Assembly: GCF_000317065.1 (NCBI RefSeq)
Contig: NC_019701.1
Location: 3,172,001 to 3,236,000, forward strand
Reading direction: 5' to 3'
Source of the DNA: Pseudanabaena sp. PCC 7367
GTDB lineage: Bacteria > Cyanobacteriota > Cyanobacteriia > Pseudanabaenales > Pseudanabaenaceae
DNA length: 64,000 nucleotides
Numbering within the stretch: the first letter of the stretch is position 1; each line of letters opens with the position of its first letter. A program made the translations under genes and the position numbers. Under the pieces are notes generated by a model that saw nothing but the letters and a program-made list of their open reading frames with translations, searched no databases and was not told the origin of the DNA. Shown piece by piece: positions 1 to 64,000 of this stretch.

Positions 1-95
1 GGCCAAATTGCGCGATCGCTAAATTTACAGTCTTAACCAATATATACGGCAAGGCTTGGCGCGATCGGCCAAACCATTAAGCTTCATTAAACCGA

Positions 96-1229
96 CTAAC
101 CCAGGCCAGGAATCAGCCCCTTGGTCAAGCGTTTGATTGCCCCATTTGCCACATCCCGATAGCGCTGCTCCCCACACAAAATCTGCCCCATTCGCCTGGT
201 GGCCGATGGCTTTCTCATCCATTTTTTGTAGGCAAACTTGGGCACCCGATAGAAAATATTCGACAATCGCTGTGCCCACACCATATCCGCGCCCCATTCT
301 TCACTTACCCGCTCGGTATATTCCGCCAGGGCATTGGTGTTGCCAGCCAAAGCACTATCGATCGACTCGGCAGCAAGCATCCCCGTAAACAATGACGGGC
401 GAATCCCCTCGGCAGTAAATGGATCAACTACGCAAGCCGCCTCCCCTGTTAAAACCGCGTTTTGGGTATGCAAAACCTGATCGCCATTCCAGAGCGAAAT
501 CGGATGGCCATATTGCTTAATCCCCTTAAAGCTCTCAACCCCAAACGATTGCGCATATTTAGCGGCTACCTCTTTCAGGTTTTGTTTCTCGCCGCCAATA
601 AAAGTACCACTGCCGATCGAATAGCCATCGGCCTTGGGGAAATTCCAGATATAGCCATTGTTAACCATGCCAAAGTCAAAATGGATCATGGTGGTGGGTG
701 ATGCTGGCGCAGGTGCTTCCACTTCCAGGGCTGCGCCCATGCGTCTTTTGCGCTCTTTGAATCCAAGCCATTTGGCCATCGATCCACGCGATCCATCGGC
801 GGCAATTAAATATTTGGCGATTAGGGGCTCGTTTGCTGTGTTTACCTGCCAGCGATCGCCTAGCCATTCAATCCCACTCACAGCGGTATTGTCGCGCAGT
901 TCTGCACCTTGTTTTTGGGCTTGTTGAATCAGATAGTGGTCAAACACATCGCGGCGTACCATCCAGATTGGCTCGGTGGTTGCTAGTTCTACTTCCTGGC
1001 GATCGCCCATTTGCCAGGTGTAGCAAATTTGATCGAGTTTGAGGGAGACGGCGGGGGAGAAATCAAAGTCAAACCATTGCTGGACTGCGGGGGATACGCC
1101 ACCACCACAGGGTTTGTAGCGGGGTAAGGATTCTTTTTCTAGCACCAAGACCGATCGCCCCCGCTTGGCGAGGTGATATGCGGCGGAGCCACCGGATGGC
1201 CCTGATCCAACCACGATGCAATCGTACAT
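96..1229 (-). CDS. Geranylgeranyl-reductase-family FAD-dependent oxidoreductase
   Basis: A 377-residue flavoprotein of the geranylgeranyl reductase / ChlP-like family. The N-terminus has the dinucleotide-binding motif VVGSGPSGGSAA (residues 6-17), followed by the family's KPCGGGVSP signature near residue 40. A second FAD-contacting motif, GEAACVVDPFTAEGI, lies near residue 275. Family members reduce isoprenoid double bonds, for example the phytyl side chain of chlorophyll or archaeal-type lipids, using NADPH. This copy is shorter than plant-type ChlP, so it may be a paralogue acting on another prenyl substrate. It is transcribed alone and divergently from the TPR gene that begins at 1381. The family is clear; the substrate is not. 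Confidence 0.85.
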   Translation of the reverse strand: MYDCIVVGSGPSGGSAAYHLAKRGRSVLVLEKESLPRYKPCGGGVSPAVQQWFDFDFSPAVSLKLDQICYTWQMGDRQEVELATTEPIWMVRRDVFDHYLIQQAQKQGAELRDNTAVSGIEWLGDRWQVNTANEPLIAKYLIAADGSRGSMAKWLGFKERKRRMGAALEVEAPAPASPTTMIHFDFGMVNNGYIWNFPKADGYSIGSGTFIGGEKQNLKEVAAKYAQSFGVESFKGIKQYGHPISLWNGDQVLHTQNAVLTGEAACVVDPFTAEGIRPSLFTGMLAAESIDSALAGNTNALAEYTERVSEEWGADMVWAQRLSNIFYRVPKFAYKKWMRKPSATRRMGQILCGEQRYRDVANGAIKRLTKGLIPGLG

Positions 1230-1380
1230 AGTTTGTTTGCTCTAATTTTTTTGGCGATCGTTTCAGGTTCTATTATTAAGCTAAAGTGCTAAAAATGGTC
1301 ATTCAAAGCAAATCTAAATAACTTGGTATAGCAGTCTTAGGTACACAAGTTACAATTTAATCAGCGCTCAATTTCTAATC

Positions 1381-2640
1381 ATGAGTCTACCAACTCCCGA
1401 CTTGCTCAAAAATATGAAGCCGCAGCCTTATCATGAAGGCTTTGTAAGTCCTGGAGATTTGGAGCGCATCCTAGATAAAAATATTGATTCTGACACTGTC
1501 CAGGATTTATTTACACAAGGGTTTGAACTGGCTCAACAAGATGAACTAGAACATGCGATCTTGGTTTGGGATAAAGTTTTAGATATAGAGCCTGATTTCG
1601 TTTCAGCAATATATAACCAGGGTGTTGCCTATCTTGAGTTAGAACAAATAGAAAATGCTCAATTGAAGTTTGAAAGAGCTTTGCAGTTGGATTTCAACTA
1701 TACGCAAGCCAGGCTAAATCTTGGCGTGGCATTAATTGCTCTAAAACAATACAACCGCGCGATCGCCAATTTTGAGATTATTTTAAATAAATATCCTAAT
1801 CTTGCACAGGCATGGCATAACTATGGCCTTGCTTTATTTGAACTTAATCATTTAGAAGCATCCATAGAGAAGTATAACAAGGCACTAAGTATCGATAGCA
1901 GTCGTTATCTTCCGCACTATTGCAAAGGTAAGGCGTTGTTTTTTCTCGATAGGTTAGATGAAGCAACTCAAAGTTATTCCACTGCCCTTAAAATTCAACC
2001 GGATACCCCGATGGCTCTTCTTAGCAGAGGTATGGTTTTAGCCAGAGCTGGTAAATATGAGCAAGCAATAAATGATTTTGATAAGGTTATTGAATTAGAT
2101 CCATCAATTGTAGACTCTCTGGTATTTCATGAGAGAAGTGTTGCTTTAGCGGAACTAAGGCAATTTCATGAGGCTTTAGAAAGCATTACCACGTTTTTGC
2201 AGGAAAGCCCTAACTTACTTCCTTTGGCTTGGTATGTGAAAGGAATTTTGCTTATTCACCTAGATCGAAAAACTGAAGCTGCCCAGAACTTCAATAAATT
2301 TCTAGATCTATTAGAGCCTGACTCCGACGAAATTTGGTTATATAAACCTGCAATCTATGGCTATAAAGGTCAAGTTGATAAAGCGTTTGAATGTTTGTAT
2401 GGCTTAGTTGAAACCGACCCACGACTTTTTATTGAGGTGTTAGATAAAGGTGGTTTCGATAATTTAAAAGATGATGGACGTCTTGATGAGTTGAAATTAA
2501 AAGCAGAGGCTCGAATCAAGGAGATTTTGAAAGAACAAGGAGAAATATTGGCCTGGATTGAACATAAGCGTAAAACTGATCCAGCAATGCGCGGTTTACC
2601 AGATCCAGTTCAGATCATCCGCGAGGCACGCGATCGATGA
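1381..2640 (+). CDS. TPR-repeat protein with antitoxin-like C-terminal tail
   Basis: A 419-residue soluble protein built mainly of tetratricopeptide repeats (about residues 45-330), with repeated A-x-x-x-Y/F-x-x-A-L-x-L-x-P patterns. Such repeats form protein-binding scaffolds. The last 50 residues leave the repeat pattern: they are charged and helical, ending LPDPVQIIREARDR. That tail resembles the short toxin-neutralising C-termini of some VapB-type antitoxins, which is my inference from its appearance. The stop codon overlaps the start of the downstream PIN-domain gene (ATGA), so the two are very probably translationally coupled. No signal peptide or membrane segment is visible. The tail similarity could be coincidental. 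Confidence 0.85.
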   Translation: MSLPTPDLLKNMKPQPYHEGFVSPGDLERILDKNIDSDTVQDLFTQGFELAQQDELEHAILVWDKVLDIEPDFVSAIYNQGVAYLELEQIENAQLKFERALQLDFNYTQARLNLGVALIALKQYNRAIANFEIILNKYPNLAQAWHNYGLALFELNHLEASIEKYNKALSIDSSRYLPHYCKGKALFFLDRLDEATQSYSTALKIQPDTPMALLSRGMVLARAGKYEQAINDFDKVIELDPSIVDSLVFHERSVALAELRQFHEALESITTFLQESPNLLPLAWYVKGILLIHLDRKTEAAQNFNKFLDLLEPDSDEIWLYKPAIYGYKGQVDKAFECLYGLVETDPRLFIEVLDKGGFDNLKDDGRLDELKLKAEARIKEILKEQGEILAWIEHKRKTDPAMRGLPDPVQIIREARDR

Positions 2641-3107
2641 TCCTTAATACACCGATTAGATGTGTGGTCGATGCCAATATTGCTATTAAGCTCTTTATAG
2701 ATCAACCTGACTCGGATAAAGCCAAGCTGATTTTTAGCCACCTTGATTCTGATATAAACGCCAGTCTTTTTGTGCCAGGATTTTTTTTTGTAGAGTGTAC
2801 ACATGTTCTCTTGAAATATGCCCGTAATAAGGACTACAAATATTCAAATAAAGATGCGAAAGAGCACTTAGAAGCTTTACAGCTATTGAGATTACAGAAG
2901 AGTTCTACTTATGGGCTGGTAGAAGATGCTTTGAATGTTGGTTTTGATTTGGGCACATCTGCTTATGACAGTTGTTATATAGTTCTGGCCAATAGATTGT
3001 CGGTTCCTCTAATCACAATTGATGGGGGACTAATTAAGAAGACAAAAAATTCACTATACCAAGTCTATTCACTCAAGGATGTTGAAATACCTGAACCTGG
3101 TAAATAA
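2637..3107 (+). CDS. PIN-domain nuclease, VapC-like
   Basis: A 156-residue PIN-domain protein. The acidic residues expected to bind Mg2+ are visible: D12 in VVDANIAIKLF, E53 in FVECTHVLL, D111 in AYDSCYIVLA and D129 in LITIDGGL. PIN domains of this size are usually RNases, commonly toxins of VapBC toxin-antitoxin pairs. No separate small antitoxin gene lies upstream. Instead the start codon overlaps the stop of the TPR gene, whose tail looks antitoxin-like, and a Uma2-type nuclease follows 15 bases downstream. Toxin activity is inferred from the family. Confidence 0.85.
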   Translation: MILNTPIRCVVDANIAIKLFIDQPDSDKAKLIFSHLDSDINASLFVPGFFFVECTHVLLKYARNKDYKYSNKDAKEHLEALQLLRLQKSSTYGLVEDALNVGFDLGTSAYDSCYIVLANRLSVPLITIDGGLIKKTKNSLYQVYSLKDVEIPEPGK

Positions 3108-3122
3108 GCCAACGCAAAATCT

Positions 3123-3830
3123 ATGCAAACCGATCGCCCCACCGTTAGTAACGAACCGCTAGATCCTATTGCCCTAGACGATCGCATTCGGTCAGAAGGG
3201 CAAATCCTACTGCACGGCGTTAGCTGGGAACAATTTGAGCAACTTTTAGAAACACTCGATGAACATCGACCTTATCGACTTGCCTATGACAATGGGAAGC
3301 TAGAAATTATCATGCCAACGGGAAAGCATGAATTTAATAAAGAAGCCTTCAGCGATCGAATCAAAGAGTTAGCAGATTATTTAGATTTAGACTGTACTTC
3401 TATGGGATCTACAACGTGGAAGCGTAAGGATCTACTGAAAGGGGTTGAGCCAGATAATTGCTTCTACGTTCAAAATGAACCTGCAATTCGGATGATCAAG
3501 CCGGATCTAGATTTATCAAAAGATCCGCCACCAGATTTGATCCTGGAAGTTGACCATACCAGCCCCTCAGTTAAAAAATTACCAATTTATGCCGCTTTAG
3601 GTGTACCAGAAGTATGGATTTATAAAACAACTAAAAAAGAGGAGATACTCGATATCTATGTACTTAAAGATGCTAAGTATCAAAATGTTGAAACAAGTTT
3701 AGTTTTTGCGGGTTTCCCAGCTTCAAAACTACCCAGTTTTATATCACAGAATATAAAACTAAGCCCACGTCAGGCTAGACGGAATTTTAAGGCTTGGCTA
3801 GACGAAATTTACATCCAATCGATCGACTAG
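3123..3830 (+). CDS. Uma2-family (DUF820) putative endonuclease
   Basis: A 235-residue protein of the Uma2/DUF820 family, which is greatly expanded in cyanobacteria and has a PD-(D/E)XK restriction-endonuclease-like fold. Visible hallmarks are the N-terminal MSWEQFEQLLE-like segment (residues 37-50), YDNGKLEIIMPTGKHE near 60, and the core PPDLILEVDHTSPS followed by YAALGVPEVWIYK (about 137-165). Its biological role is unsettled; members often sit in accessory regions. It starts 15 bases after the PIN gene and may be co-transcribed with it. Confidence 0.85.
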   Translation: MQTDRPTVSNEPLDPIALDDRIRSEGQILLHGVSWEQFEQLLETLDEHRPYRLAYDNGKLEIIMPTGKHEFNKEAFSDRIKELADYLDLDCTSMGSTTWKRKDLLKGVEPDNCFYVQNEPAIRMIKPDLDLSKDPPPDLILEVDHTSPSVKKLPIYAALGVPEVWIYKTTKKEEILDIYVLKDAKYQNVETSLVFAGFPASKLPSFISQNIKLSPRQARRNFKAWLDEIYIQSID

Positions 3831-3884
3831 ACTTTTAACCTCATGCCGATCGCCAAACTTAGATTGGAAAGAATACCCAACAGG

Positions 3885-3915
3885 TTGAGGTGCGCCAGAA
3901 CCAGCTAGCTATAAT
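3885..3915 (+). promoter_or_regulatory. Candidate promoter of the dehydrogenase gene
   Basis: A perfect -10 hexamer TATAAT lies at 3910-3915, 34 bases upstream of the ATG at 3949. The best -35-like hexamer, TTGAGG at 3885-3890, is 19 bases away, slightly longer than ideal. Found by eye only. Confidence 0.4.
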
Positions 3916-3948
3916 AGTCATTACCAGTTAGCTAAATTTGATGAGATT

Positions 3949-5085
3949 ATGTCGGTTGAAACTAGCCTGAATCAGGGTAAAACCATTGTGCCGTTGCCTC
4001 CGTTAGCGATCGCCCCAGCCCAATTGTTACGCGGTGCAGGCGTGATTTCGCAATTAGGCCAACATTTGCCCCGCTTCGGCAAACGCGCTCTGGTAATTTC
4101 TGGCGATCGGACTTGGAAAGCAATTGAACCAGCCCTGGCAGAAGTTTCAACCACTACTGATATAAAGTTTAGTTATGCCCTGGCGATCGATCAATGCAGC
4201 GATCGCTTGTTGGCAAATTCACTAAAAATCGTCAACCAAGATCAAATAGAAGTGATCATTGCTGCTGGTGGCGGTAAGGTGTTGGATTTGGCGAAACTGG
4301 TGGCATTTCGAGCTGGCTTGCCGATCGTGACGATCCCGACCACAGCGGCGACCTGTGCAGCCTGGACGGCTCTGAGTAATATTTATACCGAGGCAGGCGC
4401 ATTTGATTATGATGTAGCGCTCGATCGCTGTCCAGATCTGATGGTGGTTGATTATGAAGTAATCGCCACTGCGCCACAACGTACGCTGGTAGCTGGGATC
4501 GGCGATGCGATCGCTAAGTGGTATGAAGCCTCAGTGAGTAGCGGTAGCAGTGATAAAACTATGATCATTGCAGCGGTGCAACAAGCACGAGTGTTGCGCG
4601 ATATTTTATTGCAAAAGTCGGAGACGGCGATCGCACAGCCTGGTGGTGATGCCTGGCGTGAAGTGGTCGATGCTAGTGTCTGTCTGGCTGGGGTAATTGG
4701 TGGTGTGGGTGGCGCGCAATGTCGGACTGTGGCGGCTCATGCGGTTCATAATGGCCTCACCCACCTTAAACAGGCTAAGGGAACCTTACATGGTGAAAAG
4801 GTGGCCTATGGCATTCTGGTGCAATTGCGTCTGGAGGAATTCAACGGCAATCAGCTTGCAGCCACGGCACGTCAGCAATTACTGAAGTTTTATGCCCAGA
4901 TTGGATTGCCTCAGAACCTAGATGATCTGGGCTTGGGAGATGTGACTTTGAAGGAATTGGAGCAGGTGGCAGCGATCGCCTGTTTGCCTAATTCTGATAT
5001 CCATCATTTGCCTTTTGCGATCCATGAACAGCAGCTTGTGGCGGCAATGGTTTCTACAACTGTGCCGGTTGCTGTTAATCAGTAG
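3949..5085 (+). CDS. Iron-containing alcohol dehydrogenase family protein (GldA-like)
   Basis: A 378-residue member of the group III metal-dependent alcohol dehydrogenase superfamily, closest in pattern to glycerol dehydrogenase. The NAD-binding loop AAGGGKVLDLAKLVA (about 103-117) and the segment IPTTAATCAAW (about 127-137) are typical. The metal ligands expected of the family are present: Asp in GIGDAIAKWYE, His in AHAVHNGLT and His in TLHGEKVAYG. Members oxidise polyols or reduce carbonyls with NAD(H); some make glycerol-1-phosphate or act in secondary metabolism. The substrate cannot be told from the sequence. It is a single gene with its own likely promoter. Confidence 0.85.
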   Translation: MSVETSLNQGKTIVPLPPLAIAPAQLLRGAGVISQLGQHLPRFGKRALVISGDRTWKAIEPALAEVSTTTDIKFSYALAIDQCSDRLLANSLKIVNQDQIEVIIAAGGGKVLDLAKLVAFRAGLPIVTIPTTAATCAAWTALSNIYTEAGAFDYDVALDRCPDLMVVDYEVIATAPQRTLVAGIGDAIAKWYEASVSSGSSDKTMIIAAVQQARVLRDILLQKSETAIAQPGGDAWREVVDASVCLAGVIGGVGGAQCRTVAAHAVHNGLTHLKQAKGTLHGEKVAYGILVQLRLEEFNGNQLAATARQQLLKFYAQIGLPQNLDDLGLGDVTLKELEQVAAIACLPNSDIHHLPFAIHEQQLVAAMVSTTVPVAVNQ

Positions 5086-5171
5086 ATCAATTAAATCAAT
5101 AAGTAGTTTAGGTGTTGCTGTATCAGTATTTTAGTAACTTACCTGAACAAAATTTTTGCGATCGCAACCAG

Positions 5172-5516
5172 CTAAATGCAACTGGCAAAATGCTTTCGCC
5201 CAAATCTTTCTCCCTCGGCGATCGCTTCCGGCTTACCTGCGTCAATATCCGCAAAAAGTTGTATAAACTGGTCGTTTGTATATTCCAGTTGGAATTTGTC
5301 GAGGAAGCATAAACAAATCCTGTTTTTCTGGATCACCGCGTTGGTGTCGTTAAAGTTGGGCGGATCATCCAACAGACAACCGGTCATGTAGACTGCTCTG
5401 CTGCCGAGTGGATATTGATATTGAGCGATCGCAGCCTGGGGTAGAGAGAGGGCGATCGTACCAACAGCACCAACAGCACCGACAGCAAGAGCTAGCAGCG
5501 GCTTAATAATTTTCAT
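5172..5516 (-). CDS. Small secreted protein of unknown function
   Basis: A 114-residue protein with a clear Sec signal peptide: a lysine near the start, an Ala/Gly/Val/Leu core, and a probable AIA|Q cleavage site at about residue 31. The mature part is short and contains cysteines in MTGCLLDD, ICLCFLD and at the end (SCI), suggesting disulfides or a ligand site. I recognise no family. The GAVGAVG stretch in the signal peptide comes from a short tandem repeat in the DNA. Confidence 0.65.
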   Translation of the reverse strand: MKIIKPLLALAVGAVGAVGTIALSLPQAAIAQYQYPLGSRAVYMTGCLLDDPPNFNDTNAVIQKNRICLCFLDKFQLEYTNDQFIQLFADIDAGKPEAIAEGERFGRKHFASCI

Positions 5517-8099
<2,583 letters not shown>

Positions 8100-8196
8100 G
8101 TCAGTCAGCCAGCCATCGAATATGCAAACCCGAATTAAACAAGAGAATGCTATTGGGCAAATTTGCTAATCCCGCCACCGCCAAGATTGGATTGCT

Positions 8197-8224
8197 AACC
8201 AGTAGTCCCCAGAACCAGTAGTCC
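8197..8224. repeat. 12 bp direct repeat at the 3' end of cysH
   Basis: AACCAGTAGTCC occurs at 8197-8208 and 8213-8224, separated by CCAG. The second copy touches the 3' end of the cysH reading frame. Confidence 0.7.
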
Positions 8225-8961
8225 TATGACTTGGCAACGGCAAGATCTTCCTTGGCGCTCACATGCAAGCCGCATTCCTGGCCGCCTTGTTCCCACCACC
8301 ATCTACCAGCGCGTGGGTCTTCACCTGGCTTCACTGCTCTGGTGCAAGGGGCACAGCCAATACTGGGATAGTTTTGATCGTGAAGGGAATTGTAGGGCAC
8401 AAAGTTCTGGCGGATATATTTCCAGACCTGTGCTTCGCTCCAATCGATCAATGGATTAATTTTGGCAATGCCGCGATCGCTGTCCATTTCCACCACTTGC
8501 ATATCAGCGCGATTGGCGGTTTGATCGCGTCGGAGGCCAGTGAACCAGGCATCAAGGCCAGACAGGGCCCGATTCAAGGGTTCTACTTTACGCACATAGC
8601 AGCATTTTTTGCGATTTTCAATGCTTTCATAGAAAAGATTGATCCCCTGCGATCGCACCATCTCCTGTACTGCCTGAGTATCGGGAAACATGATTTGCAG
8701 TTGCAGTTGGGGATATTTACGCTGCACCGCTTCAATTACATCATAGGTTTGGGTGGGCAATCGACCGGTATCGAGGGTGAACACACGGGCATCGGGGCGA
8801 ATTTTGGCCAACATGTCAATTAAAACCACGTCCTCTGCGCCAAAGCTGGAAGCGAGCGAAATTTGAGGATGGAATTTTTCCAGCGCCCAGCTAATTACTT
8901 CCTGGGGCGATTTCCCGGCTAATTGAGTGGCGGCGGTTTCAACTTCAGTGGCAGTAGTCAT
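8224..8961 (-). CDS. cysH: Adenylyl-/phosphoadenylyl-sulfate reductase, iron-sulfur type
   Basis: A 245-residue assimilatory sulfate reductase that reduces activated sulfate (APS or PAPS) to sulfite with thioredoxin electrons. The PP-loop-like SSFGAEDVVLIDM (about 38-50) and TLDTGRLPTQTYD bind the nucleotide, and the C-terminal ECGLH carries the catalytic cysteine. It also has the CC pair in RKKCCYVRKVEPL and the CxxC in SIGCAPCTR. Enzymes with these four cysteines carry a [4Fe-4S] cluster and usually prefer APS, while cluster-free enzymes use PAPS. APS is therefore the more likely substrate here. The gene is transcribed alone. Confidence 0.92.
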   Translation of the reverse strand: MTTATEVETAATQLAGKSPQEVISWALEKFHPQISLASSFGAEDVVLIDMLAKIRPDARVFTLDTGRLPTQTYDVIEAVQRKYPQLQLQIMFPDTQAVQEMVRSQGINLFYESIENRKKCCYVRKVEPLNRALSGLDAWFTGLRRDQTANRADMQVVEMDSDRGIAKINPLIDWSEAQVWKYIRQNFVPYNSLHDQNYPSIGCAPCTRAVKPGEDPRAGRWWWEQGGQECGLHVSAKEDLAVAKS

Positions 8962-9275
8962 AGGTGAAATATGGATAGGGGCAATAGTCTAGGTTTGATT
9001 TTTTGGGGTAGGCGGCAACTATGTATTCAGTAAACGCAAGCATCAATATAACTAACAATATTTGCACTTTAGCGATCGCTACTTTTGCAAAATCATGTCT
9101 CTTAAAATTGCACTAGCAATATATCTACCCGGTCTTTAATTTTAGCTTCATATGGTAACCATTGGTAAGTGAGGATAATGGTTAGTTGTTCAAATATGTG
9201 AATGGCTCCGCTAGAAATCAATTGACAAGGTGCTTTCCCTAGCCCCTGCCAACTACCAATCAGGCGATTAAATAA
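8962..9275. other. Intergenic region between menD and cysH
   Basis: Non-coding gap upstream of cysH and downstream of menD. It holds one HIP1 site (GCGATCGC near 9071). I see no RNA gene or strong terminator. Confidence 0.5.
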
Positions 9276-11558
9276 TCATCGACCGAAGTTGTTGTTAAAG
9301 CTAAAGTGATCGGCGATCGCCTCTTTTACCTCCTGCCAAATTTGTTGCCGGGTTTGATGATTCTGCTGGCGATTGCTTTTTAGCTCCAAGACCTGCGTAC
9401 CTGGCTTAGTGAGCGATGCTAAAACTTCCGTTTTAAACTGAGCCCAAGACTCGATCGCCACATGCTCACAACCATAGACGGCGACGATCGGTGCAAAGTC
9501 CAGATCATGGGGGGTGTTGAATAATGGTTCGCAGACTTCCGGGAACTGGGCGATCGGCAACATATCAAAAATGCCACCGCCATTGTTATTCAACAAAATG
9601 ATCGTCAGGTTGAGTTGGTATTGCTTCACCGCCATCAAGCCATTGAGATCGTGATAGAAGGCCAGATCGCCGCAAATTAAAATCACTGGTTGGGGATTGC
9701 GATGATTAGAGCTGTAATTATTTTCGATCGGGCGATCTTTACTTTGCACCAGATTTTGGCCATTACCTGCACTCTGACCAGAAAGCAAGCTACTACCCCA
9801 AGCTGCCCCCAAAGCGCTGGAGATCGTGCCATCAATACCATTTGCACCGCGATTGGCGATCACCCTGGTCATGGCTACAGGCTCACTAGCTAATTTATCG
9901 TCGCTGCTTATGGGGGTATTTGCTGGATCAACTCTGCTGGGGCGATCGCCTTGATTTATTTGATTTAACCGATCGGCTCGCTCTGGATCACTAATGCTTT
10001 GACTTTCTGGGCTGAGCTGCTCCTTTTGCCGAAAGAAAGAATCAAGATCGCGGATCGGCATACTGCTAGCCACATAGATACAGCAATCGATCGGCAACCA
10101 TTTACCCAATTGGTCAAACACCTTGCCTTCAAACAGGCTTTCGATCGGAGCTAGGCACTTGGCGATCGCGGCGATCGTAATTTTTTCTGCTTGCCAAAAA
10201 GCTTGTTGCCATTGGGTTTGTTTAGCTATGTTGCTTCGTGATTGGTCTGAGATAGAGCCTGGATCGATCGATCGGTTATCTGCTGCTGATCTGGATGATT
10301 GAGGCGATCGAGTTGGCGATGGCAGCTCCTCTTGCGGCGTGGCGTAATCACTTGAATATTGACTCTTTAGATTTAAATATTGCTCATTCTGGGCTAAATA
10401 ATCACTTAACTGTTCACAAAAACTGAGCGCATCGGCATGGACAAAAATCCCTAAACCATGCGTAGGGTCATTATTACTGCCATCGCCAACAATAATTTGC
10501 TGGATTGGTTGGCTGTTGAGGTGTTGCTCCAGCCAAAGACGATAGCTTTTGGCGGTGGGCATGGCACCAAATCTAATTACTAGTTCTGGGGCGTAGGTTT
10601 GACAGAATTGGGGCGATCGCAAAAAGACATCATAACTACCAATTACCTGCCGATCGCGCATGATTCCAGTGGCCTCTCCCAACAAAGGATAGCCAGTAAT
10701 TTGGGCTAGCTTTTTGACCGCTGCCGCAAATCCCGCAGGCGGATCATAAACACCCACCACAATGATGCCCTTGGCACAGGTAGCGATCAAATTGCCTAAC
10801 TGAGCTAGAGTAACCTGACTGAGCTGCGATTGAGGGGCTGCAACTTGAATGTAGCTTAACTCAGTTTTATAATTTGGATTATTGTCTGATTGCCCTGCTG
10901 TTGATAGTTGATTAGTTCTTGGCCAGGAATTAACCGTCAATTCACGCCCCTGCCATGCCAATCGATCAGTTTGAGCTAAATTGGCAGGCACTTGGTCGGC
11001 GATCTCGATCGGTGGCAATGGATCGGCAAAGGCAAAATTTAGATGTACTGGCCCCGCTGCACTGGCAGTTTTTCCGGTGGCGATCGCCGTGGCATGACCA
11101 ATCAGCGATCGTAAATGCCGCAATTTAAACCCGCTTAGATCTGGTAATCCCACCTCAAAAAAATAGCGTACATGGTCGCCATAGAGCTTAATTTGGTCGA
11201 TCGTTTGGCCTGCCCCACAATCGCGCAACTCAGGCGGGCGATCGGCGGTGAGCACGATCAATGGCACCTGGGCATAGAAAGCCTCAATGATCGCCGGATA
11301 AAAATTAGCTGCCGCCGTTCCCGATGTGCAAATTAATGCCACGGTCGCCCTGGTATATTTCGCCAAACCCAGGCCAAAAAAGCTGCCCGATCGCTCATCA
11401 ATGTGCACAATCGTTTGCAGGTGTGGATGTTGATAACAGGCGATCGCCAATGGGGTAGAACGTGAACCAGGTGAAATACATACGGCGCTCACACCAGCAC
11501 GATCGAGTTCAGCAGCGACAAGGCTGGCCCAAAAGCTATTACGGTTTGCAGTATTCAC
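9276..11558 (-). CDS. menD: MenD, SEPHCHC synthase, with long low-complexity inserts
   Basis: Thiamine-diphosphate enzyme joining isochorismate and 2-oxoglutarate in naphthoquinone synthesis, which in cyanobacteria leads to phylloquinone for photosystem I. Recognised by ISPGSRSTPLA (28-38), the cofactor glutamate in DERSGSFFGLG (54-64), LTADRPPELRDCGAGQTIDQ (103-122), ANRGANGIDGTISSALG (568-584) and the GDLAFYHDLNGL diphosphate-binding motif (630-641). At 760 residues it is well above the usual 550-600. The excess sits in four hydrophilic Ser/Asp/Gln/Arg-rich inserts at about 212-235, 400-446, 511-563 and 588-623, between conserved blocks. All motifs remain in one open frame, so the enzyme is probably active. 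Confidence 0.92.
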   Translation of the reverse strand: MNTANRNSFWASLVAAELDRAGVSAVCISPGSRSTPLAIACYQHPHLQTIVHIDERSGSFFGLGLAKYTRATVALICTSGTAAANFYPAIIEAFYAQVPLIVLTADRPPELRDCGAGQTIDQIKLYGDHVRYFFEVGLPDLSGFKLRHLRSLIGHATAIATGKTASAAGPVHLNFAFADPLPPIEIADQVPANLAQTDRLAWQGRELTVNSWPRTNQLSTAGQSDNNPNYKTELSYIQVAAPQSQLSQVTLAQLGNLIATCAKGIIVVGVYDPPAGFAAAVKKLAQITGYPLLGEATGIMRDRQVIGSYDVFLRSPQFCQTYAPELVIRFGAMPTAKSYRLWLEQHLNSQPIQQIIVGDGSNNDPTHGLGIFVHADALSFCEQLSDYLAQNEQYLNLKSQYSSDYATPQEELPSPTRSPQSSRSAADNRSIDPGSISDQSRSNIAKQTQWQQAFWQAEKITIAAIAKCLAPIESLFEGKVFDQLGKWLPIDCCIYVASSMPIRDLDSFFRQKEQLSPESQSISDPERADRLNQINQGDRPSRVDPANTPISSDDKLASEPVAMTRVIANRGANGIDGTISSALGAAWGSSLLSGQSAGNGQNLVQSKDRPIENNYSSNHRNPQPVILICGDLAFYHDLNGLMAVKQYQLNLTIILLNNNGGGIFDMLPIAQFPEVCEPLFNTPHDLDFAPIVAVYGCEHVAIESWAQFKTEVLASLTKPGTQVLELKSNRQQNHQTRQQIWQEVKEAIADHFSFNNNFGR

Positions 11559-11591
11559 TCAAGCGCTGATGATTACTTTGGTTGTGAATTG

Positions 11592-11623
11592 TCAATATGT
11601 TCAATAATCAATATGTTCAATAA
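11592..11623. repeat. 16 bp perfect tandem duplication upstream of menD
   Basis: TCAATATGTTCAATAA occurs twice head to tail (11592-11607 and 11608-11623), about 35 bases upstream of the menD start. Confidence 0.85.
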
Positions 11624-11821
11624 CATTTGACCCTATGTTTATTGGTTCTTATTGGTATTGCATAACCCAGGGCTGCAAATACTGCTCGCCAGGATCTCAA
11701 GCATAGATCTGATCATAGTTTGACCGATCGTTTGATTGTTAAATCATCTTACCAATGAGTAACGCCAATAATTCTGCTCTTGGGCAAAACCGACAAGCTT
11801 AATCAAGCTTCAAGCTTCATT

Positions 11822-13561
11822 TTAAACTTCCAGGATTTTACCAGCAGCCAGCATTCCTGCAAATTCCGTCGCCGGCACTGGTCGACTAAAGTAAAAGCCC
11901 TGAATGCAATCACAATTAGCCCGCTTCATAAATTCAAGCTGAGCCTGATTTTCAACCCCCTCGGCTACCACCTCCAAGGAAAGTGCCCGCGCCAAATCAA
12001 TCACCGCCATCGTGATCGCAGCATCACTATCATTTTTATCAATGTTTTGCACAAAACAACGATCGATTTTGAGCGTGTCTATGGGGAAGTTGCGTAGATA
12101 GCTCAGTGAAGAATAACCAGTGCCAAAGTCATCTACCGTAATTCGGATACCCAGGGCTCGTAACTTAGCCAGAATTTCTTTGGTGAGGCTAGTATGACTG
12201 ACAATAATACCTTCGGTGATTTCTAGTTCCAAACAATTCGGAGCAATTTCATGGGCAGCGATCGCCTGTTCGACATTTTCCACCAACCGATCGCGCTTAA
12301 AATCCCGCCCCGATAGATTGACAGAAACTCTGATTGGCATCAAGTCCTGTTGTTGCCATTGCCGAATTTGGCTGCAGGCTTGCTTGATCACCCACTCACT
12401 CAAATAAACAATTAACCCAGTTTCTTCCGCCAAAGGAATAAACTTAGAGGGCATCACTAAACCAAGTTCGGGGTGCTGCCAGCGAATTAATGCTTCTGCA
12501 CCCACAATGCGGCCAGTTTTGAGGTTTAGTTTTGGTTGATAGAATAAACAAAATTCATTTCGCTCTATGGCGCGCCGCAATCCATTGCTGAGCATGACTC
12601 GCTCAGAGGATCTTTGATATAGTTCCAGGCTGTAAAACTTAAATGTATTGGCAATGCCGTCTTTTTTGGCGTGATACATGGCCAGGTCGGCATTTTTTAG
12701 CAATGTATCCACATCCTTACTGTCTTCAGGATAGATGGTTATGCCAACGCTAACTGAAATACTCAGCTCATGGCCGCAAACCGCATAGGGTTGATAGACA
12801 ACTTCAAGCAGGTTGTGTAATTTTTGCCTGATATCCTCAATGCCGGTGATATCTTGCATGGCGATCGCAAACTCATCCCCCCGCAATCTTGCGATCATGC
12901 TCTGATATTCCAGATGCCCCAGGTGCGATCGTAAACGTTCTGCCAAGGCCTGAAGCAGAGCATCCCCTACATCCTGTCCTAGAGTAGTATTGATATCATT
13001 GAATCGATCGACATCAATAAAGATGATCGCAAAGCAGATTTGCTGTGCCTCTTCATTTTCTGGTTGTAAAAGCTGATGTAGATATTCGTGGAATAAAATG
13101 CGATTGGGCAGCTTGGTTAGCTCGTCTCGATTGGCCACATATTCAAGCTTTGCTTCCGTTTGCCTCAGCTTTTTGTCGTATTGTGTGCGCAGGGCAGCAT
13201 ATTTCCGCAGTCGCGCATTTACTGCGCCAATTAACTCAGAAACCGTAAACGGCTTAGTCAAATAATCATCCGCCCCCAGTTCCATACCTTGGCGCATGTC
13301 GCCTTTATCCGCTTTAGCTGTTAGGAAAATGAATGGGATCGCGGCTGTCTCTGGGTTTTGGCGCAAAATCTCCAGAGTTGCATAACCGTCTAACTCTGGC
13401 ATCATCACATCACATACAATCAAATCGGGCAAGAAGCTTTGGGCGATCTTAACCCCAACTAGGCCATTTTCTGCCCCCATCACATCAAACCCTTCATAGC
13501 TCAGCGTGTCTATCACTTCTTCACGAAGTGCTTCCATATCCTCTATGACGAGAATCTTCAT
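11822..13561 (-). CDS. Response regulator with GGDEF and EAL domains
   Basis: Counted from the ATG at 13561 (MKILVIEDME), this is 579 residues. The frame is open for ten more codons upstream, but the receiver domain begins at the chosen start. The REC domain has phospho-acceptor D51 (VCDVMMPELDG) and K103. The GGDEF domain (about 140-305) has RGDEF at 227-231 in place of GGDEF. The EAL domain (about 325-570) starts from GAEALIRW with EAL at 356-358 and keeps DDFGTGYSSLSYL. Such proteins control cyclic-di-GMP. An intact EAL next to an altered GGDEF favours net phosphodiesterase activity, though RGDEF can be active. No partner histidine kinase is adjacent. Confidence 0.9.
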   Translation of the reverse strand: MKILVIEDMEALREEVIDTLSYEGFDVMGAENGLVGVKIAQSFLPDLIVCDVMMPELDGYATLEILRQNPETAAIPFIFLTAKADKGDMRQGMELGADDYLTKPFTVSELIGAVNARLRKYAALRTQYDKKLRQTEAKLEYVANRDELTKLPNRILFHEYLHQLLQPENEEAQQICFAIIFIDVDRFNDINTTLGQDVGDALLQALAERLRSHLGHLEYQSMIARLRGDEFAIAMQDITGIEDIRQKLHNLLEVVYQPYAVCGHELSISVSVGITIYPEDSKDVDTLLKNADLAMYHAKKDGIANTFKFYSLELYQRSSERVMLSNGLRRAIERNEFCLFYQPKLNLKTGRIVGAEALIRWQHPELGLVMPSKFIPLAEETGLIVYLSEWVIKQACSQIRQWQQQDLMPIRVSVNLSGRDFKRDRLVENVEQAIAAHEIAPNCLELEITEGIIVSHTSLTKEILAKLRALGIRITVDDFGTGYSSLSYLRNFPIDTLKIDRCFVQNIDKNDSDAAITMAVIDLARALSLEVVAEGVENQAQLEFMKRANCDCIQGFYFSRPVPATEFAGMLAAGKILEV

Positions 13562-14533
13562 TGTCTGGGGCAGGATTGGGGATTCAATCAAGGTTCACGA
13601 GTTGGCAATGATGATGCAATGAGTTTAGGGCTAAATCATTAAATTGGCTAGCTATTAGCTAATAAATCAAGTATTAACTAGTGTGAGTGGCTTTGGCTAG
13701 ATTTTATATTTAAAGATAAAAAAGTGCAGATTGATCCTGTGAATTGTAAGTTGAGATGGGTTTCCCGAATCGATCGCAAATCCTACCAGTATGGCCAGAA
13801 ATCGATTAGCAAACTAAGTTAATAAATTAATTATGACTAATTAACTATGTTTAAGTATAAGGCCATGTCTTGAATCAGATGAATCCAATGTATATCCTAA
13901 CCATACACATTCCTAATTATAGATATAGCTAGTAAATAATTCGTTGGCTAAAAGGCTAGTTTATTTATTTATTTTTTATATATTTAATGATTTTTAGTAA
14001 TGGCTTCGGGGCTTCTGATTTGGATATCCTTGCTTATGGCCACGGCTAGTCAATGCCTTAATGCAAATCTCAATTCAATGACTATGCAATACTATACATG
14101 AGTCAACTTGCGATATTTTCAGCAATCCCCGCCTAATGCCAGAGTCCAAATTATGGTACTGGGGCATCACATTTCTAAGAGTATTCTAGCTCGCAAAATT
14201 TGATTGTGTATTATGCATCTACTTTCTTTGATTGCTCTAGATGGGATTTGTTCTGGATTGAGAGCTACTTGCCGATCGAATGACTAGGCTTGATTGCGTT
14301 TTGGTTCAGCTATTTGATTAGATTATTTAATTAAAATTAATTAAACTATCGGAACCGTGGTTTAGAAGCAGGGATTTTCAGCAAGGGGCGCTTGAGTCAG
14401 TTTCGAGTCCATGAATGATCAAATATGATCACAATTGCAGGACTAGCGAAAACTTTAAATTTCCTTTAGTCATTTCTTTATATTTGCCTGTTTAAGAATA
14501 TTTTGATCAGAACGTTGGTGGTGAGGTCAAAAG
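13562..14533. other. Long AT-rich intergenic region
   Basis: Nearly 1 kb without a supportable gene, between a REC-GGDEF-EAL gene reading left and a LOG-like gene reading right. It is AT-rich, with a perfect AT palindrome (TTAATT-AAAATT-AATTAA) around 14327-14344. I see no RNA gene. Confidence 0.5.
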
Positions 14534-15031
14534 GTGAAAAAGATGGCGATCGGGATTATGGGACCTGGCCTCGGAGCTAGGCCACAGGATCTAAGTTGTG
14601 CTTTTGAGCTGGGTAGGTTGGTTGCCCAAAATGGTTGGGTTTTGCTCACTGGCGGTAGGGAGATGGGGGTAATGGAAGCTGCGAGTAAAGGAGCGAAGTC
14701 CGCTGATGGATTGACGATCGGCATTTTGCCTGGTGATAGCACGATCGGTTGCTCTGATTTTGTTGATGTGGCGATCGTCACGGGAATGGGTAGCGCCAGG
14801 AATAATATTAATGTGCTTTCTAGTGATGTGGTGATTGCCTGTGGCATGGGGGCGGGAACTGTTTCGGAAATTGCGTTGGCGATTAAGGCTAATAAGCCAG
14901 TGATTTTGGTAAATGCAACTGATAGCGCGATCGCTTTTTTCCAGTCTCTTGTGCCTTCAAATATTACGATTGCGACTAATGCTCAAGAGGCAATTAATCA
15001 GGCCAAGCTGCTGGTTAATTCTTTGTCTTAG
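14534..15031 (+). CDS. LOG-like / TIGR00725-family Rossmann protein
   Basis: A 165-residue protein of the TIGR00725 group, related to the LOG family once annotated as lysine decarboxylase. It starts with MAIGIMGPGLGARPQD. It carries LLTGGREMGVMEAASKGAKSA, a version of the GG-x-x-G-x-M-x-x-x-x-x-A motif, and the segment VIACGMGAGTVSEIALAIK, equivalent to the PGGxGTxxE phosphoribohydrolase signature with GGxGT altered to GMGAGT. LOG proteins remove ribose phosphate from nucleotides; whether this branch does so is not established here. The gene stands alone. Confidence 0.8.
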   Translation: MKKMAIGIMGPGLGARPQDLSCAFELGRLVAQNGWVLLTGGREMGVMEAASKGAKSADGLTIGILPGDSTIGCSDFVDVAIVTGMGSARNNINVLSSDVVIACGMGAGTVSEIALAIKANKPVILVNATDSAIAFFQSLVPSNITIATNAQEAINQAKLLVNSLS

Positions 15032-15290
15032 TAGATTCGATTGCTAACTTGGGGACTAATTAGAGCTATGGGTGAACCTACCTTAATAGACCACTAGCTC
15101 CACGCCAAAAAACATGATATTCTGCAATTATGATATTTGTGCGTATATCATTTTTTAATCGCTTACTTACTAACTAATCGACTAATCGACCTCATGCAAT
15201 TTCTAGAAGTCTCTCTAGCAAGAATTGTGATTGCTTAGATGTAATTGAATTGCTAACAGCTCGATCGCGTTGAGGTAACATCCCGTTTGC

Positions 15291-15337
15291 GAGCAAGAGA
15301 ATCCTTAAGTTGCAAATTGCTAAACCGATTCTTGCTC
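15291..15337. other. Imperfect inverted repeat upstream of scpA
   Basis: GAGCAAGAGAATC (15291-15303) and GATTCTTGCTC (15327-15337) pair over 11 bases with a two-base bulge, closing a 23-base loop. No T-run follows, so it is not a simple terminator. It lies in the 486 bp gap (15032-15517) before scpA, which otherwise holds no gene. It could be part of a 5' leader or a protein site; nothing in the sequence decides. Confidence 0.4.
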
Positions 15338-15517
15338 CGAACCAGTTTGCCGAAACGAGTAAATATATCGGTTCCAAAACGACTTGAACTAATTACCGTT
15401 GTCAACTAAACTTGCCTATCCGCGTTTTGTGGTACAGATGCTGGGAGCCTAATTTACAGGCTGTTTGAGCCCAAATTCAAGCAACGGCTGCTGTTTAATG
15501 ACGTAAATTATTACTCT

Positions 15518-16270
15518 ATGTCAGTTACAGACACAGTTACCAAAGAAGCGATCGCCATGTTGATTGACCTGGCGGAGCAGGGCGAGATTGATCCCTGGGA
15601 TGTACAGGTAATTGATGTTGTCGATCGGTTTTTGTCACGATTAATTGACATTAGAGACGATCGCCACGATCTCTACGAATCAGGTCAGGCGATTTTATAT
15701 GCCTCAATGCTGGTGTTGCTGAAGGCCAATAGTTTGTCTGATCAGCCAATGAATTTTGGTGAAGAAGAAATCGAAGAAGCAGGAGAATTGGATTGGGACG
15801 AAACCGACACTTTAGCAGAACTGCCGCGCAACCTGGAAAACCACATCAAACGCCGTCCTGTGGCAGTACCACCCCAAAACCGCCGGATTACGCTCAATGA
15901 GTTGATCGAGCAATTAGAGGCGATCTCTGTGATGATGGAGGAGGGGACGCAGCGGCGGAGTCGGCCACGGCCACCCAAGCAATCGCGCCGAGCAGCAATG
16001 AAGGCGATCGCGCAGTTGGCGCATAAAGAAAACCTGTCGGAGATGGCGATCGCCCTAGAGGATTATTTCGTCAAACACCAGATCACCAGAACTGAAGTTT
16101 CAACGCTGGCCGAGGCTTTTAATGACAAGGTGGGGGTTTTCTGGGCGTTGTTGCTACTCTCGGCGCAGTCAAAGGTTGAGCTGTTCCAAACTGATTTCTA
16201 TGCCGCGATCGAGGTAGTGCCAATCCAGAATGCCTACAATGGTGATGCCAGAATTCAAGACGTGTCATAA
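15518..16270 (+). CDS. scpA: Segregation and condensation protein ScpA
   Basis: ScpA is the kleisin that bridges the SMC ATPase heads with ScpB during chromosome compaction. The 250-residue protein opens with the family pattern AMLIDLAEQGEIDPWDVQVIDV and later YASMLVLLKANSL (about 70-82). It has an acidic linker (EEEIEEAGELDWDE), a basic middle (QRRSRPRPPKQSRR, near 145-160), and the C-terminal winged-helix region FNDKVGVFWALLLLSAQSKVELFQ that binds the SMC head. No scpB or smc is adjacent, which is common in cyanobacteria. Length is normal. Confidence 0.92.
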   Translation: MSVTDTVTKEAIAMLIDLAEQGEIDPWDVQVIDVVDRFLSRLIDIRDDRHDLYESGQAILYASMLVLLKANSLSDQPMNFGEEEIEEAGELDWDETDTLAELPRNLENHIKRRPVAVPPQNRRITLNELIEQLEAISVMMEEGTQRRSRPRPPKQSRRAAMKAIAQLAHKENLSEMAIALEDYFVKHQITRTEVSTLAEAFNDKVGVFWALLLLSAQSKVELFQTDFYAAIEVVPIQNAYNGDARIQDVS

Positions 16271-16290
16271 TAGAATCTCATTCAGGCAAT

Positions 16291-16320
16291 TAGTATTCAT
16301 TAGTATTCATTAGTATTCAG
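16291..16320. repeat. 10 bp tandem repeat, three copies
   Basis: TAGTATTCAT occurs three times head to tail from 16291 (last base of copy 3 is G), just downstream of scpA. Confidence 0.85.
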
Positions 16321-16417
16321 GTAATTGGTCGAGTATTAGATCTAAATCGCTTAAATAACCTTGCATAAGCACTTAGCGACACATTCACTATTTTTCCTGG
16401 CAGGCTTGGCAAACCGG

Positions 16418-16894
16418 ATGCAAGCAGCTAAAAAGCTGTCGATCGCCTTATCAGTTGGGGCGATCGCGGCAATGGTGGCGATCGAATTGCCGGGGATCGC
16501 GCAACAAACTCCCTCCTATGTGCCAATTCCACTCCAATCCGAAGTAGTGAGCGATACTCTTACCGATCGAGATATCCCTACTGGTGAAAAAGGCTTTGCC
16601 AAAGATTATGTTTTAAAAGTAGATGCGGAGAATCGCCTGGAAATATCGGTTTCCTCTGAGGCGTTTGATACGGTGGTGAGCCTGATTGGCGATGATGGCG
16701 ATGTGATCGCTGAAAATGATGACGGCCAACCCCGTGGCACTGATTCAATTTTGTTTGTCAAAGTAGATAAACCTGGCGAATATATTATTCGGGTCAAGTC
16801 TTTTGGGGGGCGCAGTGGTGGTAAGTTTACGCTGCGGGTAACTAAGCTAGTGCCAGTGGAAAATTGGATTCAACCTGCTGGTGCTGGTAAGTAG
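16418..16894 (+). CDS. Secreted PPC-domain protein
   Basis: Counted from the ATG at 16418 this is 158 residues: a signal peptide (MQAAKKLSIALSVGAIAAM, cleavage after about GIAQ) and one beta-sandwich of the bacterial pre-peptidase C-terminal (PPC) type. The latter is recognised from YVLKVDAENRLEISVSS, FDTVVSLIGDDGDVIAENDDG and GEYIIRVKSFGG. PPC domains usually follow secreted proteases; here the domain is alone. The frame is open upstream from a TTG at 16361, but the signal peptide begins at 16418. It probably acts in the periplasm or outside the cell; the role is unknown. Confidence 0.75.
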   Translation: MQAAKKLSIALSVGAIAAMVAIELPGIAQQTPSYVPIPLQSEVVSDTLTDRDIPTGEKGFAKDYVLKVDAENRLEISVSSEAFDTVVSLIGDDGDVIAENDDGQPRGTDSILFVKVDKPGEYIIRVKSFGGRSGGKFTLRVTKLVPVENWIQPAGAGK

Positions 16895-16956
16895 CAAGCA
16901 AATAAGCTAATCATAATTTATGGAATTAGGGCAAGATCGCACAGGGAAAAGGCTAC

Positions 16957-17427
16957 ATGCGGATTCTGGGCATTGATCCAGGGATTGCCACGATCGGCTT
17001 TGGCCTGGTTGAGTTGGCCGGTGCATCTAAACCTAAATTATTAGATTTTGGTGTAATTAAAACCCCAAAACATACCCCCGTTGGCGATCGGCTGAGTATT
17101 TTGTATGACGACATGCATACGCTGCTCAACCAGTGGCAACCGGATGTAGTGGGGATGGAAAAGCTATTTTTCTATCGGATGGGCAATTTGATCAATGTGG
17201 CTCAGGCCAGAGGCGTAATTATGCTCACCCTGGCGCAACATAAAATTGAACCAAGGGAATTTTCGCCACCTCAAATCAAGCAAGCCCTGACGGGATATGG
17301 CAATGCGGATAAGGCAGATGTTCAAAATGCAGTGGCTCGTGAGCTGGAGCTAGACAAAATTCCCCGGCCTGATGATGCGGCTGATGCGATCGCGGTGGCG
17401 CTTACCTGCTGGATCTATGCCGATTGA
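16957..17427 (+). CDS. ruvC: Holliday junction resolvase RuvC
   Basis: RuvC cuts four-way DNA junctions symmetrically at the end of homologous recombination. The protein (156 residues, normal) has catalytic D7 in [14 protein letters not shown], the glutamate in [11 protein letters not shown] near residue 68, and the C-terminal acidic cluster [29 protein letters not shown] matches the DNA-contacting segment. ruvA and ruvB are not nearby. It converges with the phosphatase gene, with only 16 bases between the two stops. Confidence 0.95.
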
Positions 17428-17443
17428 GGGTATTAACTATTAA

Positions 17444-19036
17444 CTACTTTTGCTTAATCACCAACAGCGTGACATCATCATAGACCTGATGATCGCCCAC
17501 AAACTGACACCAATCAGCGATTACCATCTCCTTAATTGTGGCTGCCTCATGCTCACGGTTTTCCCGTACTAAAATAGCCAACTGATCAATGCCATATTGT
17601 TGGCAATCATTATTTTCGGCTTCAGTAATTCCGTCTGTGTATAAAATTGCCACATCACCGGGATTAAACTCAATCATTGAGTGATCGACAAACTGCGAGA
17701 TTTCCTCCTCCAGGCCGATCGGGAAACCCAGATCAACGGTGTCAAAAAACTCAATCAAGCCATCTCGGCGCACCAGGATCATTTCTTCATGCTGACCAGT
17801 CAGACAAAGACTATTATCGACGTAGTGCAGCATCAACAGGGTCATGAATTTTTTGGAACCCATCCGCTGCGTATTCTGATAAATAACCCGATTCAAAATA
17901 CTAATAAATTCACGTGGGTGCAGATCTTCGCTATTAGTCATAGTCCGAACCGCCGATTGCACCATCAGCATCAACATGCCACTTTCCAGGCCATGCCCAG
18001 TTACATCACCCACGCTAATAATTAAATGCTTGCCATAGGGCAGCACGTCATAATAGTCACCACCAACCCGATCGGCAGGTTTAATAAATGCGGCAATATC
18101 CAGCTTTTCAACCTGGGCTAATTCCTCTTCCTTTGGTAGAATCAGCTCTTGCAAGCGGGCAGTGACTGCTAGCTCTGATTCCATTTGAATATTCTCGGCC
18201 TGCAAGCGTTGATTGAGTTGACTGATTTCATCATAGGCCAAGGCCAGATCTTGAGTGCGTTCTTTGACCCGATCGCTTAGGTCACGGGAGTTGGCTCGCA
18301 GCCTCCGAATTGCTAAATACAAACCGGCAAAGCCAATCCCAAAGGATACCGCCATGATTGCGATCGTACCTGTCAATCCATCATTTGTCTTGGCAATATA
18401 AACATCAAGGGGTTGAGTCACCTCCAGCACACCGCGCACATCACCAACCTGCCAATCGGTCTTAGGGCTCTGGGGATGGCTGTTGTGGCAACTCACACAA
18501 CTGGGTTTCATGAGATCGGCCTGGGCATACCGAAGTGCTTTGCGGCCACGAAAAACATCGGTGCGATAGTAAACCTGGGTAGGATTTTCTATCAAAAATT
18601 TCCATGCTTCCTGCTCAAAACTATCCCTTGCCCCACCTTCATCTTCTCGCCAGGGGAAAGGATAAGCGCTATAGAGCCGAAAGGACATGCCTTGATTTAG
18701 CTCCCTGATCCGGCTGCTCAGTTCAATTAAATAGGTGGCCGGCAGCGGTACGGTATTTTCTTGCTGGTCATAGTCATGGCTGATTTTGAGCCCATCGATC
18801 GCTTCCAATCGTGACACTACTGCTGCACTGTAAAGGGTGCGTGCCTCTGCCATAATCTCGGCGGACAGTTTGGCATTTTCGAGTGCCTGGGATTCAATTA
18901 AGCTTGATGACAACATCGATATATCCAGCAAAACACCGATCGCACCAATACAAAAGAAGATGGTCAATACCAACACCACCCGCCGTTGCAATAATTTAAT
19001 TAAACTTTGCCAAAGCTGGGAAATTGTTTTACTCAT
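17444..19036 (-). CDS. Heme-c sensor (Tll0287-like/DUF3365) SpoIIE-type phosphatase
   Basis: A 530-residue membrane-anchored signalling protein. The first membrane segment is at about 19-38. The extracytoplasmic Tll0287-like (DUF3365) domain (about 45-215) has a CxxCH heme-c site at 180-184 in KPSCVSCHNSH. The second membrane segment lies at about 221-243, followed by a coiled coil (250-295) and a PP2C/SpoIIE phosphatase domain (about 305-530) with DRVGGDYYDVL, SVGDVTGHGLESGMLM and ILYTDGITEAEN carrying the metal-binding aspartates. The likely job is to sense redox state or a gas ligand through heme outside the membrane and dephosphorylate a partner, perhaps an anti-sigma antagonist. No partner gene is adjacent. 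Confidence 0.88.
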   Translation of the reverse strand: MSKTISQLWQSLIKLLQRRVVLVLTIFFCIGAIGVLLDISMLSSSLIESQALENAKLSAEIMAEARTLYSAAVVSRLEAIDGLKISHDYDQQENTVPLPATYLIELSSRIRELNQGMSFRLYSAYPFPWREDEGGARDSFEQEAWKFLIENPTQVYYRTDVFRGRKALRYAQADLMKPSCVSCHNSHPQSPKTDWQVGDVRGVLEVTQPLDVYIAKTNDGLTGTIAIMAVSFGIGFAGLYLAIRRLRANSRDLSDRVKERTQDLALAYDEISQLNQRLQAENIQMESELAVTARLQELILPKEEELAQVEKLDIAAFIKPADRVGGDYYDVLPYGKHLIISVGDVTGHGLESGMLMLMVQSAVRTMTNSEDLHPREFISILNRVIYQNTQRMGSKKFMTLLMLHYVDNSLCLTGQHEEMILVRRDGLIEFFDTVDLGFPIGLEEEISQFVDHSMIEFNPGDVAILYTDGITEAENNDCQQYGIDQLAILVRENREHEAATIKEMVIADWCQFVGDHQVYDDVTLLVIKQK

Positions 19037-19468
19037 CTACTGCTTGTATTATTAGCGATCGAGACTGGAAATGTGCCCATTCTGGTCAACCATGCCAAGC
19101 TCTAATCCAGTTGCCCATAGTTGTGGTTGTGCATATTAATTAAGATGCTGCCTACAGCAAGGTAGCAATTTAATAACTTGCTATAAACTAAAAGTGCGAT
19201 CGCCACGATCTATGAATTTCTAGATTGGTTGTATCGTTGCCAGAAACAAAATATTTCACTTAAAAGACATTTTGAGCAGGGCTAATTGGGGATGCCTCTC
19301 TTAGCATTCTAGCCGCCTGATTAAAGGTGTGCGTAAACCAGACCTAAAAGTTCTATTAACAAAGTCAATTTATGAGACTTTTCGCTTCAATTCTCAGCTA
19401 TCTTGCCCATGACATCGCATATGAGCGAGAGGATTAGTAAATCATAGTTACCTCTAGCTGCTGATCGA
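19037..19468. other. Intergenic region
   Basis: Non-coding gap downstream of the TIGR03032-like gene and upstream of the phosphatase gene, both reading left. I see no supportable gene, RNA or terminator. Confidence 0.5.
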
Positions 19469-20587
19469 TTAACTGCTGATCAATCGCTTTGGCACATCAG
19501 AAAGGGCATCAGGCGGTAGGAAATAGGAAGAAGCGAGCAGATCGTCATTGTGATCAATGATTTCGGGGAATTTAATCTGAGGTAATACCTGCACCGCAAA
19601 CACTTCCTGAATCATGTCTTCAAATTTCAAGAAAGCGACAATCTGCCCAGTTGTTAAATTAACCACCCATACGCCACTATTACGCTCACTGGCTTTTTCG
19701 GTGATCGGCACGCCACTAAAAACCGCCGTTTCCCGCACTTGCGAAAGGCCAATAAAAGCCAGATTGCCACAGAAGTCTAGCCCCCTGGTAAATCCCGGCA
19801 TTTGGGCGATCATCTCGGTGCTGCCATTGTTCAAGTCAACCTGGGAAATGCTGCCATAGCCGGACTCTAATAACCAAGTTCGATCGCCATAGCGACGGGG
19901 CGAGTGGGGCATTGATAGACCCCTCAGCAAAACTTCCTTACTTTCCACATCCATCAACACACCACCATTAACCTTGTTCTGTCGCCAGCCTCCAGCCATG
20001 TCCGTCTCACCCAGGGCAGTGACATATTTAGGCTTGCCATCTACCATCGCCAGACCATTGAGGTGACAGCGATCTTCTGGGGCCAGGGCAGTTACATAGG
20101 CAGGCCGCCAGCGGGGCACAAAACTATGCTGGCGATCGAGGGTACAGAGGCAAGAAAATCTCGTATTCACAAACCAGAGCCCATCTTCACCATAGGCCAT
20201 CTCATGAATATCAATATCTCCGGTGATATGGGTGCTATAGGGCAAATAACAGGCATCATGTTTATCAGGGGGATCTAATTTTTGCGCCACGTTGGGCATA
20301 TTGCGAAAATTAATGATTTGCGGGCCAGAGCCCAGACTGAGTTGATTACCCGTCATTGCCATCCCCATTGGTTTTTTAAACACTCGAAAATGGGTGTTGA
20401 GGTTTTCGCCATCGGCACGCACAATAATGATTTTGCCAGCCTGGTAAGTAGTGACGGCTAACGAGATTCCCAATTGCGAGAGGATTTGGGGGAAGTTACT
20501 GGTATGAATACTGCGAAGCGGTGACTCAGCGGGATTGTCTGGATTTTCTGGGTTCTCTGGGGTGTTGTTAGGTGTTTCAGCGCTCAT
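19469..20587 (-). CDS. TIGR03032-family protein (predicted beta-propeller)
   Basis: A 372-residue cytoplasmic protein matching the TIGR03032 family as I remember it: LAVTTYQAGKIIIVR near residue 45, FNPMGM-like FKKPMGMAM, a conserved DIHEMAYGEDGLWFVNTRFSCL (about 130-150), RCHLNGLAMVDGKPKYVTALGETD, and SGYGSISQVDLNNG. The repeating strand-turn pattern suggests a beta-propeller. Function is unknown; family members are found near glycan or secondary-metabolite genes, but nothing of that kind lies here. The first 30 residues are Pro/Asn/Glu-rich and probably disordered. Confidence 0.8.
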   Translation of the reverse strand: MSAETPNNTPENPENPDNPAESPLRSIHTSNFPQILSQLGISLAVTTYQAGKIIIVRADGENLNTHFRVFKKPMGMAMTGNQLSLGSGPQIINFRNMPNVAQKLDPPDKHDACYLPYSTHITGDIDIHEMAYGEDGLWFVNTRFSCLCTLDRQHSFVPRWRPAYVTALAPEDRCHLNGLAMVDGKPKYVTALGETDMAGGWRQNKVNGGVLMDVESKEVLLRGLSMPHSPRRYGDRTWLLESGYGSISQVDLNNGSTEMIAQMPGFTRGLDFCGNLAFIGLSQVRETAVFSGVPITEKASERNSGVWVVNLTTGQIVAFLKFEDMIQEVFAVQVLPQIKFPEIIDHNDDLLASSYFLPPDALSDVPKRLISS

Positions 20588-21142
20588 ATTAATATGTTTA
20601 AGCTAATTCAAATATTTAACTCAAGTTGCCACCTTTAAAAAGTAGTGCGATCGGTGATGCAATTCTTAACTAAGCGGTAAAAATTAATATTTTGTCCTGC
20701 TCTACCATGCTCGCTATCAACAGCTACACCCCAAATTCAAAAATTCTGGTTAGAATTTATGCGCCGATTGCTTTAGCGTGATAGAGTTTAGCACCATAGA
20801 TTGATGCTATGGCTGCGATCTTGAGATCGAATTGCTTTATGCTCTGTTTGATCAATATTTGATCAATATTTGATCTATGTTCCAGTTAGGGATTTAACTA
20901 TTTTTTCCTCCAGCTTTGGAGTTGGGCAAGGGCGATCTAATCTATCAAAACCTGTATCAAGCGATCGCGCCAAAATTTTGCTGCTGCTAAATGCATGTTC
21001 AAAAGACTACTTTTGTCTGAATACCTGCTGGAGCAGAGCAACCGAACTACTTCTCACCAGATATCTTGATTAGTATCTCTATTGAAATAGTATTAAGTCG
21101 ATCTAAAACTGCCAAAACCCTGCAACCAAACCATAGTCCGCA
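20588..21142. other. Intergenic region between divergent genes
   Basis: About 550 bp without a supportable gene, between the TIGR03032-like gene and the P-type-ATPase-like gene. It contains an 11 bp tandem duplication at 20850-20871. Confidence 0.5.
20850..20871. repeat. 11 bp tandem duplication
   Basis: GATCAATATTT occurs twice head to tail (20850-20860 and 20861-20871), followed by a further GATC. Confidence 0.8.
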
Positions 21143-23098
21143 ATGCCCAAGCCGAGTTTTCTAGATGCACAACAACCCTGGCATAGCTGGGAAATTGAGC
21201 AAGTTCTTGAGCAGCTTCAATCTGGGGTTGAAGGTTTATCTTATGTGACCGCAAGACAGCGGCTACGGCAATATGGCAGTAACAAACTACCGCGCCATCA
21301 CAAGTATCGATCGATCGCGCGGCAGGTATTTACGAATCCGTTTACCTATGTGGTAATTACCCTGGCGATCGCGGTGCAATATTTTAGTGGTTATGGTTGG
21401 GCGATTTTGCTAGTAGGGGTAATTCATGCGGCAATGGGAGGCTCATTGATTGTTTGGTCAGAACGCACCAATCGATTGGCCAGTCTGGGCAGGCAGGAAC
21501 GGAGACATTTTTTACCCGCCAGTGCGATCGTGGTGCAACGGGATGGCGAGACGATGGAAGTTCCGGCGCGTGATCTGGTGATGGGGGATTTGGTGCAGCT
21601 CCAACCGGGAGTTCGTCCTACAGTTGATTTGCGGTTACTGGCAAGTGAAGATTTACAGGTTAATGAAGCCAATCTCAGTGGTGGTGCGATCGTTGCGAAG
21701 CAGGCTGATACTGTTTTACCGGCCGAAACGATCGCCCTGGAGCGCACTAATATGGTCTTGGCAGGCAGCGAAATTACCGCTGGCTCTGGTTGGGGAATTG
21801 TGATCGCCACTGGCAAAAATACCTTTTGGCAATCGACTACGGCCACCAGTCAAACTTTTTCAGCCTTGCACCGTCAGCTTAGAAAATTAAGGCGCTGGTG
21901 GGTGATTATTACCCTGGCGGTGGCATGCGGCATGGGCATAACTGCCTGGCAATTGGAGTTTAATGATCCGGTGGCGCTGGCGGCGGTAATTTTAGTGGGT
22001 TGCTATCCCCAAAATTTATTGCGGATCGCCACATTAGCACAACTCCTGGCGATTAAGGTACTGGCTAAAAAACGGCTATGGGTAAAATATCCAGCGGCGA
22101 TCGATGCCCTGGGGCGGATTGCAATTATTATGTTGATCCTAGAATCAGATACGACCCTCAATATTGAAGACCTCAGCCCAGCGGGGATTAGCTGGTGCGG
22201 CTTGATTCGGGCTTCGGCCGATGATGCCAATTCCCTGGGGCAGGTGTTTGGGTTGGAGGTATATAGCTATTTTGACCAGCCGATCGAACGGATCCGCAAT
22301 TGGCAGGCAAGTCAGCAACCAGTGGCGGTTATGGGTAAGGAATTGGAAGATATTCCCCTATTGGTGCAGGCGGATTTGGGGCTGAGCGATCGCTCCCATC
22401 CCCGCGAGGTGCGCGATAGTGCGGGTTTGGTTTTGCCCAAGGAAGATTTTACCTATTTGCCCTTGGCGATCGCGGCGGGTCGGGCGGTGTTCGATCGCTT
22501 GCAACGACTGTTGGTGCTAATTTTTACTGGCCTGGCTGCAACTTTATTGCTGGTGATTGCAGCTCTGGTGGGCAAGGCGGCATTTGATACGGCTCTGGAT
22601 GCCACCCTGGTGCCGCTGGAAATTCTCTGGATTGGCGCGATCGTTACTCCGGCTCTAGCGTTGCCGTTTATGATTGAACCGGGCTTGAATAACATCATGG
22701 CACAGCCAGCGGCGAAGTTTCAGTCAATTTCCCGCCCAGGTAATTTAATTCGATTTGGGGCAGCTAGTTTAACCACCACGATCGCCGTGATCGCTGTTTT
22801 TGCGCTTAAATATCAGGGCTTGGCCGCATCCCTGGCACAGGCACGGACAATGGGTTTTACTACCCTGGTATTTGCCCAGGGGTTCTTTGCTTTTGGGTTA
22901 TGTCGGCGTAGCTTGCTTAAAAATATCGTTTTGGTGGTGATTATGGCGATCCTGGTGGTGGTGCAAATTGCCTTCGTCGAGGTTAACTTCCTGGGTGAAT
23001 TGATGGGCACAGTACCGCTGACCTATACGGAATGGGCGATCGCGGCGCTGGCTGCTACTTCTGTTTTCTGGGTCTATGAATTATTGCGAACTAATTAA
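21143..23098 (+). CDS. P-type-ATPase-like membrane protein lacking the catalytic motifs
   Basis: A 651-residue protein with the layout of a cation P-type ATPase: an N-terminal cation_ATPase_N segment (GLSYVTARQRLRQYGSNKLP), membrane segments at about 66-106, an actuator domain (125-225), membrane segments near 252-270 and 276-305, and four to six C-terminal membrane segments. The working parts are changed. TGES reads NLSGGA (177-182), DKTGTLT reads ESDTTLN (334-340) with no phospho-acceptor aspartate at its usual place, and GDGxND reads GKELED (398-403). The nucleotide-binding domain is nearly missing, about 50 residues instead of 200 or more. The frame is unbroken, so this looks like a maintained pseudo-ATPase. 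Role unknown. Confidence 0.8.
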   Translation: MPKPSFLDAQQPWHSWEIEQVLEQLQSGVEGLSYVTARQRLRQYGSNKLPRHHKYRSIARQVFTNPFTYVVITLAIAVQYFSGYGWAILLVGVIHAAMGGSLIVWSERTNRLASLGRQERRHFLPASAIVVQRDGETMEVPARDLVMGDLVQLQPGVRPTVDLRLLASEDLQVNEANLSGGAIVAKQADTVLPAETIALERTNMVLAGSEITAGSGWGIVIATGKNTFWQSTTATSQTFSALHRQLRKLRRWWVIITLAVACGMGITAWQLEFNDPVALAAVILVGCYPQNLLRIATLAQLLAIKVLAKKRLWVKYPAAIDALGRIAIIMLILESDTTLNIEDLSPAGISWCGLIRASADDANSLGQVFGLEVYSYFDQPIERIRNWQASQQPVAVMGKELEDIPLLVQADLGLSDRSHPREVRDSAGLVLPKEDFTYLPLAIAAGRAVFDRLQRLLVLIFTGLAATLLLVIAALVGKAAFDTALDATLVPLEILWIGAIVTPALALPFMIEPGLNNIMAQPAAKFQSISRPGNLIRFGAASLTTTIAVIAVFALKYQGLAASLAQARTMGFTTLVFAQGFFAFGLCRRSLLKNIVLVVIMAILVVVQIAFVEVNFLGELMGTVPLTYTEWAIAALAATSVFWVYELLRTN

Positions 23099-23115
23099 AT
23101 CCTTTTAAATCCTTT
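23096..23115. repeat. 10 bp tandem duplication at the end of the ATPase-like gene
   Basis: TAAATCCTTT occurs twice head to tail (23096-23105 and 23106-23115); the first copy begins with the stop codon of the upstream gene. Confidence 0.8.
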
Positions 23116-23196
23116 TGTTCACTAGCGCTCCGTTGGCCAAATTTCTCGATAAATTGCCTAAAGCTTTTGACATAAATTAATCAGGTAGCTTGCGTT

Positions 23197-23216
23197 TTGG
23201 CATGAATTGGCATGAA
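23197..23216. repeat. 10 bp tandem duplication across the SDR start codon
   Basis: TTGGCATGAA occurs twice (23197-23206 and 23207-23216). Each copy holds an ATG; only the second (23212) is in frame with the SDR. Confidence 0.8.
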
Positions 23217-23952
23217 TGAATATCTTTCTAATTTTAAGCGAGACTTACAAGTAGCGGTGATTGGTGCTTCCGGGGGGATTGGTAGCGCCTTTGTAGATCA
23301 TCTGGTGGCAGAAACCAGAGTTAGCCAGATCTATGCCTTTTCTCGATCGCCCCAATCTTATCGCCATCCTAAAGTTAGCTCCCATGCGATCGACTATGCC
23401 ACCGAAAAATCGATCGCGGCCGCTGCTGCCCAGATTCCTAGCCCGCTGGATCTGGTAATCGTCACCACTGGCCTGTTGCACAATGAAAGAATCCAGCCCG
23501 AAAAATCAATGCGAGCCTTGACCACTGAGGCATTCATGGCGGCTTTCCAGGTAAATACGATCGGCCCTGCGCTGGTGGCTAAGCACTTTTTGCCCAAGCT
23601 CAGCAAAAAACGCAATACAGTCTTTGCGGTACTATCGGCAAGGTTAAGCAGCATTTCCGATAATTATCTCGGCGGATGGTATGCCTATCGCGCTTCCAAG
23701 GCGGCGTTGAATATGGTGCTAAAGAATGCCGCGATCGAGACGACCAGACGGAATAAACTGGCAGCGATCGTAGGTCTGCACCCTGGTACGGTTGATACTG
23801 CCCTTTCTGAACCGTTTCAAGCCAATGTACCCGATTGCAAGTTGTTTACCCCTGCCTATGCCTCTGCCTGCCTGTTGCAAGTAATCAATCAAGTCACTCC
23901 CGCTGATTCGGGCGATCTATTCGCCTGGGATGGTAGTCGCATTCCTTTTTGA
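23212..23952 (+). CDS. Short-chain dehydrogenase/reductase, CsgA-like
   Basis: A 246-residue Rossmann-fold oxidoreductase. The cofactor loop is VAVIGASGGIGSAFVDHL (about 15-32), the catalytic tyrosine and lysine are in YRASKAALNMVLKN, the serine is in LSARLSSISDN, and GLHPGTVDTALSEPF follows. The usual NNAG motif is replaced by TTGLLHN, as in the CsgA-like branch. NADP(H) use and the substrate cannot be assigned. It converges with the DUF554 gene with only 10 bases between them. Confidence 0.88.
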   Translation: MNEYLSNFKRDLQVAVIGASGGIGSAFVDHLVAETRVSQIYAFSRSPQSYRHPKVSSHAIDYATEKSIAAAAAQIPSPLDLVIVTTGLLHNERIQPEKSMRALTTEAFMAAFQVNTIGPALVAKHFLPKLSKKRNTVFAVLSARLSSISDNYLGGWYAYRASKAALNMVLKNAAIETTRRNKLAAIVGLHPGTVDTALSEPFQANVPDCKLFTPAYASACLLQVINQVTPADSGDLFAWDGSRIPF

Positions 23953-23962
23953 TTAACTAAGC

Positions 23963-24706
23963 TTAACCAAACCAGCTTGCCAGCCAGAATATTAACGGCG
24001 CAACCACCAGGGCGGGCAAAAATGAAGCCACCGCGATCGCACCAATTCCTAATAAATTAATGCCAATCCCCAAAATCATTAAACCGCCCACACCAGTGAG
24101 CAGCGCGATCGCTGGATTGGTGGCCGGATCAGCGATCGAACTGGAAAGTAAACCCGCCGCCAGCGAAACCCCACCCTGAAACACCATAATCACCAGGGTG
24201 GAAAAACCCACACCGATGCCATAGCTGCCGGTCAGGGCGATCGCGGCGATCCCATCCATAGTCGCTTTTAAAGTTAAAAGGGCATTATCGCCAGTCAGGC
24301 CATTGTTCAGGCTACCAATCAGGGTCATGGGGCCAATGCAAAATAGCAAGCTGGCTGCCACAAAACCTTCCGTGAATTTGCCCTTGCCTTTGAATTTGAA
24401 CTTAAGCCAATCGCCGATCGCGGTTAATTTTTGCTCAAGCTGCCACCATTCCCCCAGCACGCCGCCAATGGTGATCGATAAGAGTCCGGCGATCGCGCCT
24501 GGTAGCTGTCCGGCCTGTGCCTGGTTGAGGCTTCCGGCCATGCTCACACCAATCCAGATCGTGAGTAAACCAATGCCCTGGGTGAGGATTTTTAGGAGGC
24601 GATCGGGCAAACGGCGATGCAATAATAACCCTGTGCCAGTACCGATTAGAACTGTCAATATGTTGATCCAGGTGCCACTGGTCTTTGCCCAGAAACTAAG
24701 CGCCAT
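23963..24706 (-). CDS. DUF554-family membrane protein
   Basis: A 247-residue integral membrane protein with about seven hydrophobic segments. Pattern and length match the DUF554 (YdfK-like) family: GTWINILTVLIGTGTGLLLHRRLP at the start, LTIWIGVSMA, FVAASLLFCIGPMTLIGSLNNGLTGD near the middle, and LMILGIGINLLGIGAIAVASFLPALV at the end. Likely a transporter or channel, but its substrate is unknown. Gene-end overlap with the SDR is avoided by 10 bases. Confidence 0.88.
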   Translation of the reverse strand: MALSFWAKTSGTWINILTVLIGTGTGLLLHRRLPDRLLKILTQGIGLLTIWIGVSMAGSLNQAQAGQLPGAIAGLLSITIGGVLGEWWQLEQKLTAIGDWLKFKFKGKGKFTEGFVAASLLFCIGPMTLIGSLNNGLTGDNALLTLKATMDGIAAIALTGSYGIGVGFSTLVIMVFQGGVSLAAGLLSSSIADPATNPAIALLTGVGGLMILGIGINLLGIGAIAVASFLPALVVAPLIFWLASWFG

Positions 24707-24772
24707 TGATTAAGTAGACCGCAGACATGAGAATTTTCTATATCTATATACCTACCAGTAGGAAAATCAATA

Positions 24773-25285
24773 TTAGACTTTGATCAAAACGACTGTATCA
24801 CTACTGTTTGAGAGCAGGCGAAAGCCTCTGCTGTGCAAAAACTTAACTTGCCTTGCTAAAGGGTTGGCCATTAATGCTTCGAACTCATCTCCATTTGAGC
24901 TCAAAGCAGTTGCTGCAGTTGCTGTACTACCACCTATTCCCAACATTTTTACGAATTCATTATCTGCTTTTGCACCCGCAATGACTGCTGCAATACTAAT
25001 TATTGCACCGGCCACAACCATATGATCTTTCTTTAGCTTTCCGTCATGCTTTTTTATCTGGTTATAAGCCTTTGAAACTTTTTGTGAAACTTCGCCTAAA
25101 ACAATTATCCGGTCACAAACTTCATTTTTGGTAATTCTTGCAATCAGGTCATTTATTTCTTCTTCACTCTTGACAACCTGAGTACCAAAAATTTTACTTA
25201 TAACAGTTCCACATTTAGGACATGCTGGAGCCTTAGAAGAGACTTGTTGATTACAAGAAGGATTGTAACAAGATATCAAAGCCAT
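24773..25285 (-). CDS. Zinc-ribbon protein with glycine/alanine hydrophobic segment
   Basis: A 170-residue protein starting with a four-cysteine zinc ribbon (CYNPSC...CPKC, residues 6-25), then a charged helical part with VCDRIIVLGEVSQKVSKAYNQIKKHDGKLKKD. A hydrophobic stretch VVAGAIISIAAVIAGA (about 91-106) could be a membrane segment, and the C-terminus ends VKFLHSRGFRLLSNSSDTVVLIKV. I recognise no named family beyond the ribbon. A purine-rich GGGAGTG lies upstream of the start. The gene follows another zinc-ribbon gene 36 bases upstream on the same strand, so the two likely form an operon. Confidence 0.75.
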   Translation of the reverse strand: MALISCYNPSCNQQVSSKAPACPKCGTVISKIFGTQVVKSEEEINDLIARITKNEVCDRIIVLGEVSQKVSKAYNQIKKHDGKLKKDHMVVAGAIISIAAVIAGAKADNEFVKMLGIGGSTATAATALSSNGDEFEALMANPLARQVKFLHSRGFRLLSNSSDTVVLIKV

Positions 25286-25321
25286 GTTTAAATCACTCCC
25301 GATAATTAGGAGGTTGTAAAT

Positions 25322-25681
25322 TTACCAAAATTGCTTATTCTTAACCTGTAGCAGATAAAGGTCATAGTTTCCACAAACACCAGAATAGATCCAACAGAAT
25401 GGAGCAAGGAAACCAGTAAAAGGAAGCACAAGCAAAATTACTCCTTTAAGCCATATCCCCTTATAAAGGTACCAAAAAGGTCCAAAAAGAAGAGACCACC
25501 AATTCCACGTAGGTTTAAATTCACCACCAACGTTATCGAATTCGTTAAATACTCTTGCATAATAACCAGTATACTTTTCGGGCTTTGGAACCGTAGTATT
25601 TAATGGTGCTCCACAGTTAGAGCAATATAAAGAGTTTTCCGGATTAGATTGGCTACATTCACTGCAAGTTATGAATTGCAT
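25322..25681 (-). CDS. Zinc-ribbon, DUF2628-like small membrane protein
   Basis: A 119-residue protein: a zinc ribbon CSECSQSNPENSLYCSNCG (residues 5-23), then a DUF2628-type membrane part recognised by WNWWSLLFGPFWYLYKGIWLKG (about 60-81) and a second hydrophobic segment VILLVLPFTGFLAPFCWIYSGVCGNY. The function is unknown. It is the first gene of a likely two-gene operon, each member pairing a cysteine ribbon with membrane segments. Confidence 0.78.
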   Translation of the reverse strand: MQFITCSECSQSNPENSLYCSNCGAPLNTTVPKPEKYTGYYARVFNEFDNVGGEFKPTWNWWSLLFGPFWYLYKGIWLKGVILLVLPFTGFLAPFCWIYSGVCGNYDLYLLQVKNKQFW

Positions 25682-25778
25682 ACTAAGTTAGTGTAGGATA
25701 ACTAAGTGGAATATAATACTTAATTGCAAATATATCATGATTAATAAATTCAACCATATAATTAGCTAATATTATTAA

Positions 25779-27479
25779 CTATTTTTTCTTTCTCTTTTCT
25801 TTATCCTTAGCCCGCTTAGCCGCCCGTTTCGCCTCTAATGCCGCCTGTTGCTTTTTATACTCCGCTTCCCGTTTTTCCTCGTCCAGCTTAGACAGATAAT
25901 AGGCATAATCGCCATCATACATGCGTAATTCCCCATCCCGCAGTTCCACGATCTTGGTAGCGACCTGGGAAATAAAATAGCGATCGTGGGAGACAATAAT
26001 CACCGTACCTTCATAGGCTTGCAGTGCCTCCTCCAGCATTTCCTTAGCGGGGATATCCAGGTGATTGGTAGGCTCATCCAGCAGCATCAAATTCATTGGA
26101 TTCAATAACATTTTGAGCAGCGCCAGTCTAGCCTTTTCGCCGCCACTGGTTGCAACCACTTCCTTGAACACCGTATCGCCACTAAACAAAAAAGTACCCA
26201 GTATGGTGCGCACTTCCTCGTTGGTCATTTTGGGGAAGTCGTCATGAATCGTGGCATAGACCGTTTTATGCAGATCCAGCGCCTCGGCCTGGTTTTGTTC
26301 AAAGTAGCCCGGCAGCACATTATGCCCCAATTTAATCTCACCTTCGTTATGGGGTTCATGCCCAATGATCATGCGCAACAGGGTAGACTTACCAGCGCCG
26401 TTGGGCCCCACAAACGCAATCCGATCGCCCTTTTCGATTAGCAAGTCCGCACCCAGGAACAAAATATTTTCACCATAGGCATGGGTAAGATCGCTGATTT
26501 CCACCACTACCCGGCCACTACGCGGCGCAGGCGGGAACCGGAATCGCAACGTTTTCACATTGCTAACCGGCGCATCGATCTTCTCGACTTTGTCTAGCAA
26601 CTTCTCGCGGCTCTTGGCCTGGGTGCTGCGGGTGGCGCTGGCACGGAATTTTTCCACAAAGACTTGCTGCTTGTCTAAATATTTCTGCTGGCGATCGAAG
26701 GCACTTTGCTGGGCGGCCTTGGTTTCTTCTTTCTGAGTCAGGTAGGTGGAATAATTGCCCAGATAGGTCTGCGATACGCCGCGTTCCGTTTCCACAATCT
26801 GAGTACAGAGCCGATCGAGAAATTCCCGATCGTGGGAAACAATCACCATCGGCACTTTGATCCCCTTCAGATATCCCTCCAACCATTCGATCGTTTCTAG
26901 ATCCAGGTGGTTGGTCGGCTCATCCAGCAGCAGCACATCCGGTTCCTGGAGCATAATTTTACCCAGACTCATCCGCATCTGCCAACCGCCGCTAAATTCC
27001 TTGACCTGGCGATCGGCATCGGTGGCAGAGAACCCTAACTCCGGCAAAATCTTATCAATCCGGCTATCCAGTTCATAGCCATTGAGTGCTTCAAACTTGC
27101 GCTGTAACTTGTCCATCCGTTTGAGCAGCTTATCAAAATCATCATCGGGCGTGAGTTTTTCCATTTGCTGATGAATTTCAGCTAGCTCGGCCTGGATCTG
27201 GCAAGCTTCAGTGAAAACCTGCCAGAATTCTGACTTGACCGATCGCCCCGGCTCCACTTCAAATTCCTGGGTCAGATAAGCAATGTGGCAATCGCTGGGC
27301 TTAACCACCTGTCCGGCGGTGGGTTCAATCTCGCCAGCAATGATGCGTAATTGGGTGGATTTGCCTGCTCCGTTCACACCCACCAAGCCAATTCGATCGC
27401 CTGGTTTGACTTCCCAGGTCACATCTTTGAGGACTACGCCAGTGGGGTAAATTTTTTGGATATGCTCTAGACGCAACAT
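25779..27479 (-). CDS. ABC-F family ATPase
   Basis: A 566-residue soluble protein with two ATP-binding cassettes and no membrane part, typical of ABC-F translation factors. Walker A motifs are GVNGAGKST (about 34) and GPNGAGKST (about 350); signatures are FSGGWQMRMSLG and TSGGEKARLALLK; Walker B LLLDEPTNHLDLETIEW and LLDEPTNHLDIPAKE. Between them lies the charged linker (about 235-300). A very Lys/Arg/Glu-rich tail ends KRAKDKEKRKKK. ABC-F proteins act on the ribosome, either helping translation or protecting against antibiotics. The tail suggests a housekeeping Uup/YdiF-like role, but the subclass is not certain. Confidence 0.92.
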   Translation of the reverse strand: MLRLEHIQKIYPTGVVLKDVTWEVKPGDRIGLVGVNGAGKSTQLRIIAGEIEPTAGQVVKPSDCHIAYLTQEFEVEPGRSVKSEFWQVFTEACQIQAELAEIHQQMEKLTPDDDFDKLLKRMDKLQRKFEALNGYELDSRIDKILPELGFSATDADRQVKEFSGGWQMRMSLGKIMLQEPDVLLLDEPTNHLDLETIEWLEGYLKGIKVPMVIVSHDREFLDRLCTQIVETERGVSQTYLGNYSTYLTQKEETKAAQQSAFDRQQKYLDKQQVFVEKFRASATRSTQAKSREKLLDKVEKIDAPVSNVKTLRFRFPPAPRSGRVVVEISDLTHAYGENILFLGADLLIEKGDRIAFVGPNGAGKSTLLRMIIGHEPHNEGEIKLGHNVLPGYFEQNQAEALDLHKTVYATIHDDFPKMTNEEVRTILGTFLFSGDTVFKEVVATSGGEKARLALLKMLLNPMNLMLLDEPTNHLDIPAKEMLEEALQAYEGTVIIVSHDRYFISQVATKIVELRDGELRMYDGDYAYYLSKLDEEKREAEYKKQQAALEAKRAAKRAKDKEKRKKK

Positions 27480-27797
27480 GGAAATACTTAATACTCTTAC
27501 TTGGCTCTACTTTTAACTTAGCTTTGGGTAGCAGGCAGCAATTGATTAATCAACTTTCCGGCAGCCATCCCCATATTATCGTTATCGGTAAGTTGATCAA
27601 GTAATCAAAAAGAGAGAGGATTTGCTTCGACTTTACTGACCAGCCTGCTCGGAAGACCAATTTGCCAACTAACCTGTTCGCTTGATCGATGGCGCTACCA
27701 AAATTGAGACAATGCCAGGTGATTTGCTAGCAATCGATTTGGGGATTTTCATCCCACCAGCGATCGCTTACAATCAACTTTGGTCTAGACATAAAAT
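27480..27797. other. Intergenic region between divergent ABC-F and esterase genes
   Basis: Just over 300 bp with no supportable gene; both promoters must lie here. No RNA gene seen. Confidence 0.5.
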
Positions 27798-28430
27798 ATG
27801 CTGCAATCGATTTCTATTTCCCCTCAGGCAACTGGCATTACCCCCACTGGCCTGCTCGTTGCCCTGCATGGTTGGGGCGCAAATGCCCAGGATTTGGCCT
27901 CGCTGGTGCCGTTGTTGAAGTTGCCCACCTATCAATTTATTTTCTTGGAAGCGCCTTTTCCGCATCCGGCGGTGGCTGATGGCAGGGCTTGGTATGACTT
28001 AAATAAACCTGGTGCAGAGGGCTTGGTGGAGAGCCGTGAACTGTTGCAGGCCTATTTGCAGGATCTGCCTCAACAAACTGGCATTGCCCTGGATAAAACA
28101 ATCCTAATGGGCTTCTCCCAGGGCGGGGCGATGACGATGGATGTGGGGCTGGGGTTGCCACTGGCTGGATTGGTGGTTTTGAGTGGTTATTTACATCCCT
28201 TTGCCCAGCAATTACCCGATCGCAAACCGCCAACTTTGCTGGTGCATGGTAAGTATGACCAGGTGGTGCCGATCGTGGCGGCGCAGAGTGCGCAAAAAAC
28301 GCTAACCAAGCAGGGCGTAGATCTTGAGTATGAAGAGTATGAGATGGGGCATGAGATTACTTTGCCCGTAATCGATCGGGTGCGGGAGTTTATTGCTGAT
28401 ATTTCGGATCTAGCTGGTGCTGGTGAGTAG
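27798..28430 (+). CDS. Alpha/beta-hydrolase, carboxylesterase/phospholipase type
   Basis: A 210-residue serine hydrolase of the dienelactone hydrolase / phospholipase-carboxylesterase type. The triad is S107 in LMGFSQGGAM, D154 in VHGKYDQVVP and H185 in GHEI; the oxyanion segment is LLVALHGWGANAQD (19-32). Length is normal and there is no signal peptide, so it acts in the cytoplasm on esters of unknown identity. Confidence 0.9.
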   Translation: MLQSISISPQATGITPTGLLVALHGWGANAQDLASLVPLLKLPTYQFIFLEAPFPHPAVADGRAWYDLNKPGAEGLVESRELLQAYLQDLPQQTGIALDKTILMGFSQGGAMTMDVGLGLPLAGLVVLSGYLHPFAQQLPDRKPPTLLVHGKYDQVVPIVAAQSAQKTLTKQGVDLEYEEYEMGHEITLPVIDRVREFIADISDLAGAGE

Positions 28431-28667
28431 TGGCTAATTTATTAGCACAAAGCAATTTAAGTTGATGTAAATTCATCTAGTAATGATAATTTAGGGGTTG
28501 CAAGATACGACAATCCTCCTTAGCATCCCCTCATAAAATTAAATCGGAACAAATAGACTTTGTAGAATAATCAAAAGCTTATCAAATTCTTAAATTTACT
28601 CAGATAGGAGTCTCAATTATTATTTGTGAGCTATCTTATAAATGAAATTTTATAGGGGGGGAATAAC

Positions 28668-29036
28668 ATGTCTTTACTAGGTGCAGGTGTAGCAAGCATT
28701 CAGAGAGATAATGCAATCATGAAATTTTCAAGTGCTGCTTCCGAGAACACTGATTTTAAATTGGATATTATATTGATTATCGGAGAACACATAATTAAAG
28801 GAACTTTGGTGCATCCCGATAAGTATTATGAATCTCTTGAAGATGAAGAAGATGTAAAAGCGGTCATTGATTCAGTAGCTAGGGATGATAGTAATTACTT
28901 CCACCTCTTAAATGCTCGTTGTTTTTACAACAATGATACGTTTGGGGCTTTGCGTGTTAATAGTACAACCATTACGGCACTAGCGTTTCCACATAAAAGT
29001 TCAAATACAATTTCAACAGGTAGATATAAGCTATAG
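28668..29036 (+). CDS. Small protein of unknown function (faint GvpU-like resemblance)
   Basis: A 122-residue soluble protein preceded by a strong ribosome binding site (AGGGGGGG, 28651-28658). Residues 29-50, around DFKLDIILIIGEHIIKGTLV, are followed by HPDKYYESL. This pattern recalls the gas-vesicle accessory protein GvpU as I remember it, but the rest does not clearly match and no gas-vesicle genes are in the window. It could be an unrelated small beta-domain. Codon use is more AT-rich than in neighbours, hinting at different ancestry. Confidence 0.65.
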   Translation: MSLLGAGVASIQRDNAIMKFSSAASENTDFKLDIILIIGEHIIKGTLVHPDKYYESLEDEEDVKAVIDSVARDDSNYFHLLNARCFYNNDTFGALRVNSTTITALAFPHKSSNTISTGRYKL

Positions 29037-29186
29037 CGAGTAGATTGATTTGAAGAGCTAAGCGATCTGCTTGAATCTAATCTTAATCTGACGCTAGTTT
29101 TGCTCTCAGTTAAAACTCATAGAAGTTGATTAAACTAAAACATATCAAATTTATTTGATTGAGATCCATTGATCAACAACACGATC

Positions 29187-29191
29187 GGAGG
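29187..29191 (+). promoter_or_regulatory. Ribosome binding site that fixes the PNPOx-like start
   Basis: GGAGG at 29187-29191 lies six bases before the ATG at 29198, favouring that start over a TTG at 29159. Confidence 0.7.
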
Positions 29192-29197
29192 TGGACT

Positions 29198-30157
29198 ATG
29201 AATAGCGTTTATCATCCCGGTGAATTAGCCGTACAAGCCAAAGCAGGCGTGAGCCAGGAAGCCCAATTCCTGGCCAAAATGATTAATTCCCAATTGCAAC
29301 CAATGGCAAAGGGATTCTTAGCCACGCAGCAAATTGCGATCGCCACCTCGATCGATCGGCAAAATCAAGTCTGGGCATCGCTATTAACTGGCGAGCCAGG
29401 ATTTATTGCCCCGATCAGCGATCGGATTGTACAAATCAAAACTCCTCCTACCGCAGGCGATCCCCTCATTGAAAACCTCGCCCATCATCATGAAATCGGT
29501 GTATTGGCGATCGACTTGGCTACCCGTCGCCGGATGCGATTGAACGGTTGGGCGGAATTATTGCCCGATAACTTTGGCATTCAACTCCACACCAAACAAG
29601 TCTATTTCAATTGTCCTAAATATATTCAAACTAGGCAGATCGAGCCTGCACCTATAAACAATGGGCAAGTGAATTCAACACCTGAGCGATCGAGCGATCT
29701 AAGCCTTAGTCAACGGGAATGGATCGCTAATGCGGATACTTTTTTTGTCGCTAGCTTTGATCCCGATAGCAGGGGTGCAGATGCTTCCCATCGGGGTGGA
29801 ATGCCAGGGTTTATCAAGGTGAGTAGCGATCGCCAATTAGTTTATCCTGATTATGCTGGCAACAATATGTTTAATACGCTGGGTAATATTAATGCCAATC
29901 CTGCTTCTGGCCTGCTATTTGTGGACTTCAACCAAGGAAGCACGCTGCAATTAACTGGCAAATCTAAGATCATTTGGGATCAAGCTCGAATTCAAGAATT
30001 TGCTGGTGCAGAACGGCTGGTGGAATTTACGATCGAGACGGCGATCGAGATTAATAATGCCACTCATCTACGCTGGCGCTTTGGTGAATATTCCCCCTTC
30101 AATCCAATGGTGGCTGATCCAGGGGCAAATTTAAAGCAGCTAGCTTGCAACGCATAA
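29198..30157 (+). CDS. Pyridoxamine-5'-phosphate-oxidase-like flavin-binding protein
   Basis: Counted from the ATG chosen by its ribosome binding site, 319 residues. The fold is that of the split-barrel pyridoxamine phosphate oxidase-like family: QIAIATSIDRQNQVWASLLTGEPGF (about 48-72), LAIDLATRRRMRLNG, TFFVASFDPDSRGADASHRGGMPGFIKV (about 185-212), FNTLGNINANPASGLLFVDFNQGSTLQLTGKSKIIW. Two barrel halves appear, as in large PNPOx-like proteins. It probably binds FMN or a related cofactor; its reaction is unknown. Confidence 0.82.
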   Translation: MNSVYHPGELAVQAKAGVSQEAQFLAKMINSQLQPMAKGFLATQQIAIATSIDRQNQVWASLLTGEPGFIAPISDRIVQIKTPPTAGDPLIENLAHHHEIGVLAIDLATRRRMRLNGWAELLPDNFGIQLHTKQVYFNCPKYIQTRQIEPAPINNGQVNSTPERSSDLSLSQREWIANADTFFVASFDPDSRGADASHRGGMPGFIKVSSDRQLVYPDYAGNNMFNTLGNINANPASGLLFVDFNQGSTLQLTGKSKIIWDQARIQEFAGAERLVEFTIETAIEINNATHLRWRFGEYSPFNPMVADPGANLKQLACNA

Positions 30158-30238
30158 CTAATATCAACTAACCAATATCAACAATTTTTGAGCTAATACT
30201 TTTATGCAGATAAAGATATCTCAAGCAATTGTGAATAG

Positions 30239-30388
30239 ACTCTAACGGATCTAACTGGTGGCGATCGGCTCTATGCCCTATGTATTATTGGTGCGCGGGA
30301 GAATTTTGCGGAGCTAATCCGCAGTGGTACGCCAGTAGAGCTAGATCAAGAGGATCTCTCGGTGCTACATGGAATTTGCCAATTGTAA
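30239..30388 (+). pseudogene. Possible remnant of a coding sequence
   Basis: Between two in-frame stops lies a 49-codon stretch with no start codon whose translation looks protein-like (GARENFAELIRSG, PVELDQEDLSVLHG), ending at TAA 30386-30388. It has no ATG, GTG or TTG at its beginning. I do not recognise the parent gene, and a chance open stretch of this length is possible. Confidence 0.25.
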
Positions 30389-30442
30389 TTGCAATGGCGA
30401 TCGAGTACATAACCCACGCTTACTTGTTTGATTTCGATCGCC

Positions 30443-32164
30443 CTACAAGCGGGGGACTGAATTTAATAGCGATCGCGTGTAGGGATGTTGAGGTGCATAT
30501 AAAACCTGGTTAGTTTTGCCCTGCTCTACAATTTTCCCCTGCTGCATCACCGCGATCCGATCGCAAAAGAAATTTGCCACCGCCAGATCATGGGTAATGA
30601 ATAGATAAGTGAGTTTAAATTCTTCCTTCAAGGCTCGCATTAGCTCTAATGTCTGCGCCTGGATTGTGGCATCCAGCATACTAACCGGTTCATCACAAAT
30701 AATAAAACTGGGTTGGGTAATCAGGGCTCTGGCGATCGCCACCCGTTGCAATTGGCCGCCAGATAAGTCTCTGGGTAACCGATCGGCAAAACTACTGTCT
30801 AAACCAACCTTGGCCAAAATATCAAAAACTGGTTCCCTGGCGGCTTGCAAATTTGCCACCCGCTGATGAATCAAGAGCGGATCGGCCACACTCCTGAATA
30901 CATTCATGCGCGGATTAAGGCAGGCACGCGGATCTTGGAAAATCATCTGCATTTGCGATCGCAATTTGCGCAATTTCCCACCCCGCAACTTGGTTAACTC
31001 AGTGCCATTGAGCTTGACCGAGCCGGAATCAGGCCGGATTAACTGGAGGATTGCCCTGCCGGTGGTGCTTTTGCCGGAGCCACTTTCACCAATCAACCCC
31101 ATGATTTCCCCTGGCCAGATTTTGAAATTAATGCGATCGACAGCCTTGACTACGCCAGCGGAGCGATCGGCTAAGCGAGCCAAGAAGTTTGCGCCAACCA
31201 TAAAATGCTTAGTTAATTGCTTGACTTCCAGCAAAGGCAGGGTGGGGCGATCGCCCTGTTCAGACTTTGGCTCCCTAATTATTTCTTTGGTCTTAGTTGC
31301 TTTAAAATCTTGCGCCGACTCACGATCATTCGCTGAATCAGCCGTACCCTTGCTGGTCGATGGTTCAAAATAGGGCACATCAAAATGAATCACCGAGTTT
31401 AATAATTGCTGGGTGTAGGGATGTTGGGGTTGCGCCAGAATTTGCTTAGTAAGGCCAGTTTCCACGATCGCCCCGTCATACATCACCGCAATGCGATCGC
31501 AATATTTGGCCACCAAGCCCAGATCATGGGTAATCAAAAGCAAACCCATCTGCCGCTGTTGCCGTAGTTCGGTCAGCTCCTGCAAAATCTCCGCCGCCAC
31601 GGTCACATCCAGGCTGGTGGTGGGTTCATCGGCAATCAACAAGGCTGGATCGAGTAATAAAGCCAGGGCGATCGCTACCCGTTGCCGCATCCCGCCGCTG
31701 AATTCATGGGGATATTGATTGGCACGTTTGGGGTCGATCCTAACCGTGGCCAGAGTCTCATAGAGCTTTTGCTTAGCCTGACGCGATGAGAGCTTTGGCA
31801 GATGGGAACGCAACACCTCCAGCCCATGTGCCTCGATTGTCATCAGTGGATTGAGCCTGGTCATGGGGTCTTGAAAAATCAAAGCGATCTTTTCACCGCG
31901 CCAATGTTGCAACCATTGCTCAGACAATGGCTGGATTAAATCCAAGGAAATATCCTTGCCAAAATCCAACCGTCCTTCCACCTGAGAACCCGCAGGCAGC
32001 AGTTGAATCAGCGATCGCCCCAGCGTAGACTTACCACAGCCACTTTCGCCCACCAACCCCAGACTTTCACCGCTGCCGATCGACAGGCTCACCCCCTCAA
32101 CCGCTGGTAGGGCAGAACCAACGTATTGAATTGTCAGCGCATCAACGGTTAATAATTTATCCAC
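30443..32164 (-). CDS. Peptide/nickel-type ABC transporter ATPase, two fused cassettes
   Basis: A 573-residue protein with two complete nucleotide-binding domains of the oligopeptide/dipeptide (DppD-DppF, GsiA-like) family. The first has Walker A GESGCGKST (about 38) and signature FSGGMRQRVAIA; the second Walker A GESGSGKST (about 363) and signature LSGGQLQRVAIA. Both end with the family's PQHPYTQQLL / PQHPYTRSLL peptide-type C-terminal motif. A Ser/Lys/Glu linker (about 272-310) joins them. It would power import of small peptides or similar, but no permease or binding-protein gene is adjacent. It lies 26 bases downstream of guaA on the same strand. Confidence 0.92.
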   Translation of the reverse strand: MDKLLTVDALTIQYVGSALPAVEGVSLSIGSGESLGLVGESGCGKSTLGRSLIQLLPAGSQVEGRLDFGKDISLDLIQPLSEQWLQHWRGEKIALIFQDPMTRLNPLMTIEAHGLEVLRSHLPKLSSRQAKQKLYETLATVRIDPKRANQYPHEFSGGMRQRVAIALALLLDPALLIADEPTTSLDVTVAAEILQELTELRQQRQMGLLLITHDLGLVAKYCDRIAVMYDGAIVETGLTKQILAQPQHPYTQQLLNSVIHFDVPYFEPSTSKGTADSANDRESAQDFKATKTKEIIREPKSEQGDRPTLPLLEVKQLTKHFMVGANFLARLADRSAGVVKAVDRINFKIWPGEIMGLIGESGSGKSTTGRAILQLIRPDSGSVKLNGTELTKLRGGKLRKLRSQMQMIFQDPRACLNPRMNVFRSVADPLLIHQRVANLQAAREPVFDILAKVGLDSSFADRLPRDLSGGQLQRVAIARALITQPSFIICDEPVSMLDATIQAQTLELMRALKEEFKLTYLFITHDLAVANFFCDRIAVMQQGKIVEQGKTNQVLYAPQHPYTRSLLNSVPRL

Positions 32165-32190
32165 TTGTGTTTATTGAGTTGATTTGCCAC

Positions 32191-33813
32191 TTATTCCCAC
32201 TCGATCGTGCCCGGTGGCTTGGAAGTCACATCCATCACTACCCGATTGATGCCAGGTACTTCATTCACAATCCGATTGGCGATCGTACCGATCAGTTCAT
32301 AGGGCACTTTGGCCCAATCGGCGGTCATACCATCTTCGCTGGTGACAAAGCGCAATACTACGGGATGGGCATAGGTACGTGCATCACCCATTACCCCAAC
32401 ACTACGCACTGTGGGCAGCAGCACCGCAAACGCCTGCCACAATTCGTTATACATCCCCGATCGATTGATTTCCTGGCGCAGGATCAAATCAGCATCGCGC
32501 AACATTTCCAATCGTTCTGGGGTGATTTCGCCAATGATTCGGATCGCCAAACCAGGCCCAGGAAAAGGCTGACGCTTGACAATTTCTGCGGGTAAACCCA
32601 GGACGGTGCCAACTTTTCTAACTTCGTCTTTAAATAGCTTGCGCAGTGGCTCCACCAGCACAAACCGCAGATCGGGGGGCAGACCACCCACATTGTGATG
32701 GCTCTTGATCTTTACAGCAATCCGCTTGCCGGTGGCCGGATCGATGTTGGTATCCGCTGACTCGATCACATCGGGATAGAGTGTGCCCTGGGCTAAATAG
32801 TCAAACGGCCCCAACCGCCTTGATTCTTCCTCAAAGACCTTAATAAATTCATAGCCGATCAGCTTGCGCTTGCGCTCCGGTTCAATAATGCCTTCCATTA
32901 GGTTCAAGAAGCGATCGCTGGCATTGATATATTCAACCGGAATATGGAATTGCTCCTTAAATAGCTTAACCAGGCGTTCTGGTTCACCCTTGCGCATAAA
33001 GCCCTGGTCGATGAACATGCAGGTGAGCCGATCGCCGATCGCCCGGTGCAATAAAAACGCCAGAGTCGAAGAATCCACCCCACCAGAGAGAGCCAGCAAA
33101 ACCCGCTTCTCGCCAACTTGGGAGCGAATTTCCCGAATCGATTCTTCAATGAATGATTCCGTCGTCCAGGTTGGTTCACACTCGCAAATGTGATATACAA
33201 AATTACGAATCAGCGCCTTACCACCGATCGAATGCACTACTTCGGGATGAAATTGCACGCCATAGAAGTTGCGCTCTGGATTGGCGATCGCCGCACAGGG
33301 AGTATTGGCCGTATGAGCCAACACCGTAAATCCAGCCGGCATTTCCAGCACCGAGTCACCATGACTCATCCACATCACTGCGCCATCATCCACATTAGTA
33401 AGCAAATCAGTGGGATCATCAATCGTCAGGCTGGCCTTGCCATACTCACCGCGATCAGCCTGTTCCACTCTGCCACCAAGCTGCTGCACCATCAGTTGCA
33501 TCCCATAGCAAACGCCCAGAATAGGAATGCCCAAATCCCAGATCCCTGGATCACAATGGGGTGCATTGGGAGCATAAACCGAGTTCGGCCCCCCAGAAAG
33601 AATAATACCCCTGGGTCTAAATTTGGCGATCTCCTCGGCGGAGGTGTAGTAGGGCATTACTTCCGAGTAGACCTGGGTTTCGCGGATGCGTCGGGCGATG
33701 AGTTCGGAATATTGGGAACCAAAATCAACGATCGCAATCATGGGGCGATCGCTCACTTTTTCCGATTGGGTAGATGGATCGGTGCTAGGGATGGGCTGGG
33801 AAGTGGAAACCAT
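32191..33813 (-). CDS. guaA: GMP synthase (glutamine-hydrolysing)
   Basis: GuaA aminates XMP to GMP with ATP and glutamine, the last step of guanine nucleotide synthesis. The N-terminal class I amidotransferase half has SGGPNSVY, catalytic Cys in [15 protein letters not shown] and His/Glu in QFHPEVVHS. The synthetase half has the PP-loop [28 protein letters not shown] and the C-terminal KPPGTIEWE. Length of 540 is slightly longer than E. coli because of a 25-residue N-terminal extension (Ser/Thr/Pro-rich). Confidence 0.96.
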
Positions 33814-34270
33814 TTGTTTAACTTATGTACTTTGGGCCTTGGGGTGAGATAGTTGAAACTATTAGGTCGCATTATCAATACGACGGCAAAAAAGAAGTAG
33901 TTAATTTTACAATCCTAACAAAACTTATGCTGATGCTGATGGATCAAGATTGTGGGCTGAGTAACAATTAATAGCTGGATAAATAACTTAGTGACAAGCT
34001 TAAACCAGTCTGGATACTCATTTGCGTTGATTAATCTTAAACCACATGAATATTTTCCTTTTACATTCAAGGTAGTTAATTAAATTAAGCCTTGGGATAA
34101 ATCCTAAATGTGGCAATGAAATCAGCCATCAAGGGGCGATCGTAGCCAAATATGCACCAATAATACTTACCGTGAAACCAAAGTAAGTGTTGTGTAAATT
34201 TACTACTATTACCTAATTAAATATGTTCGCTGGAAAGCTGTTTTAGCTACTATCAGTCGAAAGATATCTC

Positions 34271-34313
34271 TGCATGTCTATATGCATACCTTTTGCATAC
34301 CCAATGTGCATAA
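34271..34313. promoter_or_regulatory. Phased TGCAT boxes, possible operator array
   Basis: TGCAT begins at 34271, 34283, 34294 and 34307, spaced 12, 11 and 13 bases, close to one DNA turn each. The middle two extend to TGCATACC. Such phasing suits binding by a cooperative regulator, but none is shown. Confidence 0.3.
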
Positions 34314-34331
34314 AAACTATTTAGAGCTTGG

Positions 34332-34359
34332 CATTAGTACCTGCACATTAGTAACTGCA
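34332..34359. repeat. 14 bp tandem duplication (one mismatch)
   Basis: CATTAGTACCTGCA (34332-34345) is followed directly by CATTAGTAACTGCA (34346-34359). Confidence 0.75.
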
Positions 34360-34517
34360 TAGGATACTTAAAGATGAGAGTGGATCTATTTCGATCGGCT
34401 ATAAACCCTGCTAGTTAAGCATTTTTAGCTAAATATTAAATAAAATATTAAATGGCCTTTATCTCTATATATCTACGATCGTCTCAAGAGCCCGACTAAT
34501 TGCGGGTAAAACCTGAT

Positions 34518-34543
34518 CAGTAAATGTATTCAGCAAATGTATT
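34518..34543. repeat. 13 bp tandem duplication (one mismatch)
   Basis: CAGTAAATGTATT (34518-34530) is followed by CAGCAAATGTATT (34531-34543) and a more diverged third copy. Confidence 0.75.
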
Positions 34544-34750
34544 CAGTAAATATAATTCAGACAATTGAACCGAGCAGGTTTGACGTACTCCCATCCTCTG
34601 CATCCAAAGCCGCTGAGCCAGCTTGCACCAGAGTAAGAGAAAGCGGTTTAGTCGGCAACTAAGTGAGTAAAGATATATGCTTACAGGCATAGTATATTTT
34701 TTATGCGTGGGTTTAGCTATGCCTAAATATGCCTATGCCGCTAAATTATT

Positions 34751-34780
34751 TAACTTTGATGTATTTAACTTTGATGTATT
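34751..34780. repeat. 15 bp perfect tandem duplication
   Basis: TAACTTTGATGTATT occurs twice head to tail (34751-34765 and 34766-34780), about 120 bases before the next start codon. Confidence 0.85.
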
Positions 34781-34902
34781 AAGTTAGTGCTGTTGCCAAA
34801 GTTTTAGCGCGGGTGGAATCACGATCACAGCGGTTATCTAAGCCCCCCTAAGTTACTGGGCAATTTAGGCAAACAGGCCATTGATGAGCAACCCAATTAA
34901 CT

Positions 34903-35652
34903 ATGTCTGATATGTCTGAGTCAAATCCCCTGTCGCACCAAGACTTTAAAGACTTAGCTGTAAAGATTGATGCCCAGGCCTATGCCAGGTTACTCGAACT
35001 TGCCGATCGCTCCGCACAAAGCAAGTCTGAGCTAGTTAAGCAGGCTTTGAATTTATTATTTGCACAATTTGAGCAGGCTAAGCAGGATGCATCGGCTAAT
35101 TTAATTGAACAGGGCGATCGACCCACCGCTGCTAATCCTAATAACTTTGCTAATTTAAAAAGTCTGGCGGAGCTAAATGCGCAACTGGATCAACATAGCC
35201 AGCAAATAGCTCAACTTCAAGCTGAAATCAGCAATTTAAAGCAGCAATTAGCCAGTTCGGAGCAGAGAAAGAACATCGTAAAGAATAAAGCGATCGATCC
35301 ACCGCCACTTAATCCCCTCACCACCGACAAAAATCCAATTAGCAAAAGTCCAGCGCCAACAGATGATCAGCCAGTAGATTTCAATCTTAGTAAGCAGGCC
35401 AAGGCTAATGGCGATCGCAATGGCAAGGTGAGCCAACCGATCGAAAGTGATGTACCAACCATCCCCTCGGTGCGCAAATTGGAGATTGGCGACCTGGTTC
35501 AGGTGCGCGATCAACAAAGCCCCTACTATTTGCAAATTCTGCCGATCACCAAAGTGGGACTAATTCGCGCCAGTGTGACTGGGGAGCTAGGCGAGAGCAG
35601 TATATTGAAGCGGGATCTACGCTATGTGCGATCGCCCAGTGAGCTTGAGTAG
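34903..35652 (+). CDS. Ribbon-helix-helix-like N-terminus with coiled coil and C-terminal domain
   Basis: A 249-residue protein of unknown function. Residues 11-50 (FKDLAVKIDAQAYARLLELADRSAQSKSELVKQALNLLF) have the strand-helix-helix pattern of ribbon-helix-helix DNA-binding proteins. Residues 85-122 are a coiled coil (LAELNAQLDQHSQQIAQLQAEISNLKQQL). A Pro/Asn/Lys-rich linker follows, and the C-terminal 60 residues (KLEIGDLVQVRDQQSPYYLQILPITKVGLIRASVTGELG) look like a small beta-barrel. It may bind DNA as an oligomer. An alternative start is the ATG at 34912. It converges with the GUN4 gene. Confidence 0.75.
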   Translation: MSDMSESNPLSHQDFKDLAVKIDAQAYARLLELADRSAQSKSELVKQALNLLFAQFEQAKQDASANLIEQGDRPTAANPNNFANLKSLAELNAQLDQHSQQIAQLQAEISNLKQQLASSEQRKNIVKNKAIDPPPLNPLTTDKNPISKSPAPTDDQPVDFNLSKQAKANGDRNGKVSQPIESDVPTIPSVRKLEIGDLVQVRDQQSPYYLQILPITKVGLIRASVTGELGESSILKRDLRYVRSPSELE

Positions 35653-35687
35653 AGTTTTTGTTAACGCAAGTTTTAATTAATGATTAA

Positions 35688-36482
35688 TTAATCCTGCCAG
35701 AGTCGATGGGAAAAGATCGCCTTGATCGTTTTATTACCGCGAATTTGATTTGACAGGGGTAAATGACCCTTGGGGGCGGATATATCCCAGCTAAACCCAT
35801 CCGGATAGCGAGTAAACTTACCATCACTTTTCCAGCCGATTTTTTGCCACAGCTTGTCCCAGTTTTTGTTCAAACCTAGCCAGAGCTTACGCTGCATACT
35901 AAAACCAAATTTGTTTTCCGAATAGACCAACCAGAGCTGATCGATCGCGGCCAAATCCACCGGCGCAATTTGATCGACATCGGTAAAATAGAGCCAACCA
36001 CGTTCGGAAGCTCCATTCCCAGCCGCCACGCACATTTTTTGAGAAGTTAATTTATCCGCGGCCTGATAATCCTGGCGAGCGAGCAGATTTTGCAGCAGTT
36101 CTAAATCCAGGCTCACGGCTGGATCACAGGTAACCACGCCCTTAGGGAAATGAGTAGCGATCGCCTCGATCGCCTGGGGCGAACTTGAACCCAACAACAA
36201 TTGATAGGCTTTGCCATCTAGATAATTGGGGGTAATGCTAGCGTTACGCCGCCGCAACAAAAAATCAATTAAAGGGGCGATCGCCGCCTCGCCAAAACCA
36301 GCTAACTCAGAGATTGCTTTTGCCTGGGTAGTTTCTTTGGGGGCACCAAGTTGCTCTATTAATGCCAAAATTGCCCTTTGGTTGGCTTGGGCTTCGCTAA
36401 TTGAGGAGTTGGGGGGATCAATTGCAGCATCATTGCTAGTAGCAGCTGTAGCGTCAAGACTTGGCGATCGCATATCACTCAT
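35688..36482 (-). CDS. GUN4-domain protein
   Basis: A 264-residue protein. The C-terminal two-thirds form a GUN4 domain, recognised by LLARQDYQAADKLTSQKM, the segment DVDQIAPVDLAAIDQLWLVYSENKFGFSMQRKLWL, and FTRYPDGFSWDISAPKGHLP. GUN4 binds protoporphyrin/Mg-protoporphyrin and stimulates Mg-chelatase in chlorophyll synthesis. The N-terminal 110 residues are an alpha-helical, HEAT-like extension (AILALIEQLGAPKETTQAKAISELAGFGEAAIAPLIDFLL), similar to the helical part of cyanobacterial Gun4. It could be the main Gun4 or a paralogue; cyanobacteria often have several. Confidence 0.88.
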   Translation of the reverse strand: MSDMRSPSLDATAATSNDAAIDPPNSSISEAQANQRAILALIEQLGAPKETTQAKAISELAGFGEAAIAPLIDFLLRRRNASITPNYLDGKAYQLLLGSSSPQAIEAIATHFPKGVVTCDPAVSLDLELLQNLLARQDYQAADKLTSQKMCVAAGNGASERGWLYFTDVDQIAPVDLAAIDQLWLVYSENKFGFSMQRKLWLGLNKNWDKLWQKIGWKSDGKFTRYPDGFSWDISAPKGHLPLSNQIRGNKTIKAIFSHRLWQD

Positions 36483-36862
36483 TAGTTATGGTCAGTTATG
36501 GCAGTTCAGCGCTGTTTGGGACAAAAACAACAAAAATATATAAACAGAAATGAAATGGTTTACTAAAGTTATGACTCAATAAAAGCAATAACTATCATAA
36601 TGCCTTAGCTTTACCTTAAACCAGTTTGCTATTACATATCTTGCAGTTTATAACTTGGCTGAAGCGATTTCATCAAACCCTTGAATTATCTTTATTATCG
36701 GCTAGTGCTAAGCTCTTCAATGACGATCGACAGTGCCAAAATCTAGATCGATCGGCTTGGTAATCAGCTAATCATGTTTACAAAACTTCGTAATTATTGA
36801 GCATTTCCTCCATTTTAAATATTCAAACTCAAATATTCAAACTCAAATATTTAAACTAAAAG
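36483..36862. other. Intergenic region with tandem repeats
   Basis: No gene between the GUN4 gene and the tmRNA terminator. It ends in a 14 bp repeat array (36817-36856). Confidence 0.5.
36817..36856. repeat. 14 bp tandem repeat, nearly three copies
   Basis: AAATATTCAAACTC occurs at 36817-36830 and 36831-36844, followed by a diverged AAATATTTAAAC at 36845-36856. Confidence 0.85.
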
Positions 36863-36899
36863 ACCATAAAAACAAAACCCACTCAATTAGAGCGGGTTC
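36863..36899 (-). terminator. Intrinsic terminator of tmRNA
   Basis: On the minus strand AACCCGCTC / GAGTGGGTT (36898-36876) form a nine-pair stem with one G-U pair and a four-base AATT-centred loop, followed directly by TTTTGTTTTTAT. It lies about 60 bases beyond the 3' end of the tmRNA. Confidence 0.8.
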
Positions 36900-36959
36900 T
36901 CTATAAATTATTAACTGGCTCATCGATGTGGTGAACCATATTAATGCGACTGAACTTAA

Positions 36960-37365
36960 TGGAACCGGGCAGAGTCGAACTGCCGTCCGCAACAGATCAT
37001 AGCGCTCCACTCATTCACAGGTTTAGCCGATCTAACCCTCACGGCAGGAATTACCTATTATCCCAGGTAACAGGATGCTCTGGTAAAGTCTTGGGCAAAT
37101 GATCTACCAGAGGAGATCATGAGCTGCATCCGTTGGGGGTTTAGCCTAGTTTGCTTAACGGAGTCACTAACTAGGGCTCGAGATCAAAACAAAGATTTGT
37201 TTCTTAAGGATCCTTAAGCGGCTACAGGAGCGGCCTTACGAGCTACTTTAACAAGAGTGTTTTTCGCATTTACTTGTTTTGGATCATTGATTAACGAGAG
37301 GTAACCCACTCTCGACCTGCTTCACGGAGTAGCCTCCACTGAAACGTCGAAACCCTTGCGGTCCC
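36960..37365 (-). ncRNA. ssrA: Transfer-messenger RNA (tmRNA)
   Basis: tmRNA rescues stalled ribosomes and tags the unfinished protein for proteolysis. The 5' strand GGGACCG (37365-37359) pairs with CGGTTCC near the 3' end (36967-36961, one G-U), forming a tRNA-like acceptor stem with discriminator A at 36960; CCA is not encoded. The T arm GGCAGTTCGACTCTGCC lies just inside. The tag frame begins at GCG 37267-37265 and ends at TAA 37216-37214, encoding AKNTLVKVARKAAPVAA, very like other cyanobacterial tags. It is a one-piece (not permuted) tmRNA. Confidence 0.96.
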
Positions 37366-37376
37366 TTGTAAAAGTA

Positions 37377-37382
37377 ATTATA
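37377..37382 (-). promoter_or_regulatory. -10 element of the tmRNA promoter
   Basis: On the minus strand TATAAT lies 12 bases before the mature 5' end at 37365. No good -35 hexamer is seen at 17 bases. Confidence 0.5.
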
Positions 37383-37693
37383 GCATGACTCAAAATCGCT
37401 CCACCAGAGGGTTTTAACTGCTTACTTTATGCATATTTAAAGAGAGCAAACAAACCCTGACGATCGCTGAAACTACTACCATATATGCATCACGCCGCAA
37501 TACATGATGCGATCCTGCCATTTCCGCTCATCTCAACCGCGATCGGTTATCCACACTATTACGCTGCTTTGAGGCATAGCATTAAAAGCTTGCGGATAAA
37601 AAAATAGCTGCTTCGGGCTTGAGCCAAACCCAAATCAATAAGACCAAATCAAATTTATGGCTGATTATTGCGGCGTTTTATTGTGGCGTTGAT
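37383..37693. other. Intergenic region upstream of tmRNA
   Basis: About 310 bp with no supportable gene. GCATCACGCCGCAATACATGATGC (around 37486-37510) can form a short hairpin of unclear meaning. Confidence 0.4.
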
Positions 37694-37906
37694 TTATTCA
37701 ATCTCGATCGACTGTGGCCCTTTGCCATTACCATTGGTGCTGCCATCTGGATTGGCGATCGACTCGCTTGATACCCCTTGATCTTGCAACCAAGACTTCA
37801 GCGGGTCTTCATCCAAATTCAACCGTAGCAACCCAGACGTTAGGCCACCCATAAAAGCCAGGGGATGGGAGATGAGCTCTTGAAAAATTGGCTGTAGTTC
37901 GTCCAT
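37694..37906 (-). CDS. Small conserved cyanobacterial protein
   Basis: A 70-residue protein whose central part, ELISHPLAFMGGLTSGLLRLNLDEDPLKSWLQDQ, follows a pattern I remember in short hypothetical proteins from many cyanobacteria. A helical N-terminus and an amphipathic glycine-containing stretch are followed by a polar, disordered tail rich in Ser, Asn and Gly. It might associate with membranes or proteins. The function is unknown. Confidence 0.7.
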   Translation of the reverse strand: MDELQPIFQELISHPLAFMGGLTSGLLRLNLDEDPLKSWLQDQGVSSESIANPDGSTNGNGKGPQSIEIE

Positions 37907-38427
37907 AGCTGTGATCTTGCCTGTGTCTTAAATTTTTACTTACTTTACTTTTAATTACTTTGCTAATCGCATTCTCTAAGTCATGTCTGTCTAATCACGA
38001 TATCTGCCTAATCATGGCTGCACTGTCAAGCAAACTCGGAAAATTTAAAATCTTGAGCTTGTAAAGCAATCCATGACCAGGCTGCTTTGATCGCTCAAAC
38101 TAACTCAATTGTACATTTTCTTAACTTATATTTACAATTCGATCGCAATTCTATTTTTATCCCCAGCCTCACGGCGTGAATGCCATTTGTTTGCTTAAGA
38201 TAGATGTTAGAGCAATCAGCCTGATTAGCATTACATAACTTTAGGCATGAGCAAGCAGCATTTGAATTGCACTTCCACAGCACCCCCACAATCAGTATGA
38301 TTACTTGCAGTACCACTACTGAGGATTTTGAACACATCACAACATCAACAATATTAGCTAAATTTAATCGCTCAGGAGTTACTGTGGTTGATAGACATCG
38401 TGATGGAGGTCAGGAACGGAGGTTTTC
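37907..38427. other. Intergenic region between divergent genes
   Basis: About 520 bp without a supportable gene. It ends in a good ribosome binding site (GGAGG, 38418-38422) for the gene at 38428. Confidence 0.5.
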
Positions 38428-40128
38428 ATGAGCACGCTTAATAGTTTGACCCTTCATCGCCTGCAACGACTGCCGCGATCGAGTGCGATCTGGGAGGGCG
38501 ATCGCCGTTCCTTAGATAAGCCCCATGAGCATCTCGAAGGCACTAATTTGGTGCAGCTTAATGCTCGCCTCTTAAATGATGCCCAAGCTGAGTATGTGCT
38601 GTGGGTGGATGGCTCCAGTGGTATTGTCAGAGCCATGGATGTAATTGGCTCAAATGTGGGCAAAGAGGCGGTGGTAAGAGCCCTATTACAGGCGATCGAG
38701 CGGCCCCAGAGTCCAGCCCAGCCCAGCTTGCCCCAGAAAATATTAATATGCGATCGAGAATTGCAATTTTATTTGCGCGGCGTTTTACAAGGCTTGGACA
38801 TTACGATCGAACATACCGATCGCTTGCCCTTAATTGATGAATTTTTTGAAAATATCTTGGCTCAGGCCAGCTCCCATCCGCCAGATGTCCCGCCTGAACG
38901 AGCACCAGATCTCTATCAGCAAGCGCATATTCTGTGGCAAAACGCCCCCTGGGAATATTTGTGGGATCATCAGGTGATTTCGATCGAACTAAACCAGTGG
39001 GGACTAGGCACCATTTATGCGGTGACAATGGGTCGCTTAGGGCTAGAAAAAGGGGTAATTTTCTATCGATCGGAAGAATCACTCCTAGAATTCCGGCATC
39101 ATATCTCAGAAGAAGAAACCGCCGAAGATGCGGTCGAGGAAACTTTTCTACATCAAGATTGTTTATTTTCCCTGTTTGAAGATAACGGCTCCCTCTCTCC
39201 ACCAGAACTAAGTATGTTGCAGTCCTATGGCTGGGGTAAGGAAGTAAAAAGTAATCACGGCACCCATCCAATTTTTGGTGCCATCCACCCCCTCGAAGCA
39301 GGGCGGCCATTTTTGTATGAAGAGGAGGCGATCGCTTTAACTGTGATCCTGTCTGCCTTCAATGGGTTTATTACTCAGCATAAAGCCAAACTTAAGGCCG
39401 GCAAATTCGAGCAGCTTAGCAGTAAGATTACGCTGCCAACCCCAGCATCGCTGCCTGAGCCAATGGTATTGAAGGTTAAAGAGTTAAAGCTACAAGTGGG
39501 TACTCAACCCAATCTGTCGCAAGAAATTCACGACATTATTACGGAAAATCCTTTCCCTGATTCCACTGCCCCCCTAATTCACGAAGATCTCTGGCCGAAT
39601 AATGTTGCTTTTCGATTTTTAAATCTGGAGTGGGACAAGGTTGATTCAATCCGCCAAAGCCCTCTCTATTTACAGTTGGCGGAAACAGATTTCCCCCGTA
39701 AAGCCGACGCTCTGTCGGTGCTTTTGATCCAAACCTCTCGCCCCAAGGCTCACGCCCTAATCGAAGCGATCGAAGACAACGGCGGGATCGAGGCGGTTTG
39801 CTTTAACCCGGCAGAATCGATTTTTGGGGATAAATATGATTTGGGGCTGGTGGTTTTGGGTACGGGCGAGTTGCATTTGTTTGGTGAATTTGATCATAAA
39901 AAAAATGCCCAAACTAAGTCCTATCGAGCATGGAAAAAGCAATGTAAAACCAATCAGGGTAGATGTGCAGTAATTATTGCCATGGGCATTACCTCAACTG
40001 AGTTCCGTGGTAAGCTGGCGCAGCATCACATCATGGCCTATTACGAAGTACCGTTGGTGTCAGCTCAGGAATTGGGGTTGGGGACAATCTCGGCACAACC
40101 GATCTTAGATTACGAGTTTGATCTCTAG
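38428..40128 (+). CDS. Conserved cyanobacterial protein, possibly DUF6930
   Basis: A 566-residue soluble protein of unknown function. The N-terminal part (1-110) reads WEGDRRSLDKPHEHL, YVLWVDGSSGIVRAMDVIGSNVGKEAVVRALLQAIERP and looks like an alpha/beta domain. The middle has PWEYLWDHQVISIELNQWGLGTIYAVTMGRLG (about 173-204). The C-terminus (about 425-566) has ALSVLLIQTSRPKAHALIEAIEDNGGIEAVCFNPAE and may be a repeat of the N-terminal domain. I believe related proteins carry a DUF6930 label, but cannot confirm it. GGAGG precedes the start. No signal peptide. Confidence 0.75.
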   Translation: MSTLNSLTLHRLQRLPRSSAIWEGDRRSLDKPHEHLEGTNLVQLNARLLNDAQAEYVLWVDGSSGIVRAMDVIGSNVGKEAVVRALLQAIERPQSPAQPSLPQKILICDRELQFYLRGVLQGLDITIEHTDRLPLIDEFFENILAQASSHPPDVPPERAPDLYQQAHILWQNAPWEYLWDHQVISIELNQWGLGTIYAVTMGRLGLEKGVIFYRSEESLLEFRHHISEEETAEDAVEETFLHQDCLFSLFEDNGSLSPPELSMLQSYGWGKEVKSNHGTHPIFGAIHPLEAGRPFLYEEEAIALTVILSAFNGFITQHKAKLKAGKFEQLSSKITLPTPASLPEPMVLKVKELKLQVGTQPNLSQEIHDIITENPFPDSTAPLIHEDLWPNNVAFRFLNLEWDKVDSIRQSPLYLQLAETDFPRKADALSVLLIQTSRPKAHALIEAIEDNGGIEAVCFNPAESIFGDKYDLGLVVLGTGELHLFGEFDHKKNAQTKSYRAWKKQCKTNQGRCAVIIAMGITSTEFRGKLAQHHIMAYYEVPLVSAQELGLGTISAQPILDYEFDL

Positions 40129-40551
40129 GCGATCGCTTGGCGGTGAACTAAGTCTGATGTAAACATAACTGCCAACCCAATCAGGCGAAGACAACGATCG
40201 GCATAATGATTACGATTGATCATAAGATTTTCTTGGCTAGTCAAGTTAACATATTCATGTTTCAATGCTTGAATCGATCTTGGCGCTAGGCGCTACTAAC
40301 ATATTAGATTCTTAGATCGCTTCGATTGAGAAAGATGACATTGCCAGATCAGCGCCATTAACGCGGCATTAACAATAATTACAGTCGTGTGAATGGTGAT
40401 CTGATTAATCGCATTAATCGCAGGATTTGCGCTTAGTTGTTTTTCTGGATCATTCGGTGGCAACATAGGGTGATTAGATTCAGTCAATTAGACTCAGTCA
40501 ATTAGATTAAGCCAATAATCAAATAATTAAGTAACCATAGAAGCTTGAAAG
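40129..40551. other. Intergenic region upstream of the lptA-like gene
   Basis: About 420 bp with no supportable gene. It includes a 14 bp tandem repeat (40473-40514) shortly before the lptA-like start. Confidence 0.5.
40473..40514. repeat. 14 bp tandem repeat, three imperfect copies
   Basis: ATTAGATTCAGTCA (40473-40486), ATTAGACTCAGTCA (40487-40500) and ATTAGATTAAGCCA (40501-40514) follow each other directly. Confidence 0.8.
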
Positions 40552-41253
40552 ATGAATTCAGACTCGTCTTGCCCCAGCCATTCCCACAATTCAGTTGTGA
40601 AAGCGCAACAGAGCCAGCTTACCCTAGCCAGCCCTAAGCCTGGTTTATTTAGTTTAGCTAAGGCGATCGCCACCGCTGGACTATCCTTGCTATTGCCGTT
40701 GGCATTGCCAGTAATAGCACTAACCGGGCTAGCCACTCGGCACAGTCCACTTAGCCCAGCCGCAGTCCAGGCTCAAACCACAGGCACTGCGTTGACGATC
40801 CGGGCTGATGTGCAGGAAGCTAACGCCCAAACTGGCATAGTTACCGCCAGGGGCAATGTACAAATGAACTATCCTGCCCGTCAAATTACCGCCACCTCTG
40901 CTCAGGCTGAGTATTTTTCCAATGAGCGGCGGATTGTGCTGTCGGGCAATGTGGTAGTAAATCAGCGTGGTAACAGCATCAAAGCGGAAACAATTACCTA
41001 TTTGATCGATGAAGCCCGATTTGAGGCGCTGCCCCAGGAAAGCCAGCAGGTAGAATCGGTTTACATTGTGCCCGACGAGAACCTCTCGGCAACAACCGCG
41101 CCTACCACTACGCCAGTGACGGAAATTAAACCCACCTTCAAGAGCCTGGTCAGCCCACCTAACGATCAACTCAACTCCGCTGAAGGTGAGGAAGCTGCGC
41201 CTGATGAAGATGCAGATGCAGCAGATGCAAAAGATACACAAACCGCTGAATAA
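40552..41253 (+). CDS. LptA/OstA-like periplasmic LPS transport protein
   Basis: A 233-residue protein with a basic N-terminus, a hydrophobic segment (LSLLLPLALPVIALTGLA, about 43-60) acting as signal or anchor, and an OstA/LptA beta-jellyroll domain (about 80-170). The latter is recognised by LTIRADVQEANAQTGIVTARGNVQMNYPARQITATSAQAEYF and IVLSGNVVVNQRGNSIKAETITYLIDEARFEAL. The C-terminal 60 residues are acidic (EGEEAAPDEDADAADAKD) and probably disordered. LptA carries lipopolysaccharide across the periplasm. lptB and an lptF/G-type permease follow downstream, which supports this. Confidence 0.88.
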   Translation: MNSDSSCPSHSHNSVVKAQQSQLTLASPKPGLFSLAKAIATAGLSLLLPLALPVIALTGLATRHSPLSPAAVQAQTTGTALTIRADVQEANAQTGIVTARGNVQMNYPARQITATSAQAEYFSNERRIVLSGNVVVNQRGNSIKAETITYLIDEARFEALPQESQQVESVYIVPDENLSATTAPTTTPVTEIKPTFKSLVSPPNDQLNSAEGEEAAPDEDADAADAKDTQTAE

Positions 41254-41524
41254 TCGATCGCTCAGATTTTGGCAATGCTTGTGGAGGTATTACGCGATCG
41301 CATCTTTCTGCTGAAGCTAATGTGTTTTGATGATCTAGGTCTGGTATCGATGCTGTTGATCATTTTCATTTTTGCAATCAGCCCTTAGGTAAAAACTAAA
41401 TTGCCAGTTTGCCAAGTAGAGCTGCCAAGCCTATATCCCATAAATGAACCCAAATATCAGCCTAGAAATAAATTGAGAAATCAAACCATCAAGAGACTTC
41501 GATCAGAGTTGAGAAAATAGCAAT

Positions 41525-42253
41525 ATGCAACTAGCCCTCAATGATGTGAGCAAAAGCTATGGGCGGCGCACCGTAGTTAAGTCCGTTAATCTAACCGTAA
41601 AGCAAGGTGAGATTGTGGGGCTATTGGGGCCAAACGGGGCTGGTAAAACGACTACTTTTTATATGGCAACAGGTTTGGTGCAGCCTAATCGGGGTTCGGT
41701 CTGGCTCGACGATCGAGATATTACTGACCTGCCGATCCATGAGCGGGCGAGGTTGGGGATGGCCTATCTGGCGCAAGAGCCAACGATTTTTCGCAATTTA
41801 TCGGTGCGAGATAATTTGCAACTGGTAATGGAGCAAACCGGGGTGCCCCGCTATCAACAAAAAGCCAGGGTAAATGCCTTAATTAAGGATTTTCAACTCA
41901 CCCATGTTAGCGGCACCAAGGGGATTCAAATTTCTGGGGGTGAACGCCGCCGCACCGAAATTGCCCGTGCCCTGGCGATCGGCAAAGAAGGCCCTAAGTT
42001 TTTGCTGTTGGATGAACCATTTGCGGGGATTGACCCGATCGCAGTGGCCGAAATCCAGTCGATTATGGCTGATTTGCGCGATCGAAATATGGGTATTCTG
42101 ATCACAGACCATAATGTACGCGAGACTCTGGCAATTATCGATCGAGCCTATATTATGCGGGAGGGACAAATCTTGGCCTATGGCGATCGGGATCAGCTCG
42201 CTGATAACGCCGAAGTGAGGGAATACTACCTCGGTAAAAATTTCCGATTCTAG
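41525..42253 (+). CDS. lptB: LPS export ABC transporter ATPase LptB
   Basis: A 242-residue cytoplasmic ATPase that drives lipopolysaccharide extraction from the inner membrane. Walker A GPNGAGKTT (35-43), Q-loop with the LptB-type LAQEPTIFRNLSVRDNLQLVME, signature ISGGERRRTEIARAL and Walker B FLLLDEPFAGIDPIAV. The ISGGERRR and PFAGIDP variants are typical of LptB. The gene lies between the lptA-like and permease genes. Confidence 0.95.
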   Translation: MQLALNDVSKSYGRRTVVKSVNLTVKQGEIVGLLGPNGAGKTTTFYMATGLVQPNRGSVWLDDRDITDLPIHERARLGMAYLAQEPTIFRNLSVRDNLQLVMEQTGVPRYQQKARVNALIKDFQLTHVSGTKGIQISGGERRRTEIARALAIGKEGPKFLLLDEPFAGIDPIAVAEIQSIMADLRDRNMGILITDHNVRETLAIIDRAYIMREGQILAYGDRDQLADNAEVREYYLGKNFRF

Positions 42254-42824
42254 GTTCAATTACTCCTTTAATTCCAGGGATCTAATTCCAGGGATTGGCT
42301 TTGGCCTATAAACTAGACTACGTGTGGCAAAAGTTTTAGTATTTATGTTTACCACTAGCTTAATTTAGGTCATTGGTTTGCTATTTTTTGGCTTGGCCTT
42401 GTTTAAGATCAACTAATAAGACCGCTATTTTTATCTAGTCAATATTTTGATTAAATCCACGCCGCCATAATTGCCACAAATTCTATGCAATCTCGTCATT
42501 AGATTGGACTAGAGTTAACCACTTAACCCGCCTTGCTGGGAGGCTCTAGCCATATTGATTGATCAGAGCAATTAATAGTAAATCAATAAATAATAGTAGA
42601 AAAGATTGCTCAAGTTTAAACATGCCGAAAGCATACCAGTGGGATTGCTGCTATTATCCTGATGCATTCGCTAGCCTTAATCATTCTTAGGGCGATCGCC
42701 AGCAGCTAAACTTGATGAATGAGCAATAATTTGCCTCATTGGGGGATAGTAAACCAGCAAATTTTGGTTTAAACGTATTAAAGGGTGGGTAACAAGAGAC
42801 AATAGCTTAGAAGCTTTAGATTAA
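42254..42824. other. Intergenic region between lptB and the permease gene
   Basis: About 570 bp without a supportable gene. A 13 bp repeat (42269-42295) lies just after lptB. The size of the gap suggests the permease has its own promoter. Confidence 0.5.
42269..42295. repeat. 13 bp direct repeat after lptB
   Basis: TAATTCCAGGGAT occurs at 42269-42281 and 42283-42295, one base apart (14 bp period). Confidence 0.8.
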
Positions 42825-44039
42825 ATGGCAACCGTAAACAAGTTGAGAGATCGCCGCAAACCCAAAAAAGCTAAGCAGCTTAATGTTAGCAATCGCCCAT
42901 TGCTAGCGTTGGTGCCGAGCATCTCAATTATGGATCGCTATCTTAGCTATGAGATGATTGCACCCTTTATGTTTGGGGTGGGCGCATTTACTTCGATCGC
43001 GCTGGCGATCGGCTCGTTGTTTGAGCTGGTGCGCTTGATGACCGATGCCGGGTTAGACCTGTGGTCAGCGATCCAGATTTTTGGCCTTCGCTTGCCAGGG
43101 TTTATGGTTTATTCGTTCCCGATGGCAGTTTTATTGTCTACCCTGATTAGCTATAGTCGTTTGTCTTCCGATGGTGAAATTACGGCGTTGCGCAGTTGCG
43201 GCATTAGTGTCTATCGATTGGTGGGGCCAGCGATCGCCCTGAGTTTGATCGTATCGGGGCTGACCTTTGCCTTTAATGAAGTGATTGTCCCTTCCGCCAA
43301 CTGGCAGGCCAAAACAACCCTGCGTACTGCCTTGAACGAAGACAATCCGTTATTTAAAACCAACGATATTTTCTACAATCAATACGGTGACATTGTTTAT
43401 CCCGATGGCAGGGTTGAGAGCGGCTTGGTGCGTAGCTTTTATGCCCGTCGCTTCGATGGGACGCAGATGATCGATCTAACGGTGATGGATTTTTCCCAGG
43501 GATCATTGCAGCAAATTTCTGTGGCTAAGTCGGCATTTTGGCTCACCTCCCAAAATGTATGGCAGTTCAATGATGGCACCACCTACATCATCAGCCCCGA
43601 TGGGTCTTATCAAAGTATTCTGAGTTTTGAAGAACAACGCCTAAAATTGCCACGGGCACCATTAGACCTGGCCCAGGAACAACGCAGCTCCGATGAAATG
43701 AATATTCGGGAGTTGAGTCGGCATGTGGAGTTAATTCGCCAGTCTGGCAACATTAAAGAAGAAAGAAAACTGGAAGTGCGATTGCAGCAAAAGTACGCGT
43801 TGCCATTTATTTGTCTGGTGTTTGCCCTGGTTGGTGCGCCATTGGGAATGCGACCGCAACGCACCAGCACGGCGCTGGGGTTTGGCCTCAGTGTCTTGAT
43901 TATTTTCGGTTACTATGTGCTGCTGTTTATTTGTGGCGCACTGGGACAGGTGGGGATCATTGCGCCATTGGTGGCGGCATGGCTGCCCAATATTATTTGC
44001 CTGTCGATCGGTGGTTTGCTACTAAGCCGAGTCAACTAG
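42825..44039 (+). CDS. LptF/LptG-family permease
   Basis: A 404-residue inner-membrane protein of the YjgP/YjgQ (LptF/LptG) family, the membrane part of the LptB2FG lipopolysaccharide extractor. Three N-terminal membrane segments carry IMDRYLSYEMIAPFMFGVGAFTS and the family motif GLRLPGFMVYSFPMAVLLSTLISYSRLSSDGEITALRSCGIS. A periplasmic beta-domain (about 165-300) follows, then three C-terminal segments starting YALPFICLVFALVGAPLGMRPQR. Only one permease gene is here; cyanobacteria commonly have one such gene, which may act as a homodimer. Confidence 0.92.
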   Translation: MATVNKLRDRRKPKKAKQLNVSNRPLLALVPSISIMDRYLSYEMIAPFMFGVGAFTSIALAIGSLFELVRLMTDAGLDLWSAIQIFGLRLPGFMVYSFPMAVLLSTLISYSRLSSDGEITALRSCGISVYRLVGPAIALSLIVSGLTFAFNEVIVPSANWQAKTTLRTALNEDNPLFKTNDIFYNQYGDIVYPDGRVESGLVRSFYARRFDGTQMIDLTVMDFSQGSLQQISVAKSAFWLTSQNVWQFNDGTTYIISPDGSYQSILSFEEQRLKLPRAPLDLAQEQRSSDEMNIRELSRHVELIRQSGNIKEERKLEVRLQQKYALPFICLVFALVGAPLGMRPQRTSTALGFGLSVLIIFGYYVLLFICGALGQVGIIAPLVAAWLPNIICLSIGGLLLSRVN

Positions 44040-44142
44040 AAATCAATATATATCCTGTGATGGTTGGTTTAGGACAAAATACAGGCTTATCGATAGTTGC
44101 AATAGCCTTGTCTGGCTCAGCTATATCCTAATTATCTCAGCG

Positions 44143-44166
44143 CTTGCTATTAACCTTGCTATTAAC
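44143..44166. repeat. 12 bp perfect tandem duplication
   Basis: CTTGCTATTAAC occurs twice head to tail (44143-44154 and 44155-44166), between the convergent permease and alr genes. Confidence 0.8.
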
Positions 44167-44299
44167 TGAATTTAGCTAAATCATAAACTCATGACCGAAG
44201 CTTGGCGATTGACCACGATCGCAACAATCTAGGCCTCAATCATAGGCTTTATATCAATATCTATCAATTCCTCTGCCGGGTTTCTGCCCTGAGATCAGG

Positions 44300-45451
44300 T
44301 TACAAATTAGCCTGACCCACCAGATCCGGCTGCATCACCGTAATTCTGGGTAAGCGATGCTTGAAGCCGCAGAGAATCTCCCAGGAGATCGTGCCCAGCA
44401 ACTCCGCCCAATGATCGGCACTGGCATTATCACCATTGCCAAGAAAAGTTACTTCATCGCCCACCTGCGCTTCTGGCACATGGGTAATGTCGATCAAACA
44501 TTGATCCATCGTGATTGTGCCCACCTGCGCCACCTGCTTTTGATGCAAAGACACCGAAATGCGATTGGATAAACCACGGGGCACACCATCGGCATAGCCG
44601 ATCGCCACCGTGGCCAACTTCATCTCCTGGGGCGTAATAAATGAATAGCCATAGCTGACCCCCGTACCCGCCGCGATCTCCTTAATTTGGCTAATCCTTG
44701 CCTTGACCTGCATCGCTGGTTTGAGATTAACTATGCCCCGGAGATGGGGCGCAGGATAGAGGCCATATAGACCTAGACCAGGCCGCACCAGATCATAATG
44801 CATTTTCGAGGAGGTCAGCATTCCTGCGGTGTTGCACATATGGATGTGGGGTGGGTGAATATGTGCCGCTTTCAGGGTTTCGATCACCTGTTCAAAACGT
44901 TGCTGCTGCGATCGCATCACGGTTTGATCCTGTTCATCGGCGGTGGCCAAGTGGGAATAAACACTACTGATCAATAACTGCGGCAAGCTCTGCACCAACT
45001 GCACAAACTCCCTTGCCTGTTGCCAGTTGACCCCTAACCGTGACATGCCCGTGTCGATCTTGAGATGGACGGGTACTACCTGGTTGAGTCCCAACAGGGT
45101 TTCATGGAAAACCAATGCTTGCTTGGGATTGCAGATCGTAGGTTGTAAACGATGCTCGGCGATCGCCTTGATTTCTGCGGGAGTGTTGGTAGCGCCCAAA
45201 ATCACGATCGGGGCGGTGATGCCAGCGTTGCGCAGTTGAATCCCTTCGGGGATCGTGGCCACCCCCAGCCAGCTTGCCCCACCTTGCAAGGCCACTTGAC
45301 CCACACCAACGGCACCGTGACCATAGGCATCAGCCTTAACCACTGCCATTACTTCTGTTTGGGGGGCGAGAATTTTTTTTAGCTGTCTAACATTATGCTC
45401 AACCGCAGAGAGATTAATCTCCACCCAGGCTCGATGATTTTGCTTTAACAT
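44300..45451 (-). CDS. alr: Alanine racemase
   Basis: A PLP enzyme making D-alanine for peptidoglycan. The cofactor lysine is in MAVVKADAYGHGAVGVG (about 35-51), the tyrosine base in GVSYGYSFITPQEM, and MDQCLIDIT and the C-terminal ILCGFKHRLPRI motifs are present. Length of 383 is normal. The start MLKQNHRAWVEINLSAVEHNV fits the family. A histidine kinase gene lies 303 bases upstream on the same strand, probably independently expressed. Confidence 0.95.
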   Translation of the reverse strand: MLKQNHRAWVEINLSAVEHNVRQLKKILAPQTEVMAVVKADAYGHGAVGVGQVALQGGASWLGVATIPEGIQLRNAGITAPIVILGATNTPAEIKAIAEHRLQPTICNPKQALVFHETLLGLNQVVPVHLKIDTGMSRLGVNWQQAREFVQLVQSLPQLLISSVYSHLATADEQDQTVMRSQQQRFEQVIETLKAAHIHPPHIHMCNTAGMLTSSKMHYDLVRPGLGLYGLYPAPHLRGIVNLKPAMQVKARISQIKEIAAGTGVSYGYSFITPQEMKLATVAIGYADGVPRGLSNRISVSLHQKQVAQVGTITMDQCLIDITHVPEAQVGDEVTFLGNGDNASADHWAELLGTISWEILCGFKHRLPRITVMQPDLVGQANL

Positions 45452-45711
45452 AACATCTCCTCACCAACGCTAACTAAAAGCTTTCTGCTTGTCCAAATCA
45501 TCTAAATCCAGAGTTACCGATCGCTCAAAGGTCTAGGTATTAACGCCAAAATAGCCCTAAACCAGCTATTTACTCGGTTATTGGTGGTAATCAATCGGCA
45601 AAAATCAATAATCCCGCGTCTAACTCAGTTTATCGCTTCGATCGGGCGTAATTTGCGTTATTTAATCAATCGATCGCGTCTATCTTCGCTCAGCTTATCA
45701 AACCAGGTTGA

Positions 45712-45731
45712 ATATTACTAGATATTACTAG
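45712..45731. repeat. 10 bp perfect tandem duplication
   Basis: ATATTACTAG occurs twice head to tail (45712-45721 and 45722-45731), in the 303 bp gap between the histidine kinase and alr. I see nothing else in that gap. Confidence 0.8.
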
Positions 45732-45754
45732 GTAGCCGTGATTGGCGATCGATG

Positions 45755-46906
45755 TTACCGACTTGCGCTTATTTCCGCCTGTGGCCAGCGTTTCAAGATC
45801 ACCGTAAAAATACTGCCCTGGTTTTCCTGGCTATTAACCTTGATCTCGCCCTGCATTTTACTCAGCAGTTCCTTGACGATCGCTAAGCCAATGCCACTGC
45901 CAGGAATATTGCTATGGGCTTGACGACCGCGAAAACGCCGATCGAATAAATGTTCTAGATCCTTGCTGGGAATGCCATAGCCGCTGTCTTTGATGGCAAT
46001 CGCCACTGTTTCTGGCAATACCCGCACTGCTATTTCTACCTGCCCCTGGGGTGTATATTTCACCGCATTGTCGAGTAAGTTACCCAGCACCTCCCGCAAT
46101 GCGCCACCATTGGCCTTGATCGGTGGTAATTCCGCTGGCATATAAGCCCGAAAGCTCAGTCCTTTGGTCTCGGCGATCGCTTCTGTGGATCGCAGCAATG
46201 GCGTTAATATTTCAGCCAAATCCGTAGCCGCCAATTCCAGGGTTGAAGCTGGCAGTAAGAACATTTCCTGTTGAGGTAAAGCCAATTCTTCCGCCGCATA
46301 TCTGGCCTGGTCTACTTCTGCCAGAATATCTTGCATATGCTGGGATTCTTGCAGGATACCCGACACAAAGCGATGCATGGGGTTGTCGGGGGCAATCCGA
46401 CGGGCGAGCAATTTGGCGAAGGTTTTGATCGCCGTGAGCGGGTTGCGCAACTGGTGCATCACCGTACTCAAAAACTGCTGTTGCCCCAGATAGGTCTGCT
46501 TTTGGGATTCCTCTAGCCATTGACAACGCCGATCGAGGGCACAGGCGATCGCCAGGGTATTGGCAATCTGTTGAATCTGGAAATGCTCGGTTTCGGTCCA
46601 GTTGCGATCCTCTCGTCCTGCCATCAATACACCCACGATCTCACCTTCATATACCAGGGGCAAAACCACCCGACCGGGCTTAACCAGGGCACTGCTTGCT
46701 GACGCTGGCAGCATTGGTGCGCTGTCGGCGGGTAATTCTTCGCTGGCTCCCACCGGATAGGCGGCCACTTCCACCAGATCAGTGGGCATTCCCTGGGCGA
46801 TCCCCTCGGCCAGATAAACCACGCTAGATGCTGCACCCAAACTTTGCGTGAGTAGGGCGATTTGGGACTGAGCAATCGAGACTAGGTCGGGGCTGGCGGA
46901 ATTCAT
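45755..46906 (-). CDS. GAF-domain sensor histidine kinase
   Basis: A 383-residue soluble sensor kinase. A GAF-like input domain (about 10-135) is followed by a HisKA domain with H151 in TVMHQLRNPLTAIKTFAKLLARR and an HATPase domain with N-box LGNLLDNAVKYTP, G1 box IKDSGYGIP and G2 box GSGIGLAIVKELL. No cysteine pattern for a bilin chromophore (GAF Cys-His) is apparent, so it probably senses a small molecule or a protein. No response regulator is adjacent. Confidence 0.92.
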   Translation of the reverse strand: MNSASPDLVSIAQSQIALLTQSLGAASSVVYLAEGIAQGMPTDLVEVAAYPVGASEELPADSAPMLPASASSALVKPGRVVLPLVYEGEIVGVLMAGREDRNWTETEHFQIQQIANTLAIACALDRRCQWLEESQKQTYLGQQQFLSTVMHQLRNPLTAIKTFAKLLARRIAPDNPMHRFVSGILQESQHMQDILAEVDQARYAAEELALPQQEMFLLPASTLELAATDLAEILTPLLRSTEAIAETKGLSFRAYMPAELPPIKANGGALREVLGNLLDNAVKYTPQGQVEIAVRVLPETVAIAIKDSGYGIPSKDLEHLFDRRFRGRQAHSNIPGSGIGLAIVKELLSKMQGEIKVNSQENQGSIFTVILKRWPQAEISASR

Positions 46907-47273
46907 ATCACTAACTAATCACGATTTAAGTTAGTTTGAGCGGTGTGGTTAATCAAGGTGGTTCTTAACCTGTTTAAAAATAGATCGCTATATAGTTTGC
47001 CTTAGTGGTCAACCATGAAAATAGTGATTTGGGTTCAAGCTGGTTGATGAGACAATCATCTGGATTACAATCCTGCCTGTTTATTAAATTAGGCAAGCAT
47101 TGGATTTAGTTAGCCAGATTAAGTCAATCGGTGGTGGGCTGCTACCTACCTTTGGGTTAGGTAGAATTTGGGGTGGATAAGTTTGCTAACTTCGATCGCC
47201 CACTAAGATCTGCTGGAATATAATTGTATGCTTCCACTCTAATAGTAGCTAACAATAAACTTACTAATCATGA

Positions 47274-47308
47274 AATAAAAGCATCCAATAAAAGTATCCA
47301 ATAAAAGC
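47274..47308. repeat. 13 bp tandem repeat, nearly three copies
   Basis: AATAAAAGCATCC (47274-47286), AATAAAAGTATCC (47287-47299) and a partial AATAAAAGC (47300-47308). Confidence 0.85.
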
Positions 47309-47320
47309 TAGGTATGCTGT

Positions 47321-47346
47321 TTGGATTGAAATTTTGGATTGAAAGT
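47321..47346. repeat. 13 bp tandem duplication (one mismatch)
   Basis: TTGGATTGAAATT (47321-47333) is followed by TTGGATTGAAAGT (47334-47346). Confidence 0.8.
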
Positions 47347-47477
47347 AAGCTCGACTACATTAAATTATGGGCGGTATATAAATGTATATAAATTGGGCTT
47401 CCCTAAAAGCTCTATTCTAGAAGATCTGATTAATTGTCATTAATCGCAGGAAATCTGGGCAAACAAATAAAATATCT

Positions 47478-48308
47478 ATGCAAATTGCCACCTGGAATGT
47501 TAATTCAGTGCGAACCCGCCTGGAACAAGTGCTTGATTGGCTGCGATCGCATCCCGAAGTAGATGTGCTCTGCCTTCAAGAGACCAAAGCGCCGGACGAT
47601 AAATTTCCGATCGCCGCCTTTAATGATCTGGGCTACCAGGTTTATATCTATGGCCAGAAATCCTATAACGGCGTGGCGATCGTAGCTAAGCAGCAAATGG
47701 ACGAGATCGCCAATGGATTTGGGGCGATCCTGGGGGATGGGTTTAGTGCTAATAACCCAGATCTAGATTTTGATGATCAAAAGCGGGTGATTTCTGGCGT
47801 GAGCAATGGCGTGCGGATTGTAAATCTCTATGTGCCCAATGGTTCAGCCCCTGGCAGTGAGAAATATGACTATAAATTGCAGTGGTTAGCTAAATTAAAC
47901 AATTACTTAAAAAAGCTGATTGAGCAGGATGGCGGCATTGATGCGGCGCAAATTCTGGTGTGTGGCGATCTGAATGTGGCGATCGCCGATATTGATATCT
48001 ATGACCCCAGCGATCGAGCTAAGCATATTATGTCTACCGATCTTGAGCGTGAGACCTTGCAAGCGGCTGTACTTAATCTTGGCTTCCAGGATGCATTTCG
48101 CAAATTCACCCCAGATGCGGGGCATTTTAGTTGGTGGGACTATCGGGGTGGGTCATTCCGGCGTAATCATGGCTGGCGGATTGATTACCACCTACTCAGC
48201 CCCAAGCTTTATGAGCAGGCGATCGCCTGTACCATAGACATCGAACCCCGTCGCCTGGAAAAACCCAGCGATCACACTCCCGTAGTGGTAGAGTTGCAAT
48301 TGGCATAA
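47478..48308 (+). CDS. xth: Exodeoxyribonuclease III (AP endonuclease)
   Basis: XthA cuts DNA at abasic sites and degrades 3' ends during base excision repair. Family motifs are in order: ATWNVNSVRTRLEQVLDWL, VLCLQETKAPDDKFP (metal-binding Glu), QVYIYGQKSYNGVAI, the catalytic CGDLNVAIADIDIYDP, FSWWDYRGGSFRRNHGWRIDYHL and the final SDHTPVVVEL with the catalytic His. It is 276 residues, normal length, and stands alone. Confidence 0.95.
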   Translation: MQIATWNVNSVRTRLEQVLDWLRSHPEVDVLCLQETKAPDDKFPIAAFNDLGYQVYIYGQKSYNGVAIVAKQQMDEIANGFGAILGDGFSANNPDLDFDDQKRVISGVSNGVRIVNLYVPNGSAPGSEKYDYKLQWLAKLNNYLKKLIEQDGGIDAAQILVCGDLNVAIADIDIYDPSDRAKHIMSTDLERETLQAAVLNLGFQDAFRKFTPDAGHFSWWDYRGGSFRRNHGWRIDYHLLSPKLYEQAIACTIDIEPRRLEKPSDHTPVVVELQLA

Positions 48309-48541
48309 TGGAGTCAAAGTATTCTAGTTAGCGCCATAAAATAACCATCAAGCTTTAATATCATCGATAATATGCCCAAGCAGGGTGATGGTTAGCTCAT
48401 ATTCACCCGGATGTATGAAGCCCACTAATGATCTAGCACCTTAGGCTTAGTTAAGCTGACACAAATACTAACTATTTCTGGCGATAAACATTCTTCACTG
48501 CCCGCACCTGACAAAGTATCACTCTAACGATCGAGTAAGTT

Positions 48542-50011
48542 ATGCAGACAAGGAATTTAACCAAGCTAGGTAACTTAACCAAGCATGTAGGGCATTTAGG
48601 GCATTTTGGTAAGCTAAGCATTACCGCTTTCTCTGTGGCTATGCTTGGCGCTTGTCAAGGCGGACCCCCTCCTGGCTCTGGCGGGCAAGCAATTCCGGTG
48701 GAGATCAAAACCGTAGAGCTGGGAGATATCCAGGAAACAACCGAATATATTGCCAACCTTAATTCCCGTGAGTCGGTCACGCTCCAGCCCAGGGTTTCTG
48801 GTCAAATCGCCCAAATTTTGGTGCAAGCCGGTGATTATGTGGAAGCAGGTACACCGATTATTCAAATTGATCCTACTGAGCAACAGGCCGCATTACTAAG
48901 TACGATCGCGGCAGTTGAATCGGCAGCAGCGGCGGCAGCCTCGACCCAGGCCAGACTCGAAGATGTGCGTTCTGTTTTGCGATCGCTCGAAGCCAGCAAG
49001 CTAGCCAATCTTTCCGATGTAGCGCTCAACCAACGTGATTTACAGCGAGATGCAGAATTAGTCCAAGAAGGTGCAATCACCCAGCGCGATCTTGATACCC
49101 GCGTTAATTCGCTCGAACGAGCCCAGGCCACTTTGGGTCAAGTTGAGCAAGAGATCGAAGCCCAAAAAGCCAGAGTCCTAGCGGCGGAGGCTGACCTCGC
49201 GCGAAGTGAAAGGTTGCTGGTGCAGGCTCAGGCTGATGCCGAGGAACAACAAGCCCTATTGGGTTTCTATGGCATTACGGCTCCATTTGCCGGTACAGTG
49301 GGCGATATCCCGGTTAAGGTGGGGGATTTTGTTGATTCTGGCACCCAATTACTCACGATCACTCAAAATGAACAATTAGAAGTAGAAATTAATATCCCGA
49401 TCGAGCGATCGCCAGAGCTTCAGGTTGGCCTGCCTGTGGTGCTGCTGGACTCGAATAATAATATTTTGGGTGAAAGCCAAATTTCCTTTATTGCCCCAAA
49501 TACAGAAACTGTGACCCAGTCAATTTTGGTAAAGGCAATTTTTGATAATGCTGAAGAGCTACTCCGTGCCGATCAATTTGTGCGAGCCAGAATAGTTTGG
49601 AGCGAAGGTAAAGGGGTGTTGATTCCCACTTCTTCGATCTCGCGTTTGGGGGGTCAAAATTTTGTGTTTCAGGCCGTACCACCGGAAGAGATCGAGCAAG
49701 AGGAGCCACCCGAAGGCACTGAAGCTGATCCGGAACAAGCCCAGCGATCACCGATCGAGGCAACACCAGCAAATGCTCAATCCAGTGAAGACTCTGAGAA
49801 TCAGGGCCCGCCTACCTTTATCGCCGTCCAAAAGCCAGTCAAGCTAGGCCGAATTCAAGGCAACAGTTACCACGTATTAGAGGGGCTGGAAGCAGGCGAT
49901 CAACTGGTTACCTCTGGCATTCTTAAGCTAACCGATGGAGCGCCAGTCATGCGCTTGTCCGATCTACCGCCAATGGATGGCCCGCCTGATCAGGCTCCGA
50001 AAGGAAGTTAA
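48542..50011 (+). CDS. RND efflux periplasmic adaptor (AcrA-like lipoprotein)
   Basis: A 489-residue membrane-fusion protein. The N-terminal segment has a lipobox LGAC with C38 as the probable lipidated residue. Lipoyl-like halves flank a long helical hairpin (about 110-220): LQPRVSGQIAQILVQAGDYVEAGTPI and FYGITAPFAGTVGDIPVKVGDFVDSG. A beta-barrel and membrane-proximal domain follow. An acidic, Gln/Pro/Glu-rich insert (about 380-428) interrupts the C-terminal domain. It bridges the RND pump beginning 314 bases downstream to an outer-membrane channel not present here. Confidence 0.92.
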   Translation: MQTRNLTKLGNLTKHVGHLGHFGKLSITAFSVAMLGACQGGPPPGSGGQAIPVEIKTVELGDIQETTEYIANLNSRESVTLQPRVSGQIAQILVQAGDYVEAGTPIIQIDPTEQQAALLSTIAAVESAAAAAASTQARLEDVRSVLRSLEASKLANLSDVALNQRDLQRDAELVQEGAITQRDLDTRVNSLERAQATLGQVEQEIEAQKARVLAAEADLARSERLLVQAQADAEEQQALLGFYGITAPFAGTVGDIPVKVGDFVDSGTQLLTITQNEQLEVEINIPIERSPELQVGLPVVLLDSNNNILGESQISFIAPNTETVTQSILVKAIFDNAEELLRADQFVRARIVWSEGKGVLIPTSSISRLGGQNFVFQAVPPEEIEQEEPPEGTEADPEQAQRSPIEATPANAQSSEDSENQGPPTFIAVQKPVKLGRIQGNSYHVLEGLEAGDQLVTSGILKLTDGAPVMRLSDLPPMDGPPDQAPKGS

Positions 50012-50325
50012 TCAAATTTCGGTTGAGTTGAAAGTATGGATAGTTGAAAGTATGGATAACCTGTACATAGGATATATCACCAGAATATGCGTAAAAATCA
50101 TATGGTAGCTTCTGCAAGTAAATTTAGACAGGAACATCCAGCTTTAGATTTGCTCTCGCTACCCCCTATATATATTCTCAAGCCTTATATTCTCAGGTCT
50201 ATTGATAAATTGATAAGCGGATTGCTCTGACCTAGTTTGAATAATTCACTTATTTTTTCTTATTCTGCTCTGATTCAGGCATTACATCAGACCAAGTCCG
50301 GTTCTAACTAACCTCCAACATCCAT
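50012..50325. other. Gap between the RND adaptor and permease genes
   Basis: About 310 bp with no supportable gene; contains the 16 bp duplication at 50026-50057. Confidence 0.5.
50026..50057. repeat. 16 bp perfect tandem duplication
   Basis: AGTTGAAAGTATGGAT occurs twice head to tail (50026-50041 and 50042-50057), just after the adaptor gene. Confidence 0.85.
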
Positions 50326-53300
50326 ATGTTTGTTGATACTTTTATCAAGCGACCAGTATTGGCATCTGTTGCCGCGATCATTATTGTTCTTACTGGTGCG
50401 ATCGCAATTCCGACCCTGCCAGTGGCGCAATACCCCAACGTCAGCCCGCCGCAGGTAGTAGTAACCGCCAACTACACTGGTGCCAATGCGGAGGTAGTAG
50501 AACAAACCGTAACTTCAATCCTGGAGCGGGAAATCAACGGGATCGAAGGCATTCGCTATATGAATTCGGTCAGTGCCAACACTGGCACCAGTACGATTAC
50601 AATCACCTTTGAGCTCGATCGGGATCAAGATATTGCGGCGGTAGATGTGCAAAACCGGGTGCAAACTGCCCAGGCCCGACTCCCAACTGATGTAACTGCG
50701 CTGGGGGTAACAATTAGCAAAGAGTCCAGTAACCTGGTGATGGTAATGGGGCTCTATGCCGAAGATGGAGTCTATGATGACACCTATGTTAGTAACTATG
50801 CTGACCTATTTATCAGGGATGCCCTCAAGCGGCTTAATGGTGTAAGCAATGTAGTTATTTTCGGTGAACGCCAATATGCAATGCGGGTCTGGCTCGATCC
50901 ACAGCGATTGGCACAACGGGGTCTGGCGGCTCAGGATGTGGTCAATGCCTTGCGTGAGCAAAACTTGCAAGTAGGTGCGGGGCAAATTGGTCTACCACCC
51001 ACCACCAGCGATCAGCAATATCAGCTTAGTATTGTGGCTAAGGGGCGCTTAAGCACAGCCGAGGAATTTGAAGATATCACTATTTCTGCCAGCGATGATG
51101 GCACTCTAATCAAGATCAGAGATATTGGTCGGGTCGAGCTTGGCGCGGAGAATTATTCTTCGTTTGTGCGGTTTAACCGCATCAAGGGGGTAGGGATTGG
51201 CATCTTCCCGCTGCCAGGAGCCAACTTCCTTGATGTTTCCAGGGTGGTGAAGCAGGAAATGGCGGTATTAGAGCGCAACTTCCCGCCGGGGCTAAATTAT
51301 AGGGTTGCCTTTGACACCACTGACTTTGTGCAGGAATCGATCCGCAGCGTGGTAATTACCCTGTTTCAAGCGATCACCCTGGTGGTATTAATTATCTTTG
51401 TGTTTTTGCAGGATTGGCGCACCACAATTATTCCAGTTGTGACCATTCCTGTCTCACTAATTGGCACCTTTATCTTTGTAAAGGCCTTTGGTTTCTCGCT
51501 GAATAGTTTAACCATGTTTGGTTTGACCCTGGCTACCGGGATGGTGGTAGATGATGCGATCGTAATTATTGAAAACATCTCTCGCTATATTCAAGATGAG
51601 GGGATGAGGCCGATCGAAGCAGCTTCGGTCGCCATGAGTGAGCTATTCGGCGCAGTAATTGCCACCTCGCTAGTGTTGATGGCGGTGTTTATTCCGGTGG
51701 CCTTTTTCCCTGGCACCACAGGGCTACTGTACCGCCAGTTTGCGCTCACGATCGCCTTTGCGATTACCATTTCCACGTTTAATGCCTTGACCCTGACCCC
51801 CTCGCTATCGGCTCTATTGTTGCGGCGATCGCCTCCCCCAGATAATCGGTTTTTCAATGGCTTCAATTGGCTGCTTGATCAAACCCGCAATGGTTATGCC
51901 TGGTTGTTGCAAAGGTTAGTCAATTTAAAGGCACTGGTAATGGTTGTGTTTGCAGCTTTGCTAGCGCTAACCTACTGGCTATATACGGTTGTGCCTCAGT
52001 CGTTTTTGCCGACCGAAGATCAGGGCTATTTAATTACCCTGGTAATTGCCCCTGAGGGGGTTTCGCTCAACTATACCGAGGGTGTAATTGAGCAGGCCGA
52101 AGATATTTTGCAGAATGTACCGGAAATTACCAATACCTTTGGTGTGGGTGCGTTTGGATTCAATGGTAATGCACCCCACTATGGTGTGATTTTCTCTACG
52201 CTCAAGCCTTGGTCGGAACGCAAGCGACCTGACCAATCGATGCAGTCCGTGATTAATAAGGTGCGTGGCCCTCTGTTTGGAATCCAGGATGCCTTGGTGA
52301 TTACCTTCCCACCACCGGCGATCCAGGGTCTAGGTAGTGTGGGTGGATTTACCTTCCAACTCCAAGATCGCGCTAATTTGGGCTTTGATGTATTAGCTCA
52401 ATCGATGGGAGCAGTGCTTGGTAGAGCAGCCGAATCCGGCAAAATTGTAGATATCAGACCGAATTTCTCCGGCAATACGCCCCAGTTGAATGTTGAGATC
52501 GATCGAGATCGCGCCAATGCCCTCCAGGTGCCAGTTGATGACATTTTAAACACCCTGCAAATCAATCTCGGTTCGCAGTTTGTGAATGAATTCAACTCCT
52601 TTGGCCAAAGCTATCGCGTTTTTGTGCAAGCTGATCAGCAGTTCCGTTCTGAGCCGAATGATATTAACCAGCTCTATGTGCGATCGCTAGCGGGCGAACT
52701 AATTCCGCTGGGTAACCTGGTTAATGTCACACCCACGATCGGCCCTTCGATTATTAATCGCTATAATCTGTTCCGGGCAATTCAGATTGATGGTTCGCCT
52801 GCACCTGGGGTTAGCTCTGGTGAGGCGATTAGAACCATGGAGCAGATTGCGGCAGAAGTTTTGCCCAATGGGATCAGCTATGAATGGTCTGGGCTTTCGC
52901 TCGAAGAGATCAAATCCGGTGGCCAAGCACCAATCATCTTTGCGTTGGGTCTAGTTTTTGTATTCCTGGTGCTAGCCGCTCAATATGAGAGCTATATCAC
53001 ACCCACGATCATTATGTTTACTGTACCCCTGGCGATCATGGGGGCACTGTTGGCGGTGGCGATGCGTAGTTTTACCAATGATAATTTTGCCAATGATATT
53101 TATGTGCAGATTGGCCTGGTGATGTTGATTGGTCTGGCTAGTAAGAATGCGATTTTGATTGTGGAATTTGCTGACCAGCTTCAGGAAAAAGGTTTGCCTC
53201 TGGTCAAGGCAGCGTTGGAGGCATCTCAGCAGCGATTGCGACCGATTTTGATGACGGCATTTTCTACTATTGTAGGTTTATTTCCCCTGGTCATTGCTAC

Positions 53301-53502
53301 TGGCGCAGGGGCGGCAAGTCGGCAATCGCTAGGTACGGCGGTAGTTGGTGGGATGATCGCATCAACTTTCTTGAGTTTGTTCCTGGTGCCGATCCTCTAT
53401 ATTGTGGTGGGTCGAATTGTGGAGCGCTTTAAGCCCAAGCCACCTAGTTTACCTGAGGCTACTCCTCCAGAACCTGAGCCTACTCCGGTGGAATCAGAGT
53501 GA
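50326..53502 (+). CDS. RND multidrug efflux permease (AcrB/HAE1 type)
   Basis: A 1058-residue inner-membrane proton-driven pump. The start MFVDTFIKRPVLASVAAIIIVLTGAIAI and the periplasmic motif VAQYPNVSPPQVVVTANYTGANAEVVEQTV mark the HAE1 branch. The proton-relay aspartates are in GMVVDDAIVIIENI, and the second half repeats the layout with MLIGLASKNAILIVEFADQL. Twelve membrane segments and two large periplasmic domains are present and the length is typical, so it should expel hydrophobic drugs or toxic metabolites. The C-terminal tail is Pro/Glu-rich. Confidence 0.95.
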   Translation: MFVDTFIKRPVLASVAAIIIVLTGAIAIPTLPVAQYPNVSPPQVVVTANYTGANAEVVEQTVTSILEREINGIEGIRYMNSVSANTGTSTITITFELDRDQDIAAVDVQNRVQTAQARLPTDVTALGVTISKESSNLVMVMGLYAEDGVYDDTYVSNYADLFIRDALKRLNGVSNVVIFGERQYAMRVWLDPQRLAQRGLAAQDVVNALREQNLQVGAGQIGLPPTTSDQQYQLSIVAKGRLSTAEEFEDITISASDDGTLIKIRDIGRVELGAENYSSFVRFNRIKGVGIGIFPLPGANFLDVSRVVKQEMAVLERNFPPGLNYRVAFDTTDFVQESIRSVVITLFQAITLVVLIIFVFLQDWRTTIIPVVTIPVSLIGTFIFVKAFGFSLNSLTMFGLTLATGMVVDDAIVIIENISRYIQDEGMRPIEAASVAMSELFGAVIATSLVLMAVFIPVAFFPGTTGLLYRQFALTIAFAITISTFNALTLTPSLSALLLRRSPPPDNRFFNGFNWLLDQTRNGYAWLLQRLVNLKALVMVVFAALLALTYWLYTVVPQSFLPTEDQGYLITLVIAPEGVSLNYTEGVIEQAEDILQNVPEITNTFGVGAFGFNGNAPHYGVIFSTLKPWSERKRPDQSMQSVINKVRGPLFGIQDALVITFPPPAIQGLGSVGGFTFQLQDRANLGFDVLAQSMGAVLGRAAESGKIVDIRPNFSGNTPQLNVEIDRDRANALQVPVDDILNTLQINLGSQFVNEFNSFGQSYRVFVQADQQFRSEPNDINQLYVRSLAGELIPLGNLVNVTPTIGPSIINRYNLFRAIQIDGSPAPGVSSGEAIRTMEQIAAEVLPNGISYEWSGLSLEEIKSGGQAPIIFALGLVFVFLVLAAQYESYITPTIIMFTVPLAIMGALLAVAMRSFTNDNFANDIYVQIGLVMLIGLASKNAILIVEFADQLQEKGLPLVKAALEASQQRLRPILMTAFSTIVGLFPLVIATGAGAASRQSLGTAVVGGMIASTFLSLFLVPILYIVVGRIVERFKPKPPSLPEATPPEPEPTPVESE

Positions 53503-53672
53503 TCTAGGAATTTAGCCATAATCACATCTTCTTCTAAGCTTAGACTTCAGTAAGGTTTAGGAAACTGCGCGAGACTTAAAGGACACGATCGCCATACAAT
53601 AGCAACAATCGCAATTGTTATTAGTCTTCGTCAGTCTCGACCCAAACCAAGCCAAAAAGAATAAAACCAACC

Positions 53673-55355
53673 ATGTCAGAAGATGCCAATCAGTTTCTGC
53701 AACTACTGCGATCGCCGCTGATTCTATTTAAGCCACGCCTATCAATCAAAATAGTCTGCTGGGTCTTTTTTTGCATTGTGGCGATCGAAGCGATTATCCT
53801 GATCCCCTCCGTCAGGCGGCGTGAGCGCGAGTTACTGACCAGACAAAGGGAGATCGCTGCTGGCAAGGTAGGCTTACTCGCTGACACCAGTGATGCTAAT
53901 GCCTCAAGCCAGGAGTTATTAGCGCAATTTAGTAATCTTGCTTCAAGCAAAACAATTCCTGGTGATATTAGCAATCTAAACGCAGGGAATGTCAATCAAA
54001 CCGAGTTTGCACCTACTATTCTCGGTGGTGCGCTTTATACCCAGGAGGGGGATCTGGTTGGTAATTTTGGAGAAACACCAGAGTTGCAATTTGAACAGGT
54101 TGCCAACACTGATGCGACTGCATTACGCAATGACAATGGTACTCGCTATGATGTGGCTTGGTCACCAGGAAAACTTGGTAACGAACATGTATTAGTGGTG
54201 CGGATTGATTCCACCCCGGTCAAAGATGAATATTATGCTTTTATCTGGCGGATTGCTGGCCTGGTATTAATAATTGGCCTATTCACCACCGTAGGATCGC
54301 TGGTTTCGCTTTGGCTAATTGTAATCAATCCTATTTTGCAGTTGCGGCAGGATCTGATCGCTGCTGGTGATGCGGTCAAAGAAGATCGTGAGCCGCCAGA
54401 ATTTCATTGCAATTCAAGCCAGCGGCGGGATGAGTTGGGCGATGTGATCGCCGCTTTTTTTCAAATGTTTCGTAAAATCTCCGAGACGATCGACGAGCGG
54501 AAGCAGGCTCAAGCGGCTCTCCAGGAAAGTTTGATTAAAGTAGAAGCCTATTCCAGTGCCCTCAACCATGAGCTGGAAAAAGGCAGACAGATGCAATTGG
54601 GGTTCCTGCCCAGCACAATCACCCAAAAAACAGGCTGGGAAGTGGCGGCATTTTTCAAGCCTGCTAAACAGGTGGCTGGCGACTTTTATGATGTGTTTGA
54701 GCTACCGGGCGATCGCCTTGGCCTTGTGATCGCTGATGTGTGTGATAAAGGCGTGGGCGCTGCCTTGTTTATGGCTTTGTTTCGCAGTTTGATTCGGATC
54801 TTTTCTGGCCAAACCGTATTAGATGGCCTGGTGTTATCTAATGGACGTGGTATGGATGACAGCCAGATCGCTAACATGAATGAACATGCGCTCAAATCGA
54901 TCAGCCTCACCAATGACTACATTGCGATCAACCATGCTGAATTGGGCATGTTTGCTACCCTCTTTTTTGGTGTCCTGGAGCCGAATACGGGCAAACTTAC
55001 CTATATTAATGGTGGCCATGAACCATTATTTATTCTGCATCCCAATGGCGGGATCAGAGGCGAACTAAATTCTTCGGGACCAGCGGTGGGGATTATCCCT
55101 CAAGCTACATTTAAAATTGGCGAAGCGCAACTAGAACCCGGCGAGATGCTGATTGGCTATACCGATGGTGTGCCGGAGGCCAGGGATGCGGATAGTAAAT
55201 TTTTTACCACCGATCGGCTCAGGCAAATTCTGGCCAAGCCACCAAAATCAGCCAAGGAGCTAACCGCTGAGATTTCTGGCCTGGTATTAGAACATACGGG
55301 CACAGCGGAGCAATTTGATGATGTCACCTTGATCGCGGTTAAACGGCAGGGGTAA
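53673..55355 (+). CDS. Membrane-bound HAMP-SpoIIE serine phosphatase
   Basis: A 560-residue signalling protein: membrane segment at about 25-47, extracytoplasmic sensor domain (50-185, no heme motif), second membrane segment at about 188-212, HAMP linker (NPILQLRQDLIAAGDAVKE), coiled coil (255-305), and a PP2C/SpoIIE domain with KQVAGDFYDVFEL, IADVCDKGVGAALFMALF and IGYTDGVPEARD carrying the metal-binding aspartates. It presumably dephosphorylates a partner in response to an outside signal. It follows the RND permease by 170 bases on the same strand. It converges with the DUF3352 gene, 17 bases apart. Confidence 0.9.
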   Translation: MSEDANQFLQLLRSPLILFKPRLSIKIVCWVFFCIVAIEAIILIPSVRRRERELLTRQREIAAGKVGLLADTSDANASSQELLAQFSNLASSKTIPGDISNLNAGNVNQTEFAPTILGGALYTQEGDLVGNFGETPELQFEQVANTDATALRNDNGTRYDVAWSPGKLGNEHVLVVRIDSTPVKDEYYAFIWRIAGLVLIIGLFTTVGSLVSLWLIVINPILQLRQDLIAAGDAVKEDREPPEFHCNSSQRRDELGDVIAAFFQMFRKISETIDERKQAQAALQESLIKVEAYSSALNHELEKGRQMQLGFLPSTITQKTGWEVAAFFKPAKQVAGDFYDVFELPGDRLGLVIADVCDKGVGAALFMALFRSLIRIFSGQTVLDGLVLSNGRGMDDSQIANMNEHALKSISLTNDYIAINHAELGMFATLFFGVLEPNTGKLTYINGGHEPLFILHPNGGIRGELNSSGPAVGIIPQATFKIGEAQLEPGEMLIGYTDGVPEARDADSKFFTTDRLRQILAKPPKSAKELTAEISGLVLEHTGTAEQFDDVTLIAVKRQG

Positions 55356-55372
55356 ATAAAATAGCAACTAAA

Positions 55373-57268
55373 TTATTTTTCGATCGGCTCCAGCCCCAAA
55401 TAAAAATCAGCCTGGATATGCTCAGCCGTAGAAGAATAAACCAACGTCATACTTTGCAGCGCATTTAAAAGCTGGATCGCTTCTGGTGGGGCAAGCGTCA
55501 AAAATTCTGGCGAGATGGTTGTAAGTGTAAAATCTACCAGCCCATCCAGGTTCATAAAGAAATAGCCAAGGTTTGGTTGGGGCATATTGGCGATCGCATC
55601 TTGAAATAGCTGCGTATCGACGATCGCTGGGTCAGGCTCCGGGCTAAAGGCAAATAGCTGGGATTTACCAGTGGCCACCGCGATCGTATTATCATCCAGC
55701 CAGCCATAGGCAAAGGCGCTGGTTAGTAGTTGAGCATTTTCCGGCTCTGGTACTTCCCAACTGGTGAAAGTTTTGCCACCAATCTGACGCTGGGCAATCT
55801 GAATATTGCCATCTGAGGCGGTGAGGGCAAAATCAGTTAGTTTATTCAGGGTTCTGGTGGCTGCTAGGCGATCGCTGGTTTCTAGCAAAAAGCCGATGCC
55901 CAAATCCAAATCAAGTGCCTGCCCTAAACCTTGATTACTGGGGAATAACACCGCGGCATATTCACCATCCATCCAGGCAATAAGATCTTCTTCTAAATCC
56001 AAACCAAGGATTTCGGGCGTAGCCTCCCGCAGAAAATCCAGCATGAAACCATAGGTGGGATATAGCTCGGTCTGTTCGTCTAGCCATTGCCACTGTTGCT
56101 TAAAGTTGCGGCTGGAGATCGACACCAGCGATCGGCCAGGCAATTTGGCCAGAATGCCATTGGCATCATTCAGATAGGCACGGCTAGGGCTGGGGTTGGC
56201 ATAATAGCTGCGCGATTGGGCATACATGCCATCCTTGGCGATCCAGAAGTAGCCATCAAACTTGCTGTATTCCTTGGCAGCGCTTTCTAAGCCCGTTTTG
56301 ATATCTTCGTAGTCGAAGGGGAATTCTGCTTCAAACTCATCTGAATCTGGGAAAAGCACCTCGGCGATGCGGACAAATTCACCATAATCGCCGTAGGTAG
56401 TAGTGATCGAATTAGACCACTGGGGATGCATCAGCACCCGCAAGAATTCTTTGCTGCTCAGCAGGTTGCCTGCTTCCGCCCTGGCATCAATCATTGCTTT
56501 AATCGGCACAGGATTAGAGGCTAGCACCAGATTGCCGTCAATATTGGCGATCGCCGTGGCATTACCCAGTTCCCCAAATATATCTATTTTGGGAAAAGTG
56601 CTGGTAGGCTCCTCTATCTGCCATGCCAGGATTTCATACCCGCCATAGCTGATTCTTTCGGGAGCGCGGCTATGGTTATCCAGGAGTTCGGTTAAAAAAT
56701 CATCCAGTAGACTGTCATCGCTACTGGGCATAATAATCGAGATACTGGACTCAAATACGGTAATAAAACCAACCGGATCATCTAAATCTACCGTCTCTAA
56801 AACTAAATCACTGGGTGACTGGAACGCGATCGCCACCTGACTATCTAACCAGGGGGCAATATTCTCGCCAAAACTCATCCCCTCCGGCAGCACCAAAATT
56901 TGCTCTTGCAAATCAAGCTCTTCTAGCCCCACCGGAAATGGATTAAACAGTTCGACATTTTCCCAAGCAGGGGTTGAAAAGTTGAAAAACGCCACTGCCA
57001 TAATATTCCCAGGTAAAGCTTCACTGGATTTAGTCAAGGGAACTTTAGTACCGGTCAGTTTTAATTGGACTTGGCTAGGAAATTGGCTAAATTCTGGCGA
57101 TGTAGCTTCTATATTTGCAGTAATTATTGGGGTTGAGGCGATCGGCTCTTGCACTAAAACTGGACTGGAAGCCTGTTGGGAATCAGTGGCAAAGGTAGCG
57201 GCTGGCACTGGTTCACTCACAGTATTGGTGACACCACCAGTCAGCAGCATTAGTAAAAGAGTTAGCAA
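55373..57268 (-). CDS. DUF3352-family secreted protein
   Basis: A 631-residue protein with a short hydrophobic N-terminus (MLTLLLMLLTGGV) that may be a signal or anchor, then a large domain of the DUF3352 type common in cyanobacteria. Typical segments are NIMAVAFFNFSTPAWEN, FITVFESSISIIMPSSDD, GNLVLASNPVPIKAMIDARAEAGNLL, GYFWIAKDGMYAQSRSYY and LPGRSLVSISSRNFKQQWQWLDE. DUF3352 proteins have no settled function. The N-terminus looks short for a signal peptide, so the true start may differ. Confidence 0.88.
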   Translation of the reverse strand: MLTLLLMLLTGGVTNTVSEPVPAATFATDSQQASSPVLVQEPIASTPIITANIEATSPEFSQFPSQVQLKLTGTKVPLTKSSEALPGNIMAVAFFNFSTPAWENVELFNPFPVGLEELDLQEQILVLPEGMSFGENIAPWLDSQVAIAFQSPSDLVLETVDLDDPVGFITVFESSISIIMPSSDDSLLDDFLTELLDNHSRAPERISYGGYEILAWQIEEPTSTFPKIDIFGELGNATAIANIDGNLVLASNPVPIKAMIDARAEAGNLLSSKEFLRVLMHPQWSNSITTTYGDYGEFVRIAEVLFPDSDEFEAEFPFDYEDIKTGLESAAKEYSKFDGYFWIAKDGMYAQSRSYYANPSPSRAYLNDANGILAKLPGRSLVSISSRNFKQQWQWLDEQTELYPTYGFMLDFLREATPEILGLDLEEDLIAWMDGEYAAVLFPSNQGLGQALDLDLGIGFLLETSDRLAATRTLNKLTDFALTASDGNIQIAQRQIGGKTFTSWEVPEPENAQLLTSAFAYGWLDDNTIAVATGKSQLFAFSPEPDPAIVDTQLFQDAIANMPQPNLGYFFMNLDGLVDFTLTTISPEFLTLAPPEAIQLLNALQSMTLVYSSTAEHIQADFYLGLEPIEK

Positions 57269-57409
57269 GATATTTACCCCTCGTTATAGCTTAAAACCTA
57301 CTATATATATACCCTAGCGGAATTTGGTTACTACCTCGATCGTGATTGTAAATTAATTACGATTTTATTTGATTATCACTCTAACTTGTGGCTACTGACG
57401 ATCGCTACT

Positions 57410-58237
57410 CTATTTAATCAATATAGTTTGCACAATCTTCGTAAAAATGCGCTCGGGCAGGAGCTTGCGCAAAAATAGCAAAAACCTGGCATTGCGATCG
57501 GCGGGATAACGCAATTGCCTACTGCGATCGGTGCTAGCCCTGTAGATTACTTTTGCCACTTGCTCTGGTGCTGCGCCTTCTTCGCCCGCTTTCAACATCT
57601 GGGGCATCACCTGAGCGGCAAATTGATCATATTCAGGGATCTCAGAACTGAGCGACATATCGGCGGAGCGATCGTAAAAATCGGTTTTGATCGGCCCCGG
57701 CTCAATGATTTTGACCTTGAGGTTAAATGGCCGTAGTTCATATTGCAGTGATTCCGAGAATCCTTCTATCGCCCATTTTGTAGCGTGATAAAGACTATAG
57801 ATCGGGAAGGTAACCCGGCCGCCGACCGAGGCCACATTTACAATCGTGCCCTGGCGTTGTTGACGCAAATGGGGCAAAACTGCACGAGTGACAGCCATTA
57901 GGCCAAATACATTGGTTTCAAATTGCTTTTGAATCTGGTCTGGTGTAGTCAGCTCAAATGCCCCCACCAGCGCATAACCAGCATTATTTACCACCACATC
58001 GATCGAGCCAAATTTATCCAGCGTGGTAGCGATCGCCTGGACAATTGATTCCGGCTCGGTTACATCCAACCGCAACATCAATAAGCGCTCTAGATTTGCA
58101 AATTCAGGGTCTTGCTGAGCCACTCGCTCCGGCGATCGCATCGTTGCTGCCACCTGCCAGCCCTGCTGCTGGAATAAAATTGCGGTTGCCTTGCCAATGC
58201 CACTGGAAGCACCGGTAATTAATACAGTTTTGGTCAT
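57410..58237 (-). CDS. Short-chain dehydrogenase/reductase (oxidoreductase)
   Basis: A 275-residue classical SDR. Cofactor motif TGASSGIGKATAI (8-20) with R33 nearby (TMRSPERV), NNAG in VVVNNAGYALVGAFE, catalytic serine in NVASVGGRVTFPIYSLYHATKWAIEGFSESL with Tyr and Lys of YxxxK, and PGPIKTDFYDRS. It most resembles the 17-beta-hydroxysteroid/retinol-like SDRs annotated generally as oxidoreductases. The real substrate is unknown. It lies 44 bases downstream of phoU on the same strand. Confidence 0.92.
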   Translation of the reverse strand: MTKTVLITGASSGIGKATAILFQQQGWQVAATMRSPERVAQQDPEFANLERLLMLRLDVTEPESIVQAIATTLDKFGSIDVVVNNAGYALVGAFELTTPDQIQKQFETNVFGLMAVTRAVLPHLRQQRQGTIVNVASVGGRVTFPIYSLYHATKWAIEGFSESLQYELRPFNLKVKIIEPGPIKTDFYDRSADMSLSSEIPEYDQFAAQVMPQMLKAGEEGAAPEQVAKVIYRASTDRSRQLRYPADRNARFLLFLRKLLPERIFTKIVQTILIK

Positions 58238-58281
58238 GTTTGAGTTTTACTCAAATTATCAGCGCATTATTAGCGCAGCAA

Positions 58282-58947
58282 TCAACTACGATCGCCAGTT
58301 ACAACATACCCGACCCGCTGGCCAATATTCGTGGCATGATCGGCCATTCGCTCCAAGTGGTGGATCGCCAGCACACTCAGCATAATTGGTTCCGAACTAC
58401 TAGAATCGGGCTTTTGACACGACAGCAGGTTATACAAATCCTGGTAGTCATCATCGACCGCATCATCTTTAATCTTGATTTTAAATCCGGCCTCTGCATC
58501 CATATTTGCAAGCGCCACCAAACTTAGCGCTAGCATGGCTCGGCAGCGATTGGCCATCATTTCAATTCGCGCTATGTAAGTAGGTATTGGATAGGGGAAT
58601 AGCTTTACGGCGATCTCACCTAGGTTTTCGGCATAATCGCCGATCCGCTCTAGATCCCTGGTTAATTGCATCATGGCACTGAGCCAGCGTAAATCACGGG
58701 ATACAGGTGCTTGGAGAGCGATCGCGTTAATGCAGTCCTGTTCAATCTGGCGATAGTAGCGATCGATTTGCTTATCTTGGAGTGCCAGTTGCAGTGCTGA
58801 TTCTAAGTTCCGCTCAAACAGGGCAGTATGTGCTAGCCAAAAAGAACTTTCCACCAGAGCTCCCATCCGCAGAACGTTCTGCTGGATTTGGATCAATTGG
58901 CGATCGAACTTGCTTCTAATTTGACCGTGATCGGATAGTTCTTGCAT
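58282..58947 (-). CDS. phoU: Phosphate signalling protein PhoU
   Basis: A 221-residue, all-helical protein with two PhoU three-helix repeats: LIQIQQNVLRMGALVESSFWLAHTALFERNLESALQL, ALQAPVSRDLRWLSAMMQLTRDLERIGDYAENLGEIAVKLF, and the second repeat ending VLAIHHLERMADHATNIGQRVGYV. The (D/E)xxxD metal-cluster patterns ERIGDYAENL and ERMADHATNI are intact. PhoU links the Pst phosphate importer to the PhoR/SphS kinase and holds the Pho regulon off when phosphate is plentiful. No pst genes are nearby. Confidence 0.93.
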   Translation of the reverse strand: MQELSDHGQIRSKFDRQLIQIQQNVLRMGALVESSFWLAHTALFERNLESALQLALQDKQIDRYYRQIEQDCINAIALQAPVSRDLRWLSAMMQLTRDLERIGDYAENLGEIAVKLFPYPIPTYIARIEMMANRCRAMLALSLVALANMDAEAGFKIKIKDDAVDDDYQDLYNLLSCQKPDSSSSEPIMLSVLAIHHLERMADHATNIGQRVGYVVTGDRS

Positions 58948-60074
58948 TGGTTTCTAGCCGGTAAGGAAAGTCAAAAAATCGCAAAATAGCTAACTTCAAT
59001 TAGTTTGGTTGAATTTGTCAGAATTAGCAATAATCTCAATCACTCCTCAGCGGTTACCTTAATCACTAATCACTATGCCAGTCAGGACTTAGCTAAAAAT
59101 GTAGGGACAAAGATCTCCAACTAGCCAAGTCACTCTAAAGTCGGCAAGCTTTCAAACTTATTTAGTAAACCTAAAGAACCATAATTTATCTATTCTAGCA
59201 GTGGCTCAGTTAAAACCTGTTTAACGCCTAGTTTAATTACTGTTAAGTAGTAGATGGCCGGATTCAGGCAGGGGGGTTGATTGCTGGGTTGTTAACAGTA
59301 AATTCTCACTAACAAATAAATCTAATGCCAATTTAGATTAGATTAGTTAAATACTGCGCTATTAATGCCCCATAACTAAGTTAAGTAGAATACAGAATTA
59401 ATAACTTTTATGGGAATTGACAAAATTCTTTGGAGTTCAAATGCCATAGCCTAGATTAAAACGCTTGCCAAAGTTCAAGCTTGGCACGAAAGAATCACGA
59501 TCTTGGCTTTTATCTTTTATTTACGCATTTGCATAAGAAGTTTAGTCGTAGCGATCGTTTCTGACCAAATTTAAATTTTGGGATCACGATTAAATATAGG
59601 TTATAGGTTTGGAGCAAGTTACAGCAGATAATTTTAGTTAGAAAGTCGCTGCAATTTATTTATATGCCTCAGCATCTAAATATCCTAAGTATCCAGATAC
59701 CTAAATATTGGTAGTCATGCAGTAGCAAGGATAATTGGCAATCGATTTAAAATTCGGAGCTTAGCTTATTTGGGTTATGGATATTCAACTATCTCCTAGA
59801 TCCTTACTTGTTCAGCACTACCTAAATATTTAAATATTCCCAGCTATGTCTTGGTCAAAATCACTACTACCAATCACTTCGTTTAAATAGTTAGTTATTA
59901 GCGATCGCTATCTGGCGTAATAAGATCGCTCAAAATTTTCCTAGCCAATAATTATCATGAATAGACTGCCACATAAATACTTAGACCCTGGTTGCGATCG
60001 AGATTCGTTGATTACATAAGCTGACCAGATAATTGCTGTTCTCAGAACATTTTATTTAGGCTTGTTTAAGTTAG
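58948..60074. other. 1.1 kb AT-rich intergenic region
   Basis: No supportable gene between phoU and pyrE (both reading left). It includes a GTTCTGAGAAC palindrome (about 60039-60049) downstream of pyrE without a T-run. I see no RNA gene or tRNA. Confidence 0.5.
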
Positions 60075-60659
60075 CTAACCTTTTTGCACTTGCAGCGCTG
60101 CGTAATGAGCCTGAATCTGGGCGATCGAGAAAACGCGCTCAAACTTAAGCCCTTCTTTGGCATAAAGTTCAGCACCACCGGATTGGCGATCGACCAAACT
60201 AATTATTTGTTGAACGGTATATCCCGCCTGCCTAAGCTTTTCGACTGCAAACAATGCCGATTGGCCAGTAGTCACCACGTCTTCTAAAACCACTACCTCA
60301 GCCCCAGCAGGAGGGAGTGGCCCTTCGATCCAGACTCCGGTGCCATGCCCTTTAGCTTTTTTCCTGACAATCAAACCGGAAACAGGGTGATTCTCGATTG
60401 CCGAAACCACACTTACTGCCGTAACAATTGGGTCGGCTCCTAATGTTAAACCAGCAACAAAATTTGCGGTTTCTGGCAACATTTTAAATAATGTTTCTCC
60501 AGTCCAAAATGCTCCATAGGGATGAAGAGTAACTAGCTTACAATTGACATAATATGAACTACTTTGTCCAGACGATAAAGTGAAATCACCTTCTCTATAT
60601 GCCAATTGACAGATAAGATCTAATAACAGTTGCTTAGAATTGTTTTGATTATTATTCAT
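60075..60659 (-). CDS. pyrE: Orotate phosphoribosyltransferase
   Basis: PyrE joins orotate and PRPP to give OMP in pyrimidine synthesis. The 194-residue protein shows SSGQSSSYYVNCKLVTLHPYG, GLTLGADPIVTAVS, VRKKAKGHGTGVWIEGPL and the PRPP-binding motif VVLEDVVTTGQSALFA. Length is normal. It is a single gene. Confidence 0.95.
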   Translation of the reverse strand: MNNNQNNSKQLLLDLICQLAYREGDFTLSSGQSSSYYVNCKLVTLHPYGAFWTGETLFKMLPETANFVAGLTLGADPIVTAVSVVSAIENHPVSGLIVRKKAKGHGTGVWIEGPLPPAGAEVVVLEDVVTTGQSALFAVEKLRQAGYTVQQIISLVDRQSGGAELYAKEGLKFERVFSIAQIQAHYAALQVQKG

Positions 60660-60803
60660 TGGTATGTATAGCCGTATATTTAATTAGTAACTAAGTCGAT
60701 TGATTGATTGATAAGATTATTAATTAATCGCTCAAAACCTGCTTATTTCTGATAGATTATATGGCATCAAATGTGCACATTTTAGGTCGTGAGGATTTTT
60801 ATT

Positions 60804-61301
60804 ATGAAAGCTAAATCGCTTTTATTAGCCTCATCATTAGTAGCAACTACTGCGATGATCGCTATGCCAGCTTTTGCTGAGCCACATATGACTAGTCAAG
60901 AAGTCTTTCCCCCAGATTATCCTGCCACCTATCGGGAGGTAATCAGGCATGTCACAGACATAACGTCAGATACCAATATCCAGCAACCGTGGATTCAGTT
61001 TGACTATATGGACATGAAAGTAGAGCGTGAAGGTCATGCGCTACGAGCGATTTTCCAGGAAATGATGGATTTGCAAACCCTTAGTTCCTACACAATCCGC
61101 ACCAGGGATCTAGCTAGTCCCTATACTACTTCCTTGGCTGCCTATGCCAGTTATTACCATGTTAGTGGCGCTGAAGCTCCGGATGGTGTCTTGCTAGGGC
61201 CGATCGAAGTACACCGCGAAGAAGTGGTCAAAACTCCTGTGTTTAGACCCCGTGTACCGGTGGTGCCAGTGCCGCAAGAGCCAGTCCCAGCTTTGTGGTA
61301 G
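60804..61301 (+). CDS. Small secreted protein of unknown function
   Basis: Counted from the ATG at 60804, 165 residues; an upstream start at 60789 is in frame but weaker. Signal peptide MKAKSLLLASSLVATTAM, cleavage after about AFA. The mature part is polar, with YPATYREVIRHVTDITSDTNIQQPWIQFDYMDMKVEREG and a Val/Pro-rich C-terminus (PRVPVVPVPQEPVPALW). No family recognised. GTGAGG precedes the start. Expected in the periplasm. Confidence 0.65.
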   Translation: MKAKSLLLASSLVATTAMIAMPAFAEPHMTSQEVFPPDYPATYREVIRHVTDITSDTNIQQPWIQFDYMDMKVEREGHALRAIFQEMMDLQTLSSYTIRTRDLASPYTTSLAAYASYYHVSGAEAPDGVLLGPIEVHREEVVKTPVFRPRVPVVPVPQEPVPALW

Positions 61302-61596
61302 CCATTAGCATTATCAGGTTTAGGGCAAATACGGCAAGGATATAGAAGTGGGGGAATGCCCTAACTTCTAACTTAAGGTACTTAAGTTTGTGTGGTTAGA
61401 GCTGATTAGCCTCTATTTGCTTTTTCTAAAATTCAAAACAATTAAACTGCTATCAGTGAAATTCGCTTGGGCACAGTTAATTGGTTGACTAGCTAGCAAC
61501 CCTTTACAGCCTAGAATTATTACTGGTAGCTTTTTGGTGGCGGGGGATGAGATTTATTTGGCGCGATCGCACTCTTCATTTTTCTATTTCTAAGCC

Positions 61597-62217
61597 ATGA
61601 CGCAGCGCATGATTGGCCTGACTGGTGGCATTGCGACGGGTAAAACCCTGGTGTCTGACTATTTAGGCCAGACGTACAATTTGCCGATCCTGGATGCTGA
61701 TGTGCTGGCGCGTGAGGCGGTTGATCCAGCTTTTGCGGAAATTCATGGCGGCAAAATTTTAAAGGCGATCGCCGCTCATTTTGGAAGTGACGTACTCAAG
61801 CCAGATCGTACGCTCAATCGCGCCAAGCTCGGTGAGCTAGTCTTTACCAATCCTGATCAACGAAATTGGTTAGAGGCACAAATTCATCCGTATGTGCGCG
61901 ATCGCCTGGTTGCTCTAGCCGCAAACTATGCACCTCAAACCGTAGTGATGGCAATTCCACTGCTATTTGAAGCCAAGCTGACTGACCTGGTCACGGAAAT
62001 ATGGTTAGTAGTGTGTGAGCCAGAGCAGCAATTACAGCGCTTAATTGCTCGTAATAACTTATCGATCGACCAGGCAAAGCAAAGAATAGATGCCCAAATG
62101 CCCTTAGTAGAAAAAGTGCCTCTGGCGGATTACGTGCTGGATAATTCTGCCCAGCCGGAAGATCTATATGCTCAGGTCGATCGCTTAATTAGCGCCCAGG
62201 AAAATAAAAATGCCTGA
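61597..62217 (+). CDS. coaE: Dephospho-CoA kinase
   Basis: CoaE adds the 3' phosphate in the last step of coenzyme A synthesis. The 206-residue protein has the P-loop GLTGGIATGKT (7-17), the acidic DADVLAREAV motif, LTNPDQRNWLEAQIHPYV-like NPDQRNWLEAQIHPYVRD, VVMAIPLLFEAKLTDLV and the LID region RLIARNNLSIDQAKQRIDAQM. Length is normal. Confidence 0.95.
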   Translation: MTQRMIGLTGGIATGKTLVSDYLGQTYNLPILDADVLAREAVDPAFAEIHGGKILKAIAAHFGSDVLKPDRTLNRAKLGELVFTNPDQRNWLEAQIHPYVRDRLVALAANYAPQTVVMAIPLLFEAKLTDLVTEIWLVVCEPEQQLQRLIARNNLSIDQAKQRIDAQMPLVEKVPLADYVLDNSAQPEDLYAQVDRLISAQENKNA

Positions 62218-62589
62218 GAATCGATATTCTAATCTCGAAATTTAGACAAAAACGGTGTTTTTAGCGATCGCATTTGCCTATAAGCATAAAACCACAGCGA
62301 ATCGAGAAGTTTTAATTAATTACCCAAAAAATAAAAAACAGCAGCAAATCTGCTCCTGCGTAAATTATTTTCATCTAAATGCCTGGTTAAAATTGAATTA
62401 CCAAGGGCGATCGAGAAGATCAAAACTGCTATTGGCTTCAAAATCGCTACGAATTAGATTTACTTAGCGATCGCTATAAATGCTCTTAGTAATTTTTTAT
62501 ATCTAGTTATATCTGGGAACATCAGCACGACATGGGAGTCTAACTGCACATCAGCCAAATAACTAATCAATTGGCGCAAAGTAGCAAGA
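62218..62589. other. Intergenic region between convergent coaE and dehydratase genes
   Basis: About 370 bp with no supportable gene; a few GCGATCGC sites (62264, 62466). I see no clear terminator. Confidence 0.5.
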
Positions 62590-62925
62590 TCAAAATGAAT
62601 TTACTCGCTTGGCAAATTCAAGATCTAAGTTACTAATGCCGCCAGCATCATGGGTGGTCAGGTCGATCGTGACATTGTTGTAAACATTAAACAGCTCAGG
62701 ATGATGATTAATGCTCTCAGCCACCAAAGCAATACGGGTCATAAAGCCAAAGGCCTCATTAAAATCCTTAAACTTAAATGACTTATTAAGCTTCTCGTTC
62801 TTGATTTCCCATCCTGTCAAGGTTGACAAACCATCATTAATGGCCTGAGGGGATAATTTTTCTACTGCCATAACTCCAAAATATTTAACGCCAAGTTTAG
62901 AGCTAGGGTTGTTTGATTGGCTCAT
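62590..62925 (-). CDS. Pterin-4a-carbinolamine dehydratase
   Basis: A 111-residue protein that dehydrates 4a-hydroxytetrahydropterin and supports pterin recycling; in plants and cyanobacteria it is linked to carboxysome or chloroplast pterin/moco metabolism. Family motifs: [63 protein letters not shown], here at residues 36-98, with the paired histidines (HH) and the second His of THDAGG. The frame opens with GTG at 62928; the ATG at 62925 is preferred. Its start overlaps the 3' end of the SpoIID gene by 23 bases. Confidence 0.9.
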
Positions 62926-63715
62926 CACGGTACCACCATGCCAAGATCTGTGTCCAGTTCCAGCCTCTTTCAGCCATCTGTTGAGTCATTTCCTGATCCA
63001 GATGTTGGCCATCGGATACGGGCATGTAGCCATTACCCCAGCTAATCCAGTTGCGTGGCAACCTAGCTCTATAGTAACCCTTAAAGCCAGAGCGGAGCAT
63101 GTAGCCAGCCGTGGAAGCAACCGCATGATCGCTACGCGGGTGAATCAGTGGCTTGGTTTGAGAAGTTTTGGGATCGAAGCGAAAGAAACCCACATAAACC
63201 TGATCGCGGGTGTCGCTCACAAGATCATAGGGTGCGCCACCCCATTTATCCTGGCGTTGGGTATTAATCGCATAACTACGTGCCGCCACCGCCTGAGCCA
63301 TCAAAGCATCCATGTGCCAGCTAGCGGGCATTTCATTGGGGACAACGCTGCGTAAATATTGTTCGAGGGGCAGTACATTCACCGCCACAGCCTTACCCTG
63401 CCAGGACTGAACCACGATCTCCCCTGGATAGAGGTTTTGGCCAACTTGCACCAAGCCATTATTGGTGGGCACAATTGTACTAACCCGATCGACTGGGATG
63501 TTATACCAGCGACCTGGCTCTAAGCGATTTGCCTCTTGGCCATTGACACTCAGGGTTGCTGATTGGGTGACGGCAACTGGTATTTGAGATCCAGCATCTT
63601 CCTTAACCAAAATCCTGAGTACACTTGCGGCAGCAGGATGAGCAATACCAGCCAGCATCAGGAAAGCAATAGACAAGCCTAAAGTACGAATACTTTTTGA
63701 AATACTCTTGATCAT
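62903..63715 (-). CDS. SpoIID/LytB-domain secreted protein
   Basis: A 270-residue protein with a signal peptide ([30 protein letters not shown]) and a SpoIID/LytB domain recognised by [39 protein letters not shown] and [14 protein letters not shown]. SpoIID is a lytic transglycosylase in sporulating bacteria. In cyanobacteria the family acts on the cell wall; the catalytic Glu sits in VPNEMP. It is followed by the dehydratase gene, overlapping by 23 bases. Confidence 0.9.
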
Positions 63716-64000
63716 TTAATGATTCTCACACCTATTGGGAATTAAGCGATTCAGCAGAAATAGTATTTTTATTCAATTAGGCTGCTTAAGATATGCCTAA
63801 AGTACAACAAAACCGAAATAAATCAAGTTGCTGCTTTCCTTGCCGTGAGGTCTCCCATATAACCAGAAATAATAACCTAAAAATGGCCAAATTTCCGATT
63901 TCCCTATCAAGATAGAAGTAATTATGCCAGTCAGTCTAGCATTTTGTGAAGATATTTTAGCGAAGAACGGCAAAAAGCTTGCTACAACTTAATTCTAGTC
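63716..64000. other. Right edge of the window
   Basis: No supportable complete or partial gene in the last 285 bases. An open stretch of about 22 codons from 63924 is too short to call. Confidence 0.4.

Follow-up and report, generated by a model that had tools for sequence, protein, structure and literature searches.

Type IIA Ca2+-ATPases such as LMCA1 of Listeria, SPCA1 and SERCA are built of an N-terminal segment, M1-M2, the actuator (A) domain, M3-M4, the phosphorylation (P) domain core and M5-M10, in that order. A truncated isoform of SERCA1 (S1T) is reported to be unable to pump and is linked to calcium leak (PMC6953121, citing Chami 2001). P-type ATPase families have also been defined from genomes, some of them functionally uncharacterised, for instance family 23, CtpE (PMC5615198). 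P-type ATPases are usually recognised by the Asp of DKTGT that becomes phosphorylated; one inventory states that every member carries it, and sequences that do not were discarded there (PMC10763278). We found no paper containing both 'P-type ATPase' and 'pseudoenzyme' in the open-licence literature, the coverage of which is incomplete, and nothing comparable there on inactive or pseudo P-type ATPases, although a passing mention elsewhere is possible.

The gene described here is located at 21143..23098 on the + strand of the window, the whole stretch of 64,000 nucleotides of Pseudanabaena sp. PCC 7367 that was analysed (genome of 4.89 Mb in two contigs). Its frame runs uninterrupted from an ATG start through 651 codons to a TAA stop, and the predicted protein has the N-terminal part, the A domain and the ten-helix membrane region known from type II P-type ATPases, along with a shrunken P part. 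A preliminary description of this DNA had proposed a single intact 651-codon frame with N-terminal, actuator and membrane parts, which agrees with the Pfam matches, all above their gathering cut-offs. Cation_ATPase_N (PF00690, E 4e-10) covers aa 13-76 (21179..21370, +), including W13 and H14, which are invariant across the pseudo-pump family. E1-E2_ATPase (PF00122, E 5e-25), corresponding to the A domain plus M3-M4, covers aa 125-310 (21515..22072, +), and Cation_ATPase_C (PF00689, E 2e-24), corresponding to part of M5-M10, covers aa 489-648 (22607..23086, +). The remnant of the P domain, from which the N domain is excised, was delimited at aa 324-435 (22112..22447, +) by alignment with pumps and by the secondary structure of an AlphaFold model (pLDDT in this region about 55-87). 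No match to the N domain (PF13246) or to HAD hydrolase (PF00702) was obtained for the window protein in the Pfam search; both are matched by an intact 928-aa pump of the same genome. The score against TIGR01522, the curated NCBIfam equivalog for type IIA, is 108 bits, below the cut-off of 798. By PF00122, the genome harbours five P-type ATPase loci, the window gene among them, and in a protein search the intact pump was the sole further type II protein.

Relative to the intact pumps of relatives, about 230 residues of the N domain, which in pumps lies between DKTGT and TGD, are missing in the alignment. A second missing loop, of about 35 residues, would follow the TGD helix and precede PxxK. 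Together with the lack of a PF13246 match, this deletion confirms that most of the nucleotide-binding domain is absent, as first proposed. The three motif losses previously pointed out are likewise present in the window copy. In the alignments, the TGES site reads SGGA (aa 179-182; 21677..21688, +), a form further degraded than in most relatives, where GGEA or GGDS keeps an acidic residue. The former phosphorylation site reads ESDTTLN (aa 334-340; 22142..22162, +), E-S-D being invariant in 23 aligned members. The DKTG register is ambiguous here, a gapless alignment putting the Asp on hydrophobic residue 332 and a two-residue shift putting it on E334, and in either register the window residue is not Asp. 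The GDGxND site reads GKELED (aa 398-403; 22334..22351, +) for a family consensus of GNDxED; in the 28 aligned rows, position 403 is always D or E, and 23 rows have an acidic residue at position 400. At motif II, TGD has disappeared and the window reads LIRAS; Ile or Leu stands where this motif has its Thr, and the motif III Lys is not conserved. The dead state is common to the family and its details vary, most members having GGEA at TGES and GNDxED at GDGxND.

The alignment with pumps further revealed losses at TGD and at the ion site that the preliminary description did not contain. Type IIA pumps bind cations through a Glu in M4 (PEGL), Asn/Glu in M5, and Asn and Asp in M6, and the window protein lacks this set. 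In M4, YPQNLLR (aa 288-294; 22004..22024, +) replaces xPEGLPA, with a change of E to Q at 290. P289 is invariant or nearly so across the family, and R294, located about one turn past the M4 glutamate of the pump, is Arg in all 24 sequences and is not found in pumps. The Asn and Glu ligands of M5 are absent. In M6, WIGAIVTP (aa 496-503; 22628..22651, +; G498 invariant) replaces WxN(L/M)xxD/S, the NxVTD segment having become GAIVT in the window and GAIxTP in the family. These motif and ion-site substitutions are shared by five or more genera, and many are invariant. R294 may fill or plug the old cation pocket, or repel cations from it. Of the roles initially considered, the channel, if it were to conduct cations, and the sensor, if it were to use the classical site, are made less likely by the ligand losses and the invariant M4 Arg seen in the alignments.

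Orthologues with the same losses occur in related cyanobacteria. A full-length single copy was found in 30 of the 38 genomes of the GTDB family Pseudanabaenaceae, and a thirty-first genome (G011) carries a fragment at a contig end. Among the named members are Pseudanabaena biceps PCC 7429, P. mucicola FACHB-723, P. cinerea FACHB-1277 and Phormidium tenue FACHB-1050. Three genomes of genus g2 encode a more eroded probable orthologue (L083:988-2751, -; L084:713-2452, +; L085:921-2336, +), two of 579 and 587 aa and a third of 471 aa, counted from the first start codon after a stop. Both longer g2 proteins start with a WHxWEL segment resembling that of the pseudo-pump family. No copy was detected in two genus g3 genomes, nor in G005 (77% complete) or G294 (82% complete). 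A whole-protein profile run on 291 genomes of the class gave full-length matches in Pseudanabaenaceae only, and a P-domain profile run on 386 genomes of the phylum gave, outside the family, only weak matches, mainly in frames of 740-840 aa. Seven of these were examined and rejected, since their DKTGT and GDGxND motifs are intact and they are pumps of the copper type (CPC). Across 84,980 species, a scan by motif pattern returned solely Pseudanabaenaceae plus uncultured or loosely named cyanobacterial records, and the viral contigs searched gave zero matches. As a separate observation, a type II pump gene of G002, a genome devoid of the pseudo-pump, is split (L086:1156-3867) into frames of 544 and 342 aa, with the break between the N domain and TGD, by a frameshift, decay or an assembly error.

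In trees, the pseudo-pumps and the g2 proteins group together, outside both cyanobacterial type II groups. The g2 proteins are placed with the pseudo-pumps with an SH-aLRT of 99, over a very long branch. At 1.9 and 3.8 changes per column, the branches are too long for the trees to single out a parent pump lineage.

Purifying selection, the check suggested in the preliminary description, was evaluated by the Nei-Gojobori method. In the 14 closest ortholog pairs within Pseudanabaena, dN/dS is 0.05-0.11 for the gene and below 0.17 for each domain, M3-M4 being among the most constrained. Adjacent genes in the same pairs give 0.01-0.24, and the pseudo-pump is comparable. The strain of the window has no close relative in the comparison set, so that maintenance of its copy is read from the open frame and from conserved columns (101 of the 111 columns invariant among other members are matched) rather than from a strain-level dN/dS; against L031, dN is 0.44 for a dS of 1.69, near saturation. 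Given family-wide single-copy orthologues with the same losses and low dN/dS, the gene is, by these comparative data, maintained across the family as a pseudo-pump, as had been anticipated. The two findings that would have overturned this view, a sequencing error and decay without selection, were looked for and neither was encountered: for the family, the orthologues and the dN/dS values rule out both a sequencing error and a pseudogene. We infer that selection acts on the scaffold itself.

An AlphaFold model based on 23 orthologues (mean pLDDT 69, pTM 0.60) has residues 328 to 431 arranged as a Rossmann-like P-domain core. In the comparison with SERCA that the preliminary description suggested, and likewise with SPCA1 and LMCA1, about 570-600 residues of the model can be superposed, almost its full length (Foldseek, VIA-align; best Z 36, to SPCA1). 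A second model, with the Pseudanabaena sp. lw0831 sequence first, was poor (pLDDT 56, pTM 0.39), did not reproduce the first P-domain strand and was not used. The models are only moderate, and exact geometry, such as the residue standing in for the phospho-Asp, is not readable from them.

Within Pseudanabaena, the neighbourhood of the gene is partly conserved, with an upstream hypothetical gene and a DegT-like aminotransferase (assignment read from its sequence). The window and other genera differ in neighbourhood, and no conserved operon partner was found across genera. An operon-based function was therefore dropped, context giving no functional clue. Two other genes of the window can be mentioned here. 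The neighbour gene at 19469-20587 (-) strongly matches TIGR03032, a family of unknown function, and the gene at 17444-19036 (-) encodes a protein of 530 aa whose C-terminal part resembles the SiaA phosphatase (E 1e-14, a score well short of the family cut-off); CxxCH in its N-terminal half suggests a haem-binding sensor domain.

With no N domain, phospho-Asp, TGD, intact GDGxND or standard cation ligands, the E1/E2 cycle appears out of reach, and pumping through the P-type cycle is, from sequence, essentially excluded. The gene probably has an important role other than pumping. In our best explanation, to which we give a probability of about 45% as a whole, the protein would be a vertically inherited, single-copy, type II (P2-like) pseudoenzyme that, without catalysis of its own, partners or regulates another membrane protein. 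It would fold like a pump, be locked out of the cycle and work by binding, and its interaction surface would be made up of what it has kept, the A domain, the core of the P domain and the ten helices. The obvious candidate partner is the intact type II pump, the only one that this genome has among its five P-type ATPase loci. Intact type II pumps are, however, also present in genomes of a genus that lacks the pseudo-pump, context names no operon partner and the fold models are moderate. The identity of the partner is accordingly a guess, because an operon partner is missing and type II pumps persist where the gene does not.

The alternative that survives best, although we consider it unlikely, is a sensor in which an acidic cluster of the P domain (E334, D336 and 400-403) would bind Mg2+ or another ligand, the membrane part relaying its state to a partner. 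The invariance of E334, S335 and D336 in the 23 members and the acidic character of 403 and, in most rows, of 400 are in favour of such a site. A further point in favour comes from the g2 orthologues, which are more eroded and yet differ from the main clade in having SDxxxD at motif IV and an Asp where pumps have the phospho-Asp (TIVVDLNTYD, QILLDLDHYN), but the g2 alignment at this site crosses a very long branch. Moreover, the first P-domain strand is missing from the second fold model. A bolder proposal, in which a cyanobacterial lineage has made a pump into a near-universal regulatory subunit whose dead P domain senses a ligand and controls a working pump or a photosynthetic membrane process, is speculative, and we would not bet on it.

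The ten-helix domain could alternatively conduct an ion or a small solute passively, without ATP, as a channel or leak like S1T. No helix of the membrane part is missing and the part is under constraint, M3-M4 being one of the regions of lowest dN/dS, and the non-pumping truncated P-type ATPase linked to leak (PMC6953121) offers a precedent. The classical cation ligands are gone, however, and the invariant Arg near the former M4 Glu should repel cations, which makes this possibility rather improbable. We regard as very improbable an altered chemistry, for instance with a Glu acceptor or another phosphoryl donor, by which the protein would be a mini-pump or a HAD phosphatase. ESDxxL does recall DxDxTL of HAD proteins, Glu taking the place of the nucleophile, and g2 members have an Asp in the phospho-Asp column. 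Against this stand the replacement of the motif II Thr, the unconserved motif III Lys and the missing N domain, and residue 334 is Thr, not an acid, in L018. Finally, a decaying pseudogene or an assembly error is hardly credible, for although SGGA and GKELED are more divergent than the motifs of most relatives, the frame is open, the same losses recur in independently sequenced genomes, and dN is low relative to dS both within Pseudanabaena and against L031.

The non-catalytic partner or regulator that we favour can be set against the systems described so far. LMCA1, SPCA1 and SERCA are the best solved-structure matches of the window protein, by sequence and by fold, and it has its parts in the same order, but in contrast to them it has lost the N domain, the phospho-Asp, the Thr of TGES, TGD, GDGxND and the cation ligands, and it measures about 650 aa where they have 880-1000 aa. 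The intact type II pumps of cyanobacteria (L082 of this genome, for example) are homologous to it over the retained domains, at roughly 25-36% identity, and form their own clades, separate from the pseudo-pumps. None of the features that define a P-type ATPase as an enzyme (the DKTGT Asp, N domain, TGES, TGD and GDGxND) is found in the window protein, whereas homology of the A and membrane domains makes it, by sequence and predicted fold, a member of the superfamily by descent. Purifying selection on a gene devoid of catalytic residues is one mark of a pseudoenzyme, and the comparative data show it here. Annotation can be misled by such proteins: the Pseudanabaena pseudo-pump L047:8001-9959 scores 74.1, above the cut-off of 62.3, with the NCBIfam model 'HAD-IC family P-type ATPase', and pipelines may label a pseudo-pump a pump. 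If the regulatory-subunit proposal were true, motif-based inventories would discard a pseudo-pump class by design. CtpE differs from the pseudo-pump in that it has been described as active, a pump that takes up Ca2+ in an energy-dependent manner (PMC5615198). S1T is a truncated isoform of a working gene, whereas the pseudo-pump has a gene of its own, which a bacterial family has retained. A single-copy family devoid of the Asp, the ATP-binding domain and the ion ligands shows that a pump scaffold can be retained for another role, and provides a clean system for finding a role of this scaffold that is independent of pumping.
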